From a bacterium 1XD42-54 (lineage in GTDB: Bacteria; Bacillota; Clostridia; Lachnospirales; Lachnospiraceae): a DNA stretch of 64,000 bases. Positions 1-64,000 of this stretch are shown one piece after another (position 1 is the stretch's first letter; each line of letters starts with the position of its first letter). Below the pieces are notes generated by a model. That model did no database searches. It worked only from the letters and a program-made list of their open reading frames with translations, and was not told where the DNA came from. The translations under genes were made by a program, and so were the position numbers. Where the stretch lies: positions 226,968 to 290,967 of the forward strand of contig RAZH01000003.1 in assembly GCA_003612585.1 (NCBI GenBank). Reading direction: 5' to 3'.

Positions 1-366
1 CCCAAGATGTGCCGCTGCATAGGCGGCTGAAGTAGAGCCGATGTCACCGCGCTTCACATCGCCGATCACAACAAGCCCTTTCTCTTTACAGTAATCAACG
101 GTCTTTTTAAATGCCTGAAGCCCAGGTATGCCAAACTGTTCATACATCGCAATCTGCGGCTTTACAGCCGGAATCAAATCACAAGTTTCATCTACAATCG
201 CCTTGTTAAACTGCCAGATCGCTTCCGCCGCCCCTTCCAGCGTCTCTCCATACTCTGCAAACGCTTCTTTTACAATCGGTTCTGGCACAAAACCCATCAT
301 TGGATCTAGGCCTACCACAATCGGTGCATTCGTTTTTTTCATGTTTTCAATTAATTTCTGTATCAT
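1..366 (-). CDS. pyrF: Orotidine 5'-phosphate decarboxylase, N-terminal part (runs off the window)
   Basis: Last step of de novo UMP synthesis: decarboxylation of OMP in the cytoplasm. The 122 codons seen start MIQKLIENMKK and carry the family landmarks VVGLDPMMGF near residue 20 and IGDVKRGDIGSTSAAYA near residue 105. The second holds the catalytic Asp-x-Lys-x-x-Asp signature of the long (about 300 aa) PyrF type used by Clostridia. The ATG at 364-366 is preceded by a purine-rich stretch (GGAGGACAG) at normal distance. The 3' end lies outside the window. It is transcribed in the same direction as the glycosyltransferase upstream, 60 bp away, but nothing links the functions. Confidence 0.93.
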   Translation of the reverse strand, partial: MIQKLIENMKKTNAPIVVGLDPMMGFVPEPIVKEAFAEYGETLEGAAEAIWQFNKAIVDETCDLIPAVKPQIAMYEQFGIPGLQAFKKTVDYCKEKGLVVIGDVKRGDIGSTSAAYAAAHLG

Positions 367-426
367 AACTGTCCTCCGTTTTGTTTCTAATCGAATTTTC
401 TGTTGTATTGTTATTATTGCTTTATT

Positions 427-1233
427 TTATGTTTTACATCTTTTTCTTTTATTCAATGTACCCTGTACATACGCTCTCCCATATTTCCACAGACCGTTTA
501 CCGCATAGGTGCAGAACAAAATGGCAGCGCCAATAACTGAAAAACCTGCATACCGGTACGCCCGGTACGTCATCTCTGCGGATTTCAACTTATTGCCCGA
601 TTTTCCGTCTGACGTCAGCCGATATTTCAAAAGGGGCTCATTTATCGCTGCTGCCCACCTGTATTTTTTTAAAATCCCAAGCCATGCAATGTAATCCTCA
701 TGGCTGTCCTCGTGTTGCATCGGAAACTCCCGCGCCACATCGGTTCTTACTAAAACAGAAGAACAGTTAATGCAGTTGTGCAACAAAAGCATCCGGTACG
801 TGATATGCTCTGAAACCCCGATTACGCGCCCGGTTCCTTTTCCTTCCGGCGTTATCAGCTCTCTCCCCGTCGCACACAGTACCACCTGCCCGTCCTTCAT
901 CCTGGCAAGCTGCTTTGTCAGCTTGTCCTTTTCCCACCAGTCATCTGCGTCCAAAAATGCAACATATACGCCGCGTGCCAGGGAAACACCACGATTCCTT
1001 GTCGCCGCTGCTCCAAGGTTTTTCTCGTTTTTCAGATAACGAATCCTTGGTTCCCTGCGATACGTTTCCATAATTGCATCCAGATCATCTGGCGAACAGT
1101 CATTCAGAACAAGAACCTCCAATGCCACATCCTGTATCAGCGCAGAATCAATCGCATGACAGATCGTCTCTGCACAACCATACGCAGGAATAATTACAGA
1201 TACAAGTACGTCATCCTGCTCCTTATTTCCCAT
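427..1233 (-). CDS. Family 2 glycosyltransferase
   Basis: Transfers a sugar from a nucleotide-sugar donor, probably to a surface-glycan intermediate on the cytoplasmic face of the membrane. It is 268 aa with a GT-A fold. The N-terminus VSVIIPAYGCAETI is the classic family 2 nucleotide-binding start, LVLNDCSPDD follows, and LDADDWW near residue 95 is the metal-binding DxD motif. A hydrophobic stretch close to the C-terminus (about residues 225-250) could be one membrane anchor. The start overlaps the 3' end of the sugar transferase by 11 bp, so the two are almost certainly translated from one mRNA. The acceptor and the sugar cannot be read from sequence. Confidence 0.88.
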   Translation of the reverse strand: MGNKEQDDVLVSVIIPAYGCAETICHAIDSALIQDVALEVLVLNDCSPDDLDAIMETYRREPRIRYLKNEKNLGAAATRNRGVSLARGVYVAFLDADDWWEKDKLTKQLARMKDGQVVLCATGRELITPEGKGTGRVIGVSEHITYRMLLLHNCINCSSVLVRTDVAREFPMQHEDSHEDYIAWLGILKKYRWAAAINEPLLKYRLTSDGKSGNKLKSAEMTYRAYRYAGFSVIGAAILFCTYAVNGLWKYGRAYVQGTLNKRKRCKT

Positions 1234-2743
1234 AAGCTGACCTCTTTTGTTTCTTCCTATTCACAGATTTTTTCTGATCTGTCTCCTGTTTTTTAATACA
1301 GACAGGGGGTTCTTCTTCGTTCCCCGACTTTTCTTTCTCGAAAACGGCATCCCCGGCTTCTGTCTGCACAGTCGTATTCACAGAAGCCGCGGTTTTCTGC
1401 CACTGCTCTACACCCTCGGTATTTTCTTTCTGAAACAGAATTTTTACCGTTGTCGCAATGAGCTGCAAATCAAGAACAAAGGAATAATTTTCTATATAGG
1501 TCAAATCCAGCTTCAGCTTATCATACGGGGTCGTGTTATATTTGCCGTATACCTGTGCATAACCGGTCAGTCCTGCTTTTACCTTCAGGCGATAAGAAAA
1601 CTCCGGAATTTCTTTTGCATATTCCGCCGCAATCTCGGGACGCTCCGGCCTTGGCCCGACAAGCGACATATCTCCTTTTATAATGTTCAGAAACTGAGGC
1701 AGCTCATCAAAATGTATGTTGCGCAATACTTTTCCTACCGGAGTCACCCGGCTGTCACCCTTCATGGCCAACCTTGCTCCCTGCTTTTCTGAATCCACAC
1801 GCATACTGCGGAACTTGTAAACCATAAATATCTTTCCGTCCTTGGTCAACCGCTCCTGCTTGTAAAATACTGGGCCACCATCATACGCTTTGATCAAAAC
1901 CGCGATCAGCAAAAAGACCGGTGACAGAACTGCAAACATGAAAGTAGAACAAATCACATCAAAAATGCGTTTGATCACCTGCTTTTCCACCGTCAGTCCG
2001 CAATTTCGGAATAACAGAAGCGGTGTATCAAACATGTGAATTTTCTCCGAACTCATAATCATAATATCGGATATTTTGGGCTGACAGTAACAGCGCTTAT
2101 TATTCTCAAAACAGTATTTCAAAAAGACATTCCGATCATGTGAAGGAATATCTCCAATCACAATGGCCTGATATTTTAAAATTTCTTCTTTGATCCGCTC
2201 CACGCCTTCCTGCAGGCAAATCGTTCCGGAAATAAGATACTTGTCTTTACGGCTCTCCATTTTTTTAATCAGCGCCTTTGGACTGAATTTTCCATAAATG
2301 AGGAGCACCTCATGCGGCGGATAGATCCAGGAATAGATTACGCGCATAAAAAATACCCACAGAATCACTGCCGCCAGATTAAACGCCGTTACGCGCAGCA
2401 TTGGCTCCACATACTGCAAAAAACGCCAGCGCCCGATCAATGCGAGCTGAAGATATGCCACGATATTCACCAGAAGCACTGAAAAAATCTGTGACAACAA
2501 AACATCCAGCACCCGCTGATACCCGACTTTAAAAGCTGAAAAAAGCTTGGAAATCAAAATCACCATCAGCGCGTAAAGAACAATCAATGCCCAGTGCCCC
2601 CAATAACCGTATCTTCTTCCGATAATCTCTTTTACATGATATTCATGAAACCATGCATATGCGAACGCGCCTGCCTGAATCGCCACAATCGAAACAGACG
2701 CCAGGAACATAATCAACCGTTTATAACGTTCTCTTCTTCTCAC
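1223..2743 (-). CDS. Polyprenyl-phosphate sugar-1-phosphate transferase (exopolysaccharide initiating enzyme)
   Basis: Starts a surface glycan by moving a sugar-1-phosphate from its UDP donor onto undecaprenyl phosphate. The N-terminal half has several membrane segments of the WbaP/WcaJ type. The C-terminal bacterial sugar transferase domain begins at KRIFDVICSTFMFAVLSP and includes YKFRSMR, DELPQFLNIIKGDMSLVGPRP and LTGYAQVYGK. I place the start at the GTG at 2741-2743 (VRRRERYKRL), because GAGGAG lies 8 bases upstream. Any earlier start would sit on top of a good promoter whose -10 is at 2772-2777. From GTG the protein is 506 aa. It overlaps the downstream glycosyltransferase. The acidic and lysine-rich C-terminal tail of about 60 residues is not part of the domain. 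Confidence 0.9.
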   Translation of the reverse strand: MRRRERYKRLIMFLASVSIVAIQAGAFAYAWFHEYHVKEIIGRRYGYWGHWALIVLYALMVILISKLFSAFKVGYQRVLDVLLSQIFSVLLVNIVAYLQLALIGRWRFLQYVEPMLRVTAFNLAAVILWVFFMRVIYSWIYPPHEVLLIYGKFSPKALIKKMESRKDKYLISGTICLQEGVERIKEEILKYQAIVIGDIPSHDRNVFLKYCFENNKRCYCQPKISDIMIMSSEKIHMFDTPLLLFRNCGLTVEKQVIKRIFDVICSTFMFAVLSPVFLLIAVLIKAYDGGPVFYKQERLTKDGKIFMVYKFRSMRVDSEKQGARLAMKGDSRVTPVGKVLRNIHFDELPQFLNIIKGDMSLVGPRPERPEIAAEYAKEIPEFSYRLKVKAGLTGYAQVYGKYNTTPYDKLKLDLTYIENYSFVLDLQLIATTVKILFQKENTEGVEQWQKTAASVNTTVQTEAGDAVFEKEKSGNEEEPPVCIKKQETDQKKSVNRKKQKRSAYGK

Positions 2744-2771
2744 TCTGCTCCACTCCTCTTTGGTTTCAATT

Positions 2772-2800
2772 ATTATAGAACACTTCTTAAAAAATAACAA
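2772..2800 (-). promoter_or_regulatory. Sigma-A type promoter of the sugar transferase / glycosyltransferase operon
   Basis: On the minus strand, TTGTTA (2795-2800) is separated by exactly 17 bp from a perfect TATAAT (2772-2777). The predicted transcription start, near 2765, is about 20 bp upstream of the GTG start at 2743. Confidence 0.6.
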
Positions 2801-2892
2801 CTACAAAGGGGGTTTTTATCTGAAAGAAAGAGTGCAGAAAAATTATACTATTTGTTTAGAAAAATCTTAAGATTTTTTCTCCTTTCCCTTGC

Positions 2893-2921
2893 TTGCATTC
2901 TTCCCCCTCACTGGCTATAAT
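2893..2921 (+). promoter_or_regulatory. Sigma-A type promoter of the L,D-transpeptidase gene
   Basis: TTGCAT (2893-2898), a 17-bp spacer and a perfect TATAAT (2916-2921), followed by a leader of about 65 bases and GGGGAGG just before the ATG at 2991. Confidence 0.65.
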
Positions 2922-2990
2922 GAGAAAAAGAAATATCTGTCAGGGGTAGAAATTTGTGGTTCTGCCCTTCAGCAATAAGGGGAGGAAATT

Positions 2991-4748
2991 ATGCGACTTA
3001 AGAAAATGATTTCAGCGTTCTGTCTCGCAGTGGGGCTTACTCTGGCTGTTCCCGCAATATCCGCAACATTGGGTATGCCGGATACACTGTCGACCGTATC
3101 TGCAGCAGAGGGTTGGAATACAGATGAGAACGGTACCTATTATATGCAGGGTGATTCACGTCTGCTCGGCTTTCAGGACAACATCGGGGGGGCCTCATAC
3201 TACTTTGACCAAAACGGGTACCGCGTTGATGGACCGGTTCAGATGGGCTCCAGCGTCTATCTCTTCCATCCGGAAAACGGAAAACTCTGTACCGGTTTAT
3301 CCGGACTGAAACAGATCGGCTCAGACACCAGTACACTCTACTATTTTACAAGTGGAAGAGACGGTCGTATTTCTACAAAGAAATGGATTAAGACCAAAAG
3401 TAAGTACTATTACGCAAATGAAAAAGGAGAGATAAAGCTCGGAACAATCAAAGTTGGCAAAAAACTTTACCATATTACCCGTTCCGGTCGCCTTACTTCA
3501 TACAAACGTTCATCTTACGACCAGAAATACTACTATGCCACCTCAAAAGGTGTTCTGAAGACAGGCCTTCAAAAAATAAAGAATAAAAATTATTATTTCA
3601 ACACAAAGACCGGTGCCCGACAGACTGGAAAGGTCAAGATCGGTAAATACACGTACTATTTCAGCACCAAAGACGGGGCATCGAGAACCGGCTGGATCAA
3701 AGGAAACGGCAAATATTACTACTACAGTTCCAGCGGACGAAAGTCGACCGGTTTCAAGACAATCAATAAAAAGAGATATTATCTGGATCCGGAGAACGAT
3801 GGCGCAAGAGTACAAAGTAGTTGGAAAAAAATCGGTAAGTATTACTACTATTTTAACAGCAAAGGAGTCATTCAGACCGGATTATTCAAAGTTGACAACA
3901 AACTGTACTATGCCAACTCAAAGGGTATCCGCAAAACAGGATGGCAGACCATATCCGGACGCAAATACTACATGGATAAAAAGACCGGAGCCGCCAAGAC
4001 AGGATGGTTCACCTACAGCGGTAAAAAGTATTACCTCAATCCGGTGAAATCCTCTTCCACCTATGGAGCTGCTAAAACCGATTTCGTTAAGATTTCAGGC
4101 AAATGGTACTATTTCAATGAAAACGGCACCATGCGGACCGGTTGGCTTACCCACAAAGCAAAGTTCTACTATTTTGACAAGAGTACTGGCCAAATGTACA
4201 CTGGTGTTCATGTGATTGATGGTAACAAATACGATTTTGGAACCAGTGGTGCATATAGCAAACCACTCAGTGGTGCATGGCGAGTTGAAGTGAACCGTAA
4301 GAAATGTTTTGTAGTCGTATACCGTGGTGACACACCGCTTAGAGCTTTTGTATGTTCCACTGCACGCGACCGTGTCAGTACACCAACAGGTACATTCCAA
4401 ATTCTTGATAAACTACGTTGGCATACGTTAAACGGCCCTACGTATGGACAATTTTGTTCCCATATTACCAGTGATATTTTGTTCCATTCTGTACCTTCCG
4501 TCGTAAATGCCCGTCCTTATGACAACCATACGTTGAATGCTTCTGCCTACAACAAATTAGGGACTCCGGCATCAGCAGGATGTATCCGTTTAACTGTTGG
4601 TCATGCAAAATGGTTGTATGACAATGTTCCGGTAGGCAGTAAGGTAGTCATCAGCGACAGCATCGTTGCACCGAAAGATGTAAAAATCGAAACAGTGAAA
4701 CCGATTCCGCTTACTCAGAATTATGACCCGACGGATCCATACGCATAA
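2991..4748 (+). CDS. Secreted L,D-transpeptidase (YkuD) with cell-wall-binding repeats
   Basis: Predicted to be exported, bind the wall and form 3-3 peptidoglycan cross-links or attach proteins to the wall. It is 585 aa. Residues 1-39 are a signal peptide (MRLKKMISAFCLAVGLTLAV, then AxA-like sites). Residues about 40-430 are some 17 short Tyr- and Gly-rich repeats of the choline/glucan-binding type, such as GKYYYYSSSGRKSTG and GKWYYFNENGTMRTGW. Residues about 430-560 form the YkuD domain. Its catalytic signature is HSVP followed by SAGCIRL, with Cys531 as nucleophile and Arg533 next to it. It is monocistronic, with its own promoter and a strong terminator. It lies divergent from a surface-glycan operon, which fits an envelope role. 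The wall ligand is unknown. Confidence 0.9.
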   Translation: MRLKKMISAFCLAVGLTLAVPAISATLGMPDTLSTVSAAEGWNTDENGTYYMQGDSRLLGFQDNIGGASYYFDQNGYRVDGPVQMGSSVYLFHPENGKLCTGLSGLKQIGSDTSTLYYFTSGRDGRISTKKWIKTKSKYYYANEKGEIKLGTIKVGKKLYHITRSGRLTSYKRSSYDQKYYYATSKGVLKTGLQKIKNKNYYFNTKTGARQTGKVKIGKYTYYFSTKDGASRTGWIKGNGKYYYYSSSGRKSTGFKTINKKRYYLDPENDGARVQSSWKKIGKYYYYFNSKGVIQTGLFKVDNKLYYANSKGIRKTGWQTISGRKYYMDKKTGAAKTGWFTYSGKKYYLNPVKSSSTYGAAKTDFVKISGKWYYFNENGTMRTGWLTHKAKFYYFDKSTGQMYTGVHVIDGNKYDFGTSGAYSKPLSGAWRVEVNRKKCFVVVYRGDTPLRAFVCSTARDRVSTPTGTFQILDKLRWHTLNGPTYGQFCSHITSDILFHSVPSVVNARPYDNHTLNASAYNKLGTPASAGCIRLTVGHAKWLYDNVPVGSKVVISDSIVAPKDVKIETVKPIPLTQNYDPTDPYA

Positions 4749-4800
4749 AATATAAACCTAAAAATTAATCAAAAAATATTTAAAAGAAAACACTACGAAA

Positions 4801-4840
4801 AAATGTCTGTTCTGAAAATCACAGGACAGACATTTTTTAT
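4801..4840 (+). terminator. Rho-independent terminator of the L,D-transpeptidase gene
   Basis: Arm 4801-4814 pairs with 4822-4835: AAATGTCTGT against ACAGACATTT is perfect, and four more inner pairs include one G-T. The loop is 7 bases and TTTTTTAT follows. Confidence 0.85.
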
Positions 4841-4847
4841 TGAAAAC

Positions 4848-4899
4848 CTAAAATAAAAAATGTCAGGATGTATGATTTTTAATCATCACCCCAACATTT
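4848..4899 (-). terminator. Rho-independent terminator after the HPr-type gene
   Basis: On the minus strand a long hairpin (4899 down to 4858) has outer pairs AAATGT/ACATTT, a middle section with some G-U pairs and an inner ATGATT/AATCAT. It is followed by a T-rich run (TTTATTT). It would end the leftward cdaA-cdaR-HPr transcript. Confidence 0.65.
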
Positions 4900-4950
4900 G
4901 TTTTAGATCTCCTCTATTTAAGGTAAATAAGGAAACTTCTGCTGCTTTGG

Positions 4951-5208
4951 TCAGACCGCTGTCTCAATAAATGCCGCGATATGCTCAGCAGCCTCCTGCT
5001 CATCGACACCAGCGCACACCAGAACAATCTCATCCTCCTGCTGCACACAGGCACTCAAAATACTGAGCAGGCTCTTTGCATTAAACTCTTTGTCACGAAA
5101 CCGAAATATAATCCTGGACTCGAATTTCTGTGCCTTTTTACACAGTTCTCCGGCTGGTCGCATATGCAGCCCAGCGAGGCTTTTTACTGTCATCTTTCTC
5201 TCTATCAA
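4951..5208 (-). CDS. HPr-family phosphocarrier protein
   Basis: 85-aa small phosphocarrier of the sugar phosphotransferase system. GLHMRPAGEL contains His15, the residue phosphorylated by enzyme I. NAKSLLSIL contains Ser46, the HPr-kinase site used in carbon catabolite control. Having His15 separates it from Crh, which lacks that histidine. It differs from textbook HPr by Met rather than Ala after the histidine. The gene starts one base after the cdaR stop codon and so is very likely translated from the cdaA-cdaR mRNA. That is an unusual neighbour, because glmM normally follows cdaR. Whether this is the cell's main HPr or a second copy cannot be told here. Confidence 0.88.
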   Translation of the reverse strand: MIERKMTVKSLAGLHMRPAGELCKKAQKFESRIIFRFRDKEFNAKSLLSILSACVQQEDEIVLVCAGVDEQEAAEHIAAFIETAV

Positions 5209-5209
5209 G

Positions 5210-6517
5210 CTATTTTCCCGCCTCTTTGTTATTGGTGTCGACTGGCTGCTCGGCTGCAGTTACTACCAGCTTCACATCAGAAACCAGCTCATAGCCTTCC
5301 GGCAATTCGATCTCCACCGGAATCTCATACGTATCTGGAACTGAACAGACTCCCAAATCAATTTTTGCTTTAATATCGCTTACTTTAATCGTACCTGAAC
5401 CGTTTGTTCCATGAACCACGACTGTAAGCACATCTGCCGGTGAAAACGACAAATTCACATTCTCCGGACGATTTCTTACCTCAAGACTGGACAGAGGCAA
5501 CATCAATGTCTGCTCTCCTGACTTCTCAATTTTAACAGATACAGTCACAGTAGGATCAGAATCTTTGACAAGCCGGATTCCTTCCATCTCTGACAGCGTT
5601 TCTGTCAGATCAAAATCCTGTGTAAATCCTTCTGTTGCTCCTTCTACAGAAATAACTTCTTTTAATGTAAGCTTTCCTCCGAGCGCCTCCAACGCTTCCT
5701 CCGTACCAACCAAATTTACCTCAGCCGGTATAGTTGCCAGCCCTGTATAACGATAACCAGTCGCAGACGTTCCCGTTACCGGCACCACCAGCGGTACACC
5801 GTTCATCACACGCCACAGCACAACGTCAACCATAATCGTATTTTCTGAGAGCAATACCCCATCAGCATCCTTAATCTGCAAACGGCTCATCTGCGTTGAC
5901 GTAAAGGCCTCTCCATTTTTATCTATAATCTTGAGTTTCGATGCAAGCCTCTGATCTGCATTAATTCGGTTTACTTTAATCTCTGCCACCACCTGGTTAA
6001 TCCGGTTCAACATACTCTCCGGCCCTGCAATCAGCACAGTTTTCCCCTGCACGACTTCTGTTTTACCAACCTCATAGCCTTTTTCCGGATCGCCTGAAAC
6101 AGAAACGTTCACCACAAACTCACTCTGCTTTCTCTGTTCCAGTTTCACTTTCATAGACGGCGGCGAAACTTCTATATCATCCCATGAGACCGCAGGATTG
6201 CTGCAGATCACCGTAAGTGGAACGGAACCCATCTCATTCAGATTTTCCATATCAGCAAGCACCGTAAAATCATCGCGAGTCAGGCTGTTCAGTATCCGGC
6301 GTCGTTCCGTTACTTTCAATATGACAGTTTCATCAGAGATAATATCAAAAGCCTTGTCGATCTCCGTCACACTGTCTTCATTCATTAACTGAATCCCTAC
6401 CTGAAACAGCCTGGACTTCGTCGGGTTGTCAATATTCATAACAAGAAGCCAGATTAAAAATGCCACAACCAGAGACAAAAGTTTAAGACTCAGGTTGCCG
6501 GTCCATTTATGCTTCAT
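5210..6517 (-). CDS. cdaR: YbbR-domain protein CdaR, regulator of the diadenylate cyclase
   Basis: Membrane-anchored extracellular protein that binds and modulates CdaA. It is 435 aa: a short cytoplasmic N-terminus (MKHKWTGNLSLK), one transmembrane segment (LLSLVVAFLIWLLVMNI) and then four YbbR repeats, with repeated patterns such as VNVSVSGDPEKGYEVGKTEV and VVPVTGTSATGYRYTG. I chose the ATG at 6515-6517 because GGAAAGG precedes it. An upstream in-frame start would extend far into cdaA and gives a sequence unlike the family. The start overlaps the cdaA stop by 11 bp, the usual cdaA-cdaR coupling. Confidence 0.92.
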   Translation of the reverse strand: MKHKWTGNLSLKLLSLVVAFLIWLLVMNIDNPTKSRLFQVGIQLMNEDSVTEIDKAFDIISDETVILKVTERRRILNSLTRDDFTVLADMENLNEMGSVPLTVICSNPAVSWDDIEVSPPSMKVKLEQRKQSEFVVNVSVSGDPEKGYEVGKTEVVQGKTVLIAGPESMLNRINQVVAEIKVNRINADQRLASKLKIIDKNGEAFTSTQMSRLQIKDADGVLLSENTIMVDVVLWRVMNGVPLVVPVTGTSATGYRYTGLATIPAEVNLVGTEEALEALGGKLTLKEVISVEGATEGFTQDFDLTETLSEMEGIRLVKDSDPTVTVSVKIEKSGEQTLMLPLSSLEVRNRPENVNLSFSPADVLTVVVHGTNGSGTIKVSDIKAKIDLGVCSVPDTYEIPVEIELPEGYELVSDVKLVVTAAEQPVDTNNKEAGK

Positions 6518-7385
6518 TTTTATTCCAACCTTTCCAGAATTTGAATTTCTTTTGACCCACTGACTTATTCTGCAAAATGACAAGCTGCTCCTTCAAAACC
6601 TCAGAAGGTACGCCGCGCATCAGTTCTCCCTTATAGGCAATGGAGATTTTACCGGTCTCTTCTGATACGATCACAGTCAGCGAATCCGTCACCTCACTGA
6701 TACCAACCCCCGCTCTATGCCTTGTACCTAGCTCTTTGCTCAGCATCATATTGTCAGAAAGCGGCAGATAACAGGTCGCAGAAGTAATGCGGTTGCCCTT
6801 GATAATTACTGCTCCGTCATGCAATGGCGTATTATGCTCAAAAATATTAATCAGAAGCTGGCTCGTAACAACAGAATCCAGGGTAATACCGGTCCGCTCA
6901 TACTCATCCAGGCGGATATCCTGTTCAATCACAATCAGCGCTCCCGTCTTTGCCTTGCTCATCTCAGACGATGCCTTGACGATTTCATTCAACGTCTTGT
7001 CACTGAAGCGTTCTGAAACCTCTCTGTCTGAATCAATAAGCGGAAACAGAGAAGAAACAATCCTCTTTTCTCCGATCTGTTCCAGTGCCCGGCGCAGTTC
7101 AGGCTGAAAAATAACAAGCGCAGCTATAATCGCAACATCAATCGCGGAACTTACGATAAACTTCAGCGTGTCCATCCGTAAAATATACACAAGAGACACA
7201 CAACAGACTAAAACTACCATTCCTTTTAAGAGTGTCCACGCTTTGGTATTTTTAATCCACAGAAGAACATTGTATACAAGCAAAGCCAAAATGAGTATTT
7301 CCAGTATGTTCGTAAGCGTCAGATCTTCAATCGGGTCAAGAAACAATTTCATGTATGTATTCACCCATACCTTTATTGAGCTCAT
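6507..7385 (-). CDS. cdaA: Diadenylate cyclase CdaA (c-di-AMP synthase)
   Basis: Makes cyclic di-AMP from two ATP. This messenger controls potassium and osmolyte transport and wall homeostasis. It is 292 aa from the ATG at 7383-7385, which is preceded by GGGAGAAGG. Three membrane helices fill the first 95 residues. The DAC domain then shows the two catalytic motifs, DGA (in PLHDGAVIIKGNRI) and RHR (in GTRHRAGVGISE). Length and layout match CdaA rather than DisA or CdaS. It sits between a ComF-type gene and cdaR, all leftward; the usual third gene, glmM, is replaced by an HPr gene. Confidence 0.95.
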   Translation of the reverse strand: MSSIKVWVNTYMKLFLDPIEDLTLTNILEILILALLVYNVLLWIKNTKAWTLLKGMVVLVCCVSLVYILRMDTLKFIVSSAIDVAIIAALVIFQPELRRALEQIGEKRIVSSLFPLIDSDREVSERFSDKTLNEIVKASSEMSKAKTGALIVIEQDIRLDEYERTGITLDSVVTSQLLINIFEHNTPLHDGAVIIKGNRITSATCYLPLSDNMMLSKELGTRHRAGVGISEVTDSLTVIVSEETGKISIAYKGELMRGVPSEVLKEQLVILQNKSVGQKKFKFWKGWNKNEA

Positions 7386-7452
7386 TCTGCCTTCTCCCTT
7401 CTTCACGTTATTTGAAGTTTATTATATCACATCTTTTCTTCCGTGCATACTG

Positions 7453-8283
7453 TCATTTTCCTTTTCCGATGCATAAAACAACAAAAAAAATCTGCTTTAC
7501 CCCTGCTCGTTTCAAAACATCCGCAATCTCATCCAGCGTACTCCCTGTCGTGTAAACATCATCCACAAGCAAAACGCGGGCAAATTGTTTCTGGCATTCT
7601 TCCGATACAGCAAAACACCCTTTCAGATTTTTCCTGCGATCTTTACGGCTCAGCATTTTTTGTTCGGAATGCATCCGCGTACAACGCAAAACATTCTTCT
7701 CTGCACGAATTCCGGTAAGACGACTGATTTCTTCCGCCAAAAGCTCTGCCTGGTTATAACCTCTGCAGCGTTTTTTCCTTCGGTGCATCGGAACCGGTAT
7801 CAGTATCTCCGGTCTCCATACAGAAAGAACTGTCTGCAATACGCCCGTCATTTCCTTCGCATAAAAAGACAGATAGTCTCTTCTGTTCTGTCTTTTCATC
7901 CGGTACACGGATCGCCGCAGACTGCCTGTATAAGTAAACGCTGCAATTCCTCTGTCAAAGATATGCGCATATTTCCTGCAATCGTCGCAATATTCCTTCT
8001 CATTGGAAACAACCGGCTTTCCACACTTCATACAGACAGGTCCCAGAATTCTCGGCAGCCTTGCATCGCACTGCGGACAGCATCCATCCTCCAGCCTGCC
8101 AAGAAGCGCGTCACAGCAGACACATCTCGGCGGATATAAAAGCTTCTGAATGATCCGCAGTACTTGATTTACCCCAGTAAACATCTGCAATATCGTTTTG
8201 TTTTGAAGTATTTTCTGACATTTCTTGTTTTTCCCCTCAGAAATTCTGATCTTTTTCAAATATTTCCCCTGGTCTCTCCCCAA
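7453..8283 (-). CDS. ComF-family phosphoribosyltransferase-like protein
   Basis: Relative of ComF, which is needed for DNA uptake in naturally competent bacteria; its function in Clostridia is unproven. After about 45 residues comes a zinc-binding N-terminal module with three Cys pairs: CVCC, CCPQC, and CMKCGKP followed by CDDC. Then comes a type I phosphoribosyltransferase fold with IPVPMHRRKKRCRGYNQ and the PRPP loop VLLVDDVYTTGSTL. The start is uncertain. The longest frame starts with TTG at 8283; a TTG at 8259 has AGGGG at better spacing. A start near MFTGVNQVLR (residue 34) would best match family length but has no visible ribosome binding site. It lies 83 bp downstream of recD2. Confidence 0.85.
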   Translation of the reverse strand: MGRDQGKYLKKIRISEGKNKKCQKILQNKTILQMFTGVNQVLRIIQKLLYPPRCVCCDALLGRLEDGCCPQCDARLPRILGPVCMKCGKPVVSNEKEYCDDCRKYAHIFDRGIAAFTYTGSLRRSVYRMKRQNRRDYLSFYAKEMTGVLQTVLSVWRPEILIPVPMHRRKKRCRGYNQAELLAEEISRLTGIRAEKNVLRCTRMHSEQKMLSRKDRRKNLKGCFAVSEECQKQFARVLLVDDVYTTGSTLDEIADVLKRAGVKQIFFVVLCIGKGK

Positions 8284-8366
8284 AATTCAAGATTCCAGCT
8301 ATCATCCCGTCTGTTACCCGCATCATGATCCGGGCGCTTTTTCTTTTGTCCCTCATATGATTTCTA

Positions 8367-10655
8367 TTATTCTTCAGCCTGTGTATCCGCCAGTTCCCGA
8401 ATCCGCTCATCCAACGTTGTAAAGCGCTTCTGCTCCACCGTATTGTCAATCATCTGATCAAACGTCAACACATCTCCCACGACTGTCACACATTTTCTGG
8501 CTCTTGTCACAGCTGTGTACAGAAGATTACGATTCATTAACATCCGTGGTCCACTGAGCAGCGGAATCACAACGGCCGGATACTCGCTTCCCTGGGACTT
8601 GTGAATGGTTACCGCATACGCCAGGTCCAGTTCTTCCAGTCCGGCATACGGATATTCCACCATGCGCTGTTCATCAAATTCGACCGTGATACGTTCTGTG
8701 TGTAAATTAATTTCCCGTATCACTCCCAGGTCTCCGTTAAATACGCCTACCCCTTTCTCAATCGGAATCCCATAGCGCCCGCGGACTTCCCACTCGATCT
8801 GATAATTATTTTTGATCTGCATGACCTTATCGCCCTCGCGGAAAATCTGCCCTCCCTGTTCATGCTCTCTTTTATTGCGATCCGGCGGATTCAGATACTC
8901 CTGTAAAATCCGATTCAGGCGTTCTACGCCCAAAAGGCCCTTTCGCATCGGCGTAAGCACCTGGATATCATACGCTGTCGCATCAACATAACGGGGCATT
9001 TTATCTCTCACAAGCTGGATGACAATACTGATAATAACATTTGCATCGCTTCTTTTTAAAAAGAAAAAATCCCGGCTTTTATTATCCAGAGAAACATGCT
9101 CTCCACGATTGATTTTATGTGCGTTAACGACAATATCACTCTCCGATGCCTGCCGAAAAATTCGTGTCAGCCGCACAACCGGCACCTTTCCTGACTCAAT
9201 GATATCCTTCAGGACACTGCCTGGTCCGACAGATGGAAGCTGATTCCGGTCTCCTACCATAATAAGACGTGTCCCGACCGTTATGGCATCCAGCAGCGCA
9301 TGCATCAGATAAATATCCACCATCGACATCTCATCTACAATAATCACATCTGCATCGAGTGGATTCTGCGCATTTCTCTCAAAACCGCCTCCGGCTGTAC
9401 TTCCTTCCTGAATCCCTGAAATTTCCAGGAGTCGGTGAATTGTTTTTGCTTCATAGCCGGTTGCCTCTGCCATCCGCTTTGCAGCGCGCCCTGTCGGAGC
9501 GGCAAGTAAAATTTGCAGTCCTTCTGACTCAAAATAGGATATCAGCGTATTAATTGTCGTAGTTTTTCCGGTACCTGGCCCTCCTGTGATAACAAGCAGA
9601 CCACAACGCACAGAGGCAATTACTGCTTCTTTTTGTTTTTCATCCAGATAAGTACCCGTCTCCGCTTCAATTGCTGCAATCTTATGCAGAATTACAGTCT
9701 CATTGACTTCACCGGTAATATTCAAATCGCAAAGCATACGCGCTGTGCTCATTTCCATAAAATAGGAAGATGCGCTGTAAACCCGTTCCTGATTCTCCTC
9801 CTGTTTCACCACAATCCTGCGTTCCACTGCCAGGTCCATCAGATATTGATCAATGTCTTGCAGCGGTACACCCAGCAGCTCTGCGGCTCTGTAGGAAAGC
9901 TGCTCTTTCGGCAAAAAGACATGCCCTTCTCCGCCCGCCTGCTGCAATACATAAAAAATTGCACATTTTACCCGGTACTCCGAATCTGCCTGAATCCCTG
10001 CGCGCATTGCAATCTCATCTGCAATCCGAAAGCCGACACCGCCAATATCATCTGCAAGCTGATATGGATTTTCCTGAATCACGCGGTAGATCTCCGCTCC
10101 GTATTTTTCGTATATTTTTACAGCAAGCGATGTGGTGATGCCAAGCTGTTGTAAGAAAATCATTGCTTTGCGCATATCGCGCTTTTCATACACCTGCTCC
10201 GCAATCTCTCGGGCTTTACGGTCACTGATTCCCTTGATCTCAGCAAGCCGCTCCGGCTCTTCCTCTATAATCCGAAACGTATCGCCGCCAAAATGGCGTA
10301 CAATTCTGGCTGCCAAAGCCGCTCCGACTCCCTTAATCGCTCCTGAACCGAGATAGCGCTCCGCGGATTCCTCATCCTCCGGAGTCTGTATACTATAAGA
10401 CTCAATTTTGAACTGCTCTCCGTAAGATGGATGAGCAATATACTGCCCGGTAAGCGCAACCTTTTCCCCTTCCCCAATATAAGAAAGTGTTCCGGTACAG
10501 GTCACCTCTCCATCCTGCGTCACTAAAACCATTACCGTATAGCCATTGTCACTGTTACGGAAAATGATGTGGTCTATGTATCCCTCTAACCTTTCCATAC
10601 TCCTCCATCTGTCTCCCGGCGAATCTTCATCGTTTTCCCTTCTGTTCCAAGCCAT
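8367..10655 (-). CDS. recD2: ATP-dependent 5'-3' DNA helicase RecD2
   Basis: SF1B helicase not attached to RecBC, acting in replication-fork and DNA-damage processing. It is 762 aa. The N-terminal OB-like domain (ERLEGYIDHIIFRNSDNGYTV) is followed by helix-hairpin-helix units with GxGxxxA patterns (SGAIKGVGAALAARIV, GGVGFRIADEI). The motor has Walker A GGPGTGKTTTINTL near residue 360, DEMSMVD (Walker B), GDRNQLPSVGPG and VTIHKSQGSEYPAVV near the end. The ATG at 10655 has no clear ribosome binding site. The ATG at 10598 (MERLEGYI) has GGAGG only 3 bases upstream and fits the family N-terminus better, so the first 19 residues may not be translated. It is probably co-transcribed with the ComF-type gene. 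Confidence 0.93.
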   Translation of the reverse strand: MAWNRRENDEDSPGDRWRSMERLEGYIDHIIFRNSDNGYTVMVLVTQDGEVTCTGTLSYIGEGEKVALTGQYIAHPSYGEQFKIESYSIQTPEDEESAERYLGSGAIKGVGAALAARIVRHFGGDTFRIIEEEPERLAEIKGISDRKAREIAEQVYEKRDMRKAMIFLQQLGITTSLAVKIYEKYGAEIYRVIQENPYQLADDIGGVGFRIADEIAMRAGIQADSEYRVKCAIFYVLQQAGGEGHVFLPKEQLSYRAAELLGVPLQDIDQYLMDLAVERRIVVKQEENQERVYSASSYFMEMSTARMLCDLNITGEVNETVILHKIAAIEAETGTYLDEKQKEAVIASVRCGLLVITGGPGTGKTTTINTLISYFESEGLQILLAAPTGRAAKRMAEATGYEAKTIHRLLEISGIQEGSTAGGGFERNAQNPLDADVIIVDEMSMVDIYLMHALLDAITVGTRLIMVGDRNQLPSVGPGSVLKDIIESGKVPVVRLTRIFRQASESDIVVNAHKINRGEHVSLDNKSRDFFFLKRSDANVIISIVIQLVRDKMPRYVDATAYDIQVLTPMRKGLLGVERLNRILQEYLNPPDRNKREHEQGGQIFREGDKVMQIKNNYQIEWEVRGRYGIPIEKGVGVFNGDLGVIREINLHTERITVEFDEQRMVEYPYAGLEELDLAYAVTIHKSQGSEYPAVVIPLLSGPRMLMNRNLLYTAVTRARKCVTVVGDVLTFDQMIDNTVEQKRFTTLDERIRELADTQAEE

Positions 10656-10710
10656 GCCATAACCGGAAAGGGACGCTGCCGCCCTGGCCTCGTCCCTCTA
10701 TGGGTCTGAT

Positions 10711-11712
10711 TTACTTTTCCATCATCCTGCTATTTCCCGCCATAAGCTCCACAAACTGGCCTGTCCCAACTGCCACCACAGTCATCGGATCTTCCGCTGT
10801 CATCGTATTAATCCCTGTGCGTGCCTCGATCAGTTCCTCCAAACCGCTCAGCAATGCGCCTCCTCCGGTCAGTACAATTCCACGGTCGACCACATCGGCG
10901 GCTAACTCCGGAGGCGTCTTCTCAAGAACACTGTGTACGGCATCTACAATCTGGCTCGTCACCTCTTTCAAAGCATCCCTTGTATCCTCTGAGGTAACTC
11001 GTATTGTTTTCGGAAGTCCTGTCACAATATCACGCCCTTTTACTTCCATCACCTTCGGTTCTGGCTTTTCAAACGCAGTTCCAATTGTAATCTTGATTTC
11101 TTCTGCTGTCTGCTCTCCAATCATCAGACCGTATTTCTTCCGTACATATCTTACGATGGCGTCGTCGAAGTCGTCCCCGGCCACCTTGATCGAAGTACTT
11201 ACCACAATTCCATCAAGGGAAATCACTGCCACATCGCACGTTCCTCCGCCAATATCTACAATCATATTTCCGCAGGGGCGTGAAATGTCAATTCCGGAGC
11301 CAATGGCAGCGGCGATTGGTTCTTCTATAATATGAACCTCACGCGCACCGGCCTGATACGTCGCATCCTCAACAGCCTTTTTCTCCACTTCTGTCACACT
11401 GCTCGGAACACAAATGCTGACCCTTGGCTTTCGGAATGACATTTTGCCGATTGCTTTCTGAATAAAATACTTCAGCATCTGTTCTGTAACGGTATAATCC
11501 GAAATAACACCTTTTCGCATAGGGCGAACCGCAACAATATTCCCCGGCGTTCTGCCAAGCATCAACCGTGCTTCTTCACCAATCGCTTTGATTTTATTCG
11601 TATCTCTGTCATATGCAACGACAGACGGTTCCTTCAATACAACGCCTTTTCCCCTGACATAAACTAAAATACTGGCTGTGCCAAGATCAATTCCAACATC
11701 CGTAGCTGCCAT
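10711..11712 (-). CDS. mreB: Rod-shape actin homologue MreB/Mbl
   Basis: Bacterial actin that forms membrane-associated filaments and positions the lateral wall synthesis machinery. It is 333 aa. The actin signatures are present: phosphate 1 GIDLGTASILVYV at the start, phosphate 2 MIVDIGGGTCDVAV near residue 160, and the adenosine motif LTGGGALLSGL near residue 290. ATG at 11712 is preceded by AAAGGGG. No mreC or mreD follows; recD2 starts 55 bp downstream. It may therefore be a stand-alone paralogue of the Mbl/MreBH kind rather than the mreBCD copy. Confidence 0.93.
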   Translation of the reverse strand: MAATDVGIDLGTASILVYVRGKGVVLKEPSVVAYDRDTNKIKAIGEEARLMLGRTPGNIVAVRPMRKGVISDYTVTEQMLKYFIQKAIGKMSFRKPRVSICVPSSVTEVEKKAVEDATYQAGAREVHIIEEPIAAAIGSGIDISRPCGNMIVDIGGGTCDVAVISLDGIVVSTSIKVAGDDFDDAIVRYVRKKYGLMIGEQTAEEIKITIGTAFEKPEPKVMEVKGRDIVTGLPKTIRVTSEDTRDALKEVTSQIVDAVHSVLEKTPPELAADVVDRGIVLTGGGALLSGLEELIEARTGINTMTAEDPMTVVAVGTGQFVELMAGNSRMMEK

Positions 11713-11919
11713 TTTTATACCCCTTTCACAATTCGGTTCAACCTCTGACTTCAGGCTTTTTCTGCCCGTAAAGCCACCTTTGTATAGTATAATATAAAAC
11801 CCCTTAAAATGGAAATAACTTTTTTATTGTTTTAGAATTGCAAGGATTTCTTAATTTTCTTTCCTGTTTTTTTAGAAAGTAGACATATTTTGAACACATT
11901 TATCTTTTATAGTATAAAC

Positions 11920-11940
11920 ATATTAGCAAACAGCTAATAT
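11920..11940. repeat. Perfect 8-bp inverted repeat upstream of mreB
   Basis: ATATTAGC (11920-11927), 5-base spacer, GCTAATAT (11933-11940). It could be a protein-binding site or a small RNA hairpin in a long mreB leader. No function is known from sequence. Confidence 0.4.
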
Positions 11941-11954
11941 ATTTCATAACTCAC

Positions 11955-11982
11955 ACCTGGCAGCCCCCACACGCTGCCAGGT
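11955..11982. repeat. Perfect 10-bp GC-rich hairpin upstream of mreB
   Basis: ACCTGGCAGC (11955-11964) pairs with GCTGCCAGGT (11973-11982) around an 8-base loop. There is no T run on either strand, so it is not a standard terminator. It is strikingly GC-rich for this AT-rich gap. Confidence 0.45.
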
Positions 11983-12082
11983 ACTCCCTCAAACATTGAT
12001 CTGTATGAGAGAGTTTCATAATACTTATGAAGATTTTCTCTTACAGGCAAAACATTTTCAACCCAAATTTTTCTCTTTCCTG

Positions 12083-12110
12083 AAAAAGTCTGACTTTGGT
12101 CAGACTTTTT
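12083..12110 (-). terminator. Rho-independent terminator of uvrBA
   Basis: A perfect 12-bp stem (AAAAAGTCTGAC 12083-12094 with GTCAGACTTTTT 12099-12110) and a 4-base loop. The A/T ends give a U run in either direction. It lies 23 bp after the uvrA stop. Confidence 0.85.
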
Positions 12111-12132
12111 CTTTGTGTGCAGAGAGCAAAAC

Positions 12133-15027
12133 CTAATGCTTTTCACTCTCTGCTGCCGCATTGTCTGTGAGATACTTTGCCACATACTTGCCTGTATATG
12201 ACACCGGACATTTCACGATCTCCTCCGGTGTTCCTTCTGCGATCACAGTGCCGCCCCGATCACCGCCTTCCGGCCCGATATCAATGATATAGTCAGCTGT
12301 CTTGATCACATCCAGATTGTGTTCAATTACAATTACTGTATTTCCACCCTCTGTCAACCTGTGCAGAATTTCCACCAGTTTATGGACATCGGCAAAATGC
12401 AGACCAGTTGTCGGTTCATCAAGAATATAAATCGTTTTGCCGGTACTTCTCCGGCTCAGCTCTGTTGCAAGCTTGATTCGCTGTGCCTCACCGCCCGAAA
12501 GCTCCGTAGATGGCTGCCCCAGTCTGATATAAGACAGCCCCACATCATTCAGGGTTTCGATTTTACGATGAATGGAAGGCAAATGTTCAAAAAACTTCAG
12601 CGCTTCCTCTACCGTCATATCAAGAATATCATAAATACTCTTTCCCTTGTATTTCACCTCAAGCGTCTCTCTGTTGTATCGTTTCCCGTGACAGACCTCA
12701 CATGGTACGTACACATCCGGCAAAAAATGCATTTCGATCTTCAGAATTCCATCGCCTCCGCACGCTTCACACCTTCCGCCTTTTACATTGAAGCTGAAAC
12801 GGCCTTTTTTGTAGCCACGCGCTTTCGCATCTGCAGTTGCCGCAAACAGATCTCTGATCTGATCAAAAACTCCGGTGTAAGTCGCCGGATTAGAACGAGG
12901 TGTTCGGCCAATCGGAGACTGATCAATGCTGATTACTTTATCCAGTTGTTCCGTACCCAAAAGAGCCGTATGCTTTCCCGGAACAGTCCGTGCACGGTTC
13001 AGATCGCGAGCCAGACGCTTGTACAGAATTTCGTTAACCAGAGAACTTTTTCCGGAACCGGAAACTCCTGTCACACATGTCATTACGCCCAGTGGGAATT
13101 TGACATTAATCTTTTTGAGATTATTCTCCTGTGCTCCGCGCACCTCAAGCCAGCCGCTTGGCTGCTTTCTGGTAGAAGGAACAGGGATGGATTTCCGGCC
13201 GCTTAAATATGCTCCTGTCACAGATTCCTCGCACGTCATAATATCCTGTGCCGTGCCTGCTGCAATTACCTGACCTCCATGTTCTCCGGCTCCTGGCCCG
13301 ATATCTACAATATAATCCGCCGCATACATCGTGTCCTCATCGTGTTCCACTACAATCAGAGTATTTCCAAGATCTTTCAGATTATTCAATGTAGCCAGCA
13401 ATTTATCATTATCCCTCTGGTGAAGTCCGATACTAGGCTCGTCCAGAATATACGCTACCCCTACCAGCCCTGAACCAATCTGTGTCGCCAGACGGATACG
13501 CTGCGCCTCACCGCCTGATAACGTACCTGTAGCTCTCGCAAGACTCAGATATTCCAGACCAACGTTTACCAGAAATCGGATTCTTGCCCGGATTTCCTTC
13601 AGGATCTGATGGCCGATCAGCCCCTGCTGCTGCGTCAGCTCCATATGCTCCATAAATTCCTGCAAGTTCCCGACCGACATGGATGTAAGATCAGAAATAT
13701 TTTTATTGCACACAGTCACAGCCAAAGCAGACTTTTTCAGCCTTTGGCCGCCACATGCTTTACATGGAGTAATCTGCATAAAGCTCTCATATTCCTGCTT
13801 CATCGTATCAGAACCAGTCTCCCGGTAACGGCGCTCAACATTTTTGATCAGGCCCTCAAAAGCAACATCATAAACGCCTTCTCCCCTCTGCCCTTTATAA
13901 TGTACCTTGACTTCCCGTCCATTCGTCCCTAAAAGCAGGACATCCTGAATTTCCTGCGGATACTGTTCAAATGGCGTGCTGAGGTCAAAATGGTACGTCT
14001 CCGCAAGCGCGTCAAGAATCGCCCGCGTAAAGCTGCCCTTATCCGCACAGGACTGCCAGCCAGTCACCACAATTGCACCATCCAGAATACTGAGACTCCG
14101 GTCCGGAATCATCAGTTCAACGTCAAACTCCATTTTGTAGCCAAGCCCGAAACAATCCGGACATGCCCCAAACGGATTATTAAAAGAAAAACTTCTGGGC
14201 TCAATTTCATCCACGCTGATTCCGCAGTCCGGACAGGAAAAACTCTGACTAAAGCTCAAAACCCCCTGATCCTGTACTTCTACAAAAGCCAGTCCATTGG
14301 CCAGCTGCATGACATTTTCCAGCGAATCGGTCAGTCTTTTTTCAATCCCTTCTTTTACAACAAGACGATCCACTACGATTTCGATGTTATGCTTCAGATT
14401 TTTTTCCAGCTTGATCTCCTCGCTGAGTTCGTACATATTTCCGTCAATGCGGACACGCACGTAGCCGCTCTTTCTGGCCTGTTCTAGGAGCTTTACGTGT
14501 TCGCCTTTGCGTCCCCGCACCACCGGAGCTAAAAGCTGGATTTTCGTCCGTTCCGGAAGCTCCATAATCTGATCCACCATCTGATCGACACTCTGCTTTT
14601 TGATCTCTTTACCACATTTCGGGCAATGCGGAATCCCGATCCTGGCATACAGCAGACGAAAATAATCATAAATCTCTGTCACCGTTCCAACGGTAGAACG
14701 CGGATTTCGATTCGTGGACTTCTGATCAATAGAAATCGCCGGAGGCAACCCCTCAATACTCTCTACATCCGGTTTTTCCATCTGCCCGAGGAACTGACGC
14801 GCATAGGAAGAAAGCGATTCCATATACCGCCGCTGTCCCTCAGCATAAATCGTGTCAAACGCAAGCGAAGATTTTCCGGAACCAGAAAGCCCTGTCAATA
14901 CAACAAACTTGTTTCTTGGAATATCCAGACTGATATTTTTCAGATTGTGTTCATTTGCACCACGAATCCGGATATACTGCTTTTTATCTCCCGCCACTGT
15001 TTTTTTCTCTGTATTCATTCTGTCCAT
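12133..15027 (-). CDS. uvrA: Excinuclease ABC subunit A
   Basis: Damage-recognition ATPase of nucleotide excision repair, loading UvrB onto lesions. It is 964 aa, the normal length. Two ABC modules are present: the first Walker A is [15 protein letters not shown] near residue 45 and the second [15 protein letters not shown] near residue 650. LSGGEAQRI signatures occur in both halves. Zinc-finger Cys pairs are [19 protein letters not shown] and [19 protein letters not shown] at 15027 follows GAGGTAG. It lies 21 bp after the uvrB stop, giving a uvrB-uvrA operon that ends at the terminator near 12,100. Confidence 0.98.
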
Positions 15028-15048
15028 AGCTACCTCTATTGTAAAATT

Positions 15049-17034
15049 TTATGTCTCTTCTTTCAGATATTTTTTCAATTCAATCATCCGGTCACGGAGC
15101 TCGGCTGCTGTCTCGAAGTCAAGCTCGGCTGCTGCTTTTTTCATCTGCTTCTGTACATCCGCAATCAGCTTTTCAAGCTCTTTCCGGCTCATAGATTCCG
15201 GATCTTTTTCCAGCTTCTTCTCTTCTTTGGCAATTGCCTTGGAGATACTAATCAGATCCCGCACTGCCTTCTTAATCGTCTGCGGCGTAATTCCATGCTC
15301 CTTATTATATGCCTCCTGAATTTCCCGACGGCGCTGCGTCTCAGACATTGCAACCTGCATCGACTCTGTGATCGTATCTGCGTACATAATTACATGCCCC
15401 TGTGCATTTCGCGCCGCACGTCCGATCGTCTGGATCATCGAAACTGCAGAACGAAGAAATCCTTCTTTATCCGCATCAAGAATCGCGACCAGAGAAATCT
15501 CAGGAATATCGAGTCCTTCTCTCAGAAGATTGATACCCACCAAAACATCGAACACATCCAGACGCATATCCCGGATAATTTCCGTCCGTTCCAGTGTATC
15601 AATGTCGGAATGCAAATAGCGGACACGAATCCCCACTTCTCTCATATAGTCTGTGAGATCCTCCGCCATCCGTTTCGTCAGTGTCGTCACAAGCACTTTA
15701 TTTCCGGCCGCTGTCTCTTTATTAATCTCACCGATCAGGTCGTCAATCTGCCCCTCTACCGGCCGCACTTCCACATTCGGATCTAAAAGTCCGGTCGGCC
15801 TGATGATCTGTTCTGCCCGAAGCAGCTCATGCGCGTCCTCATATTCTCCCGGGGTGGCAGAGACAAACAGAATCTGATCCAGCTTGTCCTCAAACTCCGT
15901 AAAATTCAGCGGTCTATTGTCTTTTGCAGACGGCAGACGGAATCCATAATCTACAAGTGTCGTTTTTCGCGACTGATCGCCTGCATACATCGCCCGCACC
16001 TGCGGAATCGTCTTATGCGACTCATCAACAATCAACAAAAAGTCGTCGCCAAAATAGTCAATCAACGTATGTGGTGTCGCCCCCGCCGGAAGCCCTGCCA
16101 GATGTCTTGAATAGTTCTCAATCCCGGAGCAAAAACCAGTCTCCCGCAACATTTCGATATCATAATTCGTCCGCTCCGCAATTCTCTGTGCTTCGAGCAA
16201 CTTATCCTCGCTTTTAAAATAAGAAACACGCCCTTCCAGTTCTTCCTCAATCGCTTTTGCTGCTGCCAGAATCTTCTCCATAGGCACTACATAATGAGAC
16301 GCCGGAAATACTGCGATAAACTCCAGACTGCGCCGTATCACTCCTGTCAGCACATCAATCTCTGTAATCCGGTCGATTTCATCTCCAAAAAATTCGACCC
16401 GATAGGCGTAGTCGTCTGAATTGGCCGGAAAAATTTCGAGTACATCACCGTGCGCCCGAAATGTGCCACGATGAAAATCCATCTCATTGCGATCATACTG
16501 AATATCCACAAGCGCCCGCATTACCTCGTCCCGGTCCTTCTCCTGTCCTCTGCGCAGATAAACAACGAGCTCCTTGTAATCAGACGGGCTACCGATTCCG
16601 TAAATGCACGACACACTTGATACAATAATCACATCCCTCCGCTCTACAAGCGACGCCGTGGCTGACAGGCGCAGCTTGTCAATCTCGTCATTGATCGAAG
16701 AATCCTTCGCAATATACGTATCTGACGAGGGAACATAAGCCTCCGGCTGGTAATAATCATAGTAGGACACAAAATACTCTACTGCATTCTCAGGGAACAT
16801 CTCCTTGAATTCTCCGTAAAGCTGCGCCGCAAGCGTCTTGTTGTGGGCGATAACCAGCGTCGGCTTCTGCAATTGCTGAATGACATTTGCCATGGTAAAT
16901 GTCTTACCGGAACCTGTAACTCCCAGTAAAGTCTGGAATTGATTACCCTCCTTGAAGCCTTTGACCAGCTCTGCGATTGCCTGCGGCTGGTCGCCTGTAG
17001 GCTTGTAGGGGGCTTGTAATTTGAACTCTGGCAT
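15049..17034 (-). CDS. uvrB: Excinuclease ABC subunit B
   Basis: DNA helicase-like subunit that verifies damage and recruits UvrC. It is 661 aa. [18 protein letters not shown] and Walker [15 protein letters not shown] lie at the N-terminus, the beta-hairpin [18 protein letters not shown] follows, DESHKTIPQ is motif II, and the C-terminal UVR motif is [21 protein letters not shown]. The gene is intact. The unusual point is upstream: an accessory cassette begins within 125 bp of its start. A second, diverged copy of its first roughly 87 codons lies 4.7 kb away at 21,790-22,051. No LexA-type box was recognised in the 210-bp upstream gap. Confidence 0.98.
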
Positions 17035-17060
17035 AGGAAAATCCTTTCTTTCGCGATATT

Positions 17061-17191
17061 GTTATGACTACTATAAGCCACATAATTCGTGCAATTTCAA
17101 TAAAAATGTGTGTAACTTTCCATTGTAAGGTTGATCTATAGGCAAACTTTTGTGATTACACGAATGCAAGTCACAAATTTGTAGTCATAAC
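17061..17191. repeat. 11-bp inverted repeat upstream of uvrB
   Basis: GTTATGACTAC (17061-17071) and its exact reverse complement GTAGTCATAAC (17181-17191) lie 109 bp apart, just outside and just inside the left direct repeat of the cassette. They may mark an old insertion junction. Significance is uncertain. Confidence 0.35.
17155..17177 (+). repeat. Left 23-bp direct repeat of the accessory cassette
   Basis: ATTACACGAAT, G, CA, A, GTCACAAA. It matches 21 of 23 positions with the copy at 21646-21668 in the same orientation. The two copies bracket exactly the DUF1016, HNH and ATPase genes, so they look like attachment-site or target-duplication remnants. Confidence 0.6.
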
Positions 17192-17244
17192 CATTTGCAA
17201 AGTAGTTTGTTACATATCCTGTATTATGAGCTTAACAATAGCTT

Positions 17245-18276
17245 TTACCTATCACCATCATAAATCAGTTGGTTTCTTTCCAACTCTCTCTGTAATTCTT
17301 CTACTGTCGGTAAAACTGTCATATATTTTGAAGCAAATATTTGTTGACTCTCATGTAACACAGAATATTTTACAATTGTTTCATCCTTATCCGTGCAAAA
17401 AATAATACCTATTGTTGGATTATCATCTTCTCTTCTTTTTAGATCATCAAACATCCTGACATACATATCCATTTGCCCTATATCCTGATGTGTCAGCTTT
17501 TTTGTTTTTAAATCAATAACTACGAAACATTTCAGAATATAATTATAGAAAACCAAATCTATATAGAAATCCGTTGTTTCAGTACATATTCTCATCTGTC
17601 TACCTACAAAAGAAAATCCTTTTCCCATTTCCAGCAGGAATTTCTGAAGATTATTTATAATTGCTGTTTCCAGATCACTTTCCAATTGACTGGTATTTTG
17701 AGTAACTCCCATAAATTCTAGCACAAACGGATCTTTCACAAATTCTAATACTTTATTTTCTTTATCCGGCAACTGTGTAGAAAGAATTCTTTTATAATAT
17801 CCACTTTTGATATTGCGTTCCAAGACTCTTACAGACCAATTTTCAGTCATAACTTCATTTAAATAAAAATTTCTTTCCTCTTCATCGGAAATACGCATTA
17901 TACTTCTTAAATGAGACCACGGAATTTTACCAGCCATTGAAAACCCATATGAATCCTCTGGAAATACCAAATAAAACTGACGGCAGTTTCTCAAATTTGC
18001 CATTGAAAAGCCTGTTCCAAACTCATCTGATAACTGTTCTGATAAATTTTTTATCAAATAGGAACCGTATTTTGTCTTCGTCTCTCCATATTGTTCCTGC
18101 TCAACAATTCGTCGTCCCACATTCCAATAAGCATATGTCATGATACTACTCGCGCTATTATATGCTTCTTCCCTTGCCCGTTGTAATATGAAACGCACAT
18201 CTTCATAGAATTGTTGTTCCTTTGTTATTAGAATTTCCGCAGATTCTCGCTTTAATAATTCATTCTTTTTCTCCAT
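17245..18276 (-). CDS. DUF1016 / YhcG-type PD-(D/E)XK nuclease-domain protein
   Basis: 343 aa. The N-terminal DUF1016 domain includes MTYAYWNVGRRIVEQEQ, YGSYLIKNLSEQLSDEFGTGFS and NLRNCRQFYLVFP. The C-terminal nuclease domain shows the PD-(D/E)XK core: Asp in DFYIDLVFYN and the D-x-K element of VVIDLKTKKLTHQDIGQMDMYV. The family is very common in accessory and defence islands; its target is not established. GGAGG lies 6 bases before the ATG, and a perfect palindrome sits directly upstream. AT-rich sequence, flanking direct repeats and two defence-like neighbours point to horizontal gain. It could be a stand-alone gene or part of the neighbouring module. Confidence 0.88.
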   Translation of the reverse strand: MEKKNELLKRESAEILITKEQQFYEDVRFILQRAREEAYNSASSIMTYAYWNVGRRIVEQEQYGETKTKYGSYLIKNLSEQLSDEFGTGFSMANLRNCRQFYLVFPEDSYGFSMAGKIPWSHLRSIMRISDEEERNFYLNEVMTENWSVRVLERNIKSGYYKRILSTQLPDKENKVLEFVKDPFVLEFMGVTQNTSQLESDLETAIINNLQKFLLEMGKGFSFVGRQMRICTETTDFYIDLVFYNYILKCFVVIDLKTKKLTHQDIGQMDMYVRMFDDLKRREDDNPTIGIIFCTDKDETIVKYSVLHESQQIFASKYMTVLPTVEELQRELERNQLIYDGDR

Positions 18277-18289
18277 CTTGCCTCCGCAG

Positions 18290-18313
18290 ATTCGCTACAC
18301 GCGTGTAGCGAAT
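18290..18313. promoter_or_regulatory. Perfect 24-bp palindrome upstream of the DUF1016 gene
   Basis: Each half is ATTCGCTACACG (18290-18301 and its complement 18302-18313). It lies 13 bp from the start codon, next to the ribosome binding site, so a protein bound there would block expression. A related palindrome lies at 23011-23032 beside the rhuM remnant. Confidence 0.6.
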
Positions 18314-18379
18314 TACTCTATAGTTTCATTAGGATATAATTATCCTACTATACATATTTTTTTCATATATCTAGAACCA

Positions 18380-19441
18380 TTATAAACTTTCTATCTCGAC
18401 ACCTATCTGAATCAGAATATCCTTTGTCAGTTTTGATAACGGCCTATTATGCATATATTCTTCATTATCAGAATACGAATATAAGGTTTCCACAATCTGC
18501 TTTTCATTAACGAAAATTCCTGCAAAATTTTTTAATAAAATGTCTTTATGCGTTTCAGAGTAAATATATCTTTTGCGTATCATCTCTTTTACATATTCCT
18601 TAGAATGATTATATTTCTTTTCCAAATGAAATGTTTCCTTGGAATTTTTCATTCTTTCACTCAATTTTTTCTCACCATTGCTATGCAGCTTGATTTTAAA
18701 ATTGTCTGAAATCCCTTGCCAGACCGTAGAATCAAATCTTTTTTCTTCTATATCTTCAATAGGCTCCTCGTATACAATATCTCTCGTATCATTACTATCA
18801 TAAACTTCTATAGAAAAATGATATTCATCATTTTCATTGTCGTAAAATGGATAAAATGTTCTTTTTGTTGAATCAGACTTTTCATGATTACATACCTTAC
18901 AACTTGGAACAAGGTTGAAAAAAGAAAGCACCAGTGCTGGGATTTCCTCTTTTGAATAATAATGATCCAAATCACCTTTAAAATATGCCTTCCTTTGTCC
19001 GTTCTCTTTACGAGTAACATAATTCTCTACAAAATTACGGTTGCAATATGGACATACTTCCACCCCCATAATCTGGACAATTTTTACTAATTTCATACTT
19101 TTGCGATAACTATCATAATTCTTCAGCAAAAAATATTCTGTATTTTTCAGCACCTTCTTCTTGTATTTAGAAATTACATATGCTTCATCAGATAAATCAT
19201 CGAAAATGTATTTTATGATTTTATCTCTCCATATATTATTTTTAATTGCAGATAAATTTGTATGATATTCACTTTTCCACTCGCTGAACTCTTTATTGGA
19301 CGTAAATATCATTTGTCGGAAAACAATATCATCTTCCAAAATATCCATCAGCTCTTTGATTCTGTCTTGCCTAAAAAACCAACTACTCCAAAGCTGTTTT
19401 ATCTCATTTATCTTTTTATCGTCAATTCTAATCCCAATCAT
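18380..19441 (-). CDS. HNH endonuclease, partner of the upstream ATPase (Septu PtuB-like)
   Basis: 353 aa. The centre carries an HNH core on a zinc ribbon: C130-PY-C133, then GDLDH (His160), then C181-KV-C184 with NLVPSC before it and NHEK after. The flanking regions are lysine- and glutamate-rich and unassigned. The ATG lies one base after the stop codon of the ATPase gene, so the two are translationally coupled. An SMC/OLD-like ATPase followed by an HNH nuclease is the layout of the Septu anti-phage system (PtuA, PtuB) and of related ATPase-HNH pairs. Assigning it to Septu rather than a sister family is inference from this layout and the motifs. Expected action: cutting DNA or tRNA on infection. 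Confidence 0.75.
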   Translation of the reverse strand: MIGIRIDDKKINEIKQLWSSWFFRQDRIKELMDILEDDIVFRQMIFTSNKEFSEWKSEYHTNLSAIKNNIWRDKIIKYIFDDLSDEAYVISKYKKKVLKNTEYFLLKNYDSYRKSMKLVKIVQIMGVEVCPYCNRNFVENYVTRKENGQRKAYFKGDLDHYYSKEEIPALVLSFFNLVPSCKVCNHEKSDSTKRTFYPFYDNENDEYHFSIEVYDSNDTRDIVYEEPIEDIEEKRFDSTVWQGISDNFKIKLHSNGEKKLSERMKNSKETFHLEKKYNHSKEYVKEMIRKRYIYSETHKDILLKNFAGIFVNEKQIVETLYSYSDNEEYMHNRPLSKLTKDILIQIGVEIESL

Positions 19442-19442
19442 G

Positions 19443-21530
19443 TTACCTATCCTCTAACATCTCCAAATAATCTTTTATTCTCTGTTTGTCATCTTGATTC
19501 GTTATCATTTCCAAAATTCTGTTTTTATTATTTAATAATTTTAATCTTTGTTTTCTATCTTCTAATTTCTTTTTCAGTATTTTTTGGATTACCGACTCAC
19601 CAATTTGGTCAACAAAATACTCTATGTTTTTAATATTTTCTTCATTGTCACGACCTAATTCTTCAATTTCCCTTGCTAAATTGTTAAGTTTCTTTGTGGC
19701 AAATTCGCCTACCGTATTTTCCATAAAAAATTGATTTTTCATTAAGTCATATACATTTGCTCCAAAGCAACTGTTTCCATTCATCTTATCCATTCTCTGT
19801 ACGCTTAATTGTCTTTCAACGCCTGACCTTTCCAATAAAAAAACATTTGATGGTAAAATATCTGACAGTAGATATGGGGAATGGGTTGACATAATTAATT
19901 GTATATCACATTCATGCTCTGGCTTTCCCAAAGTCTTCACCATGATATCAATAAATCTCCTAGCCCACTCGGGGTGCATAGCTTGATCTGGCTCATCCAT
20001 AATAGCAATCAGCAATTTCGTTTCTTTATCTTCTACAACACAATCCTTTATTTTTGCAATGGTATCAATAAAACGCTCTTCTCCTTCTGACAAAAGCCCA
20101 AAATGCACCTTGAATTGATTTTCAATATCTGAATGCCAATCCTTTTTTATTTTCTCCCACTCACTGTATTTCTTTAAAAATTTTTTCAAATAGAGATTAG
20201 ACTCCTTAACTACAAGAAACTCAATCCCATCCTTTTGGAAATATTCCTCAGGAATATCAAACATTTCTTCTGTCATTTTTTCCAATATATCTACATATCC
20301 AAAGTCATTATTATCTTCTTCCCCATGAATTCTGCTCCCAACATACCTGCCCAGTATTCTCAAACCAAATATTTCTGCTTGCTTATATTCCTCTTTCAAC
20401 CATGAAATTAATATTATGACTCGTGATAATTCTTCTTCATAGTCTATTGGTTTCCCCAACTTATCATAAGAACTCTCATTAGACTTAAGACTCAAAATAT
20501 ATTCCATATGATACACTATATCAATACGGGCTTTATCTCCACTGTGCCTTCCCCTTTCCCCTTCCTTACACAAAGAGTATAAACCGTTCACAAGCATATC
20601 CAATATGTATCTTGCATATAAATCCAAAATATATTTTTCTCTCTTATTTGTTTCCTCAGCCTTCTTTTTCTTATTAGATAATATATTAATTTTTTTCCAA
20701 AGTGGCAACATTTCTTCTATTTCATTTATTGTAGCTTTATACCTATCCTTAAAATTATCATCCGTCCACACCGGATACTCATAATCTATTTCATCATATA
20801 ATTTCACTTTAACTTTATCAAAATAAAAACCCTCTATATTATCCTCTATGCATTGACATATTACCAAATACTTAGTATAAACATTGGAACGAGAATACAT
20901 TTTCCTCCCAGCAATATAGTCATCATATCTAGGATTATAAATTCCATAGTGCTCATTTCTTTGACTATACCGATAGCTTTCATTAATATAAGCGTAACGA
21001 ATCAGATCACTTAATCTGTCCTCTTTGTTTTCTTCCATCTCATTAAAGAAATGCTTTCCCATGCTTATAAAACACTCGTTTTCATATCTGAATACAAGTC
21101 CTATAGAAACCTTCGCCTTATCATATCTGTCATCATCATCGCCCCTGTCATAATTTGTAAACATATCATAAAACACATTGGAACCTAACACTTCAATTCC
21201 AAATAATTCTTGCCCATAATCATTTTTTCCAATATAGTACAATAGTAAATATTCATCATCAACCTCATTCTTTTTCACAGATCCCCTAAGTCTATCATCC
21301 CTATTCATACCCAAAATGTCTAATAAAGTTGTCTTCCCTGAACCATTTTTTCCAACAAGAACAGATATATTTTTTATGCCATCGCCATAAAAATCTTTTA
21401 AATAATTCTTTTTTTCTCTCACTGTCAAAATTTTATTCTCCAAATGGACTTCAAAATCATTTGAAAATTGTATGCTTTGGTCATGAATAAAGTCCCCAAA
21501 TTTTTTTATATATGCAAATATTAACTCCAT
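19443..21530 (-). CDS. ABC/OLD-type AAA ATPase of a Septu-like defence pair (PtuA-like)
   Basis: 695 aa. It has Walker A VLVGKNGSGKTTLLDILG at about residues 58-74, ABC-type signature LLSEGEERFIDT near 478, Walker B LLIAIMDEPDQAMHPEW near 505-515 and the H-loop LIMSTHSPYLLSD. The long middle part (about residues 100-460) is charged and helical with no recognised domain. It may be the dimerisation or sensing region. The C-terminal 70 residues are rich in Lys, Asn and Glu and predicted coiled. GGGAGACAAGG precedes the ATG. It is first in the pair with the HNH gene; low GC and direct repeats around the cassette suggest transfer. Other ATPase-nuclease systems remain possible. Confidence 0.75.
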   Translation of the reverse strand: MELIFAYIKKFGDFIHDQSIQFSNDFEVHLENKILTVREKKNYLKDFYGDGIKNISVLVGKNGSGKTTLLDILGMNRDDRLRGSVKKNEVDDEYLLLYYIGKNDYGQELFGIEVLGSNVFYDMFTNYDRGDDDDRYDKAKVSIGLVFRYENECFISMGKHFFNEMEENKEDRLSDLIRYAYINESYRYSQRNEHYGIYNPRYDDYIAGRKMYSRSNVYTKYLVICQCIEDNIEGFYFDKVKVKLYDEIDYEYPVWTDDNFKDRYKATINEIEEMLPLWKKINILSNKKKKAEETNKREKYILDLYARYILDMLVNGLYSLCKEGERGRHSGDKARIDIVYHMEYILSLKSNESSYDKLGKPIDYEEELSRVIILISWLKEEYKQAEIFGLRILGRYVGSRIHGEEDNNDFGYVDILEKMTEEMFDIPEEYFQKDGIEFLVVKESNLYLKKFLKKYSEWEKIKKDWHSDIENQFKVHFGLLSEGEERFIDTIAKIKDCVVEDKETKLLIAIMDEPDQAMHPEWARRFIDIMVKTLGKPEHECDIQLIMSTHSPYLLSDILPSNVFLLERSGVERQLSVQRMDKMNGNSCFGANVYDLMKNQFFMENTVGEFATKKLNNLAREIEELGRDNEENIKNIEYFVDQIGESVIQKILKKKLEDRKQRLKLLNNKNRILEMITNQDDKQRIKDYLEMLEDR

Positions 21531-21645
21531 CCTTGTCTCCCTTTATGTACTTATTCAATTCACGGCAGTCCATCCAAATCTTTTATGAAAAATTTGTCTC
21601 AAATCTCAGATTTCTCATATAATGATATTTTATATTATCCCATCC

Positions 21646-21668
21646 ATTACACGAATCCAGGTCACAAA
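21646..21668 (+). repeat. Right 23-bp direct repeat of the accessory cassette
   Basis: ATTACACGAAT, C, CA, G, GTCACAAA. It is the partner of 17155-17177 with two differences, and lies 115 bp upstream of the ATPase start codon. Confidence 0.6.
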
Positions 21669-21782
21669 CTCCACCCATCCGCCTAGTGTTATTTCGTCCA
21701 TAATCCCCCATCTTGTCCACAAAATACGGTACAATCAACACCAAATAACACTAAATAATGCGATTTTCACCCTGTCCCCAAA

Positions 21783-22130
21783 TTAGGAGACAAAATACTC
21801 CACTGCATTCTCCGGGAACATCTCCTTGAATTCTCCATAGAGCTGCGCAGCAAGCGTCTTGTTGTTGGCGATTACCAGCGTTGGCTTCTGCAAGGCTTGT
21901 ATCACATTTACCATTGTGAATGTCTTGCCGGAACCCGTAACCCCTAGTAAAGTCTGGAATTGATTGCCTTCCTGAAAGTCTTTCACCAGCTCGGCGATTG
22001 CCTGCGGCTGATCGCCGGTGGGCTTGTATAGGGCATGTAATTTAAAAGCATGCCCGTCCTTTGGGCGGCTTTTATGAGCAAGTAGCTGACTGCTGTCAGC
22101 GGATTGCGAATGTCCTCTTTCTTTTTGCAT
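21783..22130 (-). pseudogene. Truncated, diverged duplicate of the uvrB 5' end
   Basis: From about 22,051 to 21,790 the minus strand encodes the first roughly 87 residues of UvrB. These include [15 protein letters not shown] and the Walker [14 protein letters not shown], up to EYFVS, where it stops. Compared with the intact UvrB at 15049-17034 there are scattered replacements (KDFQ for KGFK, MVN for MAN, QALQ for QQLQ, ANN for AHN), and the DNA differs at many third positions. It is therefore not a recent copy of the neighbouring gene. The open frame starts earlier, at ATG 22130, but those 28 residues are not UvrB-like. Similarity ends abruptly at a GTATTTTGT sequence. It cannot make a functional UvrB. 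Confidence 0.85.
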
Positions 22131-22172
22131 ATGAAAGCCTCCATATTGTGATTCTTCAATAAACTCTCAATG

Positions 22173-22980
22173 CTATTGAGAACTTTTGTTTTTACTGATA
22201 TCATCTTTCTCTATTTCTAGCAACATACGATCAAAATCACTCTGATACAGTTGATCCTGTCTTACCCGGTATTTCTCAAATTCACTTAACGCATACTGCT
22301 CTGCCATTTTGGCAGAAATAGTTCCTGCATGTGTCAATATTTCCTTTTTTGACAACTTTAAAATCCCCTCAAACTGTTCCGCCCAATCTTCCATCGTCAT
22401 TGGAATCTGTTCTTCTGCACGCAGTTCTGCAAGATCTAAGTATGCATTTACAATTCTTGCCATCGCTGATAACTCTTCCTCAGTCAGATAATTTTTTGCC
22501 ACAACAACATCAAACCTCTGAATTTTTCCATTCGGAGAATCTTTCCATGTCTGGAGTCCCATATGTTCTTTCTCACTGTCCGCTCTATGATAAATCATTT
22601 CCGCCGCTGTTTCCCCATGAATTGCCCAATGCAGCTGATTCTGCACTTTCGCAAAAAACTGCCTGGTAGTTTGCGCTTTGGAATCATAGTCGATGCTTGT
22701 AGCATATATATCAGTAACTTTCTGATAACCGAATCTCCCGAATTCTTTGTAACTGTTCTTCAAAATAGTCTTTCGTCAAAACCGTTCCAAAATTTTTCAG
22801 GCGTTCATCGTCCATTGCAAATCCTTTAATCGTAAATTCCTCTATAACTCCATTTGCCCACTTTCGGAATTGAACTGCCCTCGCAGAATCAACTTTATTT
22901 CCTACAGCAATGATGGCCTTCAAATTATAATGATTTATATTATAGCATTTTCCGTATGATAGATATTTCCTTTTTCTGTT
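22173..22980 (-). pseudogene. Broken RhuM-family gene
   Basis: Two frames together match the middle and C-terminus of RhuM ('virulence') proteins. Frame one (about 22980-22711) has INHYNLKAIIAVGNKVDSAR, QFRKWANGVIEEF and ERLKNFG. Frame two (from about 22740 to 22173) has YQKVTDIYATSIDYDSKAQT, FFAKVQNQLHWAI, ETAAEMIYHRADSEK and IPMTMEDWAEQFEGILKL. The break falls in RIREIR, where a small deletion removes the usual linking residues and shifts the frame. The first roughly 80 residues of the family (DNA-binding-like domain) are missing behind an in-frame stop at 22981. The gene is therefore dead unless a shorter product is made. RhuM genes are common in mobile and defence islands, matching the neighbours. 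Confidence 0.8.
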
Positions 22981-23010
22981 TTACTGATTTGTCCCTCTTA
23001 AAATTAAAGT

Positions 23011-23032
23011 TTCACTACACATGTGTGGTGAA
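23011..23032. promoter_or_regulatory. Near-perfect 22-bp palindrome beside the rhuM remnant
   Basis: Left arm TTCACTACACA (23011-23021), right arm TGTGTGGTGAA (23022-23032), with one mismatched pair. It differs from the core of the palindrome at 18290-18313 at five positions that are mostly symmetric, so both look like sites for the same kind of dimeric protein. Confidence 0.5.
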
Positions 23033-23080
23033 TTTATTCTTCAGATTACTCAATATTATTCCACCTCCGTAATATCAACA

Positions 23081-23218
23081 TCATATTTTGTCTTGACGAA
23101 TTTTTATCGCAAAATCCGTATTTTCCCAATCCTCTTCAGAACATTTGTTCTTTTGACAATTCTAGCAGATATTATCGACAAATACAAGGGCTAAATTTTC
23201 TTTACCATCTATTTTACC
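23081..23218 (-). pseudogene. Unidentified gene remnant
   Basis: The frame reads GKIDGKENLALVFVDNIC, stop, NCQKNKCSEEDWENTDF and on to a second stop. A single TAG interrupts otherwise protein-like sequence with paired cysteines. It lies upstream of the broken rhuM gene. I do not recognise the family. A GGAGGTGG followed by TTG lies just downstream (near 23,050) and opens only a 12-codon frame. Confidence 0.35.
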
Positions 23219-23229
23219 AACTTTTTTCT

Positions 23230-23270
23230 ACTCGAAAAGGGATGGCCGTTCATGCCATCCCTTTTCGAGT
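23230..23270. terminator. Perfect 17-bp stem-loop downstream of the YyaL-type gene
   Basis: Arms 23230-23246 and 23254-23270 pair without mismatch around a 7-base loop. The T-rich tail (GTTTTCTT) is on the plus strand, while the only active gene pointing at it is leftward (ends 23340). It may work as a leftward transcript end or as a boundary against the degenerate island. Direction unsure. Confidence 0.55.
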
Positions 23271-23339
23271 GTTTTCTTGTCTCTTATCCTACTTCTTACG
23301 ATAAACTTCCTCGCTTTGACCACCATTACTTTGTTTTTT

Positions 23340-25295
23340 CTAAAACTTCTTCGAAGAGGATGGCAGCTCATTCGTCGGCGGAAGACATCTGTGGTCCTTA
23401 CATACATAATACGTCGTTCGCCCATTCAGCAACGGATATTCTGCTGTCTCCTGCTCCCAAATTTTGATATCCGCATAAAGCGGCAGACGGCTCAGAACCT
23501 CCGCTTTCTGTTCATACCCCGATAGCACAGCAGTAATCTTTTGGGGAGGATCGGCGTAAATCAATAATGCCAGCAAAAACATGCTGTGCCCGGTCGGATA
23601 CGCCTGCGCCTCTGCGGATAAAAAGGCAAGCTGCTTCTCTGCCGCCTCCCGGTACGTTTCTGCCTCGTCCATTAGCTGCGACAGCCTCACCAGACAGTAA
23701 GCCATCATAGAATTACCGCTTGGCAAAGCCCCGTCATAGGTTTCCTTCGGTCTTGTAATCAGGCTGCTGTTCTTCGCCCCGTACAGAAAATAGCCCCCCG
23801 CTTGATCTGCAAACTGGCTCATTGCCTCCCGGATGATTTCACCGGCCCGTTTCAGATATTCTAATTTTGAAGTCACTTCATACAAACTAATCAGCGCTCC
23901 GCCATAGTATGCATAATCATCTAAAAATCCTTTCGCCAAGCGTACACCGCCGCGACAGCCCACATACAGAAGAGTCCCGTCCGTAAGGTTTTCTTCTATA
24001 AACTGATAGGCTCTTTCCGCTGCCGAAAGATATTGTCCAGCTCCCGTCACTCGATACAAAACCGCCATGGCACAGATCATAAGTGAATTCCAGGAAGTTA
24101 GGACTTTATCGTCAAGATGGAGCTCTGCCCGGGATTTCCGATACTCATACAGCCTTTTTTTCTCTTCATCAAAATTTTCTGCTGCTGTCTGTTCGTGCAA
24201 AAGATTCAGGATATTTCTGCCTTCGAAATTTCCTTTTTCCGTGACATTGAAATATCGGCAAAATGCCTCTCCCTTTTCCCTCCCAAGGACGTGTAGGATC
24301 TCCTCATAGGCCCATACATAATATTTTCCTTCCTCGCCCTCGCTGTCCGCATCCTGGGCGGAGTAAAATTCCCCGGTCGGACCTGTCATTTCCCGAAAAA
24401 TATATTCCGCGGTCTTTTCCGCCGTATCCAGAAAAAGACGCTGATCTGACGCCTTGTACGCAGCAGAGTATGCCGCTATCAAAAGCGCATTGTCATAAAG
24501 CATTTTCTCAAAATGCGGAACCAGGAAATATTCATCCGTGGAATACCGCGAAAAGCCATATCCGATCTGATCAAAAATTCCGCCCCGGCGCATTGATTCC
24601 AGCGTCAACCTCACCTGAGAGAATGCCTCCCGATCCTCATGGATCTGCGAATAAAGCGTCAAAAACAGCAGATTATGCGGAACAGGAAACTTCGGCGCCC
24701 GGCCAAAGCCCCCATACGTTCGGTCAAAGCTTTCTGCAAAAACCTTCGCCGCCTTTTGGGGAAGCCTTAAATCAAGCTCCGATTGGTTTTCATAAGTCCC
24801 GTTCGCAATATGCAAAAGAATCTGCTCTGCTGAGGCCATGAGCCTGTCCTTCTCTGTTTTCCACTTTTCTGCAATGGCGAGCAACAGGTCACGAAAGCCA
24901 ATGATCCCGTAGCGGGAATCAGGCGGGAAGTAAGTTCCTGCATAAAATGGTTTTTGCTCTGCTGTCATAAAAATACTCATAGGCCATCCCCCGCTTCCGG
25001 TAAGCGCCTGGCAGACCTCCATGTACACGCTGTCTATATCCGGGCGCTCTTCCCGGTCTACCTTGATGGCTACGAAATTCCGATTCAAAATCTCCGCTAC
25101 TTCCTCATTTTCAAAGCTCTCATGGGCCATCACATGACACCAATGACAGGTGCTGTAACCGATACTTAAAAAAATCGGCTTGTCCTCCCTTTTCGCTTTT
25201 TCAAATGCTTCCTCACTCCAGGGATACCAGTTCACAGGATTTTCCGCGTGCTGTAACAGATAAGGGCTGCTCTGGTTCTTCAGATGGTTGCTCAT
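23340..25295 (-). CDS. YyaL/DUF255 family protein with thioredoxin-like N-terminus
   Basis: 651 aa, the usual length of the bacterial relatives of mammalian SPATA20. The N-terminal thioredoxin fold begins [19 protein letters not shown], with the CxxC site in [16 protein letters not shown] and the cis-Pro region [10 protein letters not shown]. The rest is a six-hairpin (alpha/alpha)6 barrel like N-acylglucosamine 2-epimerase, seen in [13 protein letters not shown] and [17 protein letters not shown]. Its reaction is not established; a redox or sugar-modifying role is usually suggested. The start codon overlaps the stop of the FAD/Rieske oxidoreductase gene by 4 bp (ATGA), so the two form an operon. 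Confidence 0.93.
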
Positions 25296-26602
25296 GCTTT
25301 TGCCTCCTTCCTGAGATCTCCGTTTGCCGGATTATTCAGCAAGATTCCCTCCTCATCAAACCGTGAGCCGTGACAGGGACAATCCCAGGAATGCTCCGCT
25401 TCATTCCATTTCAGGGCGCATCCAAGGTGCGGGCAGCGTTTCTTTGATATGGTAAGCAGATTGACGGCAGCCTCCCAGCCATTGATGAGAAGCTGAGGTT
25501 TGAGCATATTTCGCGACGGATGAAAGACTGGGGCGTAACTGTTTTCTTTTTCCAGCACCAGGTCTGTCAATATCATTGCGGCTGCCATGGAAGAGGTCAT
25601 TCCCCATTTATGAAAGCCCGTTGCCACAAAGCATCCGGGCATCCGTTTCGAATACGCTCCGATATACGGAATGCCGTCCAGCGTCATACAATCCTGCGTC
25701 GCCCAAAAGTATTTCTCACGTACGTTTGGATAATGCTCTGCGGCAAAATCCCGAAGCTCCTTCCAGTTTCCTCCCCTTTTGCCCGTCCTGTGGGCTCCGC
25801 CGCCCAGCAGGAGAATATCTTGATAACAGCGGAAGGATAGACCGCCTTTCGCCTCATCCACATACAGGTTGCGAAGCTTGGGGGCATTTTCCAGGGCAAT
25901 TACATAAGAACGATGCTGATACATTTTCAGAAAATACATTCCGTGTTTGTTATCTATAGGAAAGTGTGTGGCAAAAATCAGTTTCTGAAAAGCAATGTTG
26001 CCCTTCTCCGTGACCGCCGTGTGTTCTGCGAGCTCTTTGACGAAAGTATGCTCATAAATATTCAAATTTTCTGCAATTTTGGCAAGAAACTTCAGTGGAT
26101 GAAACTGTGCCTGATTTTCAAAGCTGACTGCACCGGCTGTCTGAAAAGGAAGCTCCTCTGTTTCTATGATTTCTGCCGGAAATCCCATCTTATACAGCGC
26201 CGCCACTTCCCTCTCAAGCTTCCTCTTGTCATCTATGGAGTACACACAGTTTGTCCTTTTCTCAAAATCGCAGTCAATATCCTCACAGAGCTCAAAATAT
26301 TTCTTCACAGCATTCTGGTTTGCATCCAGATACATTTTTGCTTTCTCGATTCCGACACGATGCAAAAGCTTATCATAGATCAGCCCATGCTGGGATGTGA
26401 TTTTGGCTGTTGTGTTTTCTGTAATTCCAGAGCAAATGGTATTTCCTTCCACCAGAACATAGTCCACACCCTTTTCCCTGAGGAAATATGCACACAAAAT
26501 CCCTGCAATCCCCCCGCCGATGATCAATACATCTGTAGTTACACTGCCCTCAAGCGTGTCAAAATGTGGCAGAGAAGCACTTTCTTTCCAAATAGAATTC
26601 AT
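25292..26602 (-). CDS. FAD-dependent oxidoreductase with C-terminal Rieske [2Fe-2S] domain
   Basis: 436 aa. An N-terminal DAO-type FAD domain has the dinucleotide site [21 protein letters not shown] near residue 25 and a FAD-domain end at [20 protein letters not shown]. The last 70 residues are a Rieske cluster domain with both ligand boxes, CPHLGC and CPCHGS. This two-domain layout is common in Firmicutes and Bacilli; the substrate is unknown (an amine or amino acid is possible). ATG at 26602 follows GGAGGA. It is the first gene of a two-gene operon with the YyaL-type gene. Confidence 0.92.
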
Positions 26603-26689
26603 GTATTTTCCTCCGGAGTCTTTCTGTTCCGAATAGTATGCGCAAAGATGGCATTTTCATACATTCTTCCATTTTAGAAGTTTCATTCA

Positions 26690-27775
26690 TCAAAACTGAA
26701 ACGCTACTTTGAAATCCCCATATTTCCCCGATGCATACTCAAATGCTTTTTCCCACTCGTCAAGCGCAAAGATGCTTGACACAACACCGTCTGTCTTCAG
26801 GCTGCCCTCCATGATTTTTTCAATTACGAAAGGATATGCATAGGGACTCAGGTGCGCCCCCAGAACATCAAGTTCTTTACGGTCGCCAATTACAGACCAG
26901 TCGAAGGTAGTCGGTGCGCCAAATACGCTGAATTCTACAAAACGTCCCAGCTTGCGAATCATTCCCATGCCCTGGATTACACTGGATGGATGACCCGTTG
27001 CCTCAACGTAAACATCGCATCCGTACCCCTCTGTCAATTCCAGAATTGCTGCCTGAACATCTGTATTGCCCGGGTTCCAGGCAATATCAGCACCAAACGC
27101 AAGCGCCTTTTCAAGACGCGCATCAATCATATCAAGTGCAATCAGTTTTCTGGGATTTTTCATTCTTGCATAGGTGATCATCCCCAGTCCCAGCGTCCCG
27201 GCACCGGAAATCACCACTACATCCTCATTGGTGATCTTCCCCCTATCAACAGCATGTTTGGAGCAGCCGTAAGGCTCAATGAGCAGCGCCTCCTCTATCG
27301 TCATATCCACGGGCACTCGGCTGATTACAGCATTTTTCGGAAACCTCACATACTCCGCCATTCCTCCGTTGTTCGTACTCTGAAAACCAAAAATATTGTG
27401 TGGCTGACACATCCAGTAATGACCATCCCGGCAAAAGCGGCATGTTCCGCATGGCACAATCTGATCAGCAATAATCCTATCTCCCAGCTGATAACCTTTT
27501 ACATTTTCTCCCATCTGGACAATATGGCCGAAAAATTCATGGCCTGGGATAAACGGAGGCTTTACCCACGCAGGTTGTGTCTCGTCTCCCCAGAACATTG
27601 CCGCACCATGGCTACACTTTAAGTCGCCGGCGCAAATGCCGCAGGCCTCTGTTTTAATCATGATATCATCCGGCCCGCATTCCGGCACCGGGTATTCCAG
27701 CTCCAGCCTGTAGTCACCTTTCCCGTAGGCCACAAGCGCTTTCATTGTCTTTGGAAGCTCCTTCCTTTCCGTCAC
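26690..27775 (-). CDS. Zinc-dependent medium-chain dehydrogenase (sorbitol/threonine dehydrogenase type)
   Basis: Oxidises a polyol or hydroxy compound with NAD(P). It is 361 aa. The catalytic zinc region is TEACGICAGDLKCSHG and PGHEFFGHI. The structural zinc loop is CGTCRFCRDGHYWMC. The nucleotide-binding motif is VVISGAGTLGLGMITYA. It is the last gene of the RpiR-TRAP operon, 15 bp after the TIM-barrel isomerase. It presumably produces a keto-sugar or keto-acid that the isomerase handles, or the reverse. GTG at 27775 (GAGGAGG upstream) and ATG at 27745 are both possible starts. Confidence 0.92.
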   Translation of the reverse strand: MTERKELPKTMKALVAYGKGDYRLELEYPVPECGPDDIMIKTEACGICAGDLKCSHGAAMFWGDETQPAWVKPPFIPGHEFFGHIVQMGENVKGYQLGDRIIADQIVPCGTCRFCRDGHYWMCQPHNIFGFQSTNNGGMAEYVRFPKNAVISRVPVDMTIEEALLIEPYGCSKHAVDRGKITNEDVVVISGAGTLGLGMITYARMKNPRKLIALDMIDARLEKALAFGADIAWNPGNTDVQAAILELTEGYGCDVYVEATGHPSSVIQGMGMIRKLGRFVEFSVFGAPTTFDWSVIGDRKELDVLGAHLSPYAYPFVIEKIMEGSLKTDGVVSSIFALDEWEKAFEYASGKYGDFKVAFQF

Positions 27776-27790
27776 TTTTCTTTCCTCCTC

Positions 27791-28678
27791 TCAATCCTTC
27801 CTGCTTTTAAAACGTTCTATTTTCTCACAAAGATAAACTCCCATATCATGAATCCATCTTGCCGCAGTCGGGAAAAAATCCGGCTCAAAATTTGCATAAA
27901 ACAGGAACGCTTCAAATGTAAAAACGCCATCATAATCAATTTCTGCCAGCGCCTTCATCGTCTGATTCCAGTCAATTTTTCCAAGATAAGGAAGCGTATG
28001 TCGGTCGAGTACAGCATCATTATCATGAATATGCAGCGCTTTCAAACGGTCATGACCTAAGGCGCGAATCAGCTTGGCCGGTTCCTCTCCAAGCATGCAC
28101 GCATGTCCCACATCCACACAGGCTACCGCATACGGACTGTCCAGCTCATCCAAAAACCGCACAAAACGTCCGGCATCTGAGAATGCGTCCGGCATCGGCG
28201 ACATACGTTTATTAAACTGAAACATATTTTCGAGGGCGAGTTTCACCTTATATTTTTCTGCATAGGGAAGCAATGTTCGATAAAACTTCATATTCATATC
28301 CCAGATCTGTTCCTGATTATATATGTAAACAAGATGATGCAGCGGATGAACAATCACCGTATCAATTCCCATAACAGAAGCAATTTCCAGGCATCGAATA
28401 ATACGCGGAACCGCAATATTTTCCAGAACGTTTTCTTTTTCCCATTCAAATTCAAACGGTGCATGCGCCTGGTGAAAGGTAACTCCAAGTTCCTTTGCAT
28501 AAGATAAAAGTCCGGCTGCGTACTCCCGGTAATCCGGTGCATTCAACGGTGAATCCTCTTCTGTCATGTGATCCATCGTATAATCAATACAGTCAAACCC
28601 CGCTTCGGCAAGAACACGGATAGTCTCGCGGTCACCAAGATATTTTCTAAGATACAGAGTTTCTGCTGAAATTTTCAT
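27791..28678 (-). CDS. Sugar phosphate isomerase/epimerase family TIM-barrel protein
   Basis: 295 aa, xylose-isomerase-like/AP-endonuclease-2 barrel. Metal-binding residues of the fold are visible at strand ends: Glu in KLALENMFQF, Asp and His in ACVDVGHACM, His and Asp in LHIHDNDA, and Glu in VFTFEAFLF. It probably isomerises or epimerises the sugar (acid) carried in by the adjoining TRAP transporter. ATG at 28678 follows AAGGAG. It lies between dctM and the zinc dehydrogenase in one transcript. The exact substrate cannot be inferred. Confidence 0.88.
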   Translation of the reverse strand: MKISAETLYLRKYLGDRETIRVLAEAGFDCIDYTMDHMTEEDSPLNAPDYREYAAGLLSYAKELGVTFHQAHAPFEFEWEKENVLENIAVPRIIRCLEIASVMGIDTVIVHPLHHLVYIYNQEQIWDMNMKFYRTLLPYAEKYKVKLALENMFQFNKRMSPMPDAFSDAGRFVRFLDELDSPYAVACVDVGHACMLGEEPAKLIRALGHDRLKALHIHDNDAVLDRHTLPYLGKIDWNQTMKALAEIDYDGVFTFEAFLFYANFEPDFFPTAARWIHDMGVYLCEKIERFKSRKD

Positions 28679-28693
28679 ACCATTCTCCTTTTC

Positions 28694-29983
28694 TTATCCG
28701 TAAATCAGATCCGGCAGTAAAGTTACAATCTGCGGCACAAACATCATCGCCAAAAGCAGTAACATAAGAACCACAATGTAGGGCAATGCCGCTTTCACAA
28801 AATCCGGAATTGACACATGCAAAATGTTGCAGACCACATACATGACTCCTCCAAGCGGAGGCGTCAGGCTACCGATCGAAGCATTCACAATCATCAGGAT
28901 TCCATAGTGGACCGCATCTATTCCGAAGCTCTGCGCAATCGGAAAAAAAATCGGTGTCATAACCATCAGCATTGCCGTACCATCAAGGAACATGCCCATA
29001 ATCAACAACAAAATCATACTGATAAAAAGGAACACATATTTACTTGTTGTAATTGTCATAAGCCATGCAGCAACATTCTGCGGAATACGTGCCCACGACA
29101 AATACATTCCGAACAGCAGGGCGGCAATAATCATCAGCATAATCGAACTTGTGCTGTGAAACGCCTCCGAAAAAATCTGCGGAATCTGGCTGAATTTCGT
29201 CTCTTTATAAATAAATAATCCAATCATGAAACAAATCGCAATCACAAGGCAGGCGCCTTCTGAAATAGTGAAAAATCCCATGCGGATTCCTACAACAAGC
29301 AGAAAAATCACAAGAACTGCCCAGAAGGAATCCAGAAATGCTCTGATTATTTCCCGCAGGGATGCTCGCTTCTCCCTTGAGGGCGGCAGCTTGCACTTAT
29401 GGGCTGTCACGGCAACAATCGCCATTTCCGACACACACATCAAAATCCCCGGGATATATCCCGCAATAAACATTTTTCCGACAGAGGTCTCTGTCATGAT
29501 TCCATAGAGAATCAGACCAGCGCCCGGCGGAATGATCGGGGCGATCAGCCCGGAGGCCGCTGTGATTGCGGCACAAAATGGAAGCGGATATCCGCGCTTC
29601 GTCATTTCCGGCACTAAAATCTTACATTGCATGGCTGCATCCGCTGTACCAGAACCACAGATTCCTCCATTTACCGTAGAGAGCAGCACATTTACATGTC
29701 CAAGTCCTCCCACTTTATGTCCCACCAGGCTGTCGCAAAAAGCCATCAGCTTATTTGTTATACCTGCATAATTCATGACGGTCCCGATCATCATAAAAAG
29801 GGGAACTGCCAAAAGCGTACTGGACATATTGGAAGACACCAGCTTCTGAACCACCATGGTAAGCGGCATGGTATCCGTAACAAACGCAAAATAGTACAGA
29901 GAACCTGCGATCAGCGAAAAAGCTACCGGAACATTCAGAAACATCAGTGCAAAAGCAATGATAATCGGCAAATAATCAGCCAT
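28694..29983 (-). CDS. dctM: TRAP transporter large permease (DctM type)
   Basis: Membrane channel subunit that uses the ion gradient to import the bound organic or sugar acid. It is 429 aa from the ATG at 29983 (MADYLPIII), chosen because GGAGG lies 8 bases upstream. About 12 membrane segments are present, with the conserved family loops GGVCGSG-like VNGGICGSGTADAAMQ and PPGAGLILYG. The start overlaps the end of the small permease gene by 8 bp. The neighbouring DctQ and DctP genes complete the tripartite transporter. Confidence 0.95.
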   Translation of the reverse strand: MADYLPIIIAFALMFLNVPVAFSLIAGSLYYFAFVTDTMPLTMVVQKLVSSNMSSTLLAVPLFMMIGTVMNYAGITNKLMAFCDSLVGHKVGGLGHVNVLLSTVNGGICGSGTADAAMQCKILVPEMTKRGYPLPFCAAITAASGLIAPIIPPGAGLILYGIMTETSVGKMFIAGYIPGILMCVSEMAIVAVTAHKCKLPPSREKRASLREIIRAFLDSFWAVLVIFLLVVGIRMGFFTISEGACLVIAICFMIGLFIYKETKFSQIPQIFSEAFHSTSSIMLMIIAALLFGMYLSWARIPQNVAAWLMTITTSKYVFLFISMILLLIMGMFLDGTAMLMVMTPIFFPIAQSFGIDAVHYGILMIVNASIGSLTPPLGGVMYVVCNILHVSIPDFVKAALPYIVVLMLLLLAMMFVPQIVTLLPDLIYG

Positions 29984-30455
29984 TTTCTTTTCCTCCATTT
30001 CTGACCATCCAAATAAGTCTCATGACAATATATAGCGCCAGCGTAAAAAAACCGATGACAAGCGCAAAGTCTATGAGCGTATAAGGAATCCGCATAACAG
30101 CCGTCGTTTTATTCATGGATTTTGCCGCCAAAAGCCACGACTGGTAAAACATGATACAGGAAATCCCAAGCGTAAAGAGATCTACAAAAACGTCATTTAC
30201 CTTTCTCAGCTTTTCAGGCAGCAAATTCACCAGAAAGTCCACATGCATTTGCTCGCCGTTCTTATACAGCACTCCCATCCCCACATAAGTCACCCATACA
30301 AAAAACGACTGTACGATCTCATCCAGCTGCGCAAAACGTTTCCCAATAGTCCAGTCAGACAAAACATTTCCCATCGTAAAAACGATCATCAAAGCAAAGG
30401 CGACGCAGCCAATTACTTCAATACAGATATCCAGTTTTTTCAGGATCTTGTCCAA
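29976..30455 (-). CDS. dctQ: TRAP transporter small permease (DctQ type)
   Basis: Four membrane helices in 159 aa; it bridges the binding protein and DctM. FVWVTYVGMGVLYKNGEQMHVDFL is the family core. I prefer the TTG start at 30455 (LDKILKKLD), because a run of G (AAGGGGGGG) lies at proper distance. An ATG 13 codons upstream (30494) has no ribosome binding site. It ends inside the DctM start region. Confidence 0.9.
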   Translation of the reverse strand: MDKILKKLDICIEVIGCVAFALMIVFTMGNVLSDWTIGKRFAQLDEIVQSFFVWVTYVGMGVLYKNGEQMHVDFLVNLLPEKLRKVNDVFVDLFTLGISCIMFYQSWLLAAKSMNKTTAVMRIPYTLIDFALVIGFFTLALYIVMRLIWMVRNGGKENG

Positions 30456-30509
30456 AAAAAGCCCCCCCTTTTCACAGTACGGAACATTTCCCATACACCA
30501 AATATCGCC

Positions 30510-31523
30510 TTACTGCGCTTCACGAATCTCCCGCACCTTTGCCGAGATTTCATCCCAGTCTGCCATTTTCTCATTCATTCCCGCTACCGCATCCTGGAAC
30601 GATGTTTTATCCGGCACCTCTACAATCGTAATCCCAAGATCTTCGATTGCTTTCAGATCCATTTCTGCATTATCATCAACCGTTTTATTGATTGCTTTCG
30701 TGGATACTGCTATTTCTTCCGTAATGATCTGCTGATATTCCTCCGGCAACGAATTCCAGAAGCCCTCGCCACACCAGATCCCGGCCAGATTTACCATATG
30801 GCAGTTCAGTGAGTAGTATTTATCCCCTTTCATGGATTCATCCGGACGTAATCCGACCAGGTTGCCGGCTGTGATTTCCACTGCGCTAATCATGCCCGTC
30901 TCCAGCGCACTGTAAACTTCCGAAAACGGCAGACCCTGATAATTACAGCCAAAAGCGTCAAACGTATCCACATAAATTTCACTGCCCGGAACACGGATCG
31001 CAAGCCCCTTGCAGTCCTCCACAGACGTAATCGGCTTGTCTGCCAGAATATGACGCGTGCCTACAACCGTCAACGGTGAAACTGCATGAAGATTCTGTGA
31101 TGCCGCTTCTGCAAGGATATTTTGGTATAATTCTGACTCGTTAAAAGTCTCGACCTCTGCATAATTTTCCCACAGATACGGGGCGCAAATTGTCTTCAGC
31201 TGTGGACAGTAGTCCACAAATAATGACGGATCTGTAAAGTAAAACACTGACGCGTCGCTCATAACAGCCTCAATACCTTCATCGTAAACAAGCATTTCCC
31301 CGTTTCCGTAAAACTGAATATCCACATGTCCGTCTGTCCTCTCCCTGATCCGGTCTGCCATTGCAAGATGCTCTGTGTGCCATACAGTAGTGCCCGGGTC
31401 CGTTGACGTCATTTTGATCTCGTATACCTTTTCCTGCGCCCCTGCTGTCATTCCTGCCCCGCACATCATACAAATGCAAAGTACAGAAGCAATACGTTTC
31501 CTTGTTTTCATACTTTTTCTCAT
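30510..31523 (-). CDS. dctP: TRAP transporter solute-binding protein (DctP type)
   Basis: 337 aa exported receptor for the TRAP system. It has a signal peptide (MRKSMKTRKRIASVLCICMM) with a probable cut near TAGAQ. I see no clear lipobox, so it may be released rather than lipid-anchored, which is odd for a Gram-positive. The family core is seen in KDCKGLAIRVPGSEIYVDTF, where Arg in IRVPG is the position that salt-bridges a carboxylate. The sequence GLPFSEVYSALETGMISAVE follows. This favours a sugar acid or other carboxylate ligand. AAAGGAG precedes the ATG. Confidence 0.93.
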   Translation of the reverse strand: MRKSMKTRKRIASVLCICMMCGAGMTAGAQEKVYEIKMTSTDPGTTVWHTEHLAMADRIRERTDGHVDIQFYGNGEMLVYDEGIEAVMSDASVFYFTDPSLFVDYCPQLKTICAPYLWENYAEVETFNESELYQNILAEAASQNLHAVSPLTVVGTRHILADKPITSVEDCKGLAIRVPGSEIYVDTFDAFGCNYQGLPFSEVYSALETGMISAVEITAGNLVGLRPDESMKGDKYYSLNCHMVNLAGIWCGEGFWNSLPEEYQQIITEEIAVSTKAINKTVDDNAEMDLKAIEDLGITIVEVPDKTSFQDAVAGMNEKMADWDEISAKVREIREAQ

Positions 31524-31660
31524 AGTTTTTCTCCTTTTCTGTTTGTTTTTCTTTGTGAGATTCTCTATCGTTCGTCAAAACCGGCTTTAACGACTTAAAC
31601 AAGACCGAATCCGGCAGAATGACCGGACGAGATCACTGTTTCACTGAAATAAACATGAGG

Positions 31661-32851
31661 TTAGCGCTGCTGCCTGCACCGGCGGAATAGTTCCAGCAGC
31701 AAAAACGACGCCACGGAAACTGCTCCCCATATCAAAAACATACTTTTAAATCCAAAATACTGAATCAGCATACCAAAAATCAGAGAACCGATACCTGCGC
31801 CCGTGTAGGTGAGCAGATCCATTACGCTCGCTGTAAACGACAGACTCCCCTTTGCCGAAAACATAGTGGGAAATATAGAAAGCATATGCGTATTTATCAT
31901 AGCAACCATCGCTGACAGCACCCCGAGACAAACCATTGCTACCAAAGCAGAAACACCATCCGTGCAAAGAACGGCCGCAGCCACAGCACAACACAGAAAA
32001 GAAAAACCGGAAACCATAGAATCATTTTTCAAAATCCGGTAAACTGCAGGGTACAGCATGCGTCCCAATAACGCAAACACCGGAATAATAAACACATACC
32101 CTGCCACCCGCTCCAGATCAATCTGAAACGTATCAATAAAATAAACGCCCAGCCATACATTGATATTGTCTTTTATCATTCCATGTGCTATGGCCGGAAA
32201 AATTATCCGGCGAAACTCTGGTTCTCCCCAGACATTTCGAAATGACTGTCCAATACTACCCTTCCTGCTCTTGGCCGCTCCGGCCGCATCCGCGAAAAAA
32301 AACTTCACCACAAGAGCCATGACAGCCGTCACACACCCCGGAAGCAAAAAGCAGAAAGCTGCGCTTCCATACGATGCACAGTATGTCGCAAGCCAAAGAC
32401 CAATAATACTGCCTGCGGCCACAGAAGAAACTAAAAACTGACTGACCTTTTTCGCTTTTTTCTCTTCACAGCACTCGGAAAAAGTACGAAGCATAGGCCC
32501 CCAAAGCATGGATTGCCCATATGCATTTACCCCCCACAAAGCTGCAATGCTCCAAAACCCTGGGAACCATCCTATCAGGAGATTGCTGACGCTTACAATC
32601 ATCAAACCGATTACAATCACCTTTCTGCTTGAAAACCGATCGCCTATATAACCGTTTGGTATTTTTGAAACTGCGTATGTAAAGGAAAAAATACTCCCGA
32701 TTATACCAATCTGTGCTTTGTCCAAGATACCGCCTGCCTCCAAAAGCGCAGACGCTACCGAAAAATTAAGTCTTGCTACATAGATCGCGCTGTAAGCCAG
32801 ATATCCTATCAAAAAAATTAACAGAAATGGTTTCTTTTTTCCCTGCGTCAT
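31661..32851 (-). CDS. Major facilitator transporter, OPA-like
   Basis: 396 aa with 12 membrane segments. The N-terminal part YLAYSAIYVARLNFSVA and the loop motif KIPNGYIGDRFSSRK resemble the organophosphate:phosphate antiporter branch (GlpT/UhpT). Substrates of that branch are phosphorylated sugars or organic anions. It lies between the RpiR regulator (32 bp) and the TRAP genes, giving the locus two different uptake or exchange systems. AGGAGC precedes the ATG. Confidence 0.9.
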   Translation of the reverse strand: MTQGKKKPFLLIFLIGYLAYSAIYVARLNFSVASALLEAGGILDKAQIGIIGSIFSFTYAVSKIPNGYIGDRFSSRKVIVIGLMIVSVSNLLIGWFPGFWSIAALWGVNAYGQSMLWGPMLRTFSECCEEKKAKKVSQFLVSSVAAGSIIGLWLATYCASYGSAAFCFLLPGCVTAVMALVVKFFFADAAGAAKSRKGSIGQSFRNVWGEPEFRRIIFPAIAHGMIKDNINVWLGVYFIDTFQIDLERVAGYVFIIPVFALLGRMLYPAVYRILKNDSMVSGFSFLCCAVAAAVLCTDGVSALVAMVCLGVLSAMVAMINTHMLSIFPTMFSAKGSLSFTASVMDLLTYTGAGIGSLIFGMLIQYFGFKSMFLIWGAVSVASFLLLELFRRCRQQR

Positions 32852-32883
32852 ACTGTAAGCTCCTGTTCCTTTCTGGAACTGTA

Positions 32884-33723
32884 TCAGTTTATCGACTCAC
32901 GATGCTGCTCGTATACCTCCACTCTTTTGTCCAGATAGACAATCGCTTCGTTGCTGATCCGATTCGTCAGGCAATCAATCAAACAGTCTCCAATCATCAG
33001 CTGCGTCAGTCGGGCAGTCGTTGATTCGCGGTAATCCTGCGCCTCCATTGATACTGAAACAAGCGTCACATCGCTGAGCTTGGCCAGCGGACTGTTGGGA
33101 TAGCTCGTAAGACCGATCACCTTCACACCAAGACTGTGGGCCGTCTGGGCCACCATCAGTACTTCCCTGGTCCGTCCGGAATTTGAAACAGCAAAGACTA
33201 CATCATTTTCCTTCATCTGTGTGCTCATCGTCCCAGCCAGCAATGGATCTGTCTCCGCAATCGCCGGAAGCCCAAGCCACATCATGCGAATCGATATATC
33301 TTTTGCAATCACCATCGAATGCCCTACACCAACCACTACAATCTTTCCCGCTTTGCTTAAGAGATCTGTCGCACTTTGCAGCTCCTGTCCAATCGTATCG
33401 TATGTACTTTCAAAGGATACAATAGCCCGGTTAATCAGTTTCCGCAAAATCTGCTTTGGTGAATCCTCTCTTGTCACCTCATCATGTACACTGTAGGTCG
33501 ATACATACTGAGCCAAATTAATCTTCAGCTGAGAAAAACCCTTATACCCAAGAGAATTGGAAAAATTAATAACACTTCCCTCTGATACTTTCGCTTTCTT
33601 CGCGACATATACCAGCGGCGAATTCATCACCTTTTCCGGCTCAGCAAGAATACAGTCTGCAATCCGCTTTTCTACCGAAGACATACCTGCGTATCGCTGT
33701 CGAATTAAACTAAGACAATTCAT
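32884..33723 (-). CDS. RpiR/MurR-family transcriptional regulator
   Basis: 279 aa. The N-terminal helix-turn-helix of the family (IRQRYAGMSSVEKRIADCIL, then VAKKAKVSEGSVINFSNSLGYKGF) is followed by a SIS sugar-phosphate-binding domain (ATDLLSKAGKIVVVGVGHSM, VVFAVSNSGRTREV). It probably senses a phosphosugar of the downstream pathway and controls its own operon. Two promoters and a 10-bp inverted repeat lie immediately upstream. First gene of the MFS-TRAP-isomerase-dehydrogenase operon. Confidence 0.93.
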   Translation of the reverse strand: MNCLSLIRQRYAGMSSVEKRIADCILAEPEKVMNSPLVYVAKKAKVSEGSVINFSNSLGYKGFSQLKINLAQYVSTYSVHDEVTREDSPKQILRKLINRAIVSFESTYDTIGQELQSATDLLSKAGKIVVVGVGHSMVIAKDISIRMMWLGLPAIAETDPLLAGTMSTQMKENDVVFAVSNSGRTREVLMVAQTAHSLGVKVIGLTSYPNSPLAKLSDVTLVSVSMEAQDYRESTTARLTQLMIGDCLIDCLTNRISNEAIVYLDKRVEVYEQHRESIN

Positions 33724-33733
33724 ATTTACACCT

Positions 33734-33774
33734 CATTCTATAAATATTTTTTGAATTTTTTTCATTATAGAATG
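33734..33774. promoter_or_regulatory. Inverted repeat, probable RpiR operator
   Basis: CATTCTATAA (33734-33743) and its exact complement TTATAGAATG (33765-33774), 21 bp apart. One arm covers the -10 of the proximal promoter and the other lies in the leader next to the start codon. This placement suits autoregulation. Confidence 0.55.
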
Positions 33775-33792
33775 ATATTGAGTAAATTTCAA
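33764..33792 (-). promoter_or_regulatory. Proximal promoter of the RpiR operon
   Basis: On the minus strand, TTGAAA (33787-33792), a 17-bp spacer and perfect TATAAT (33764-33769). Confidence 0.65.
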
Positions 33793-33804
33793 TCAATTTT
33801 CTTC

Positions 33805-33833
33805 ATATTACCACCGGGTTTCGTTTTTGTCAA
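33805..33833 (-). promoter_or_regulatory. Distal promoter of the RpiR operon
   Basis: On the minus strand, perfect TTGACA (33828-33833), a 17-bp spacer and TAATAT (33805-33810), upstream of and in tandem with the proximal promoter. Confidence 0.5.
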
Positions 33834-33924
33834 TGAGTTTTTTTTATTTATTTTTTATAATAATTGAGTTATACTCATTTTAAGCAAAAGGACTAAAAAA
33901 TACTGATTCAAACCGGGGAAACAA

Positions 33925-34029
33925 AATGGGGTTGTTGCAAAATACAGCGTTCCTACAACATATGGCCTTGGTGCCTCTTACCTTTATGCCATATACCGTG
34001 TGGATTCGCCGTTTTGTAACAGCCCCATT
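33925..34029. mobile_element. MITE-like 105-bp palindromic element
   Basis: The outer 18-bp ends (33925-33942 and 34012-34029) are inverted copies with 16 of 18 matches, both built on AATGGGG and GTT.CAAAA. An inner ATATGGC / GCCATAT pair near 33,960 and 33,988 extends the pairing. There is no coding content, and the ends resemble insertion-sequence termini. The rest of 33,834-34,111 holds nothing recognisable. Confidence 0.55.
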
Positions 34030-34111
34030 CAATATTGTGCATGCAACAATCGGTTGGCATGCAGCCTCTATCCTCTCTACATATATCTTTCTGTGAAAGC
34101 ACGTATATTCT

Positions 34112-34627
34112 TTATTTTTGTACTTCTAACAATTTATCAAACGCCATTTTCTCACTTCCCTGGAACATAATTTTACCGCATTTTTCAAAGCCATTTTTGA
34201 TCAGAACATGCTGCATACGCTCATTGCAGAAATCTGTATCTACTCGGATGTAGTAAATGCCTTTTTGGACGCACAGTCTTTCTATTAATGTAAACGCAAT
34301 CTCTGTCAGCCCGATTCCTCTGAATTCTTTTTGAAATGCCATCCGATGGATCACTGCGTAGGGTTCTTCTGCCCTCCAGTTTCCTTGAATATTGGCATAT
34401 GCAGGCTCTCCCTCAAAATCATTACACAGATATCCGGCTATACTGTTATCCATTTTTAAGACATAGCCTTTTGTATTTTGAATATCGCTTCGGATGGTAT
34501 CTATGTTAGGATAATCATCTGTCCACTGTGTAAATCCCTGTTCATTCTGAAATCTCCTTCCCTCATCAATGATGCCCATACAGATTTTAATCTCCTTCAT
34601 TTGCGCCAGTTCAAGTACATTCCGCAT
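34112..34627 (-). CDS. GNAT-family N-acetyltransferase
   Basis: 171 aa. The acetyl-CoA fold is seen in YVLKMDNSIAGYLCNDFEG (strand 4), AVIHRMAFQKEFRGIGLTEI (motif A, pyrophosphate loop EFRGIGLT) and YYIRVDTDFCNERMQHVLIK with KNGFEKCGKIMF (motif B). The acceptor is unknown. It is monocistronic, divergent from the damaged LysR gene and close to a MITE-like element. Confidence 0.88.
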   Translation of the reverse strand: MRNVLELAQMKEIKICMGIIDEGRRFQNEQGFTQWTDDYPNIDTIRSDIQNTKGYVLKMDNSIAGYLCNDFEGEPAYANIQGNWRAEEPYAVIHRMAFQKEFRGIGLTEIAFTLIERLCVQKGIYYIRVDTDFCNERMQHVLIKNGFEKCGKIMFQGSEKMAFDKLLEVQK

Positions 34628-34771
34628 TTTTCTTCCCCGCCTTCTTCGTTTTCTGCCGCTTGCTGCTTGTTATATCGTATCTTTGCTGTTACAAGACCAT
34701 TGTTAATCACTTAAATCAAATTAATGTTTTTAAATAAATACTTCAATATTATTTAATAAAGGGGAAAGATT

Positions 34772-35491
34772 ATGGAACTAAAATACTTGCAAACGTTTCA
34801 GACAATCATAGAGGAGGTATTGCTGTCCATTGACAGGCTGCGCTGCTTCGAAACTGATCTGGGTGAATATAAAGGAAGTTTAAGAATGGGTATTGGAGAA
34901 ACCCTGCTCTGTTATCGTATGCCCTCTGTCTTAAAGGATTTTCATGAGCATGCCCCTAATACAAAGCTGTTTTTACAATCCATGAATTGTTATGATATCC
35001 GCGATGCGCTTCTCAAAGGCTCTTTAGACTTGGGTATTTTTTATGAAGAGGTCGGTGGATTTGGCAATAATATCACAACATTTCCGTTTGGAAAATACGC
35101 TCTGACATTAGTAGCCTCTCCCGAACTAAAACGATTATATCCTGATTTTACCACTCCAAACCAAAAGATTCCGGTGCCCTTTATTATAAATAAGCAAACC
35201 TGTATCTTCAGACAAATTTTTGAGAGATATTTACAGCAAAAGTCAATAATGCTTGATTACACGATCGAACTATGGAGCATACATACCATCAAAAGTTTGG
35301 TGAAACATAACGTAGGAATTTCCTTCCTGCCAACCTTTACAGTACAGGAGGAATTAAAGAATGGCGACTTAGTGGAGATCAAAACAGATATTTCAGAGGC
35401 TCAAATCTCTGCGGTGTGTGGATACAATAAAAACAAATGGTGCAGTCCTGCAATGGATTATTTTGTTAAATTGATCCAACCTTGTAATTAA
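34772..35491 (+). pseudogene. LysR-type regulator lacking its DNA-binding domain (in-frame deletion)
   Basis: 239 aa. It begins MELKYLQTFQTIIEE like a normal LysR protein, then jumps straight to VLLSIDRLRCFETDLGEYKG, the linker helix that normally follows the winged helix. About 50 residues (the second half of the HTH and the wing) are gone without loss of frame. The effector-binding domain that follows looks complete (LRMGIGETLLCYRMPSVLKDF to the end). The product could bind an inducer but not DNA in the usual way. It is either a decaying gene or a truncated dominant-negative form. AAAGGGG precedes the ATG. Confidence 0.75.
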
Positions 35492-35534
35492 ATGAATACA
35501 ATTAAGTAAAATTAAATAAATATTTCCTCTTATT

Positions 35535-36419
35535 TTACAGATTCCGGTATTGCTTCAGATATTGCTCTGCATCCGATTCCTCAATCTGCAGTTTTTGTAT
35601 CAATTTCTGCTTTATTTCGGCTTCCGCCATTCCTACTTCCATGTAGGTCTCAATCAGCACAGAAACCACCTGCGCAATACCTTCTGTTTTGCCTTCTGCG
35701 ATGCCCTCCGCTCTGCCTTCTTCCCTTGCTTCCTCTCTCTCGTAATATCGTTCTTCCCATGCCTGCATATATTTCACTCCAATCTCTTCGCTGGACTTTA
35801 CCTTACGTACACGTTTATGAAGCCTGTGTATCCGTTCACTCTCTGAACCATTTGCCACAGCATCTGTCGTATGCTCAAGATAGTGCAGCAAATGTACAAG
35901 TTCCTCGGATACGTCTTCTGCATTTTCCCCACGGGTATTCAAAAAAATCCGCACTGCCCCGTCGTTCAGCCTGCAATCCGCCACTTCTTCACACTTCGAT
36001 GTAAAAGTGTAACAATATTTCCCATATCCGAACAGATCGAATGTCATGATCATAATCAGGTAGGTCTGATTCAGGCAATTATAATTGGGAATTCCCGGTT
36101 CCAGGAGCGAGGTATCCATAAGTGCCTGATAATACCGGCTTCGTTTCGCAAGATCATTTCTCTTTTTATCCTGCATTTCTGTATTATAAACCGTTTCCTC
36201 TTCATCCACAGAAAAAATATCCATACGAACAGACCGGATTAAAGGAGACAGCCGGAATTCTTTTTCTGTCTCATTCTGCTGCAGAACCGGTATCTCCCTC
36301 CCGAAAATAATACTCAGCATATCCTGCTGCGCCTGCGGATCCTCCATCACCTCATCGAACAGAAAACGGCTCGTAAGATTCAGTTCCTTTAGTGGTATCA
36401 TATTTTTGTTTTTACTCAT
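35535..36419 (-). CDS. Rpn-family (PD-(D/E)XK) recombination-promoting nuclease / putative transposase
   Basis: 294 aa from the ATG at 36419, which AAAGGAGG precedes. It starts with LTSRFLFDEVMEDPQAQQDMLSIIFG, typical of the YhgA/Rpn family. The nuclease core is RSVRMDIFSVDEEETVYNTEMQDKK (Asp, then Glu-x-Gln). Toward the C-terminus comes the low-complexity EAREEGRAEGIAEGKTEG repeat seen in many relatives. These proteins occur in multiple copies in Clostridia and promote RecA-independent recombination in E. coli. Neighbours are a damaged LysR gene and an IS21 remnant, so it sits in a rearranged patch. The 36,420-36,564 gap holds nothing recognisable. Confidence 0.85.
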   Translation of the reverse strand: MSKNKNMIPLKELNLTSRFLFDEVMEDPQAQQDMLSIIFGREIPVLQQNETEKEFRLSPLIRSVRMDIFSVDEEETVYNTEMQDKKRNDLAKRSRYYQALMDTSLLEPGIPNYNCLNQTYLIMIMTFDLFGYGKYCYTFTSKCEEVADCRLNDGAVRIFLNTRGENAEDVSEELVHLLHYLEHTTDAVANGSESERIHRLHKRVRKVKSSEEIGVKYMQAWEERYYEREEAREEGRAEGIAEGKTEGIAQVVSVLIETYMEVGMAEAEIKQKLIQKLQIEESDAEQYLKQYRNL

Positions 36420-36564
36420 CAAATCCTCCTTTTATCATAGCAGATTTTTTCTGTCCTGAACAGGGTAGGGAACAACTTTTCACGAAATGCTACAAAATTC
36501 CTTGATATGATTCAGAATTGCTTTCATGATATCACATATTATTTATGATTTCAAGTTTTATTTT

Positions 36565-36973
36565 TTAAAAATGAAGTGGTGATAACCATTCATCAATAAT
36601 CAAAACTTTGTAATTCCCAAGCCATTTCCGATACCTGACCTGCTCCCGGAGATTATCCTTGTGGTTTTGAAAATGGCTCAGCATATCAGGCGTTCTGATA
36701 TAATAGGTACGCAGAGTCTGTTTACATGTTTATTGCCCTTGCCTCGCAGTCGAGTGTTTCAAGACTTGCATTCGGATACTTCAGTTCTGCATTTTTTGTG
36801 AATCTTGCAATCAGACGGTTCAGTCTTTCTGTTATAAGCTCCGCAAGCAGATGCTCCAGCCCGTCATTGTAGTTCAGCTCTACAAGCGATACATTTTTCT
36901 CCTGACTTTCTATAACCGATACCAGATCGCCCAGTTCCAATACTGTTAATTGTTTCTTTAGTTCCATATTCAT
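36565..36973 (-). pseudogene. IS21-family IstB (ATPase helper), internally deleted
   Basis: The first frame (36973-36722) gives the IstB N-terminus, with NRLIARFTKNAELKYPNASL near its end. After a stop, a second frame (about 36,715 to 36,565) resumes with QTLRTYYIRTPDMLSHF and the Walker B region YKVLIIDEW. Roughly 50 residues carrying the Walker A loop are missing between them, and the C-terminus is lost. The start overlaps the istA stop (TAATG), the normal IS21 coupling. Confidence 0.7.
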
Positions 36974-37401
36974 TACTTTGCACTATCCTTTCTGTAATAA
37001 TCCGCACCTCGCACAACGCCATATTTATGCTTTTTTATATTCCCAGGCTTTGCTTCATTCTTTCTGCTCTTTGATATTTCCTTTATGCATGGCATCAGCG
37101 TGTTGTATGTGACCGTATAAAAATCCTTTAAAGCCTTTCTGCTGGCTTCTACCAGCATTTCCTCTCCATATATGTCTGCTATATCAAGAACTGTCCTGAC
37201 ATCCATAAGAGCCTTTTCCTTTATTTTTGCATTATCGTACATTCTGCATACTATGGTTTTTATATTGGAGCCTATTTTTTCAGCTTTTGCAGTGGTTGAT
37301 TCTACGGTTTCAGGAACATATAACAGATAAGGAAGGTGGGATGCCTCTGTACGTTTACCATTTTTTATGCCTGCCGGAAGACGCCAAGAACACCATATCA
37401 A
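36973..37401 (-). pseudogene. IS21-family IstA transposase, C-terminal remnant
   Basis: 142 codons with TVLDIADIYGEEMLVEA, YTVTYNTLMPCIKEI and the terminal YGVVRGADYYRK typical of clostridial IS21 transposases. The helix-turn-helix and DDE catalytic core are absent, so the element cannot transpose. Confidence 0.7.
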
Positions 37402-37431
37402 TATATACTAATTCAGCCACTATTTATAGTG

Positions 37432-37506
37432 GTGGCTCTCAAGCGGGATAATACAGTAGATTTTAGTGGCTCCCAAGTGTGAACACAGTGGCTTCCAAGC
37501 GTGATA
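37432..37506. repeat. Three terminal-type repeats at the IS21 end
   Basis: Copies at 37432-37450, 37466-37484 and 37488-37506 fit GTGGCTYYCAAGYGKGANA with small changes. Multiple short terminal repeats are typical of IS21 ends, so this marks the upstream end of the remnant. Confidence 0.55.
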
Positions 37507-37574
37507 ATAATCAAACAAATGCAAGCCTTTTTGAAAAATATATCCCCTGCTCATTTCCATGCAGCAGCCGCTGT

Positions 37575-38879
37575 TTATTTCACTGCCTCAAACGCTGCTT
37601 CCAGCGCCGCAATCAGATCCTCTGCTCTTTCGATACCGATGGACAGGCGAATCGTATTTGGTTTTATCCCCTGAGCGAGCAGCTCTTCCGGCGTGCACTG
37701 GCTGTGCGTTGTGGTCGCCGGATGGATAACCAGGGATTTGACATCCGCCACATTTGCCAGCAGAGAAAAGATCGCAAGATGATCAATAAAGTTTTGCGCT
37801 GTTTCTGCGTTTCCTTTTATCTCAAACGTAAAGATAGAACCTCCCCCGTGTGGCAAATATTTCTGATACAGTTTATGGCTCGGTTCATTCTCAAGCGACG
37901 GATGATGAACAGCCTCCACCTGTGGATGTTTTGCCAGATAATCCACGATTTTCAATGCATTGCTCACATGCCGCTCCACGCGTAAGGATAAAGTCTCCAG
38001 CCCCTGCAAAAAGATAAACGCATGAAATGGCGATAACGTCGCGCCAGTATCCCTCAAAAGAACTGCACGGATGTATGTCACAAATGCCGCTGCACCTGCT
38101 GCATCTGTAAACGATACGCCGTGATAGCTTGGATTGGCCTCTGATATCCACGGGTATCTGCCTGAAGCATTCCAGTCAAAATTTCCGCTGTCAACAATCA
38201 CACCGCCTATCGCTGTTCCATGTCCACCGATAAACTTTGTTGCAGAATGCACCACGAGATCTGCCCCGTACTCAATCGGCCGAATCAGATACGGTGTCGC
38301 AAACGTCGAGTCCACAACAAGCGGAAGCTGGTGACGATGCGCAACCTCTGCAAGCTTTTCAAGGTCTGCCAGATTCGAATTTGGATTTCCAAGTGTCTCC
38401 ACAAAAATGGCTTTTGTATTTTCTTGAATAGCCGCCTCAAAGGAGCCCTCCGCTTCCGGATCCACAAATGTTGCAGTGATACCGTTTGTCAGGGGAAGGG
38501 TGTGCGCCAGTAAATTGTAAGTCCCTCCATAGATGGTCTTTGAAGCCACGATATGCTCGCCCGACTTTGCCAGAGCCTGAAACGTATACGCAATGGCTGC
38601 TGCTCCGGATGCTACCGCAAGCGCTGCCGTTCCGCCCTCCAGAGACGCGATGCGCCGTTCAAAAACATCCTGCGTCGGATTCGTCAGCCTGCCGTAAATG
38701 TTTCCGGCATCGCGCAGCCCGAAGCGGTCCGCCGCATGCTGTGAATTGTGGAACACATATGAAGTCGACGCATAAATCGGAACTGCCCGCGCATCCGTTA
38801 CCGGATCTGCCTGCTCCTGTCCGATATGTAACTGCCTTGTCTCAAAGCCCCAGTTTTTTGAATTTCTGATATCTGCCAT
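37575..38879 (-). CDS. metY: O-acetylhomoserine sulfhydrylase (aminocarboxypropyltransferase)
   Basis: PLP enzyme that makes homocysteine from O-acetylhomoserine and sulfide. It is 434 aa from ATG 38879 ([20 protein letters not shown]), with GAGGAGG upstream. A longer in-frame extension to 39077 runs through the promoter and an upstream terminator, so it is rejected. Cys/Met-metabolism PLP enzyme landmarks are [40 protein letters not shown] and [16 protein letters not shown], with Lys in SATKF as the PLP lysine. Length fits MetY (about 430) rather than the shorter MetB/MetC group. It is monocistronic; no riboswitch or T-box is visible in the leader. Confidence 0.95.
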
Positions 38880-38977
38880 TTCTTTTTCCTCCTCTATGAT
38901 ATTTCCTGATTGTTCTGACCGGATTTCTCCTTGCGTTTCTGTTTCCTGTGTTTTTTCTTTTGTAATCCGTTGAAAGC

Positions 38978-39006
38978 ATAGTATCACGATCGGTTTTATC
39001 TGTCTA
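38978..39006 (-). promoter_or_regulatory. Promoter of metY
   Basis: On the minus strand, TAGACA (39001-39006), a 17-bp spacer and TACTAT (38978-38983), about 100 bp upstream of the start codon. Confidence 0.55.
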
Positions 39007-39012
39007 ATATTC

Positions 39013-39053
39013 AAAAAAAATATCCGGCTATAGATTTTTTCTATAGCCGGATA
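39013..39053 (-). terminator. Rho-independent terminator of the ABC transporter operon
   Basis: A perfect 14-bp stem (39021-39034 with 40-53 of the same block), a 5-base loop and then eight T on the minus strand. It separates the SGNH hydrolase gene from metY. Confidence 0.88.
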
Positions 39054-39077
39054 ACAATAAAACCAGATACACTGCAT

Positions 39078-39677
39078 TTATGGCAGGCAGCACTGAGGTT
39101 TCCATTCATCCAGGACTTTACACACCTCCTCTGCCATGCGCTCATGCCCTGCGGCAGTGGGATGCAGGCCGTCCTGAAACAGCTCCCGTATAGCTTCGCC
39201 CTTTTCGTCCAGAAACAGCTTTCTGAAGTTAACTGTCTGGATTTTTTTCTCTGCACAATAGTGAAGCAGCCAGTCGGCATATTGCCCGCACTGTCTTTTT
39301 GCACGCGCGTTATCCCGGTCCGGATCCCATGCATGCACCGCCATGTCCTCCGGTGCAACCGGGAGCGGTATGCCAACGATTACCGTGATTTTCTGCATCT
39401 GCGCCTGCTTGATCATGGCAATCATATTTGCACACGCAAGCCGGTAGTTTCCGGTAAAAATGATGTCATTGATCCCGCCCAGCAAAATAAGGATATCCGG
39501 TTTTTCCGGAAATACCTGTACCTGGCACCGGGCAAGCATACCTGCCGTCGTATCGCCGCTTATCCCGCAATTTATGACCTCATGCCCGCTTCTTTTGGCT
39601 GTCAGGTCGCTCCAGCGCCTGGAGGGTTCAACGCCCAGCCCATATGTGATGCTGTCTCCCATGCAAATAATCTTCAT
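39078..39677 (-). CDS. SGNH/GDSL-family hydrolase
   Basis: 199-aa cytoplasmic esterase or lipase-type hydrolase. Block I is MGDSITYGLGV (catalytic Ser8-9 region), block II GISGDTTAGMLA (Gly), block III LILLGGINDII (Asn) and block V DGLHPTAAGHERMAEEV (Asp and His). It is the last gene of the operon running from the solute-binding protein, 5 bp after the isomerase. With no signal peptide it would act on an imported ester, such as an acetylated sugar. GGAGG precedes the ATG. Confidence 0.9.
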   Translation of the reverse strand: MKIICMGDSITYGLGVEPSRRWSDLTAKRSGHEVINCGISGDTTAGMLARCQVQVFPEKPDILILLGGINDIIFTGNYRLACANMIAMIKQAQMQKITVIVGIPLPVAPEDMAVHAWDPDRDNARAKRQCGQYADWLLHYCAEKKIQTVNFRKLFLDEKGEAIRELFQDGLHPTAAGHERMAEEVCKVLDEWKPQCCLP

Positions 39678-39682
39678 ATTGC

Positions 39683-40606
39683 TTATGCCTCCAGTTTTTT
39701 CCGGAATACCTCGCCGATATCGTGAATGGTTCTCAGCCAGATTGGAACTACTTCCCGATCCAGCCTAGTCAGTTCCATCTGACGGAATGTCTCAAAGCTT
39801 AGATTTCCATTATAGCCCACTTCTTTCAGGGCGTCCAGCACATCCTTCCAGATAATGCTTCCGGTATAAGGCGCCAGATGGTCGTCATTCCATCCTCTGT
39901 TATCATGCAGATGCAAAATTTCAATCCGGCTGCCCAGCGTATGGATAAAGGTTTTCGGATTTTTCCCCAGCACGTTGAGATGGCCGGTATCCAGGCAGAA
40001 AGCGAAACACTTTTTTCCTGCCTTTTCATTCAGCCTGTCAATATATTCAACCGCCTCTTCTGCTACAGAGCAGGTTCCCTCCATGATCTGATCGCGATAA
40101 CGGCTGAACAGATTTTCCAGGCAGACCACAACATCCGTTTCCAGCAAATCGGGGATCAGGCTTTCAAATAACCGGTAATTACGGCTGCGCATCGTCTCTT
40201 TTGTATCCAGCCTGTTTTCCACATTCAGAGAGCTTCCATGAATAACCAGCCATCTGACCTTCGCATAATCACACATTTTAATTGCCGTCCGGTACGTCCG
40301 GAGGGCAAATTCTGTAGCCTCCGCAAAACCGGGCACATAAGCCGGCGAGGGAGCGTGTGCCTGCATTGGCCAAAGGCCGTAACGCCTCATGGTATCCAGC
40401 TCGGGCTGATATACCTCCAGTACCTTTTCAAACGGTTCATCAAAAATACAATAGGGTATTTCTTTCTTTTTTATCAGTTTTTCTTTATCCCAGATCGGAC
40501 CCCAGTTCCAGTCAATCCCGGTAAACCCGGCCTCGCTGATTAGCCTGTACCCGTCTTCTATTCCCCAGAAATCTGTCATGCCTGCATTCTGTATTACAAG
40601 TTCCAT
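39683..40606 (-). CDS. Sugar phosphate isomerase/epimerase family TIM-barrel protein
   Basis: 307 aa with the xylose-isomerase-like barrel: Glu in VVCLENLFSRY, Asp/His in FCLDTGHLNV, His/Asp in LHLHDNRGWNDDH, and Glu in LSFETFRQME. Distantly related to the protein at 27791-28678 but clearly a different subgroup (longer N-terminus, extra loop). It lies between a FAD-dependent oxidoreductase and the GDSL hydrolase, so it likely acts on an oxidised sugar made in the same pathway. Confidence 0.88.
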   Translation of the reverse strand: MELVIQNAGMTDFWGIEDGYRLISEAGFTGIDWNWGPIWDKEKLIKKKEIPYCIFDEPFEKVLEVYQPELDTMRRYGLWPMQAHAPSPAYVPGFAEATEFALRTYRTAIKMCDYAKVRWLVIHGSSLNVENRLDTKETMRSRNYRLFESLIPDLLETDVVVCLENLFSRYRDQIMEGTCSVAEEAVEYIDRLNEKAGKKCFAFCLDTGHLNVLGKNPKTFIHTLGSRIEILHLHDNRGWNDDHLAPYTGSIIWKDVLDALKEVGYNGNLSFETFRQMELTRLDREVVPIWLRTIHDIGEVFRKKLEA

Positions 40607-40636
40607 CCTGCACCTCCCGTTTCTGTCTCCTGCGTT

Positions 40637-42028
40637 CTATCCCAAAAAACTGCCCTCTTCCACCAGCTGTGCCTGCAGCTTTTTTATGTTGACATTACGG
40701 ACCAGACACTGTTCCTTTACTGCCATGGCCGCCGCAACCCCCGCCGCATGCCCCATTTCCATACAGGGCGGCATAACTCTGACCGCCCCGGCTCCTTCTG
40801 ATGTAGCGGAAATACTTCTCCCGGCTACCAGCAGCTGCTCGATATTCAGCGGAACAAGACAGCGGAACGGAACCCCGTACCATTCGCCGTTTTCGATTGT
40901 AAGATATTTCGTTCCCGCTCCGCCGACTGTCCCATGTACATCAATGGAGCTTGAGGTCAGCAAAATCACATCATCCGGAATCCTTCCCTCCAAGACGTCC
41001 TCGGCACAGAATACCGCTTCGCCTTTAATATGCCGTGTTTCCCGTATTCCAATCGTGGAGCCGCTGGCCAGTAAAACCGCGTCCTCACATCCCGGAATGT
41101 ATTTCTTTAAAAACCGGAAAATTTCCTCCACCTGCTGCCGGCCGATTACCTCTGCCTGCGACAGGCTTTCGGAATCCGTCCCGTTCACATTTCCGATTCT
41201 TGAAATATTGACGCTCCATTCGTCCTTCTTTACGCCGCGGTAGAGCCCGACCACCCACCTGTCAATGCTGAAATCCCCGTTTTTTTTCGCCTCCTGGATT
41301 TTCCAGTGGAATGCGCCGTGCCTCACTCCGTCGATATACAGATCAATTCTGTCCTTATTCGCCTCAATTTCTGCGTTCAGCCTGTCGCTGTCCACATTTC
41401 CAATACGGAAAAACATGGTCGCCGGCTGCATGGTTCCCTTTTTTCCGTCGCCTATCATGCACGGAACCCCTGCCCGGTAGGCGACATCCGCATCTCCACT
41501 GGCGTCAACCACAACCTTTGCCCAAATGCTCTCCATTCCGTTTTTTGAGGAAACGATGATCCCTTTCATGCAATTTTGTTCCGTGACCGGTTCCACAAAG
41601 CTCGTATGATAGAGTATCTTTACGCCCGCTTCTGTAAGCATCTCGTCAATTACCCGTTTCAGGATCTCCGGATCAAACGGCGCGCAGTGGTCATGCCCCC
41701 GGAAATGGTAGCCTGCCTCCGGCCCTCCCGCCCGGCAGTATTTTGGATGAATTGCGCCTCCCTGCTCCACCAGGCGGTTGATCACCTCCTCAAACATGCC
41801 GCGCACAATCATCCTGGTTCCGGATTTATTATAGGACGTCATAAACGGTCCTACCAGCGCGCCGGTTGCCATACCGCCGCAATAGCCATTTTGTTCTACC
41901 AGAACCGTCCGCGCACCGTTTCTTGCAGCTGCCGCTGCAGCGCAGAATCCGGCCGGCCCGCCCCCTACTACGACTACGTCACATTCACATTTTAGGGAAA
42001 TGTCCATCGGTTTTGTGAATTTTTCCAT
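40637..42028 (-). CDS. FAD-dependent oxidoreductase (FAD_oxidored family), copy 1
   Basis: 463 aa. The dinucleotide-binding site CDVVVVGGGPAGFCAAAAAARNGA is followed by a family core with GGMATGALVGPFMTSY, VVVDASGDADVAYRAGVPC and GIRETRHIKGEAVF. The C-terminal FAD contact VAGRSISATSEGAGAVRVMPPCMEMGHAAG completes it. It is homologous over its full length to the protein at 49483-50847. The substrate is not established for this family; its place between sugar permeases and an epimerase suggests oxidation of a sugar or polyol. AAAGGAG precedes the ATG. Confidence 0.9.
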   Translation of the reverse strand: MEKFTKPMDISLKCECDVVVVGGGPAGFCAAAAAARNGARTVLVEQNGYCGGMATGALVGPFMTSYNKSGTRMIVRGMFEEVINRLVEQGGAIHPKYCRAGGPEAGYHFRGHDHCAPFDPEILKRVIDEMLTEAGVKILYHTSFVEPVTEQNCMKGIIVSSKNGMESIWAKVVVDASGDADVAYRAGVPCMIGDGKKGTMQPATMFFRIGNVDSDRLNAEIEANKDRIDLYIDGVRHGAFHWKIQEAKKNGDFSIDRWVVGLYRGVKKDEWSVNISRIGNVNGTDSESLSQAEVIGRQQVEEIFRFLKKYIPGCEDAVLLASGSTIGIRETRHIKGEAVFCAEDVLEGRIPDDVILLTSSSIDVHGTVGGAGTKYLTIENGEWYGVPFRCLVPLNIEQLLVAGRSISATSEGAGAVRVMPPCMEMGHAAGVAAAMAVKEQCLVRNVNIKKLQAQLVEEGSFLG

Positions 42029-42050
42029 CCTGTTCTCCTTTATACTAGTA

Positions 42051-42881
42051 TCAGCCTTTTACACCGCTTGTTGCAATACTCTCGACAAAATGTTTCTGTG
42101 TGAACAAAAACAGAATAATGATAGGAAGAATTGCGCTGGCTGCCGCTGCCATCATCAGATTATAATCATCCGTCAGCTGCAGGAACCAGCGGATACCCTG
42201 AGATACTGTATACAAATCATACGTTGGCAGGAAAATCAATGCATTCAGATATTCATTCCAGGAACTGATAAATGCAAGCACGATCACTGTAATCATCGGC
42301 GTTTTGGTCAGCGGCAGCATTACCTTAAGCCAGATGATGTAATGGCTGGCGCCGTCTACCCTTGCCGCCTCCATCAGGTCGTCCGGCAAACCCATGTAGA
42401 ACTGCCGGAGAAGAAAAATGGACGTTACATTAAACCATGACTGCAGAATCAGAGCCCAATGCGTCCCATACAGCCCGATTGCATCAAACAGTATGTATCT
42501 CGGGATAATCAAAGCCTGCGCCGGTATCATCATCGTAACCAGGATAAGGATAAACACCAGATTTTTTCCCCTGAATCTGATTTTTGCCAGCGCATAACCG
42601 GCCATGGAAGAAATTAAAAGCTGACCGGCCGTACCGAGTATGGCAATCTTAAATGAATTTAAAAAAAGCTTCCAGAAAGGAATCTCCGCGTTATTCCAGA
42701 CTCTGGCGTAGTTCTCCCAGCGGATTACTTCCGGAATCCAGTGGAAATCCAGGGAAAACACCTCGTGCCCCGCCTTTAACGATGAGGAAAGCATCCATAA
42801 AAGCGGGCAGAGAAAAATAATTGCTATAGCGCCGACCCATATCGTATTTATAATTTTAACGGTTCTATTCTTTTTCTTCAT
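42051..42881 (-). CDS. Carbohydrate ABC transporter permease (MalG type)
   Basis: 276 aa with six membrane helices. The conserved cytoplasmic EAA loop is EAARVDGASHYIIWLKVMLPLTKT. It pairs with the MalF-type permease directly upstream (15 bp gap) and the solute-binding protein. No ATPase gene is in the operon, so a shared MsmX-like ATPase must energise it. Confidence 0.94.
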   Translation of the reverse strand: MKKKNRTVKIINTIWVGAIAIIFLCPLLWMLSSSLKAGHEVFSLDFHWIPEVIRWENYARVWNNAEIPFWKLFLNSFKIAILGTAGQLLISSMAGYALAKIRFRGKNLVFILILVTMMIPAQALIIPRYILFDAIGLYGTHWALILQSWFNVTSIFLLRQFYMGLPDDLMEAARVDGASHYIIWLKVMLPLTKTPMITVIVLAFISSWNEYLNALIFLPTYDLYTVSQGIRWFLQLTDDYNLMMAAAASAILPIIILFLFTQKHFVESIATSGVKG

Positions 42882-42896
42882 CCTGTCACCCCCGCA

Positions 42897-43772
42897 TTAA
42901 TAGTGAACCCATTTTTTCTGTCCCCACATCTGAAGCAGGGTGACAAGCAAAATAATGGCAACCAGTACCCAACTTGCAGCGCTGGCATAGCCAAAATTGT
43001 ATTTTCCAAACGCCTCGTCGTAAATAATCTCCACGACGCTGACAGCCCCGCCATTGGAATCCATCACGTTCACGGCTGTAAAAATTTTAAATGCCGCAAT
43101 CAGACGGACAATCAGGAGATAAAACGTCGTAGACGATACAAGCGGCAGCGTAATCTTAAAAAAGCTCCTCACTGCGCTTGCCCCGTCGATCTGCGCCGCT
43201 TCATACAGCTCGGACGGTACCGCCTGCAGCGCTGCCATATACACAATCACGCAGAACCCAATTCCTGCATAAATCATAACCAGAATTACCGGGATGCGGC
43301 ACAGGCTTCCATCTATCATCCAGTTTGGCACAGGATCCATGCCAAATACTTTTCCCAGAATCAGATTCACAGGGCCGTCTGTACGGAACATATACCGAAA
43401 CACTGCCGCCAGGGCTACCATACTTGATATATAGGGAATAAAAAAACACATGCGCAAAAACTTTTTCAGATATACTTTCGTATTCAGCATATGCGCCAGA
43501 AACAAAGACAACGCGACCGTTGTCGGGGCAATTGTGATTGCATAAATAACAGTGTTTACCAACGCCTTTTTGAATTTTCTGTCTTTTGTAAACAGCTTTA
43601 TAAAATTGTTCACCCCTGTAAACTCAATCCCGGAAAAACCCGAAAGAAAATTCCACTTTGTGAAAGAAAGAATAATCGAGGAAATAACCGGTATCAATAC
43701 AAGCGTGAGAAAAATAAACAATGCAGGGGTCATAAAAAGCCATCCGGCCACTGCCTCTTTCTTTTTATTCAT
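42897..43772 (-). CDS. Carbohydrate ABC transporter permease (MalF type)
   Basis: 291 aa with six membrane helices and the EAA loop YEAAQIDGASAVRSFFKITLPLV. AGGAGGAG precedes the ATG. It follows the solute-binding protein after a 100-bp gap that holds a stable stem-loop, a common way to keep permease expression below that of the binding protein. Confidence 0.94.
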   Translation of the reverse strand: MNKKKEAVAGWLFMTPALFIFLTLVLIPVISSIILSFTKWNFLSGFSGIEFTGVNNFIKLFTKDRKFKKALVNTVIYAITIAPTTVALSLFLAHMLNTKVYLKKFLRMCFFIPYISSMVALAAVFRYMFRTDGPVNLILGKVFGMDPVPNWMIDGSLCRIPVILVMIYAGIGFCVIVYMAALQAVPSELYEAAQIDGASAVRSFFKITLPLVSSTTFYLLIVRLIAAFKIFTAVNVMDSNGGAVSVVEIIYDEAFGKYNFGYASAASWVLVAIILLVTLLQMWGQKKWVHY

Positions 43773-43811
43773 TCAACTCTCCTCCTGTCCGCACAAATCC
43801 GAAGCCGCATA

Positions 43812-43852
43812 AGGAAAGATCCGCTGATGTTTTCGAAACAGCGGATCTTCCT
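43812..43852 (-). promoter_or_regulatory. Intercistronic stem-loop between binding protein and permease genes
   Basis: 43812-43826 pairs with 43839-43852 (core AAGATCCGCTG, with one bulged A) around a 12-base loop. There is no U run on the minus strand, so it is more likely an mRNA-stabilising or partial-attenuation hairpin than a full terminator. Confidence 0.6.
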
Positions 43853-43872
43853 GTATCAAATACGGCGCATAT

Positions 43873-45213
43873 TTACAGCTGCTCTTCAATTGCCTCGTCA
43901 GCGTACGTCTTCAGATCCTCCAGCATCTCTTCCACCGTCATTTCCCCGGACAGAACATATCTTGAATATTCTATAATCATATCGTAAATGTCCGTATATG
44001 CCACAATATAACTGTCTGAATAAGCCGTTTTCCCGGCTGAAACCACGTACTCGTTGAATGTATCCGCATCCACCCATTTTTCTGCTTCTTCTGTGCTTCC
44101 AAATACAAGCTCCAGGATTTCATCCCCCTTATTTCCTGTCCATTTTCCGGCGTGTCCGGATGCATACATGTACTTGTTTCCAAGCGTTGCCGCAAATTTG
44201 GCAAATGCGTACGCAGCCTCTTCATCCTGGCAGTTGGATGCAATTCCGATATGTGAGAACGGCACCGGCCCGTCTATATAATTTGTCTGTCCCTTTTCCC
44301 ATACCGGATACGGCGCATAGCCGATCTTGAAATCGTGCTCAATCGATGTAATAAACCTGGTCAGAATACAGTCAATGGAGGTGGCCACTCTCCCTTCCAG
44401 GAACAGCTGGCGGTTTCTGAGATTATCCGCAATCATTTCCGTCTTTCCATACCAGATCCCTTCCTCCTCTGCATCCACTTCAAGCTGCAGCGCTTTTGTC
44501 CAGAGCTCACTGTCAAAATCAGAAAGGCCTTCTTCATTATAATATCCGTTCTCGCCCTTCACCTGGTTTACACGGAGCGTCCACGAATCAACATCCGAAT
44601 AGTCAACACCTCCGTATACTCCGTCCTTCGTCATCGCCCGGCATGCTTCCAGGTATTCGTCCCAGGTCCACTCTTTCGGGAGCTCGCCAAGCCCTGCTGC
44701 ATTCCACATATCCATATTAATCGCTACATAGTACGACATAGCGCCCGACGGAAAGCTGTAAATCCTGTCGTTCAATTTATACGTATCAGTTCCCCATTCT
44801 GTTATAAGATCGAGATTGTCTGCAGCCAGCCTGTCGGTGATATCTAGGAACATATTGTTCGCCCAGCGGTCGGCTGTATTTGATACATTAAAGCTCAGCA
44901 GAACGTCTATTACTCCGCCCATCATCGCAGTGTCAGCCGCAATATTTCCATCTGAATTATTCTTGTATACGGTCGGAATCACTGTTACGTTTGGATAATA
45001 CTCATTAAAAGCTTCAATCAGCGCGCCTGTCCCTACTTCCTCGGCAAACGCCGTATAGAAACGCACTTCTCCTGTAAGCTCTGCAGCATTTTCATTGATA
45101 TACACGGGATCTGACCCTGCAGCAACAGCCGTCTGCGCCCCACCCCCTGTAAGCGGCAAAATCATTGTAAATGTCAGCAGCCCTGCAGTTACATGTCTCA
45201 ATATCTGTTTCAT
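43873..45213 (-). CDS. ABC transporter extracellular sugar-binding protein
   Basis: 446 aa family 1 solute-binding protein. An N-terminal signal sequence (MKQILRHVTAGLLTFTMILPL) ends with an AxA-type site (TAVAAGS). There is no cysteine for lipid attachment, which is unusual for a Gram-positive sugar ABC receptor. The mature part has GEVRFYTAFAEEVGTGALIEAF, the typical first strand, and YKLNDRIYSFPSGAMSYYVA. First gene of the operon, with its own near-consensus promoter and AGGAGGG. It is divergent from a DeoR-type regulator. Confidence 0.92.
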   Translation of the reverse strand: MKQILRHVTAGLLTFTMILPLTGGGAQTAVAAGSDPVYINENAAELTGEVRFYTAFAEEVGTGALIEAFNEYYPNVTVIPTVYKNNSDGNIAADTAMMGGVIDVLLSFNVSNTADRWANNMFLDITDRLAADNLDLITEWGTDTYKLNDRIYSFPSGAMSYYVAINMDMWNAAGLGELPKEWTWDEYLEACRAMTKDGVYGGVDYSDVDSWTLRVNQVKGENGYYNEEGLSDFDSELWTKALQLEVDAEEEGIWYGKTEMIADNLRNRQLFLEGRVATSIDCILTRFITSIEHDFKIGYAPYPVWEKGQTNYIDGPVPFSHIGIASNCQDEEAAYAFAKFAATLGNKYMYASGHAGKWTGNKGDEILELVFGSTEEAEKWVDADTFNEYVVSAGKTAYSDSYIVAYTDIYDMIIEYSRYVLSGEMTVEEMLEDLKTYADEAIEEQL

Positions 45214-45251
45214 TTTGTTACCCTCCTGTTCCTTCTCTTTTTGGTATCTGC

Positions 45252-45280
45252 ATTATAAAACTTTATCAATTCTTCGTCAA
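45252..45280 (-). promoter_or_regulatory. Promoter of the sugar ABC transporter operon
   Basis: On the minus strand, TTGACG (45275-45280), a 17-bp spacer and perfect TATAAT (45252-45257). Confidence 0.7.
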
Positions 45281-45299
45281 TAGAGTTAAAAATATTGAC
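45276..45299. promoter_or_regulatory. Inverted repeat between two divergent promoters, probable DeoR operator
   Basis: GTCAATA (45276-45282) and TATTGAC (45293-45299), 10 bp apart. The arms overlap the -35 boxes of both the transporter operon and the DeoR gene. Confidence 0.45.
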
Positions 45300-45322
45300 A
45301 ATTTTTCATTTTACGCTATGCT
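45295..45322 (+). promoter_or_regulatory. Promoter of the first DeoR-type gene
   Basis: Perfect TTGACA (45295-45300), a 16-bp spacer and TATGCT (45317-45322), 45 bp before the ATG at 45367. Confidence 0.5.
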
Positions 45323-45366
45323 ATATGTATGTTTTTTTCATTTTATTTATTCAAAAAGGAGTAATA

Positions 45367-46122
45367 ATGAACAAAGAACAACGTCAAAACGAAATATTGG
45401 AACTGGTGCTGAAAAAGGAGTGCTGCAGCGTAAAAGAATTATGCGCCGCCCTCTACGCCAGCGACGCCACAATCCGCCGGGATCTGCACTGCCTTGAACA
45501 AAAAGGGCTAATCCGGCTTTTATACGGCAATATTGTTCCGCTGATGCAGGAGTCGCACGACCATCCGCTCGCGTTTCGGGAAAATCAGGCAAAAGCAACC
45601 AAGCGGGATCTGGCGCGCTATGCCGTAAGCCTGATTCCACCGCACGCCAGCGTCATGCTGGATTCTTCGTCCAGCGCCCTGTATCTGGCGGACTATCTGA
45701 ATCCGGATTATAAAATCACCGTTTTTACCAACTGCATCAAAACGGCCACAAAGCTTCACGAAAAGAACATCACTGTTTTTCTTCTGGGCGGCCAGCTTGA
45801 CAGCCACAGCCTTGTCACCTCCAGCGTGTGGACCCTGGAAAATATCCGGGCCTTTCATGTAGATTATCTGTTTTTTTCCGCGCAGTCTTTAAGCAGCGAC
45901 GGTTTTATTGCCGGAGCCACTGATTTCGGCGTCCATGTGCGGAAATACATGCTCCGCCAGGCAACGCAGTCCTATTTTCTGTGTAATGCAGAAAAAGTCG
46001 GCACGCATTCCACTTACACGCTTTGCCACGCCAGCGAGATTACCGGAGTTATCACAAATACTGATCTGTCTTTTCTTCCAGATGTAAAATTTATCAATAT
46101 CAGCACCAGGATCCATGACTGA
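45367..46122 (+). CDS. DeoR-family transcriptional regulator
   Basis: 251 aa from the ATG at 45367 (MNKEQRQNEIL) with AAAGGAG upstream. The N-terminal winged helix is CSVKELCAALYASDATIRRDLHCLEQKGLIRLLYGNIVP. The C-terminal sugar-phosphate-binding DeoR domain includes MLDSSSSALYLADYL, FTNCIKTATKLHE and LLGGQLDSHSLVT. It is divergent from the ABC operon it probably represses. It is related to the second DeoR protein at 47591. Confidence 0.92.
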   Translation: MNKEQRQNEILELVLKKECCSVKELCAALYASDATIRRDLHCLEQKGLIRLLYGNIVPLMQESHDHPLAFRENQAKATKRDLARYAVSLIPPHASVMLDSSSSALYLADYLNPDYKITVFTNCIKTATKLHEKNITVFLLGGQLDSHSLVTSSVWTLENIRAFHVDYLFFSAQSLSSDGFIAGATDFGVHVRKYMLRQATQSYFLCNAEKVGTHSTYTLCHASEITGVITNTDLSFLPDVKFINISTRIHD

Positions 46123-46136
46123 ATATTTCGAAAAAA

Positions 46137-46325
46137 GTTTCTGATACGATGAAAAGAATGCGCAAAAGCGCATTCGCCGCGCGCGAGCGGTGCTGCTTGC
46201 AGCTGATTTCTTCTCCGCGAGCTGCGCATCCTGCCGGAGGCTTTTATCGTATGGGAGACGAAGTTTCCTATACGATAAAAAGCATAGTACAGATAAGCGT
46301 CGAAGCTTATATACACTATGCTTTC
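46137..46325. repeat. Intergenic repeat element with nested palindromes
   Basis: A 22-base unit built on AAGTTTC..ATACGAT.AAAAG occurs at 46137-46158 and again at 46263-46284 (3 differences). Its inverted form near 46,240 gives a hairpin (46,242-46,278). GAATGCGC AAAA GCGCATTC is a second hairpin. The whole block fills the gap between two convergent genes and has the look of a dispersed palindromic intergenic element. Confidence 0.5.
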
Positions 46326-46326
46326 A
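46281..46326 (-). terminator. Terminator of the GpsA-like gene
   Basis: On the minus strand, AAAGCATAGT at 46,326 pairs with ACTATGCTTT at about 46,281, with an inner ATAAGC/GCTTAT pairing. TTTTTAT follows. It lies within the intergenic repeat element. Confidence 0.55.
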
Positions 46327-46352
46327 TTTATTTCCATTCACGTTTCCAGTCT

Positions 46353-47390
46353 CTACTGTTCCAGCTCGTATTCAAATGCCTTCCACGGTACGTCTACCGT
46401 CTTTCCCTGGTTGATCAGTTCATCCACATGCATCAGCAGGGGGAAATCTTCTGTCCTGGCTTTCCCGGACGCTGCCAGGGTCCGGATCGCAGCTGCCGCC
46501 CTTGCAGCAATTACGACCGATTCCAGCGTCACTCCGGACAGCTTCTTCATCGCCTCTTCAAAATGCATCCCGGTTCCAAGCAAAATACCGATTTTTCTCG
46601 TTCTTCCGCCAAATACCGTAACGTATAAATCTCCGGCTAGCAGGCGCACGTTCGACGGATCCCCCGCACACAACTCCAGAATCCGAAGCATCTCCACAAC
46701 AGCCTGCCCAAACAGGGCCGCCTGTGAATTATAATGTTCAAATTCCCTGCCCTCCCGTTTGTACGACATTCCGATTGCAAGGCTCACGCCCAGCGCATAC
46801 GCATTTTTCATTGCTACCGCGCACTCGACGCCGCGCACGTCCGTAGAAAGGCTGACATTGTAGTACTCTGTCTCAAACAGAGACTTCAGCCAGCGCAGCG
46901 TCTCCATATCGCGTCCGCAAAAGGTCACTTCCGTAAAATCCCTGTCCGCCAGTTCGTAGCTCGTACACGGTCCGCCGATTGCGTTAAAGGAAATCTTTTT
47001 CCGGGAAGCTTCCTCAAAAATTTCCGGATAAGATTTCAAATACCCGTCTTCTGTATTTATCATTCCCTTTGTGACAGACAGAACCGGAAGCGTCTCCGGA
47101 ATGAGGGGAAGCATTTCCTGCAAAAACCAGTCAAGGCCAAAGCTGCTGACTCCATTAATATACAAATCAGCGCCTTCCATGGCCTCCCTTACTTCCTCCG
47201 CAAAATACCAGGAAACCTGCTCCGGCATCTTCCGTTTCAGTGTCAGATGCTCATTTGTCTTTTGTCCGTGTTCAATAATTTCCCGATCCAGCGGCGAGCC
47301 AACCAGGCGCACCTTATGTCCGTTTTCACACAGCGGAACCGCAAGCGCTGATCCCATCATCCCTGATCCGACAATTACAATTGTACTCAA
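46353..47390 (-). CDS. GpsA-like NAD(P)-dependent dehydrogenase
   Basis: 345 aa, related to glycerol-3-phosphate dehydrogenase. The N-terminal Rossmann motif is TIVIVGSGMMGSALAVPLCENGH. The central SVTKGMIN and FNAIGGPCTSYELADRDFTEV replace the GpsA consensus GPSFA. The catalytic Lys region is GVECAVAMKNAYALGVSLAIG. The divergent substrate loop and its place in a sugar cluster suggest another phosphorylated polyol rather than housekeeping glycerol-3-phosphate. The start is a TTG at 47390 with AAAGGAGG 9 bases upstream. Confidence 0.82.
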   Translation of the reverse strand: MSTIVIVGSGMMGSALAVPLCENGHKVRLVGSPLDREIIEHGQKTNEHLTLKRKMPEQVSWYFAEEVREAMEGADLYINGVSSFGLDWFLQEMLPLIPETLPVLSVTKGMINTEDGYLKSYPEIFEEASRKKISFNAIGGPCTSYELADRDFTEVTFCGRDMETLRWLKSLFETEYYNVSLSTDVRGVECAVAMKNAYALGVSLAIGMSYKREGREFEHYNSQAALFGQAVVEMLRILELCAGDPSNVRLLAGDLYVTVFGGRTRKIGILLGTGMHFEEAMKKLSGVTLESVVIAARAAAAIRTLAASGKARTEDFPLLMHVDELINQGKTVDVPWKAFEYELEQ

Positions 47391-47448
47391 ATTACCCGTC
47401 CTCCTTTTTCTTTTTTTCTTGATTTCAAACTCTTACAGGCATATAATT

Positions 47449-47477
47449 ACTATACTTTTCCTCTATGCAAGCGTCAA
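47449..47477 (-). promoter_or_regulatory. Promoter of the GpsA-like gene
   Basis: On the minus strand, TTGACG (47472-47477), a 17-bp spacer and TATAGT (47449-47454). Confidence 0.65.
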
Positions 47478-47523
47478 CGCATGGCGGGCAAGTCGAAAAA
47501 CCGTCATCTTTTCTTTGAAACTT

Positions 47524-47538
47524 TTGCAAACTTTTGCA
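47524..47538. promoter_or_regulatory. Conserved TTGCAAACTTTTGCA box, copy 1
   Basis: Contains the inverted repeat TGCAAA-CT-TTTGCA. It lies 46 bp upstream of the -35 of the GpsA-like gene. The same 15 bases occur 46 bp upstream of the -35 at 50,907. Likely a shared activator or repressor site. Confidence 0.55.
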
Positions 47539-47590
47539 TTCCATACAATTTTCACATGCTGCGATACAGGCAGGAAAGGGGCGTACCGGT

Positions 47591-48319
47591 ATGCTACAGT
47601 GTCAGCGTCAGGAGGAAATTCTTTCCATCCTTGAAAAAGAAAAAACCATCCATATTTCCGATCTTGCAAGGCTGCTTTTTGTCAGTGAGGCCACTGTACG
47701 CCGCGATTTAAACACCCTGGAAAAGCTCAGCCTTGTAAAACGCGTATACGGCGGCGTCATGCTTTCCAAATATGCCAGCTCGTCTGATCTTCCGCTTTCC
47801 CTGCGCGAGCACGAAAGCCGCCCGCAAAAGGAGCTGATTGCCGCCAGGGCTGCCGGACTGCTTCACAACGGAGCCACCATCCTCATGGACGCTTCCTCCA
47901 CTGTGCAGCATATGGTTCCTTATCTCAGAGAATATACGGACCTTACCGTCATTACAAATTCACTTAAAATCATTGACCAGCTGGACGGTTCCGACGTCCG
48001 CGTCCTGTGTACCGGAGGCCAGCTTATTTCCCGCAACCGTGCCTTTGCCGGCTCGGCCGCCGTTGATATGGTGAAAAATATTTACGCTGATTACCTCTTT
48101 TTTTCTGCTCAGGGACTCTCGCTGTCAGGCGAAATCTCTGATTTTTCAGAAAAAGAGACCGATCTTCGAAGAACCATGATAACCAGAGCCACACAAAGCT
48201 ACTTTCTCTGTGATTCTTCAAAAATCGGCCAGTCTTTTTTATTCAAGGTCTGCGACAGTACGGATCTCGACGGAGTAATCTGCAATATCCCGCTCCCGGA
48301 ATCCATCCGTACCGTATAA
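47591..48319 (+). CDS. DeoR-family transcriptional regulator
   Basis: 242 aa from ATG 47591 (MLQCQRQEEIL); AGGAAAGGGG precedes it. The winged helix is IHISDLARLLFVSEATVRRDLNTLEKLSLVKRVYGGV. The effector domain is MDASSTVQHMVPYL, ITNSLKIIDQL and CTGGQLISRNRAFAG. It is divergent from the GpsA-like gene and convergent with the Ldh2-type gene (stops 14 bp apart, no terminator between). It may recognise the conserved box in this intergenic gap, which is inference. Confidence 0.92.
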   Translation: MLQCQRQEEILSILEKEKTIHISDLARLLFVSEATVRRDLNTLEKLSLVKRVYGGVMLSKYASSSDLPLSLREHESRPQKELIAARAAGLLHNGATILMDASSTVQHMVPYLREYTDLTVITNSLKIIDQLDGSDVRVLCTGGQLISRNRAFAGSAAVDMVKNIYADYLFFSAQGLSLSGEISDFSEKETDLRRTMITRATQSYFLCDSSKIGQSFLFKVCDSTDLDGVICNIPLPESIRTV

Positions 48320-48333
48320 TGGCAAGCCTGCTT

Positions 48334-49452
48334 TTATGATTCAAAAGGGAAGCGGAACTGCGACAGTCCAAACTCGTCCCGCAGTTCTATGAATTCCTTC
48401 TGTACCGCTTCCGTTATCGGAACTCCCTTTTCCTTCCTGTAAAGCCATACGTCATATTCTTTCTCACCCGCCGTATAGATCCTTTCCTGTCCCGGCGCTT
48501 TCTGTGACCCGCGCAGTTCGCGGAGAATATCGCCGCACGTCTTTTTAAATGTCTCCGCTCCCAGAAAGGCTTCCGTATCAATCGCCATAAAGAAGTGTCC
48601 GAGGTGGTACGGCCGTTTCCCGCCGTTTTCGTCTTTTCCATCCAGAGCGCGCAGGAAAATTCCTGACTGCAGGGCTGCGCAGAGGATTTCGACTACCGTA
48701 GCGTATCCATATCCCTTATAGCCCCCCAGCTCTTCTCCTATGCCGCCAAGAGGAGCCAGAGCAGCCTTTCCAGAACGCATATCTTTCAGGATCTGCCCGC
48801 TGTCCGTCATCGTTAGTCCGTCACGGCCGATCACCATACCGGCCGGAGTATCTTTTCCAATCCGCGCATAATATTCAATCTTTCCGTTCTGCGTAATGGA
48901 GGTCGCACAGTCAAGTATAAACGGAAATGGCTCGTCCGTCGGCATCGCAAACGTCAGGGGGTTCGTGCCCAGCATGTTTTCCACGCCAAACGTCGGCGCA
49001 ATCGACGGCCTGGCATTCGTCCCCGTAATTCCGATCATATCTTCCTTTGCCGCAAGCCCTGCCCAGTAGCCTGCGATCCCATAATGGGAGGAATTGCGCA
49101 CCGCAACCATACCCATACCGTATTTGCGCGCCTTCTCAATGCAAAGATCCATTGCTTTTTTACTGGCAACCATACCCATGCCATCGTTCGCATCCAGAAC
49201 CGCCGTCGTCGGCGTCTCTTTCAGAATGTCAATTCTGGTGACCGGATTCAGGATTCCTGCCCTGATGCGGTCAATGTAAATCGGTTTGAAACGATTACAG
49301 CCATGGCTCTCAATCCCGCGTCGGTCACTCTCCAGAAGAACATCTGAGCAAAGCCTTGCCTCTTCTTCCGGTACTCCCACCTTCATCAGAACAGCCGTCA
49401 TAAAATCGTCCGCCAGCTTCCAGTTCACATAAGGTCTGTTATCAAATTCCAT
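48334..49452 (-). CDS. Ldh2/malate-lactate dehydrogenase family oxidoreductase
   Basis: 372 aa of the YlbC/ComC/YiaK group (NAD(P)-dependent 2-hydroxyacid or keto-acid reduction, not the classical Rossmann LDH). Family marks: SDVLLESDRRGIESHGCNRF, VRNSSHYGIAGYWAGLA (catalytic His in NSSHYG), GTNARPSIAPTFG and LGTNPLTFAMPT. The C-terminal part is shorter around GGIGEELGGYKGYG. It is co-transcribed with the second FAD-dependent oxidoreductase (30-bp gap). AAAGGAGG precedes the ATG. Confidence 0.92.
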   Translation of the reverse strand: MEFDNRPYVNWKLADDFMTAVLMKVGVPEEEARLCSDVLLESDRRGIESHGCNRFKPIYIDRIRAGILNPVTRIDILKETPTTAVLDANDGMGMVASKKAMDLCIEKARKYGMGMVAVRNSSHYGIAGYWAGLAAKEDMIGITGTNARPSIAPTFGVENMLGTNPLTFAMPTDEPFPFILDCATSITQNGKIEYYARIGKDTPAGMVIGRDGLTMTDSGQILKDMRSGKAALAPLGGIGEELGGYKGYGYATVVEILCAALQSGIFLRALDGKDENGGKRPYHLGHFFMAIDTEAFLGAETFKKTCGDILRELRGSQKAPGQERIYTAGEKEYDVWLYRKEKGVPITEAVQKEFIELRDEFGLSQFRFPFES

Positions 49453-49482
49453 TTTCGTTTCTCCTCCTTTATATCAAAATAA

Positions 49483-50847
49483 TTATTCTTTGATTACAGC
49501 GCCCTGCTCCGTCAGAATCCGGCGCAACTTTTGGACGTCAACTTTCTCCGGTGCGATACCTTCCTTCACCGCCAACGACGCCGCTGTTCCTGCCGCCTGT
49601 CCCATTGCCATGCAGGCCGGCATCACCCGGTAGCTGCCTGCCGCCTCTGACGTTCCGCTGATACAGCGGCCTGCTACCAGAAGATTTTTGCAGTTTTCCG
49701 GAAGCATACAGCGATAGGGAATCGTGTAATATCCGTTTACCGTAGTAAACGTAACGCCTCCGCCCTCCGAATGGTGGATGTCAAGCGCATAAGCAAAGGT
49801 ACAGATTGCATCCTCAAAATGCTTTTTTTCCAGAATATCCTCCGCCGTCAGCTCATACTTTCCTTTTATATGCCTGGTCTCGCGTACGCCCAGGACAGAC
49901 GCCACCTGCAGCAGCTGTGCATCTTTTCCGCCCGGAAGATATTTTCGGATAAACGCAAGCACCTCCTGCACCTGCTTTCTCCCCTCTACCATTGCCGCGC
50001 TGATCTGCCTTGTATCCGTCGCATTGACATGTGGCATGCGGGTTGTATTTACTTTCCATCTGCCCGGTATATTCTGCTCATACATCCCGATTTCATTTTT
50101 ATCAATACTCCAGTCTCCGTTTTTTCTTGCCTCTTCAATCATCCAGGAATAACAGTTTCCCATGTGGTCATCCAGCGCTTTCTTTCTCTCTTCCAGCCCG
50201 GCTATATAGGCGTTCCGGTCAATATGATCTACTTCAAAGAATAGCGACGCGGGCTGCATGGCGCCGCTGCCTTTCTCTCCGAGCCGCACCGGCACGCCGG
50301 CCTTTACCGCAGCATCTGCATCGCCGCTGCAGTCAATGTAGCACTTTGCCCTGATTGCCTCAAGCCCTTCCTTCATCAGAACCACCGCATGTGTAATCCT
50401 TCCGTTTTCCGTTATAACATCAGCCAGCTGAGTGTGGAACAAAACCTCCACGCCAGCCTCCTTCGCCATTTCATCCATCACAATGGCAAGGATTTCTGAC
50501 TGGTATGGCGTTACATGCTCATGGCTGCGCAGATAATAGGACGAATAAGAAGTCATTCCGCGAATCTTCGAAGGATGAATTGCTCCGCCCTTCGCCTCTG
50601 TACGCACGCAGAGCTCGTCGAAAATCCCCTTTACAATCTGCTCGGTGCAGTCATCGTCATAGCAGGTCATAAACGGGCCTACCAGCCCGGCCGTCGCCAT
50701 TCCGCCAAGTACGCTGTTTCTTTCAATTAAAACTGTTTTAGCCCCGTTACGTGCAGCCGCTACGGCTGCTCCGAAACCTGCAGGCCCGCCGCCGATTACC
50801 AGCACATCTGCTTCTGTTATTTTCTGAATTTCGCAGATATATCTCAT
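49483..50847 (-). CDS. FAD-dependent oxidoreductase (FAD_oxidored family), copy 2
   Basis: 454 aa, full-length homologue of the protein at 40637-42028. Shared landmarks are ADVLVIGGGPAGFGAAVAAARNGA, GGMATAGLVGPFMTCYDDD, YIDCSGDADAAVKAGVPVR, VLGVRETRHIKGKYEL and LVAGRCISGTSEAAGSYRVMPACMAMGQAAG. It is first gene of a two-gene operon with the Ldh2-type dehydrogenase. AGGAGG precedes the ATG. Having two paralogues in one cluster suggests successive or alternative oxidations of related substrates. Confidence 0.9.
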   Translation of the reverse strand: MRYICEIQKITEADVLVIGGGPAGFGAAVAAARNGAKTVLIERNSVLGGMATAGLVGPFMTCYDDDCTEQIVKGIFDELCVRTEAKGGAIHPSKIRGMTSYSSYYLRSHEHVTPYQSEILAIVMDEMAKEAGVEVLFHTQLADVITENGRITHAVVLMKEGLEAIRAKCYIDCSGDADAAVKAGVPVRLGEKGSGAMQPASLFFEVDHIDRNAYIAGLEERKKALDDHMGNCYSWMIEEARKNGDWSIDKNEIGMYEQNIPGRWKVNTTRMPHVNATDTRQISAAMVEGRKQVQEVLAFIRKYLPGGKDAQLLQVASVLGVRETRHIKGKYELTAEDILEKKHFEDAICTFAYALDIHHSEGGGVTFTTVNGYYTIPYRCMLPENCKNLLVAGRCISGTSEAAGSYRVMPACMAMGQAAGTAASLAVKEGIAPEKVDVQKLRRILTEQGAVIKE

Positions 50848-50883
50848 CTGATCCTCCTATTGTATAATTTTATTGCTAGAATC

Positions 50884-50912
50884 ACTATATTCTTTTTTTA
50901 ATAATCCAGCAA
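50884..50912 (-). promoter_or_regulatory. Promoter of the FAD-oxidoreductase / Ldh2 operon
   Basis: On the minus strand, TTGCTG (50907-50912), a 17-bp spacer and TATAGT (50884-50889). Confidence 0.6.
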
Positions 50913-50958
50913 TAGATGGTGAATAGATCGAATTTTTTTCATATTTTTCCTGAAAGTC

Positions 50959-50973
50959 TTGCAAACTTTTGCA
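50959..50973. promoter_or_regulatory. Conserved TTGCAAACTTTTGCA box, copy 2
   Basis: Identical to 47524-47538 and exactly the same 46 bp upstream of its -35. Seven further bases on the left also match with two changes (GAAAGTC against GAAACTT). Here the inverted repeat extends to TTGCAAA-CT-TTTGCAA. Confidence 0.55.
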
Positions 50974-51010
50974 AAAAAACGAGCAAAAGCCTGTTTTTAG
51001 CTCTTGCCCG

Positions 51011-51937
51011 TTATCCATCTGAAATCCCCAGATACGCCTTCAGCTTCTCCACATACCGCTCCCCCATACGCGAAAGTATGGTATTCTCTCTCACAATATA
51101 ACCGATTTCCATTGTACTGTTCGGGTTCTCTTCATCATCCTGAAACGGAACTGCAACAAACTCACTGCCGTTCAGCTCCTCGCATATGATACCGGAACAG
51201 AGTGTATAGCCGTTCAGCCCCACCATCAGATTCAGCATGGTCGCACGGTCATTCGCCTTGATGGTCTGCGGATACTCATTCGCAGACAGAATCTCCTCCG
51301 CAAAGTAAAAAGAACTGTTGTCACCCTGCTCAAAAGAAAGGCACGGGTAGCCGCTCAGCTGCTCCATACTGACAGACGCCTCCTTTGCAAGAGGGTGGTG
51401 TTTCCAGATATAAACGTATGCCTCGCAGTGAATCAGATGGCAGAATTTCAGTCCTGCAGAGTGCAGAAGCTTTTCCATGCATTTGCGGTTAAAATCGCAT
51501 AAATACAGCACGCCGACCTCGCTTTTCATTGTGCTGACATCACTGATTACTTCCGCTGTTCGCGTCTCCCGGATTGCAAATTCGTATTTCGACAGATCAA
51601 ACTCCTTTACCATATCCACAAAGGCTTTCACTGCAAAGGAATAATGCTGCGTCGATACGCCAAATTTCTTTTTGCCGGCTGTTCCCTTCCCGTACTTTTC
51701 CATCACACTCTCATACTGTGCGTAGATCTGTTTTGCGTAAAGTAAAAACTCCGTTCCGTCGCCCGTCAGCGTAACGCCGCGTCCGCTTCTGTAAAACAGG
51801 GTGATCCCAAGCTCTTTCTCAAGCTCCCGGATTGCACTGGTCAGGGAGGGCTGGGAGACATACAGCAGCTCGGCCGCCTTATTCAGGGATTTTGTTTCTG
51901 AAATTGTAATAAAATAATGTAGCTGTGTCAGTGTCAT
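51011..51937 (-). CDS. LysR-family transcriptional regulator
   Basis: 308 aa from ATG 51937 (MTLTQLHYFITISETKSLNKAAELLYVSQPSLTSAIRELEK) with GGAGAG upstream. The winged helix-turn-helix is complete, and the effector domain follows from about residue 90. It lies just upstream of the FAD-oxidoreductase/Ldh2 operon and downstream of a sensor kinase gene (28-bp gap). It could act on either; the conserved box at 50,959 lies 38 bp beyond its stop codon. Confidence 0.92.
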   Translation of the reverse strand: MTLTQLHYFITISETKSLNKAAELLYVSQPSLTSAIRELEKELGITLFYRSGRGVTLTGDGTEFLLYAKQIYAQYESVMEKYGKGTAGKKKFGVSTQHYSFAVKAFVDMVKEFDLSKYEFAIRETRTAEVISDVSTMKSEVGVLYLCDFNRKCMEKLLHSAGLKFCHLIHCEAYVYIWKHHPLAKEASVSMEQLSGYPCLSFEQGDNSSFYFAEEILSANEYPQTIKANDRATMLNLMVGLNGYTLCSGIICEELNGSEFVAVPFQDDEENPNSTMEIGYIVRENTILSRMGERYVEKLKAYLGISDG

Positions 51938-51965
51938 TTTTTCTCTCCGTTTATACGCTCCATAC

Positions 51966-53492
51966 TCAACTGTTCCCGTTGTTTGGCACCGTCTCCAGTG
52001 TGACAGAGACACGGGTTCCCTTCCCTGGCTCACTGTTTACTTCTACCGATGCGCAGTTTCCGTAAATTGTCGTCAGTCTTGCTGCAACACCATACAAGCC
52101 GGTCATCTTTTCAAGGGCTCCCGCCCCTTTCAGGTCTGCCCGGACTTTTTCAAGCGCCGTACGATCCATTCCCTCTCCGTTATCTTCCACCTGCAAAAAC
52201 ACTTTTCCCCCGCAGGTCTGTACTTTTATTTCAATCCTTCCCCCCTCCCAGACGGTCTTTAAACCGTGGGAAATCGCATTTTCCACCAGAGGCTGCAGCA
52301 GCATGGATGGCACCTTCACCTCTCCGTTCATGCCGTCGGACTGAATTGTAAAGGAAATCCGCTCCCCAAACCGCAGCTCCTGAATTTTCATATATTCCCT
52401 GGTATGACGAATCTCCTCTTCCAGTGAAATATTCTGGCCGATCAGCCGGATCGAATCCCGCAGGTAACAGGCTATCAGCTGGCTGGCTTCCCGCGTTTGC
52501 GGCGCATGTTCAAAGTACGCGAGCCCGGAAACAGTATTCAGGCAGTTAAACAGAAAATGGGGGCTGAGCAGCGACTGGATCAGCTTCATATGTGCCTCGT
52601 TGAGGGAAACCTGCATCTGCATATTCTGAACCTGCAGCTCCCGTACCTGCTGATCGAGCTGCATTTTCTCAAGAAGTTCCGCCATCTGGTCACGTATTAC
52701 CTCTGACATATCCCGGAATGTATTCTCCAGAATCTGGGTTTCTGTAACAAGAATGCTATCCGTTTCCTTCCTCCTGTCCGGAAGAAGCACGGCTCTATCT
52801 CTATTTTCCTCTATATCTTCCGTAAAAAATACTGCCCCATTTTTAAAATCCTGCATCTGCTCCGTCAAATCTGTAATCGGCTTTACCAGTCTACGCACCC
52901 TCGCGCCGCTGAAAATCAGCAGATAGGCGCTGCAAAGCAGAATTCCCATTGCCATCACGGCAAACTGCCGCATCCAGAGTGAAAACTGTTCATGGTAGAT
53001 GCGAAACGTAATTCCCGTGCGAATGGAATTAAGCTCATTTTCGTTATCCAGTAAATACCGGTAAAGCTTCTCACACATCGCATAATCTTCCAGAATTTCT
53101 GTACTTCCATTTTCCTCATCAGGAAGAATCATGCGATTGTAATAGAAAAGCCAGCTCTCTGTCAGATAATAGTGATCCACAAACTGCGGATCGTCAAACG
53201 TTTCCCGCATCTGACGGCTGTTCTGCGCAACATGTTTTCCGGCCTCAATGCACGCAAGCCTCTGTTCTTCCTGCCGTGCATTGACATATCTGCCCAGACA
53301 CTTTTCTGCCTCGTTTATAGCCTCGTAATACTCTGAAAAAACCGTATTACTGTCAATCGTGCTCCGCATTCTCGTCAGCATGCGAAATTCAATGAACATC
53401 GTCACCGCAAACACGATGCACAGAATCAGCACTCCGATCACAACAAGCCGGAATACTTCATATTTCAACCGATGTGTTTTTCCCTCTCTCAT
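51966..53492 (-). CDS. Sensor histidine kinase, YesM/LytS type
   Basis: 508 aa from ATG 53492 (MREGKTHRLKYEV), chosen because AAAGGA lies 9 bases upstream. Transmembrane helix 1 is about residues 12-35 and helix 2 is FAVMAMGILLCSAYLLIF, with an extracellular sensor between them. A HAMP-like segment and a coiled coil (QVRELQVQNMQMQVSLNEAH) follow. The His_kinase box SPHFLFNCLNTVSGLAYF carries the phosphorylated His. The ATPase domain is VENAISHGLK, VEDNGEGM and GLYGVAARL. It overlaps the response-regulator gene by 35 bp. The pair most likely controls a sugar-uptake locus, by analogy with YesMN. Confidence 0.9.
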   Translation of the reverse strand: MREGKTHRLKYEVFRLVVIGVLILCIVFAVTMFIEFRMLTRMRSTIDSNTVFSEYYEAINEAEKCLGRYVNARQEEQRLACIEAGKHVAQNSRQMRETFDDPQFVDHYYLTESWLFYYNRMILPDEENGSTEILEDYAMCEKLYRYLLDNENELNSIRTGITFRIYHEQFSLWMRQFAVMAMGILLCSAYLLIFSGARVRRLVKPITDLTEQMQDFKNGAVFFTEDIEENRDRAVLLPDRRKETDSILVTETQILENTFRDMSEVIRDQMAELLEKMQLDQQVRELQVQNMQMQVSLNEAHMKLIQSLLSPHFLFNCLNTVSGLAYFEHAPQTREASQLIACYLRDSIRLIGQNISLEEEIRHTREYMKIQELRFGERISFTIQSDGMNGEVKVPSMLLQPLVENAISHGLKTVWEGGRIEIKVQTCGGKVFLQVEDNGEGMDRTALEKVRADLKGAGALEKMTGLYGVAARLTTIYGNCASVEVNSEPGKGTRVSVTLETVPNNGNS

Positions 53493-54963
53493 TGTTTTCA
53501 TTCCTTTGTACATACTGCGCTGCAGAAATCCCATAATACAGCCGATATGTTTCATAAAAATACTTTCTGTTCGTATATCCGCATTTCACCGATACCTGCT
53601 CCGGTGTCATACCCTGGTCAAGAAGCTCCTTTGCATGGCACATCCGTATCTGTGTCATGGACGTCGAGAAGTTTTGTCCTGTTTCCTTTTTGAAACGTCT
53701 ACTGAAATAGGCCGGATTCAGGCCAAGACGCTCTGCAAGCGTTGCCTGGGACAGCTCCAATGAACCATACTCTTTTTCCATAATGCGCACCGCTTCTGCA
53801 ATCACCGGATGAATGGACACATCTTTTTGCTCCGGCTGTGTCAGGATCTCCTGCAGCCAACCGGCCAGACTCTCCATCGGCTTTTTGGCATCGACTGCAA
53901 GCAGCCCGTCCATGACATCAATCTCCTCCTGATACTGAAGCACAGCTTTTAAAAACAGATAAACGCCTCCCCACCAGGTCTCCTTTTGCTCAAACATTCC
54001 ATGAAATACATGGACGGCCCGTTTTGCATTTCCTTCCCTCATGCGCTGCACCGCTTTCGACAGCTTCATCCGTCTGTCATAAGCGCTCTGCTCTCCCATA
54101 TTCAGTGAAATCTGAAACGGCGCTGCACCTGGAACCGCCTCCATCAGCTCACGGTACGTACTGCACACTTTTGTAAATGTAATCTCAATTCCGATCAGGC
54201 AGTCAGCTGCTTTTTTCTCCAGGACACAAACCAGCACAGATGCGGCACACCACACCGCTACTTCCAGCGCTTCTGCCTCATGACACTCCTGCGGTGTAAA
54301 TACACACAGCAGTTTCCGACTGTCAATCGTCCACAGAGTTCGGAAAAACGGCTGAAAAATGCTCTCCATAGTCTGTACAACTTCTTTTTGCCTGCTCTCG
54401 TCAAGCTCTTTTCCAAAACAAAGCCGTACCATCCTCGCCTGCAGATTCCCGTCTGACGGCCATCCGTATGCGTTTTGCATTGCTCTTTCCGGCACATTTC
54501 CCCTCAGAAAATCATTCATCAGATACCGCTGCGCATACGAGCAAATCGAAATCATCCCCTCCGATATCTGCTGAGCCTTCCGTTTTTCCTGCACAAGTTC
54601 AAAACATTTTTCCATGAATTCTGAAAGTTCTGTATCCATGATTGGTTTTAACAGATATCCGACTGCCCCATATTTCATGGTTTCTTTCGCATACTGAAAA
54701 GAATCATACGCTGTTGTAATCACCACATGACCCTGAAAATGATTCTCTGATAATGCTTTCATATATTCAATTCCGGAAATTCCCGGAATATTGATATCAA
54801 GCAGCACGATATCCGGATTTTTCTTCTGTGTGAGCCGCAGTGCATCAATTCCGTTATCAGCAGAATAAATGTACGGAATCTGCGGATAGCGGTTCCGAAT
54901 CATGTCCTCCAGCATCTCTGCCTCCAGCCGTTCATCCTCTACAATCAGCAAACTGTAACTCAA
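53458..54963 (-). CDS. Response regulator with AraC-type DNA-binding domain, YesN type
   Basis: 501 aa. The receiver domain has SLLIVEDERLEAEML, phospho-acceptor Asp56 in DIVLLDINIPGISG and the Lys in GYLLKPIMDTEL. A long uncharacterised middle (about residues 140-390) follows. The C-terminal AraC HTH pair is LSQATLAERLGLNPAYFSRRFKKETGQNF and MTPEQVSVKCGYTNRKYFYETYRLYYG. The start is a TTG that overlaps the sugar-binding protein stop (TTGA), with GGGAGGG upstream. It forms a three-gene signalling operon. Confidence 0.93.
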   Translation of the reverse strand: MSYSLLIVEDERLEAEMLEDMIRNRYPQIPYIYSADNGIDALRLTQKKNPDIVLLDINIPGISGIEYMKALSENHFQGHVVITTAYDSFQYAKETMKYGAVGYLLKPIMDTELSEFMEKCFELVQEKRKAQQISEGMISICSYAQRYLMNDFLRGNVPERAMQNAYGWPSDGNLQARMVRLCFGKELDESRQKEVVQTMESIFQPFFRTLWTIDSRKLLCVFTPQECHEAEALEVAVWCAASVLVCVLEKKAADCLIGIEITFTKVCSTYRELMEAVPGAAPFQISLNMGEQSAYDRRMKLSKAVQRMREGNAKRAVHVFHGMFEQKETWWGGVYLFLKAVLQYQEEIDVMDGLLAVDAKKPMESLAGWLQEILTQPEQKDVSIHPVIAEAVRIMEKEYGSLELSQATLAERLGLNPAYFSRRFKKETGQNFSTSMTQIRMCHAKELLDQGMTPEQVSVKCGYTNRKYFYETYRLYYGISAAQYVQRNENNERGKNTSVEI

Positions 54964-55916
54964 GCGTGTCCCTCCCCTCCGAGTACCGGTATCATATCAA
55001 TATAAATCACCGGCTTTGTTTTTCCTTCTGTTTTTCCACTCACCAGCTCTTCCACAAGTTCCACTGATTTCCAGCCAAGCTCTTCATTGTCCTGCGTAAA
55101 CAGCGCATCAATCACACCCTCCTGCGTATAGGAAAACGCTTCCTCTGTTTCTGAAAAACCAACTACAGTCACTTTGTCCGCCATCTTCAGCCGCTCAATC
55201 GTCTGTGCTGCAAGAATCGTCGTAGAAGAATTAAAGCAGACCAGCGCCGTCTCCTCGCCAAGCGACAGCAGCTTTTCCTCCAGAATCTGAAAATTATCGT
55301 TTCCCTCACCAGTCAAAACCAGCTTTTCGATTTGAATCTGACTGTCATCTGCAAAATGCTCCAGAAAAGCCTGCTCCCTCTGCCTTGTCGCGCCGGAAAT
55401 CCGCTCTTCGCTGCTTTTTATAATAACCGCTGTCCGGATTTCCCCGTGATTCAGCAGGTATCCCGCACAGTCATGCCCGGCTTTCTCATTGTCGGCTCCC
55501 ACATAGGCATCTCTGAGTTTTTCTTCCGTATCCGTATCGCAAAGTACGACCACAATCCCTGTCTCCATAGCCTGTGCAAGCAGCTCGCGCGTCCGGGGCT
55601 CCGTATACTGATTCGCGCAAAGCAAAATCCCCTCCGGCTTTGACAAAAGCGCTGTCTCCAGTTTCTCGTTCATTTCCCGGGTATCTTTCCCCGTTGCATA
55701 CCGATACCGTGAAAGGCGTACATTGGCCGATGCTGCACCATTGTCAACCCCGTTCCATACCCCCGCCCAGAAGCTGTTCGTCACATCCGGCATGATTGCG
55801 GCAATGCGCACGCCGCTTGTCTGCGTTTTTCCCTTTGATGGTTTCATAAAAAATACTGCAAATATACAAAACACTGCCATCGAAATGGCGACAAATACCT
55901 TTTCTCTCAAACTCAT
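54960..55916 (-). CDS. Membrane-anchored periplasmic-binding-protein-like sensor component
   Basis: 318 aa. One N-terminal membrane segment (FVAISMAVFCIFAVFFM), then a ribose-binding/LacI-type fold: VRIAAIMPDVTNSFWAGVWNGV, GILLCANQYTEP and VVVLCDTDTEEKLRDAYVGADNEKAG. The last segment is IYIDMIPVLGG. No ABC genes adjoin it. As first gene before a YesM-type kinase and a YesN-type regulator, it most likely presents a sugar to the kinase sensor (three-component system). Confidence 0.88.
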   Translation of the reverse strand: MSLREKVFVAISMAVFCIFAVFFMKPSKGKTQTSGVRIAAIMPDVTNSFWAGVWNGVDNGAASANVRLSRYRYATGKDTREMNEKLETALLSKPEGILLCANQYTEPRTRELLAQAMETGIVVVLCDTDTEEKLRDAYVGADNEKAGHDCAGYLLNHGEIRTAVIIKSSEERISGATRQREQAFLEHFADDSQIQIEKLVLTGEGNDNFQILEEKLLSLGEETALVCFNSSTTILAAQTIERLKMADKVTVVGFSETEEAFSYTQEGVIDALFTQDNEELGWKSVELVEELVSGKTEGKTKPVIYIDMIPVLGGEGHA

Positions 55917-56186
55917 AGACCCACCTGATTTTTCCTGAATATCTGTCTGGCTTTTCTGATTTTATCACAGATCACGATTCTGAAACAATATGAAAACCAC
56001 ATAAATCCCGGCAGGAATGACAAACCGGAACTTCATTCGCTTCCCTGTTTTGCCTCGCCTGCCAGGATCCTGATTTTTTATCACAGGCATATGCCTGAGA
56101 TTATTTCTGACTATTCTTACTTACTCTGCTTCTCAGCTTTGGTTCCTATATAAGCTTATTCCACTTTATCTCAAATAATATTCGGA

Positions 56187-58463
56187 TTATTCTGCCTTCG
56201 TCTCCGGCTCAATTCCGAGTACCTGCATTGCATCCTTGTTTCCGAGTTCTGCTGCCAGCCCATAATATTCCTGCGCCTTCTGCGTATCCTGCTCCACATA
56301 CGTACCTTCTGTGTAGATGTTGCCGAGCATATAAGCTGCCCAGGAATAATCGTTCTTGTTGTGCGCCTTCACATCCACAAGCCACTGATACAGCTCCATT
56401 GCCTTTGCTCCATCCTGCTCGATACCGTCTCCGTTATACAGGCAGTCTGCATACAGATGCGTACACGTAAAGTCACCGGCTTCTGCACCTGCTGCGTAAT
56501 ATTCCACTGCTTTTGCCTTGTCCTGCTCTACGCCGTAATCGCCATTGTAATACATGTTTCCGAGGAATTTGTAGGCTTTCTGATATCCCAGCTCAATCGA
56601 CAGCTCATAATATTCAATCGCCTTGTCGATATCAACCTCAAAATGCCCTTCTTCCACTTTCTGGCCCAGGCCCGGGATGGAGCAGTCTGAGTAAATCAGG
56701 CCCCAGTAGTATGCAGCCATCGCATTACCCCGCTCTGTTGCCAGATCCATCAGATGAGTTGCCGTTTCAATATTGTCCTCACCCTCTGCCAGTGGCGCCT
56801 TGCCGCAGAAATACCATGCTGCCATCTCAACAAGCGCATTGTCGCAGCCTCTTGCCAGAGCTTCATGCATAAACGTGAGTGCTGTTTTGAAATCACCCTT
56901 TTCGCGGTACAGAAGCGCTGCCTGATACAGCTGCTCTCCGGAAAGCGTATCCGAATATGTCACGGACGGAAGCGGTGTAATCTCCGGAACGTCCATTTCA
57001 CGCGCATCTGTCTTCCACAGATAATCGTCAAAGAAGCGTACCAGTTCAATCTTCCATCCCGGATATCCGTGGCCATACTGGATTTCATTGATGATCTCAA
57101 ACGGGAGATTAGCCTTGGCCATATTGTAAACCGGTATATAGGCTTTCTCAATGACCGGACGTTCCAGGTTCCATCCTGCATTGTCATACAGAGATACGCC
57201 GATCATCACAACATCGTCGCGCAGATCTTCTCTCGTGTAATCAATGTCGCACAGTGACTGAGCCGGTTCTGCCCCGCTTTGTACGATATAGTACTTATAG
57301 TCTTCGTTGTGGTTAAAATAAGCAACCCATGTCTGGATGCCGCCGTTCGAGCATCCGCCGATCGCATGCATCTCTTTATCAGAAGATACATGGTAATTCT
57401 CCTCCATATACGGAAGAATCTGGTCTGCAATAAAATTGTCAAGAGAAACGCGGTCATAATCATGACGCATATTCTGGCCGTCTGTCCGGTCAAAGTCATT
57501 CATGCTCGGCGTCACAACAATCGTAGGCTCCATGCGTCCCTCTGCGATCATATTGTCAAGGATTTCAACAAGTCCTGAGTTAAACCAGCTCGGTTCGCTT
57601 TCCCCGCCGCCGTGCACCATCACAAGGATGCGGTACTCTTCGTCTGCATTTTTCTCATAGCCATACGGCAGATATACGCCATAGACAGATTCCTTTCCTG
57701 CAAAATCTCCTTCTGCAATGGTCGCCTTCTCATAAAAAACAGTACCGGTCTGTCCGTCATCCCGCGGGCACTGCTCGTCTACGCGGTCTGTATTCGCCTG
57801 TTTTTCAGGATCCCACGGAACATAAATGTACGATGTAAAGTAAGCGTGTGCTGACAGGGTATACGGATCCTTTTCCACTGGGCTTAAGTAAGGAACATTG
57901 TTCTGGTCATAGGACATATAGCAGCCTTTCACATCATTTACATCCGCATCCACGTCCCCTCCGATATAAAAACGGTATTTATAGCCGCCTGCCGGAAGCG
58001 GAACTACAAGAGACCAGCAGCCGTCCTCTCCCCGTTCCATATCGTAGTACGGCGCCGTATGTGTTCCGAACCAAAGCTTATAGCCATCCTGCCACTCCCA
58101 CGGTGACACGTATTCGCCGGTCCAGATCGTTGAATGCATGGGGTCGGAAAATCCCCATTCACCGTAAAGCCGAACACGCTGTGCTTCTTTGTCTGTGCCG
58201 AAATCCGGATCCGTAAAACAGAATTTTACAGAATAACCGGTTGCTGAGGTTTCATCCTGAAATACTGTCGTCTCTTTCACTGCAGCAAGTTCTTCCTGTG
58301 TCAGCGCCTGTGCCTGCGCCGCGCCTGCAATCCCGTCTTTTCCGGCTTCACTTTGTGTTGCCGCATTTTCTGCCGCGATTACACTTCCGGAACAAACCGG
58401 CGCGCCCAGCATACTGAGGCCAAGCGTCAAAACAGTAAAACGGCCCATCATTTTATTTCTCAT
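56187..58463 (-). CDS. Secreted carbohydrate esterase (CE1/Esterase D type) fused to Sel1-like repeats
   Basis: 758 aa. Signal peptide residues 1-31 (cut near VIAAENA). Residues about 60-210 form an Ig/CBM48-like domain (VRLYGEWGFSD, GGYKYRFYIGGD). Residues about 235-500 are an esterase D-like hydrolase with VMVHGGGESEPSW, the nucleophile elbow AIGGCSNGGIQTW, and the His end YGHGYPGWKIELVRFF. Residues about 515-750 are six Sel1-type helical repeats (ALARGCDNALVEMAAWYF, AIEYYELSIELGYQKAYKFLG, AKAVEYYAAGAEAGDFTC). The catalytic part resembles feruloyl or acetyl-xylan esterases. A Sel1 tail is not usual there and may mediate protein contact. It has its own promoter. Confidence 0.88.
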   Translation of the reverse strand: MRNKMMGRFTVLTLGLSMLGAPVCSGSVIAAENAATQSEAGKDGIAGAAQAQALTQEELAAVKETTVFQDETSATGYSVKFCFTDPDFGTDKEAQRVRLYGEWGFSDPMHSTIWTGEYVSPWEWQDGYKLWFGTHTAPYYDMERGEDGCWSLVVPLPAGGYKYRFYIGGDVDADVNDVKGCYMSYDQNNVPYLSPVEKDPYTLSAHAYFTSYIYVPWDPEKQANTDRVDEQCPRDDGQTGTVFYEKATIAEGDFAGKESVYGVYLPYGYEKNADEEYRILVMVHGGGESEPSWFNSGLVEILDNMIAEGRMEPTIVVTPSMNDFDRTDGQNMRHDYDRVSLDNFIADQILPYMEENYHVSSDKEMHAIGGCSNGGIQTWVAYFNHNEDYKYYIVQSGAEPAQSLCDIDYTREDLRDDVVMIGVSLYDNAGWNLERPVIEKAYIPVYNMAKANLPFEIINEIQYGHGYPGWKIELVRFFDDYLWKTDAREMDVPEITPLPSVTYSDTLSGEQLYQAALLYREKGDFKTALTFMHEALARGCDNALVEMAAWYFCGKAPLAEGEDNIETATHLMDLATERGNAMAAYYWGLIYSDCSIPGLGQKVEEGHFEVDIDKAIEYYELSIELGYQKAYKFLGNMYYNGDYGVEQDKAKAVEYYAAGAEAGDFTCTHLYADCLYNGDGIEQDGAKAMELYQWLVDVKAHNKNDYSWAAYMLGNIYTEGTYVEQDTQKAQEYYGLAAELGNKDAMQVLGIEPETKAE

Positions 58464-58512
58464 TTTGTCCTCCTTCTCCTGCGTAGCAGGAACTTTGTTT
58501 TTCGTTATTCAG

Positions 58513-58541
58513 ACTATAACCGGAAATCCTGCAGCTGTAAA
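58513..58541 (-). promoter_or_regulatory. Promoter of the esterase-Sel1 gene
   Basis: On the minus strand, TTTACA (58536-58541), a 17-bp spacer and TATAGT (58513-58518). Confidence 0.6.
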
Positions 58542-58630
58542 AGCTGTTGTTTTTACCTTTCTTTTCCCATTTGGGGGGTCTGAAAAAACGATAGGGGCAA
58601 AATCTAAAAAATGTGGGCTGTCTGATTTTA

Positions 58631-58693
58631 AAAAGTCAAAAAATTCCACCTGCGCAACTGCCTCAATCAGCAAGGTACGCAGGCGGAATTTTT
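58631..58693 (-). terminator. Terminator of the VanW operon
   Basis: 58639-58654 pairs with 58678-58693 (AAAAATTCC and CCTGCG parts, one mismatch in 16). TTTTTTGACTTTTT follows on the minus strand. Confidence 0.75.
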
Positions 58694-58723
58694 CACCTGT
58701 ATTCTTTTTTCACATTTTATTTC

Positions 58724-59557
58724 TTATTCCCGGATCATATCCTTGGGAATCAGATCGTAATCATACATAACCTCTGAATGGTTATCCAGGACAAGTTCCT
58801 TCTTCAGGATCTCTCCGCTCTCTTTGTCAATCGTCACTTTATAGATCCTGGAAATCCGGTAATATTTTTCCTTTTCTTTCCGGAAATGGTGATCTTCTTC
58901 CACGAGTTCATAGCGCCACGGAAATTCCCGCTCGCTGCGCAGCTCAGCGTGCAGCATTTCTCCTTCGCACCAGATGCACAGCTGAAGATTCTGATCCGTA
59001 TTGTTTTTAAAACGGTAATCTATGTAATTATAACTGACTGACGTCCCTGAGCTGAACGGAACCCGTTTTCCCGCATCCGGAGCCAGCGCGTCGGAATGGC
59101 TGTGGAACTCCGTCACCTCGAGCGGGCTGTGCAGCACCAGCAAATGCAGTGTGTTGCCCAGGTTGCAGAGTCCTCCGCCTACTCCCGGCTTCAGCTTATT
59201 CGCATAGATAATTCTTCCTTCTTTGTAACCTTTTTGCTTCTTTGTTCTTCCTACTGTTCTCCAAAACGAAAACACTTCTCCAGGGCGGATAATCATTCCG
59301 TTCATTTTACTGCCCGCCAGTCGGATATTTACTGCTTTGTTTTCCTGAAGCTTTAAATCAATGCCCGGCGCGCGCTTGATCATATTCGTACTGTAGCTGG
59401 AAACAACATGCGGCAGCGCCTCTTTCTGTATCGTTTTTGCAAATTTTTCAGGACTCTTCAGATCCTTTAAATGCCGCTTCATAATTTCTTTTTGTACTGA
59501 AATCGCATAGCAGGCAGGATGAAGCTCACAAAAAAGTTTTTTCTTCTTTTCCGGCAT
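58724..59557 (-). CDS. VanW family protein
   Basis: 277 aa. The VanW core is NMIIRPGEVFSFW-like (MNGMIIRPGEVFSFWRTVG), followed by YKEGRIIYANKLKPGVGGGLCNLGNTLHLLVLHSPLEVTEFHSHS and SVSYNYIDYRFKNNTDQNLQL. VanW was named from the vancomycin resistance B cluster, but the family is widespread and no resistance role is shown for such chromosomal copies. No signal peptide is visible. It starts 2 bp after the YqeG-type gene. Last gene of a three-gene operon. Confidence 0.9.
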   Translation of the reverse strand: MPEKKKKLFCELHPACYAISVQKEIMKRHLKDLKSPEKFAKTIQKEALPHVVSSYSTNMIKRAPGIDLKLQENKAVNIRLAGSKMNGMIIRPGEVFSFWRTVGRTKKQKGYKEGRIIYANKLKPGVGGGLCNLGNTLHLLVLHSPLEVTEFHSHSDALAPDAGKRVPFSSGTSVSYNYIDYRFKNNTDQNLQLCIWCEGEMLHAELRSEREFPWRYELVEEDHHFRKEKEKYYRISRIYKVTIDKESGEILKKELVLDNHSEVMYDYDLIPKDMIRE

Positions 59558-59559
59558 AT

Positions 59560-60099
59560 TCAGACAGCCTCCCTTTTGTATATATCCCCGATCCTGTTCT
59601 GACAGGATCGTCTGATTCCGTAAAACCAGAGAATAATTTTCTCCAGATTTCTTCGTATTCCGATCTTCTTTTCATCCGGATACCGCATATATTTCACCAG
59701 TATATTATCAATTCCGCTCTTATTCGCGCCATAAATATCCGTAAAAATCTGGTCGCCAATGACAACGGCTTCTTTTTTCTCTATCTCAAGCATATCTATT
59801 GCCTTTAAATAGCCTGCCACATCCGGCTTCGCAGCGTCACATATGTACAGCGTATCAATATTTCTCATGAATCTGCGGATTCTCGGCTCGTCATTATTCG
59901 ATAGCAGAAGTGTTTTCAAGCCAGTCCTGTGAATGCTCCGAAAAAGCTCATCCACCTCCTCTGTAGAGTCTTCCCCGTGATGCACCAGCGTATTGTCAAT
60001 GTCAAAAATAACGGCCCGATACCCTTTTCGGTACAGTTTCTCATAATCAATCGCAAAAACACTTTCTGCGTACTCGAACGGATAAAGTATTTTAAACAT
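59560..60099 (-). CDS. YqeG-family HAD-IIIA phosphatase
   Basis: 179 aa. HAD motif I is FDIDNTLVHHG, motif II is LLLSNNDEPR, the Lys region is CDAAKPDVAGY and motif III is AVVIGDQIFTDIYGANKSG. Related proteins act as phosphatidylglycerophosphate-type or other phosphatases; the clostridial substrate is untested. GGAGGAA precedes the ATG. It lies between the TIM-barrel gene (21 bp) and vanW-like gene (2 bp). Confidence 0.92.
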   Translation of the reverse strand: MFKILYPFEYAESVFAIDYEKLYRKGYRAVIFDIDNTLVHHGEDSTEEVDELFRSIHRTGLKTLLLSNNDEPRIRRFMRNIDTLYICDAAKPDVAGYLKAIDMLEIEKKEAVVIGDQIFTDIYGANKSGIDNILVKYMRYPDEKKIGIRRNLEKIILWFYGIRRSCQNRIGDIYKREAV

Positions 60100-60120
60100 G
60101 GATTCCTCCCCTTCGTTCCT

Positions 60121-60810
60121 TTATCTGTCTGCTTCGCCGCAGGAAGCCGCGATATAATCGCACACCTTATCGATCTGCTCCGCGAACGTTCCGTCAAATT
60201 TATTTTCAAAAAACGCCCCGCCGATCGTAAAGGCCCATGCACCGGAATCTTTTATCTCATCCAGCCGCTCGTAGCTGTTTACGCTGCCCGCAACACAGAC
60301 AGGCGCATTTACTCCGGCCACAAAATCCCGAATCAAAGCAGAGGCGTCTCCCGTATATCGGTAACCAAGCAAATCAAAGCCATACACTCCTCTTTCCAGA
60401 TATCGGCGCGCTTCCTCAAGCATTTCTTCCACAGTCCCATCAAGAATAGACGGACGTTCTGTCACCTTTCCTACAAACGGCATGTATTTAAGATTGTTTT
60501 TCCTGCAAAGCTCAAAGACAGAATCAAAGAAAAATGTACCCATCAGGATATCACATCCACATTCCAGGGCCTTCTTCGTACCTTCCAGACATTCCTCTTC
60601 CGTATATGCCACAACCTCCAGAACTGTTGTCTTCCCACACTTTTTCATATAGGCAAACAGCTCTTTCATCTCTTCTTTCGGAAGCCCCTTCTCCTTGAAG
60701 CCCCAAAATTTCGCCTTTGAATTCTTACACTCCTCAAAAATCTGACTGGCATTTTTTGATGTACAGTCATTATATGTTAACATTACAATTAATTCCGGAC
60801 ACCCATTCAT
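60121..60810 (-). CDS. Phosphate-binding TIM-barrel protein of unknown substrate
   Basis: 229 aa. Secondary-structure rhythm and the motifs WGFKEKGLPKEEM, CGCDILMGTFFFDS, YGFDLLGYRYTGDA, APVCVAGSVNSYERLDEI and AFTIGGAFFENKF fit a ribulose-phosphate-binding barrel. The two Gly motifs at the end form the phosphate site. I cannot assign a reaction; HisA/NanE/KDPG-aldolase-like activities are all conceivable. An extended -10 (TGGTATAAT, 60869-60877) precedes it. First gene of the operon with the YqeG and VanW genes. Confidence 0.75.
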   Translation of the reverse strand: MNGCPELIVMLTYNDCTSKNASQIFEECKNSKAKFWGFKEKGLPKEEMKELFAYMKKCGKTTVLEVVAYTEEECLEGTKKALECGCDILMGTFFFDSVFELCRKNNLKYMPFVGKVTERPSILDGTVEEMLEEARRYLERGVYGFDLLGYRYTGDASALIRDFVAGVNAPVCVAGSVNSYERLDEIKDSGAWAFTIGGAFFENKFDGTFAEQIDKVCDYIAASCGEADR

Positions 60811-61203
60811 AACACACTCTGCCTCCTTATCATTCGTGATAGCCCAAAATAAAACACATATTTTTAAGATTATACCAAAAAATTTTTAACATAGTTTAAA
60901 TATTTTCTTAAATAATATAAATTCGAAGCATGGAAATCACTTTCTTCCTATCTAATTTCACGAATTATAAAATTTAAAGCAGTAATGTAACACAATTTTC
61001 TGCAATAGTCTATTGACAAATCATGCCATTTTCCCTATTGCAAAGTCTAATATCTGACCATCAAATATTTTACGGTGTAAAACTATCAAACTGGAAAATA
61101 AATTGCTGAAACGCAATACAAGAACGATAAAAACCAGAGATCGAAATTCAGGAGAAACATCATGGCCCTTCCTCTCCCCTCCTGCTTGCAACAGTCAATA
61201 TTC
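60811..61203. other. AT-rich gap between the TIM-barrel and D-lyxose isomerase genes
   Basis: 393 bp with no supportable gene. It contains the probable extended -10 of the leftward operon at 60869-60877. I see no clear terminator for the isomerase gene. Confidence 0.5.
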
Positions 61204-61947
61204 CTACTTTTTAATAAACGAATATTTCGTATATTCTGGGTAATCTGCAAACATCAGATATTTTGCCGGGACATCCTCTTCCATAGATGGAATACGGTCT
61301 CCTGCTGTATGGAACCGGTTGTCGATCGTATCATCGTTTGTTGTCGATACCTCAAATAAAATCACATCTCCCGTTCCCGGCACCCCCTGCCACTGATGGT
61401 ACTGGCCTGGCATCAGTGAAATGGACTGTCCCGGATGAAGCAAAAGCTTTCCGCCTGCCGGAACTGTGATCTGTTTGCCATCCACATATGCCGTCACCGG
61501 CGTATCTGCAAACTGGCCTGGTTGGTGTGCTCTTCCGCCCTCGACATCTGCAAAATCAACCTCCGTACAATTGTATAGCGTAAGCTCCAAATCTCCGCCA
61601 CCGCGGTTGATGATATCCTCCTGCTTCTCCCAGTGATAATGGAACGGAAGAATCTGCCCGTCCATCACATAAAGCATCTTTTCTGCGTATGGCTTGCAAT
61701 ATTTCTCTTTTGCATAAAAGTTCCCGTTTCGGAACGTAAAAATTGTTAGTCCAACTCTGTCAAAATCGCCGCTTCCAAAATCAGTAATATCCCACCCCAG
61801 CATATTCTCGACAAGTTCAATCTCTTCCTCCGGAAGTCTGGCCCACTCCTCCGGTCCATAATACGCAAATGGCGGCAGCGGAAACTGCGCCTTTTTTAAT
61901 GCATCCATCGTGTACTGAATAATTTCGTTCGCCTTTGACCGTTTCAT
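61204..61947 (-). CDS. D-lyxose isomerase (cupin type)
   Basis: Interconverts D-lyxose and D-xylulose, or related ketose/aldose pairs such as mannose/fructose. It is 247 aa from ATG 61947 (MKRSKANEIIQ), preceded by GGAGGG. The cupin metal site is seen in LPFHYHWEKQEDIINRGGG (two His and a Glu) and the later His in LMPGQYHQW. The length fits the E. coli YdaE-like D-lyxose isomerase group. It is controlled by a promoter with two LacI-type operators and lies divergent from a LacI gene. Confidence 0.88.
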   Translation of the reverse strand: MKRSKANEIIQYTMDALKKAQFPLPPFAYYGPEEWARLPEEEIELVENMLGWDITDFGSGDFDRVGLTIFTFRNGNFYAKEKYCKPYAEKMLYVMDGQILPFHYHWEKQEDIINRGGGDLELTLYNCTEVDFADVEGGRAHQPGQFADTPVTAYVDGKQITVPAGGKLLLHPGQSISLMPGQYHQWQGVPGTGDVILFEVSTTNDDTIDNRFHTAGDRIPSMEEDVPAKYLMFADYPEYTKYSFIKK

Positions 61948-62018
61948 TCGAATCCCTCCTGTAACCCCCACGTTATACCTATTATTTTTCAAGTTACTGA
62001 CATAATTATATAATAATT

Positions 62019-62038
62019 TTAGAAAAACGTTTTTCTAA
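62019..62038. promoter_or_regulatory. LacI-type operator 1
   Basis: Perfect 20-bp palindrome TTAGAAAAACGTTTTTCTAA with the central CG typical of LacI/GalR sites. It lies just downstream of the predicted transcription start of the isomerase gene. Confidence 0.75.
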
Positions 62039-62043
62039 TTGTT

Positions 62044-62072
62044 ATTTTAAAAGAAAAACGTTTTTTTGTCAA
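62044..62072 (-). promoter_or_regulatory. Promoter of the D-lyxose isomerase gene
   Basis: On the minus strand, perfect TTGACA (62067-62072), a 17-bp spacer and TAAAAT (62044-62049). Operator 2 overlaps it. Confidence 0.72.
62051..62068. promoter_or_regulatory. LacI-type operator 2
   Basis: AAGAAAAACGTTTTTTTG, a near copy of operator 1 with the same AAAAACGTTTTT core. It falls between the -35 and -10 of the isomerase promoter. The centres of the two operators are 31 bp apart, about three helix turns. Confidence 0.7.
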
Positions 62073-62085
62073 TTATATTTTTTCA

Positions 62086-62114
62086 TTGCATCATTTTCTA
62101 TTACAAGTTAAAAT
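62086..62114 (+). promoter_or_regulatory. Promoter of the LacI-type gene
   Basis: TTGCAT (62086-62091), a 17-bp spacer and TAAAAT (62109-62114), 119 bp before the ATG at 62233. Confidence 0.5.
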
Positions 62115-62232
62115 AACAGATAGGTTCTCATTTTTTGAAAAGTTTCTTAAATAACAGCAGATCACAAATCTCAAACCTGTAATGCGTGATCCAGAAGTGC
62201 AGCACGCTCGTCAAAAAGCAGAAAGGATTTTT

Positions 62233-63291
62233 ATGGCAACAATCAAAGATGTGGCACGAACGGCCCATGTAGCGATCTCAACCGTATCGCATGTCATCAA
62301 TGGAACGAAATATGTCAGCGAAGATGTCAGACAGCGGGTGGTGTCCGCCATCGAAGAACTGCATTACTCCACAAACTATGCCGCGCGGAGCATGAAAAGT
62401 AAACGCAGCATGCAGCTCGGTTTTGTCGCGCTTGATATGTGCGGCCTTTTTTTTCCGTATGTATTAAAGGAAGCAGCCAAAATTGCTTCTTTCAGAGGAT
62501 ATTCTGTTACCATTTCTGATTCCAACTGTGACTTTGAGACAGAGAAAAAAAATATAACTGATTTGATTATGAGACAGATCGATGGAATTGTGTTCAGTTC
62601 CATCGTAAAAAAAGAGTCAATGAAAGAATACGCGAATTATCTGCACGATCAGATCCAGAAATCCGGAAAAGATATCAGACTTGTATCGTTAGAACGAGAT
62701 TTTTCACCGTATGGCATTGATTCGATCTGTGTCGATACGTATCATGGCGCATGTCAGGCCATGCAGCATCTGATTGATGCAGGATGCCGCAGCATTGCCC
62801 ACATATCAGCTCCAGTTGGTACCGGAGATGATCGTTACAACGCCTATCTTGACACTTTAAAAAAATACAGACTTCCCATGAACAACCGGTTGATTTTAAG
62901 CGGCGATCTCTCCCATAACTCCGGATATGAAAAAACGCTGGAGCTACTCAGTCACCAGCTTCCCTTTGACGGAATCTTTGTCGCCAATGACCAGATGGCG
63001 ATTGGGGTGATGCAGGCACTCTTAGAGCATCACTTCCGAATCCCCGAGGATGTAAAAGTTCTCGGCTTCGACGATGTATTTGTCTGCCAGATGCTCAATC
63101 CCCCGCTCTCCTCGGTACACGTGGAAAAAAGACGGCTTGGCAGATCAGCCATGGAGCTTTTAATTGATGCAATCGAACAGGAACCAGGTGACGGCAATGT
63201 ACGAAACGTACACTGTGAAACGCTTTCCTGCTGCCTTGTACCACGAAAATCCACAGATTCAGATTATAATTCATCCCTTGATCGGACATAA
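62233..63291 (+). CDS. LacI/GalR-family transcriptional regulator
   Basis: 352 aa from ATG 62233 (MATIKDVARTAHVAISTVSHVINGTKYVSEDVR), preceded by AAAGGA. The DNA-binding domain (residues 1-60) is complete with the usual hinge (YAARSMKSKRSM). The C-terminal periplasmic-binding-protein-like domain includes GFVALDMCGLFFPYVL, DGIVFSSIV and ISAPVGTGDDRYNAYLDTL. Divergent from D-lyxose isomerase with two CG-centred operators between them. It is therefore the likely repressor, responding to a pentose or its phosphate. Confidence 0.93.
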   Translation: MATIKDVARTAHVAISTVSHVINGTKYVSEDVRQRVVSAIEELHYSTNYAARSMKSKRSMQLGFVALDMCGLFFPYVLKEAAKIASFRGYSVTISDSNCDFETEKKNITDLIMRQIDGIVFSSIVKKESMKEYANYLHDQIQKSGKDIRLVSLERDFSPYGIDSICVDTYHGACQAMQHLIDAGCRSIAHISAPVGTGDDRYNAYLDTLKKYRLPMNNRLILSGDLSHNSGYEKTLELLSHQLPFDGIFVANDQMAIGVMQALLEHHFRIPEDVKVLGFDDVFVCQMLNPPLSSVHVEKRRLGRSAMELLIDAIEQEPGDGNVRNVHCETLSCCLVPRKSTDSDYNSSLDRT

Positions 63292-63324
63292 AAAAGCTGG
63301 ATTCAATAAAACATTGCCGCTTTC

Positions 63325-64000
63325 TCAGTAACCCCATATTTCATATGCAGTATATGCATGGCTGTAGTGGTATCCCAGTTTTTCCGCCAGTGCAACAGAC
63401 CATCTATTTTGCGCATCCCAGCTCGGATACCATCCGCGCGCCAGGCACTCCAGGATCAGCCTGGCGCCTGCCGCGTACGCAAGCCCGCGCCTGCGGTAAT
63501 CCTCCCTTGTGTCAATCTCGATCTCAATGCCGCCCGGATAGCTTGAATAAGAAGACGCTCCGGATACGATCTCATCCCCTTTCAGGACAGCCGCCCCCAG
63601 ACCGCTCGCGCGATATTTCTCATACGTATCGTACTGCGCAACAAAATCACGGCACCAGGGAATCTGCCTGCACTGTTCAAACAGTTCTTCGTCTATCATC
63701 CTGATCTGATATTCTTCCGGAAGTCCCGCAGCCGCCCGTTCCAGCGCCTTGCGGTCAAACAGATCGCCTTCCTTTTTCATGGCATATCGTGTCACTCGTT
63801 TTGCCTTCTCCCCATAACACGTCTCAATACACCTGGCCCACGCTTCCTTTTGAGGCACCATAATGATAAAATCCTGCTTGCAGTATTCCGGTTTGTAAGC
63901 TGCCAGCTCCGGTTCCGGCACACCTGCCAGAAAACAGAAATCCCCCAGCATCGCCATCGCAGAGTCCGGATGGTCTCTGTCATTTACAAAAATATGCCCC
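63325..64000 (-). CDS. GNAT-family N-acetyltransferase, 5' end outside the window
   Basis: The open frame continues past the right edge: codons before the first internal ATG read GHIFVNDRDHPDSAMAMLGDFCFLAG, typical of the inner part of this subgroup. The C-terminal GNAT fold has GLGAAVLKGDEIVSGASSYSSYPGGIEIEIDTREDYRRRGLAYAAGARLILECLARGWYPSWDAQN, with the acetyl-CoA loop REDYRRRGLA. The acceptor is unknown. It is convergent with the LacI gene (33 bp between stops). Confidence 0.88.
   Translation of the reverse strand, partial: GHIFVNDRDHPDSAMAMLGDFCFLAGVPEPELAAYKPEYCKQDFIIMVPQKEAWARCIETCYGEKAKRVTRYAMKKEGDLFDRKALERAAAGLPEEYQIRMIDEELFEQCRQIPWCRDFVAQYDTYEKYRASGLGAAVLKGDEIVSGASSYSSYPGGIEIEIDTREDYRRRGLAYAAGARLILECLARGWYPSWDAQNRWSVALAEKLGYHYSHAYTAYEIWGY

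Follow-up and report, generated by a model that had tools for sequence, protein, structure and literature searches.

Prophage e14 at icd carries a replacement end of the gene that it interrupts and thereby leaves a hybrid gene. In e14 the replaced end is the 3' end; in the locus described here it is the 5' end of uvrB together with its leader. Tyrosine integrases of the Tn1549/Tn916 kind offer a second comparison. Int2, a recombinase of relatives of this locus, is similar to them in its catalytic domain and matches PDB entries 6emy, 6emz and 6en0 (named 'Int protein'), which we take to be Tn1549 Int; the present family differs in being linked to uvrB, in often having two tandem recombinases and in restoring its target gene. 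Part of the cargo resembles the Septu pair PtuA-PtuB in combining an ATPase gene with an HNH gene and in weak sequence similarity, although the best models for this pair are PDC-M62A and PDC-M62B. Cis-mobilizable elements (CIMEs) are defined in PMC5704250, and as described there the present element retains both of its putative attachment junctions (attL between uvrB and a terminal block, attR at a mosaic junction), has no integration or transfer genes of its own, has site and ends in common with fuller elements and points to stepwise accretion. It departs from them in targeting a coding gene at its 5' part, where about 90 codons and the leader are replaced.

Extent and junctions of the element in uvrB

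The window is the whole stretch of 64,000 nucleotides that was analysed. Within it, the 5' end of uvrB is duplicated in direct orientation over 268 bp (16758-17025 and 21779-22046, 86% identical), and the two copies are spaced 5,021 bp apart. This duplication sets the true borders. The inserted unit is therefore 5,021 bp long (approximately 16,768-21,788); it consists of a left end, three genes and a right end, plus a replacement 5' end for uvrB, with the join at codons 90-91 (Table 1). The initial annotation had taken a pair of 23-bp repeats (S) as the borders, which drew the unit too small, with the breakpoint lying in uvrB near codon 91 and S being internal. What had been overlooked was this second duplication: beyond the far repeat lies a truncated further copy of uvrB codons 1 to 90. 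GC content is 31.4% inside, against 48.5% in the uvrB body and 45.0% in the window, in keeping with the AT-rich interior noted earlier. The DUF1016, HNH and ATPase genes were found between the repeats as annotated (Pfam, PADLOC). They are the three long open reading frames between the junctions; none is an integrase, and neither integration nor conjugation genes are present in the element, which thus lacks the integrase and conjugation machinery of an ICE.

Table 1. Coordinates of the element, its junctions and neighbouring features in the window
Feature	Position	Strand	Basis
Right junction (attR), crossover zone TCCTA, uvrB codons 90-91	16763..16767	-	Both copies agree inside and differ on either side; mosaic breakpoint; alignment
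Element-borne replacement uvrB 5' end (first ~89 codons)	16768..17034	-	93-95% identity to relatives' 5' ends
Leader, right repeat to uvrB start; inverted repeat-core copy at 17085-17095	17035..17154	-	Sequence; relatives' right ends similarly laid out
Right 23-bp repeat (S), putative recombinase arm-type site	17155..17177	-	Sequence; binding predicted
DUF1016/YhcG PD-(D/E)xK nuclease, PADLOC PDC-S02	17245..18276	-	Pfam PF06250 195 bits, PF17761 145 bits
HNH-type nuclease, PADLOC PDC-M62B	18380..19441	-	PDC-M62B 192 bits; weak PtuB matches; no Pfam match
AAA ATPase, PADLOC PDC-M62A (PtuA-like)	19443..21530	-	PF13304 65.6 bits; PDC-M62A 138 bits; weak PtuA similarity
Left 23-bp repeat (S), inner end of left terminal block	21646..21668	-	Sequence and relatives
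Left terminal block; first bases give in-frame stop to displaced uvrB fragment	21669..21783	-	Block pattern in 40 collected loci
Left junction (attL), crossover zone TCCTA	21784..21788	-	Sequence
Displaced, truncated earlier uvrB 5' end; 115-aa ORF ending EYFVS-stop	21783..22130	-	tblastn 92% aa over codons 4-90; ORF
Broken RhuM gene (two ORFs), probable cargo of older insertion	22173..22923	-	PF13310 in both ORFs
LexA/SOS-type box GAACATTTGTTC	23139..23150	+	Sole perfect GAACN4GTTC in window

The uvrB gene of the window is a mosaic. Its 5' end is 93-95% identical to the 5' ends in G054, G061, G064 and L090 and to a displaced fragment in G052, and the uvrB bodies of these five are 70-72% identical to its own. 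Six uvrB 5' ends were 93-98% identical between hosts, with bodies there 70-80% identical. The breakpoint was placed at nt 275 relative to three relatives and at 293 relative to L090 (range 267-308). Over 15 pairs, the breakpoint range covered nt 275 in nine (one of them uninformative) and missed it in six, lying to its right in five of these and to its left in one; the estimate is blurred because the codons just after 91 are conserved. Both in the window and in all 37 collected uvrB junctions, the displaced uvrB copy runs into an in-frame stop at codon 91 or 92.

Cargo genes and 23-bp repeats

The DUF1016 gene exceeded the Pfam gathering scores (DUF1016_N, 145 against 32.8 bits; YhcG_C, 195 against 32.5 bits). 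The adjacent ATPase and HNH genes matched the two-gene PADLOC candidate PDC-M62 (138 and 192 bits; the tool gives no cut-off) and missed the curated Septu cut-offs by far (NCBIfam PtuA, 33.3 against 500 bits; PtuB, 16.9 against 150 bits). The pair occurred together without DUF1016 in four of four other genomes (stretches of 8-14 kb, one cut by a contig end), and DUF1016 without the pair in three related elements. The three genes are therefore not one system. The cargo comprises two separable defence candidates, a PtuAB-like ATPase-HNH pair and a DUF1016 nuclease, with a predicted anti-phage role.

The two S repeats are identical at 21 of 23 positions, as had been reported, and are the only pair so similar within 17,000-21,780; a pair this close arose in none of 60 Markov-1 simulations. 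Across the 3.70-Mb genome there are two occurrences of the motif (up to three mismatches, the two differing positions left free). A chance origin of the repeats was rejected on the simulations and this count. In 11 distinct related elements, the window included, S is kept on both sides as an internal end site. S was missing on one or both sides in 10 of 21 distinct elements (one right-hand match was dropped as coding), so it is either dispensable or those copies are dead. As for the predicted single-repeat site upstream of uvrB, a copy of S does lie just upstream of the gene in 18 of 37 genomes (window included), but ten of these 18 stretches also hold uvrB-linked recombinase sequence, sometimes only pieces, and so are not empty sites. 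G016, G017 and G018 are ambiguous: no recombinase and no uvrB fragment was present in 15-18 kb of upstream sequence, and these loci could be scars or the predicted single-repeat sites. The use of the repeats as excision points was rejected as the best reading, with the mosaic breakpoint falling in uvrB; S, which turns up at the inner ends of these elements, is probably a recombinase arm site rather than the crossover point.

Related elements and their recombinases

The left-end pattern was collected at 40 loci and follows a uvrB fragment ending at codon 90-94 in 37. Two others (L078 and L080) have it downstream of ppdK instead of uvrB; right ends of these two were not found in approximately 33 kb (G053) and 21 kb (G051, to the contig end) of downstream sequence. 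Different left-end sequences join uvrB at the same codon. Hosts were labelled mostly as Lachnospiraceae or other Clostridia, and many relatives are metagenome bins by record title.

Fuller relatives carry tyrosine recombinases, usually as a tandem pair, directly upstream of uvrB, together with an SOS-type box; several full elements encode two recombinases. In the window, the closest perfect SOS box stands 6.1 kb upstream of uvrB. Int2 relatives lay within 0.5 kb of a full-length uvrB in 10 of 21 genomes searched. At the family level (20 loci, partly overlapping these 21 genomes), uvrB was within the 1.5-kb flank of Int2 in 16 and absent from it in four, of which at least one (L161) is a shortened stretch. 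Recombinase sequence adjoins successive uvrB fragments in G056, G061 and G066, and a 65-kb interval of G066 includes a relaxase and a coupling protein.

A helper in the window's own genome was sought with Int2 as the only query; no close relative was found, the best-scoring match being 28% identical. A phage origin was also considered and rejected. The left-end pattern had no match in viral_contigs, and Int2 matches in phage and plasmid records were all below 60% identity (23-28% among the 16 matches listed). The element had no match in plasmid records.

Origin of the window element

The window element is very probably a site-specifically integrated, recombinase-less member of a uvrB-targeting tyrosine-recombinase family, at least one member of which is conjugative, with cargo that is predicted to be anti-phage. 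Comparison of relatives supports a junction of the family with uvrB at codons 90-91 (in the window, within TCCTA), truncation of the resident gene by the left end, usually with an immediate in-frame stop, and a new 5' end brought in by the right end, leaving the host with a uvrB that is mosaic yet open. Fuller elements also bear one or two tyrosine recombinases and an SOS-type box at the right end.

Movement of the three genes as a unit by recombination at the 23-bp repeats, integron-like or by serial S x S exchange, was considered improbable. The repeats do bracket the cargo, the three letters that follow ATTCGT are the same at the two ends in 8 of the 11 distinct two-repeat elements, recombinases come in twos in several full elements, and some single-S loci have neither recombinase nor fragment. 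However, none of 22 rows gave a cargo-free repeat-to-repeat site, and a fragment and the uvrB start that follows it were always at least about 1.2 kb apart. L090 has the window's left block and its DUF1016-S-leader part without the ATPase-HNH pair, so the contents are not one unit. An SOS-type box upstream of the right repeat in 9 of the 11 shows that cargo does not abut that repeat, and the mosaic breakpoint is within uvrB. The relatives' recombinases also fell short of integron integrases (IntI; Int1 50.5 and Int2 19.7 bits, TIGR02249 cut-off 265).

Just as improbable is a single ancient insertion followed by turnover of its cargo through ordinary homologous recombination, acting between copies of the uvrB 5' end, left blocks and leaders. 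Long direct repeats flanking the units, and similar frames holding differing cargo modules, would be expected from it, but it leaves unexplained the tight recombinase-uvrB linkage across the family, the different left ends at one codon and the stacked fragments preceded by recombinase sequence. Homologous recombination may act in addition to site-specific integration. An artefact of assembly or contamination, or a uvrB 5' end duplicated by chance, is scarcely credible even with many relatives being metagenome bins, given a 361-kb contig around the window, a 34-contig genome rated 99.98% complete and the same junction at 37 of the 40 loci collected, named strains among them.

Under site-specific integration into uvrB, the recombinases would act at the uvrB core and bind S as arm sites. 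Recombinase and transfer genes may have been lost from the window copy or may never have been part of it, and its movement would depend on a related element. Without a recombinase of its own or a close Int2 relative in the genome, it reads as a decayed element of the cis-mobilizable type, and the relatives give good support to the earlier suggestion that a non-autonomous element borrows its recombinase from elsewhere. The comparison drew on different species, with no empty and filled pair from a single species among them, which weighs against the main reading.

No description of uvrB as an integration site was found in the literature searched (preprints and most subscription journals lay outside its scope), and the site and the family are apparently undescribed. 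The family carries predicted anti-phage genes. The mosaics show that the first 90 codons of a core repair gene can pass between species even where the uvrB bodies are only 70-80% identical, and phylogenies and annotations that rely on uvrB in these bacteria would be misled by this. Any effect of the new 5' end on SOS control or repair is directly testable. A bolder proposal, which we regard as a long shot, is that a mobile half-gene is made up of the first 90 codons together with the leader and an SOS-type promoter. A conjugative family would then repeatedly rewrite the promoter and N-terminal part of a core repair gene on insertion, tying host repair to element control; the paired recombinases would each have a task, one acting at the uvrB core and the other at the S repeats, and defence cargo would be swapped between S sites without leaving uvrB.

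Repeated uvrB fragments offer a simple handle for finding more cargo. The window copy seems to have landed on a previously used site, since its displaced fragment resembles the element-borne type and follows the broken RhuM gene. In other elements the cargo includes genes whose N-termini look RhuM-like by eye.

Borders and gene content of the uvrB-linked unit

As the initial annotation had reported, three genes lie between the two copies of S, the 23-bp direct repeat. They are read from the minus strand and encode a DUF1016/YhcG nuclease, an HNH-type protein and an AAA ATPase. The copies are identical at 21 of 23 positions. With up to 3 mismatches allowed, S occurs twice in the whole genome (3.70 Mb), and Markov simulations of the stretch (n = 60) yielded no pair as alike. 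The AT-richness claimed for the cargo was confirmed (31.4% GC between the copies vs 48.5% in the uvrB body). The repeats had also been taken as the exact borders of the unit; this was not upheld, as a longer direct repeat of the uvrB 5' end (86% identity), overlooked there, lies outside the S pair. One copy lies in the uvrB start; the other is a fragment ending after EYFVS, codon 90. In sense order the locus consists of a broken RhuM gene, the truncated uvrB fragment, a ~115-bp block, S, ATPase, HNH, DUF1016, S, a leader and full uvrB. The exchange was placed at TCCTA because both copies match across it and differ on either side, and the unit between exchange points is 5,021 bp.

Positions of features in the window and in stretches from relatives' genomes
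Feature	Stretch	Positions
S copies	window	17155-17177; 21646-21668
Duplication, uvrB start	window	16758-17025
Duplication, uvrB 5' fragment	window	21779-22046
Exchange points	window	16763-16767; 21784-21788
RhuM-like gene	window	22173-22923
Perfect SOS-type box nearest to uvrB	window	23139-23150
Second left-end type	L049 (G006)	4086-4400
Second left-end type	L147 (G053)	8221-8343
Left end downstream of ppdK-like gene	L078	6365-6541
Left end downstream of ppdK-like gene	L080	4762-4942
Two tandem tyrosine recombinases	L114 (G061)	13566-16077
EF-G-family GTPase	L123 (G066 interval)	1858-3777
Recombinase genes and uvrB fragments	G056 C3	260612-389747

The trio matched the PADLOC models PDC-M62A, PDC-M62B and PDC-S02. 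PtuA/PtuB similarity scored far under the NCBIfam cut-offs, and weak matches were obtained to PtuA of known structure and to a retron ATPase. The ATPase (E ≤1e-40) was found in 4 other genomes of 348 in the family, each together with the HNH gene and none with DUF1016 in the stretch fetched; DUF1016 cargo was found without the pair in L090, L073 and G052. Because each part recurs without the other, the trio is, on gene content, a composite; its action is predicted to be antiviral. RhuM-like genes (assigned by Pfam in the window, by eye elsewhere) are recurrent cargo in L055, L065, L066, L082, L096, L107 and the window, several without a right repeat.

Left and right ends in relatives

The first 85 uvrB residues were searched in 47 genomes, and 40 stretches were fetched for the genus comparison. 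Several genomes hold second, partial uvrB starts. Those of G022, G023, G034, G035, G040, G041 and the window stop at codons 90-91; next come a similar block closing in S and then differing cargo; G006 and G046 carry diverged versions. The left-block pattern, biased toward one left-end type (the G006 fragment has the other, without immediate stop), gave 40 loci, some sharing one genome, in a collection of 84,980 species genomes and no match in viral contigs. In 37 of the 40 the block comes after a uvrB fragment whose last codon is 90-94; L090 begins within the block, and L078 and L080 have no such fragment. The joined sequence brings a stop into frame at codon 91 or 92 in the window and all 37 uvrB junctions, and two ppdK-side junctions stop in matching frame (40/40 readable junctions). 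The second left-end type joins at the same uvrB codon without an immediate stop in G006 and G053. The left ends downstream of the ppdK-like gene (named by eye) are preceded by ~28 nt resembling the uvrB core; this locus is possibly a secondary integration site, and no right end was found for L078 or L080.

The S survey comprised 22 rows and 21 distinct elements (L094 and G057 are one). S pairs, which the initial annotation suggested looking for around other cargo, were present: 11 distinct elements, window included, carry S at both ends. The three letters following ATTCGT are identical at both ends in 8/11 and unlike in G006, G061a and G054; the right-hand match in G052, within coding sequence, was left out. 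An inverted S copy is found at the right end of 10 of the 11, and an SOS-type box ≤700 nt from uvrB in 9, the window and G022 being without. This layout is consistent with S copies as recombinase arm-type sites. In the window and L090 cargo adjoins the right S and the promoter region is missing.

Recombinases and classification of the element

The main part of uvrB was recovered in 20 of the 21 genomes behind 22 of the 40 left-block loci. Fragment-to-uvrB intervals are 31 kb in G061, 25 kb in G054, 66 kb in G058 and 65 kb in G066, and may each span several insertions. Tyrosine recombinase genes lie immediately upstream of uvrB: a tandem pair for Int1 (408 aa) and Int2 (441 aa) in G061 and G066, broken copies in G054 and one gene in G058. 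In all four, the sequence between recombinase and uvrB contains an SOS-type box, plus a leader bearing S both directly and inverted. The tandem recombinases of L114 share ~28% identity. Int2 relatives (E ≤1e-30) were found in 15/21 genomes, ≤0.5 kb from full-length uvrB in 10. At E ≤1e-60, Int2 was found in 22/348 genomes of an even draw from the family, and uvrB lay within the 1.5-kb flank at 16/20 loci returned (genomes partly overlapping the 21-genome set). Genes for a relaxase and a coupling protein were found in the G066 interval, the one checked for conjugation genes; its EF-G-family GTPase was judged by eye to be of the ribosomal-protection kind.

The non-autonomous element proposed initially agrees with these data, the window element having no recombinase and related elements carrying Int1/Int2 directly upstream of uvrB. 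Judged by sequence, the window element derives from a uvrB-targeting family and is of the cis-mobilizable type, with no recombinase of its own. Cis-mobilizable elements are a known kind (defined in a passage of PMC5704250), from which this family differs by its uvrB target, 90-codon 5' replacement and carried SOS-type box; no description of this variant was found in the literature searched on uvrB.

Mosaic uvrB genes and single-repeat sites

Codons 10-89 are 93-98% identical among the full uvrB genes of the window, G054, G061, G064 and L090 and the displaced G052 fragment. Over the uvrB bodies, the same genomes share 70-80% identity (70-72% vs the window); remaining 5'-end pairs mostly show 70-85%. 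L090 and window uvrB share 93.5% over codons 4-90 and 71.4% over codons 96-600, identity falling after GAGTATTTTGTGTCCTA. L101 vs G060 is another mosaic (5' ends 88-89%, body 71%). In a two-rate fit of 15 pairs, the breakpoint range included nt 275 in 9 (one uninformative), lay farther right in five and left in one. The native uvrB start had probably already been replaced by an earlier element, since the displaced fragment in the window shares 86-91% identity with the element-borne 5' group; an older insertion is also consistent with the broken RhuM gene lying upstream. In G056, G061 and G066, uvrB starts follow one another, each with recombinase sequence ahead of it, in keeping with stepwise accretion. 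In G056 C3 recombinase genes lie at full uvrB and at a fragment 103 kb upstream, with another fragment beyond, apparently as stacked elements.

S lies ≤300 nt upstream of the uvrB start in 18/37 genomes, window included (19 loci, ≤1 mismatch, fetched stretches, some ending too near uvrB for judgement). Of the 18 genomes, 10 hold whole or partial Int1/Int2-kind recombinases in the same stretch and are therefore not the empty sites sought; the other 8 have none there. Three of these 8, G016, G017 and G018, have neither recombinase nor uvrB fragment in 15-18 kb of upstream sequence and could be scars or single-repeat sites. Two seemingly identical uvrB starts on separate G016 contigs (C25 and C96) are perhaps an assembly duplicate.
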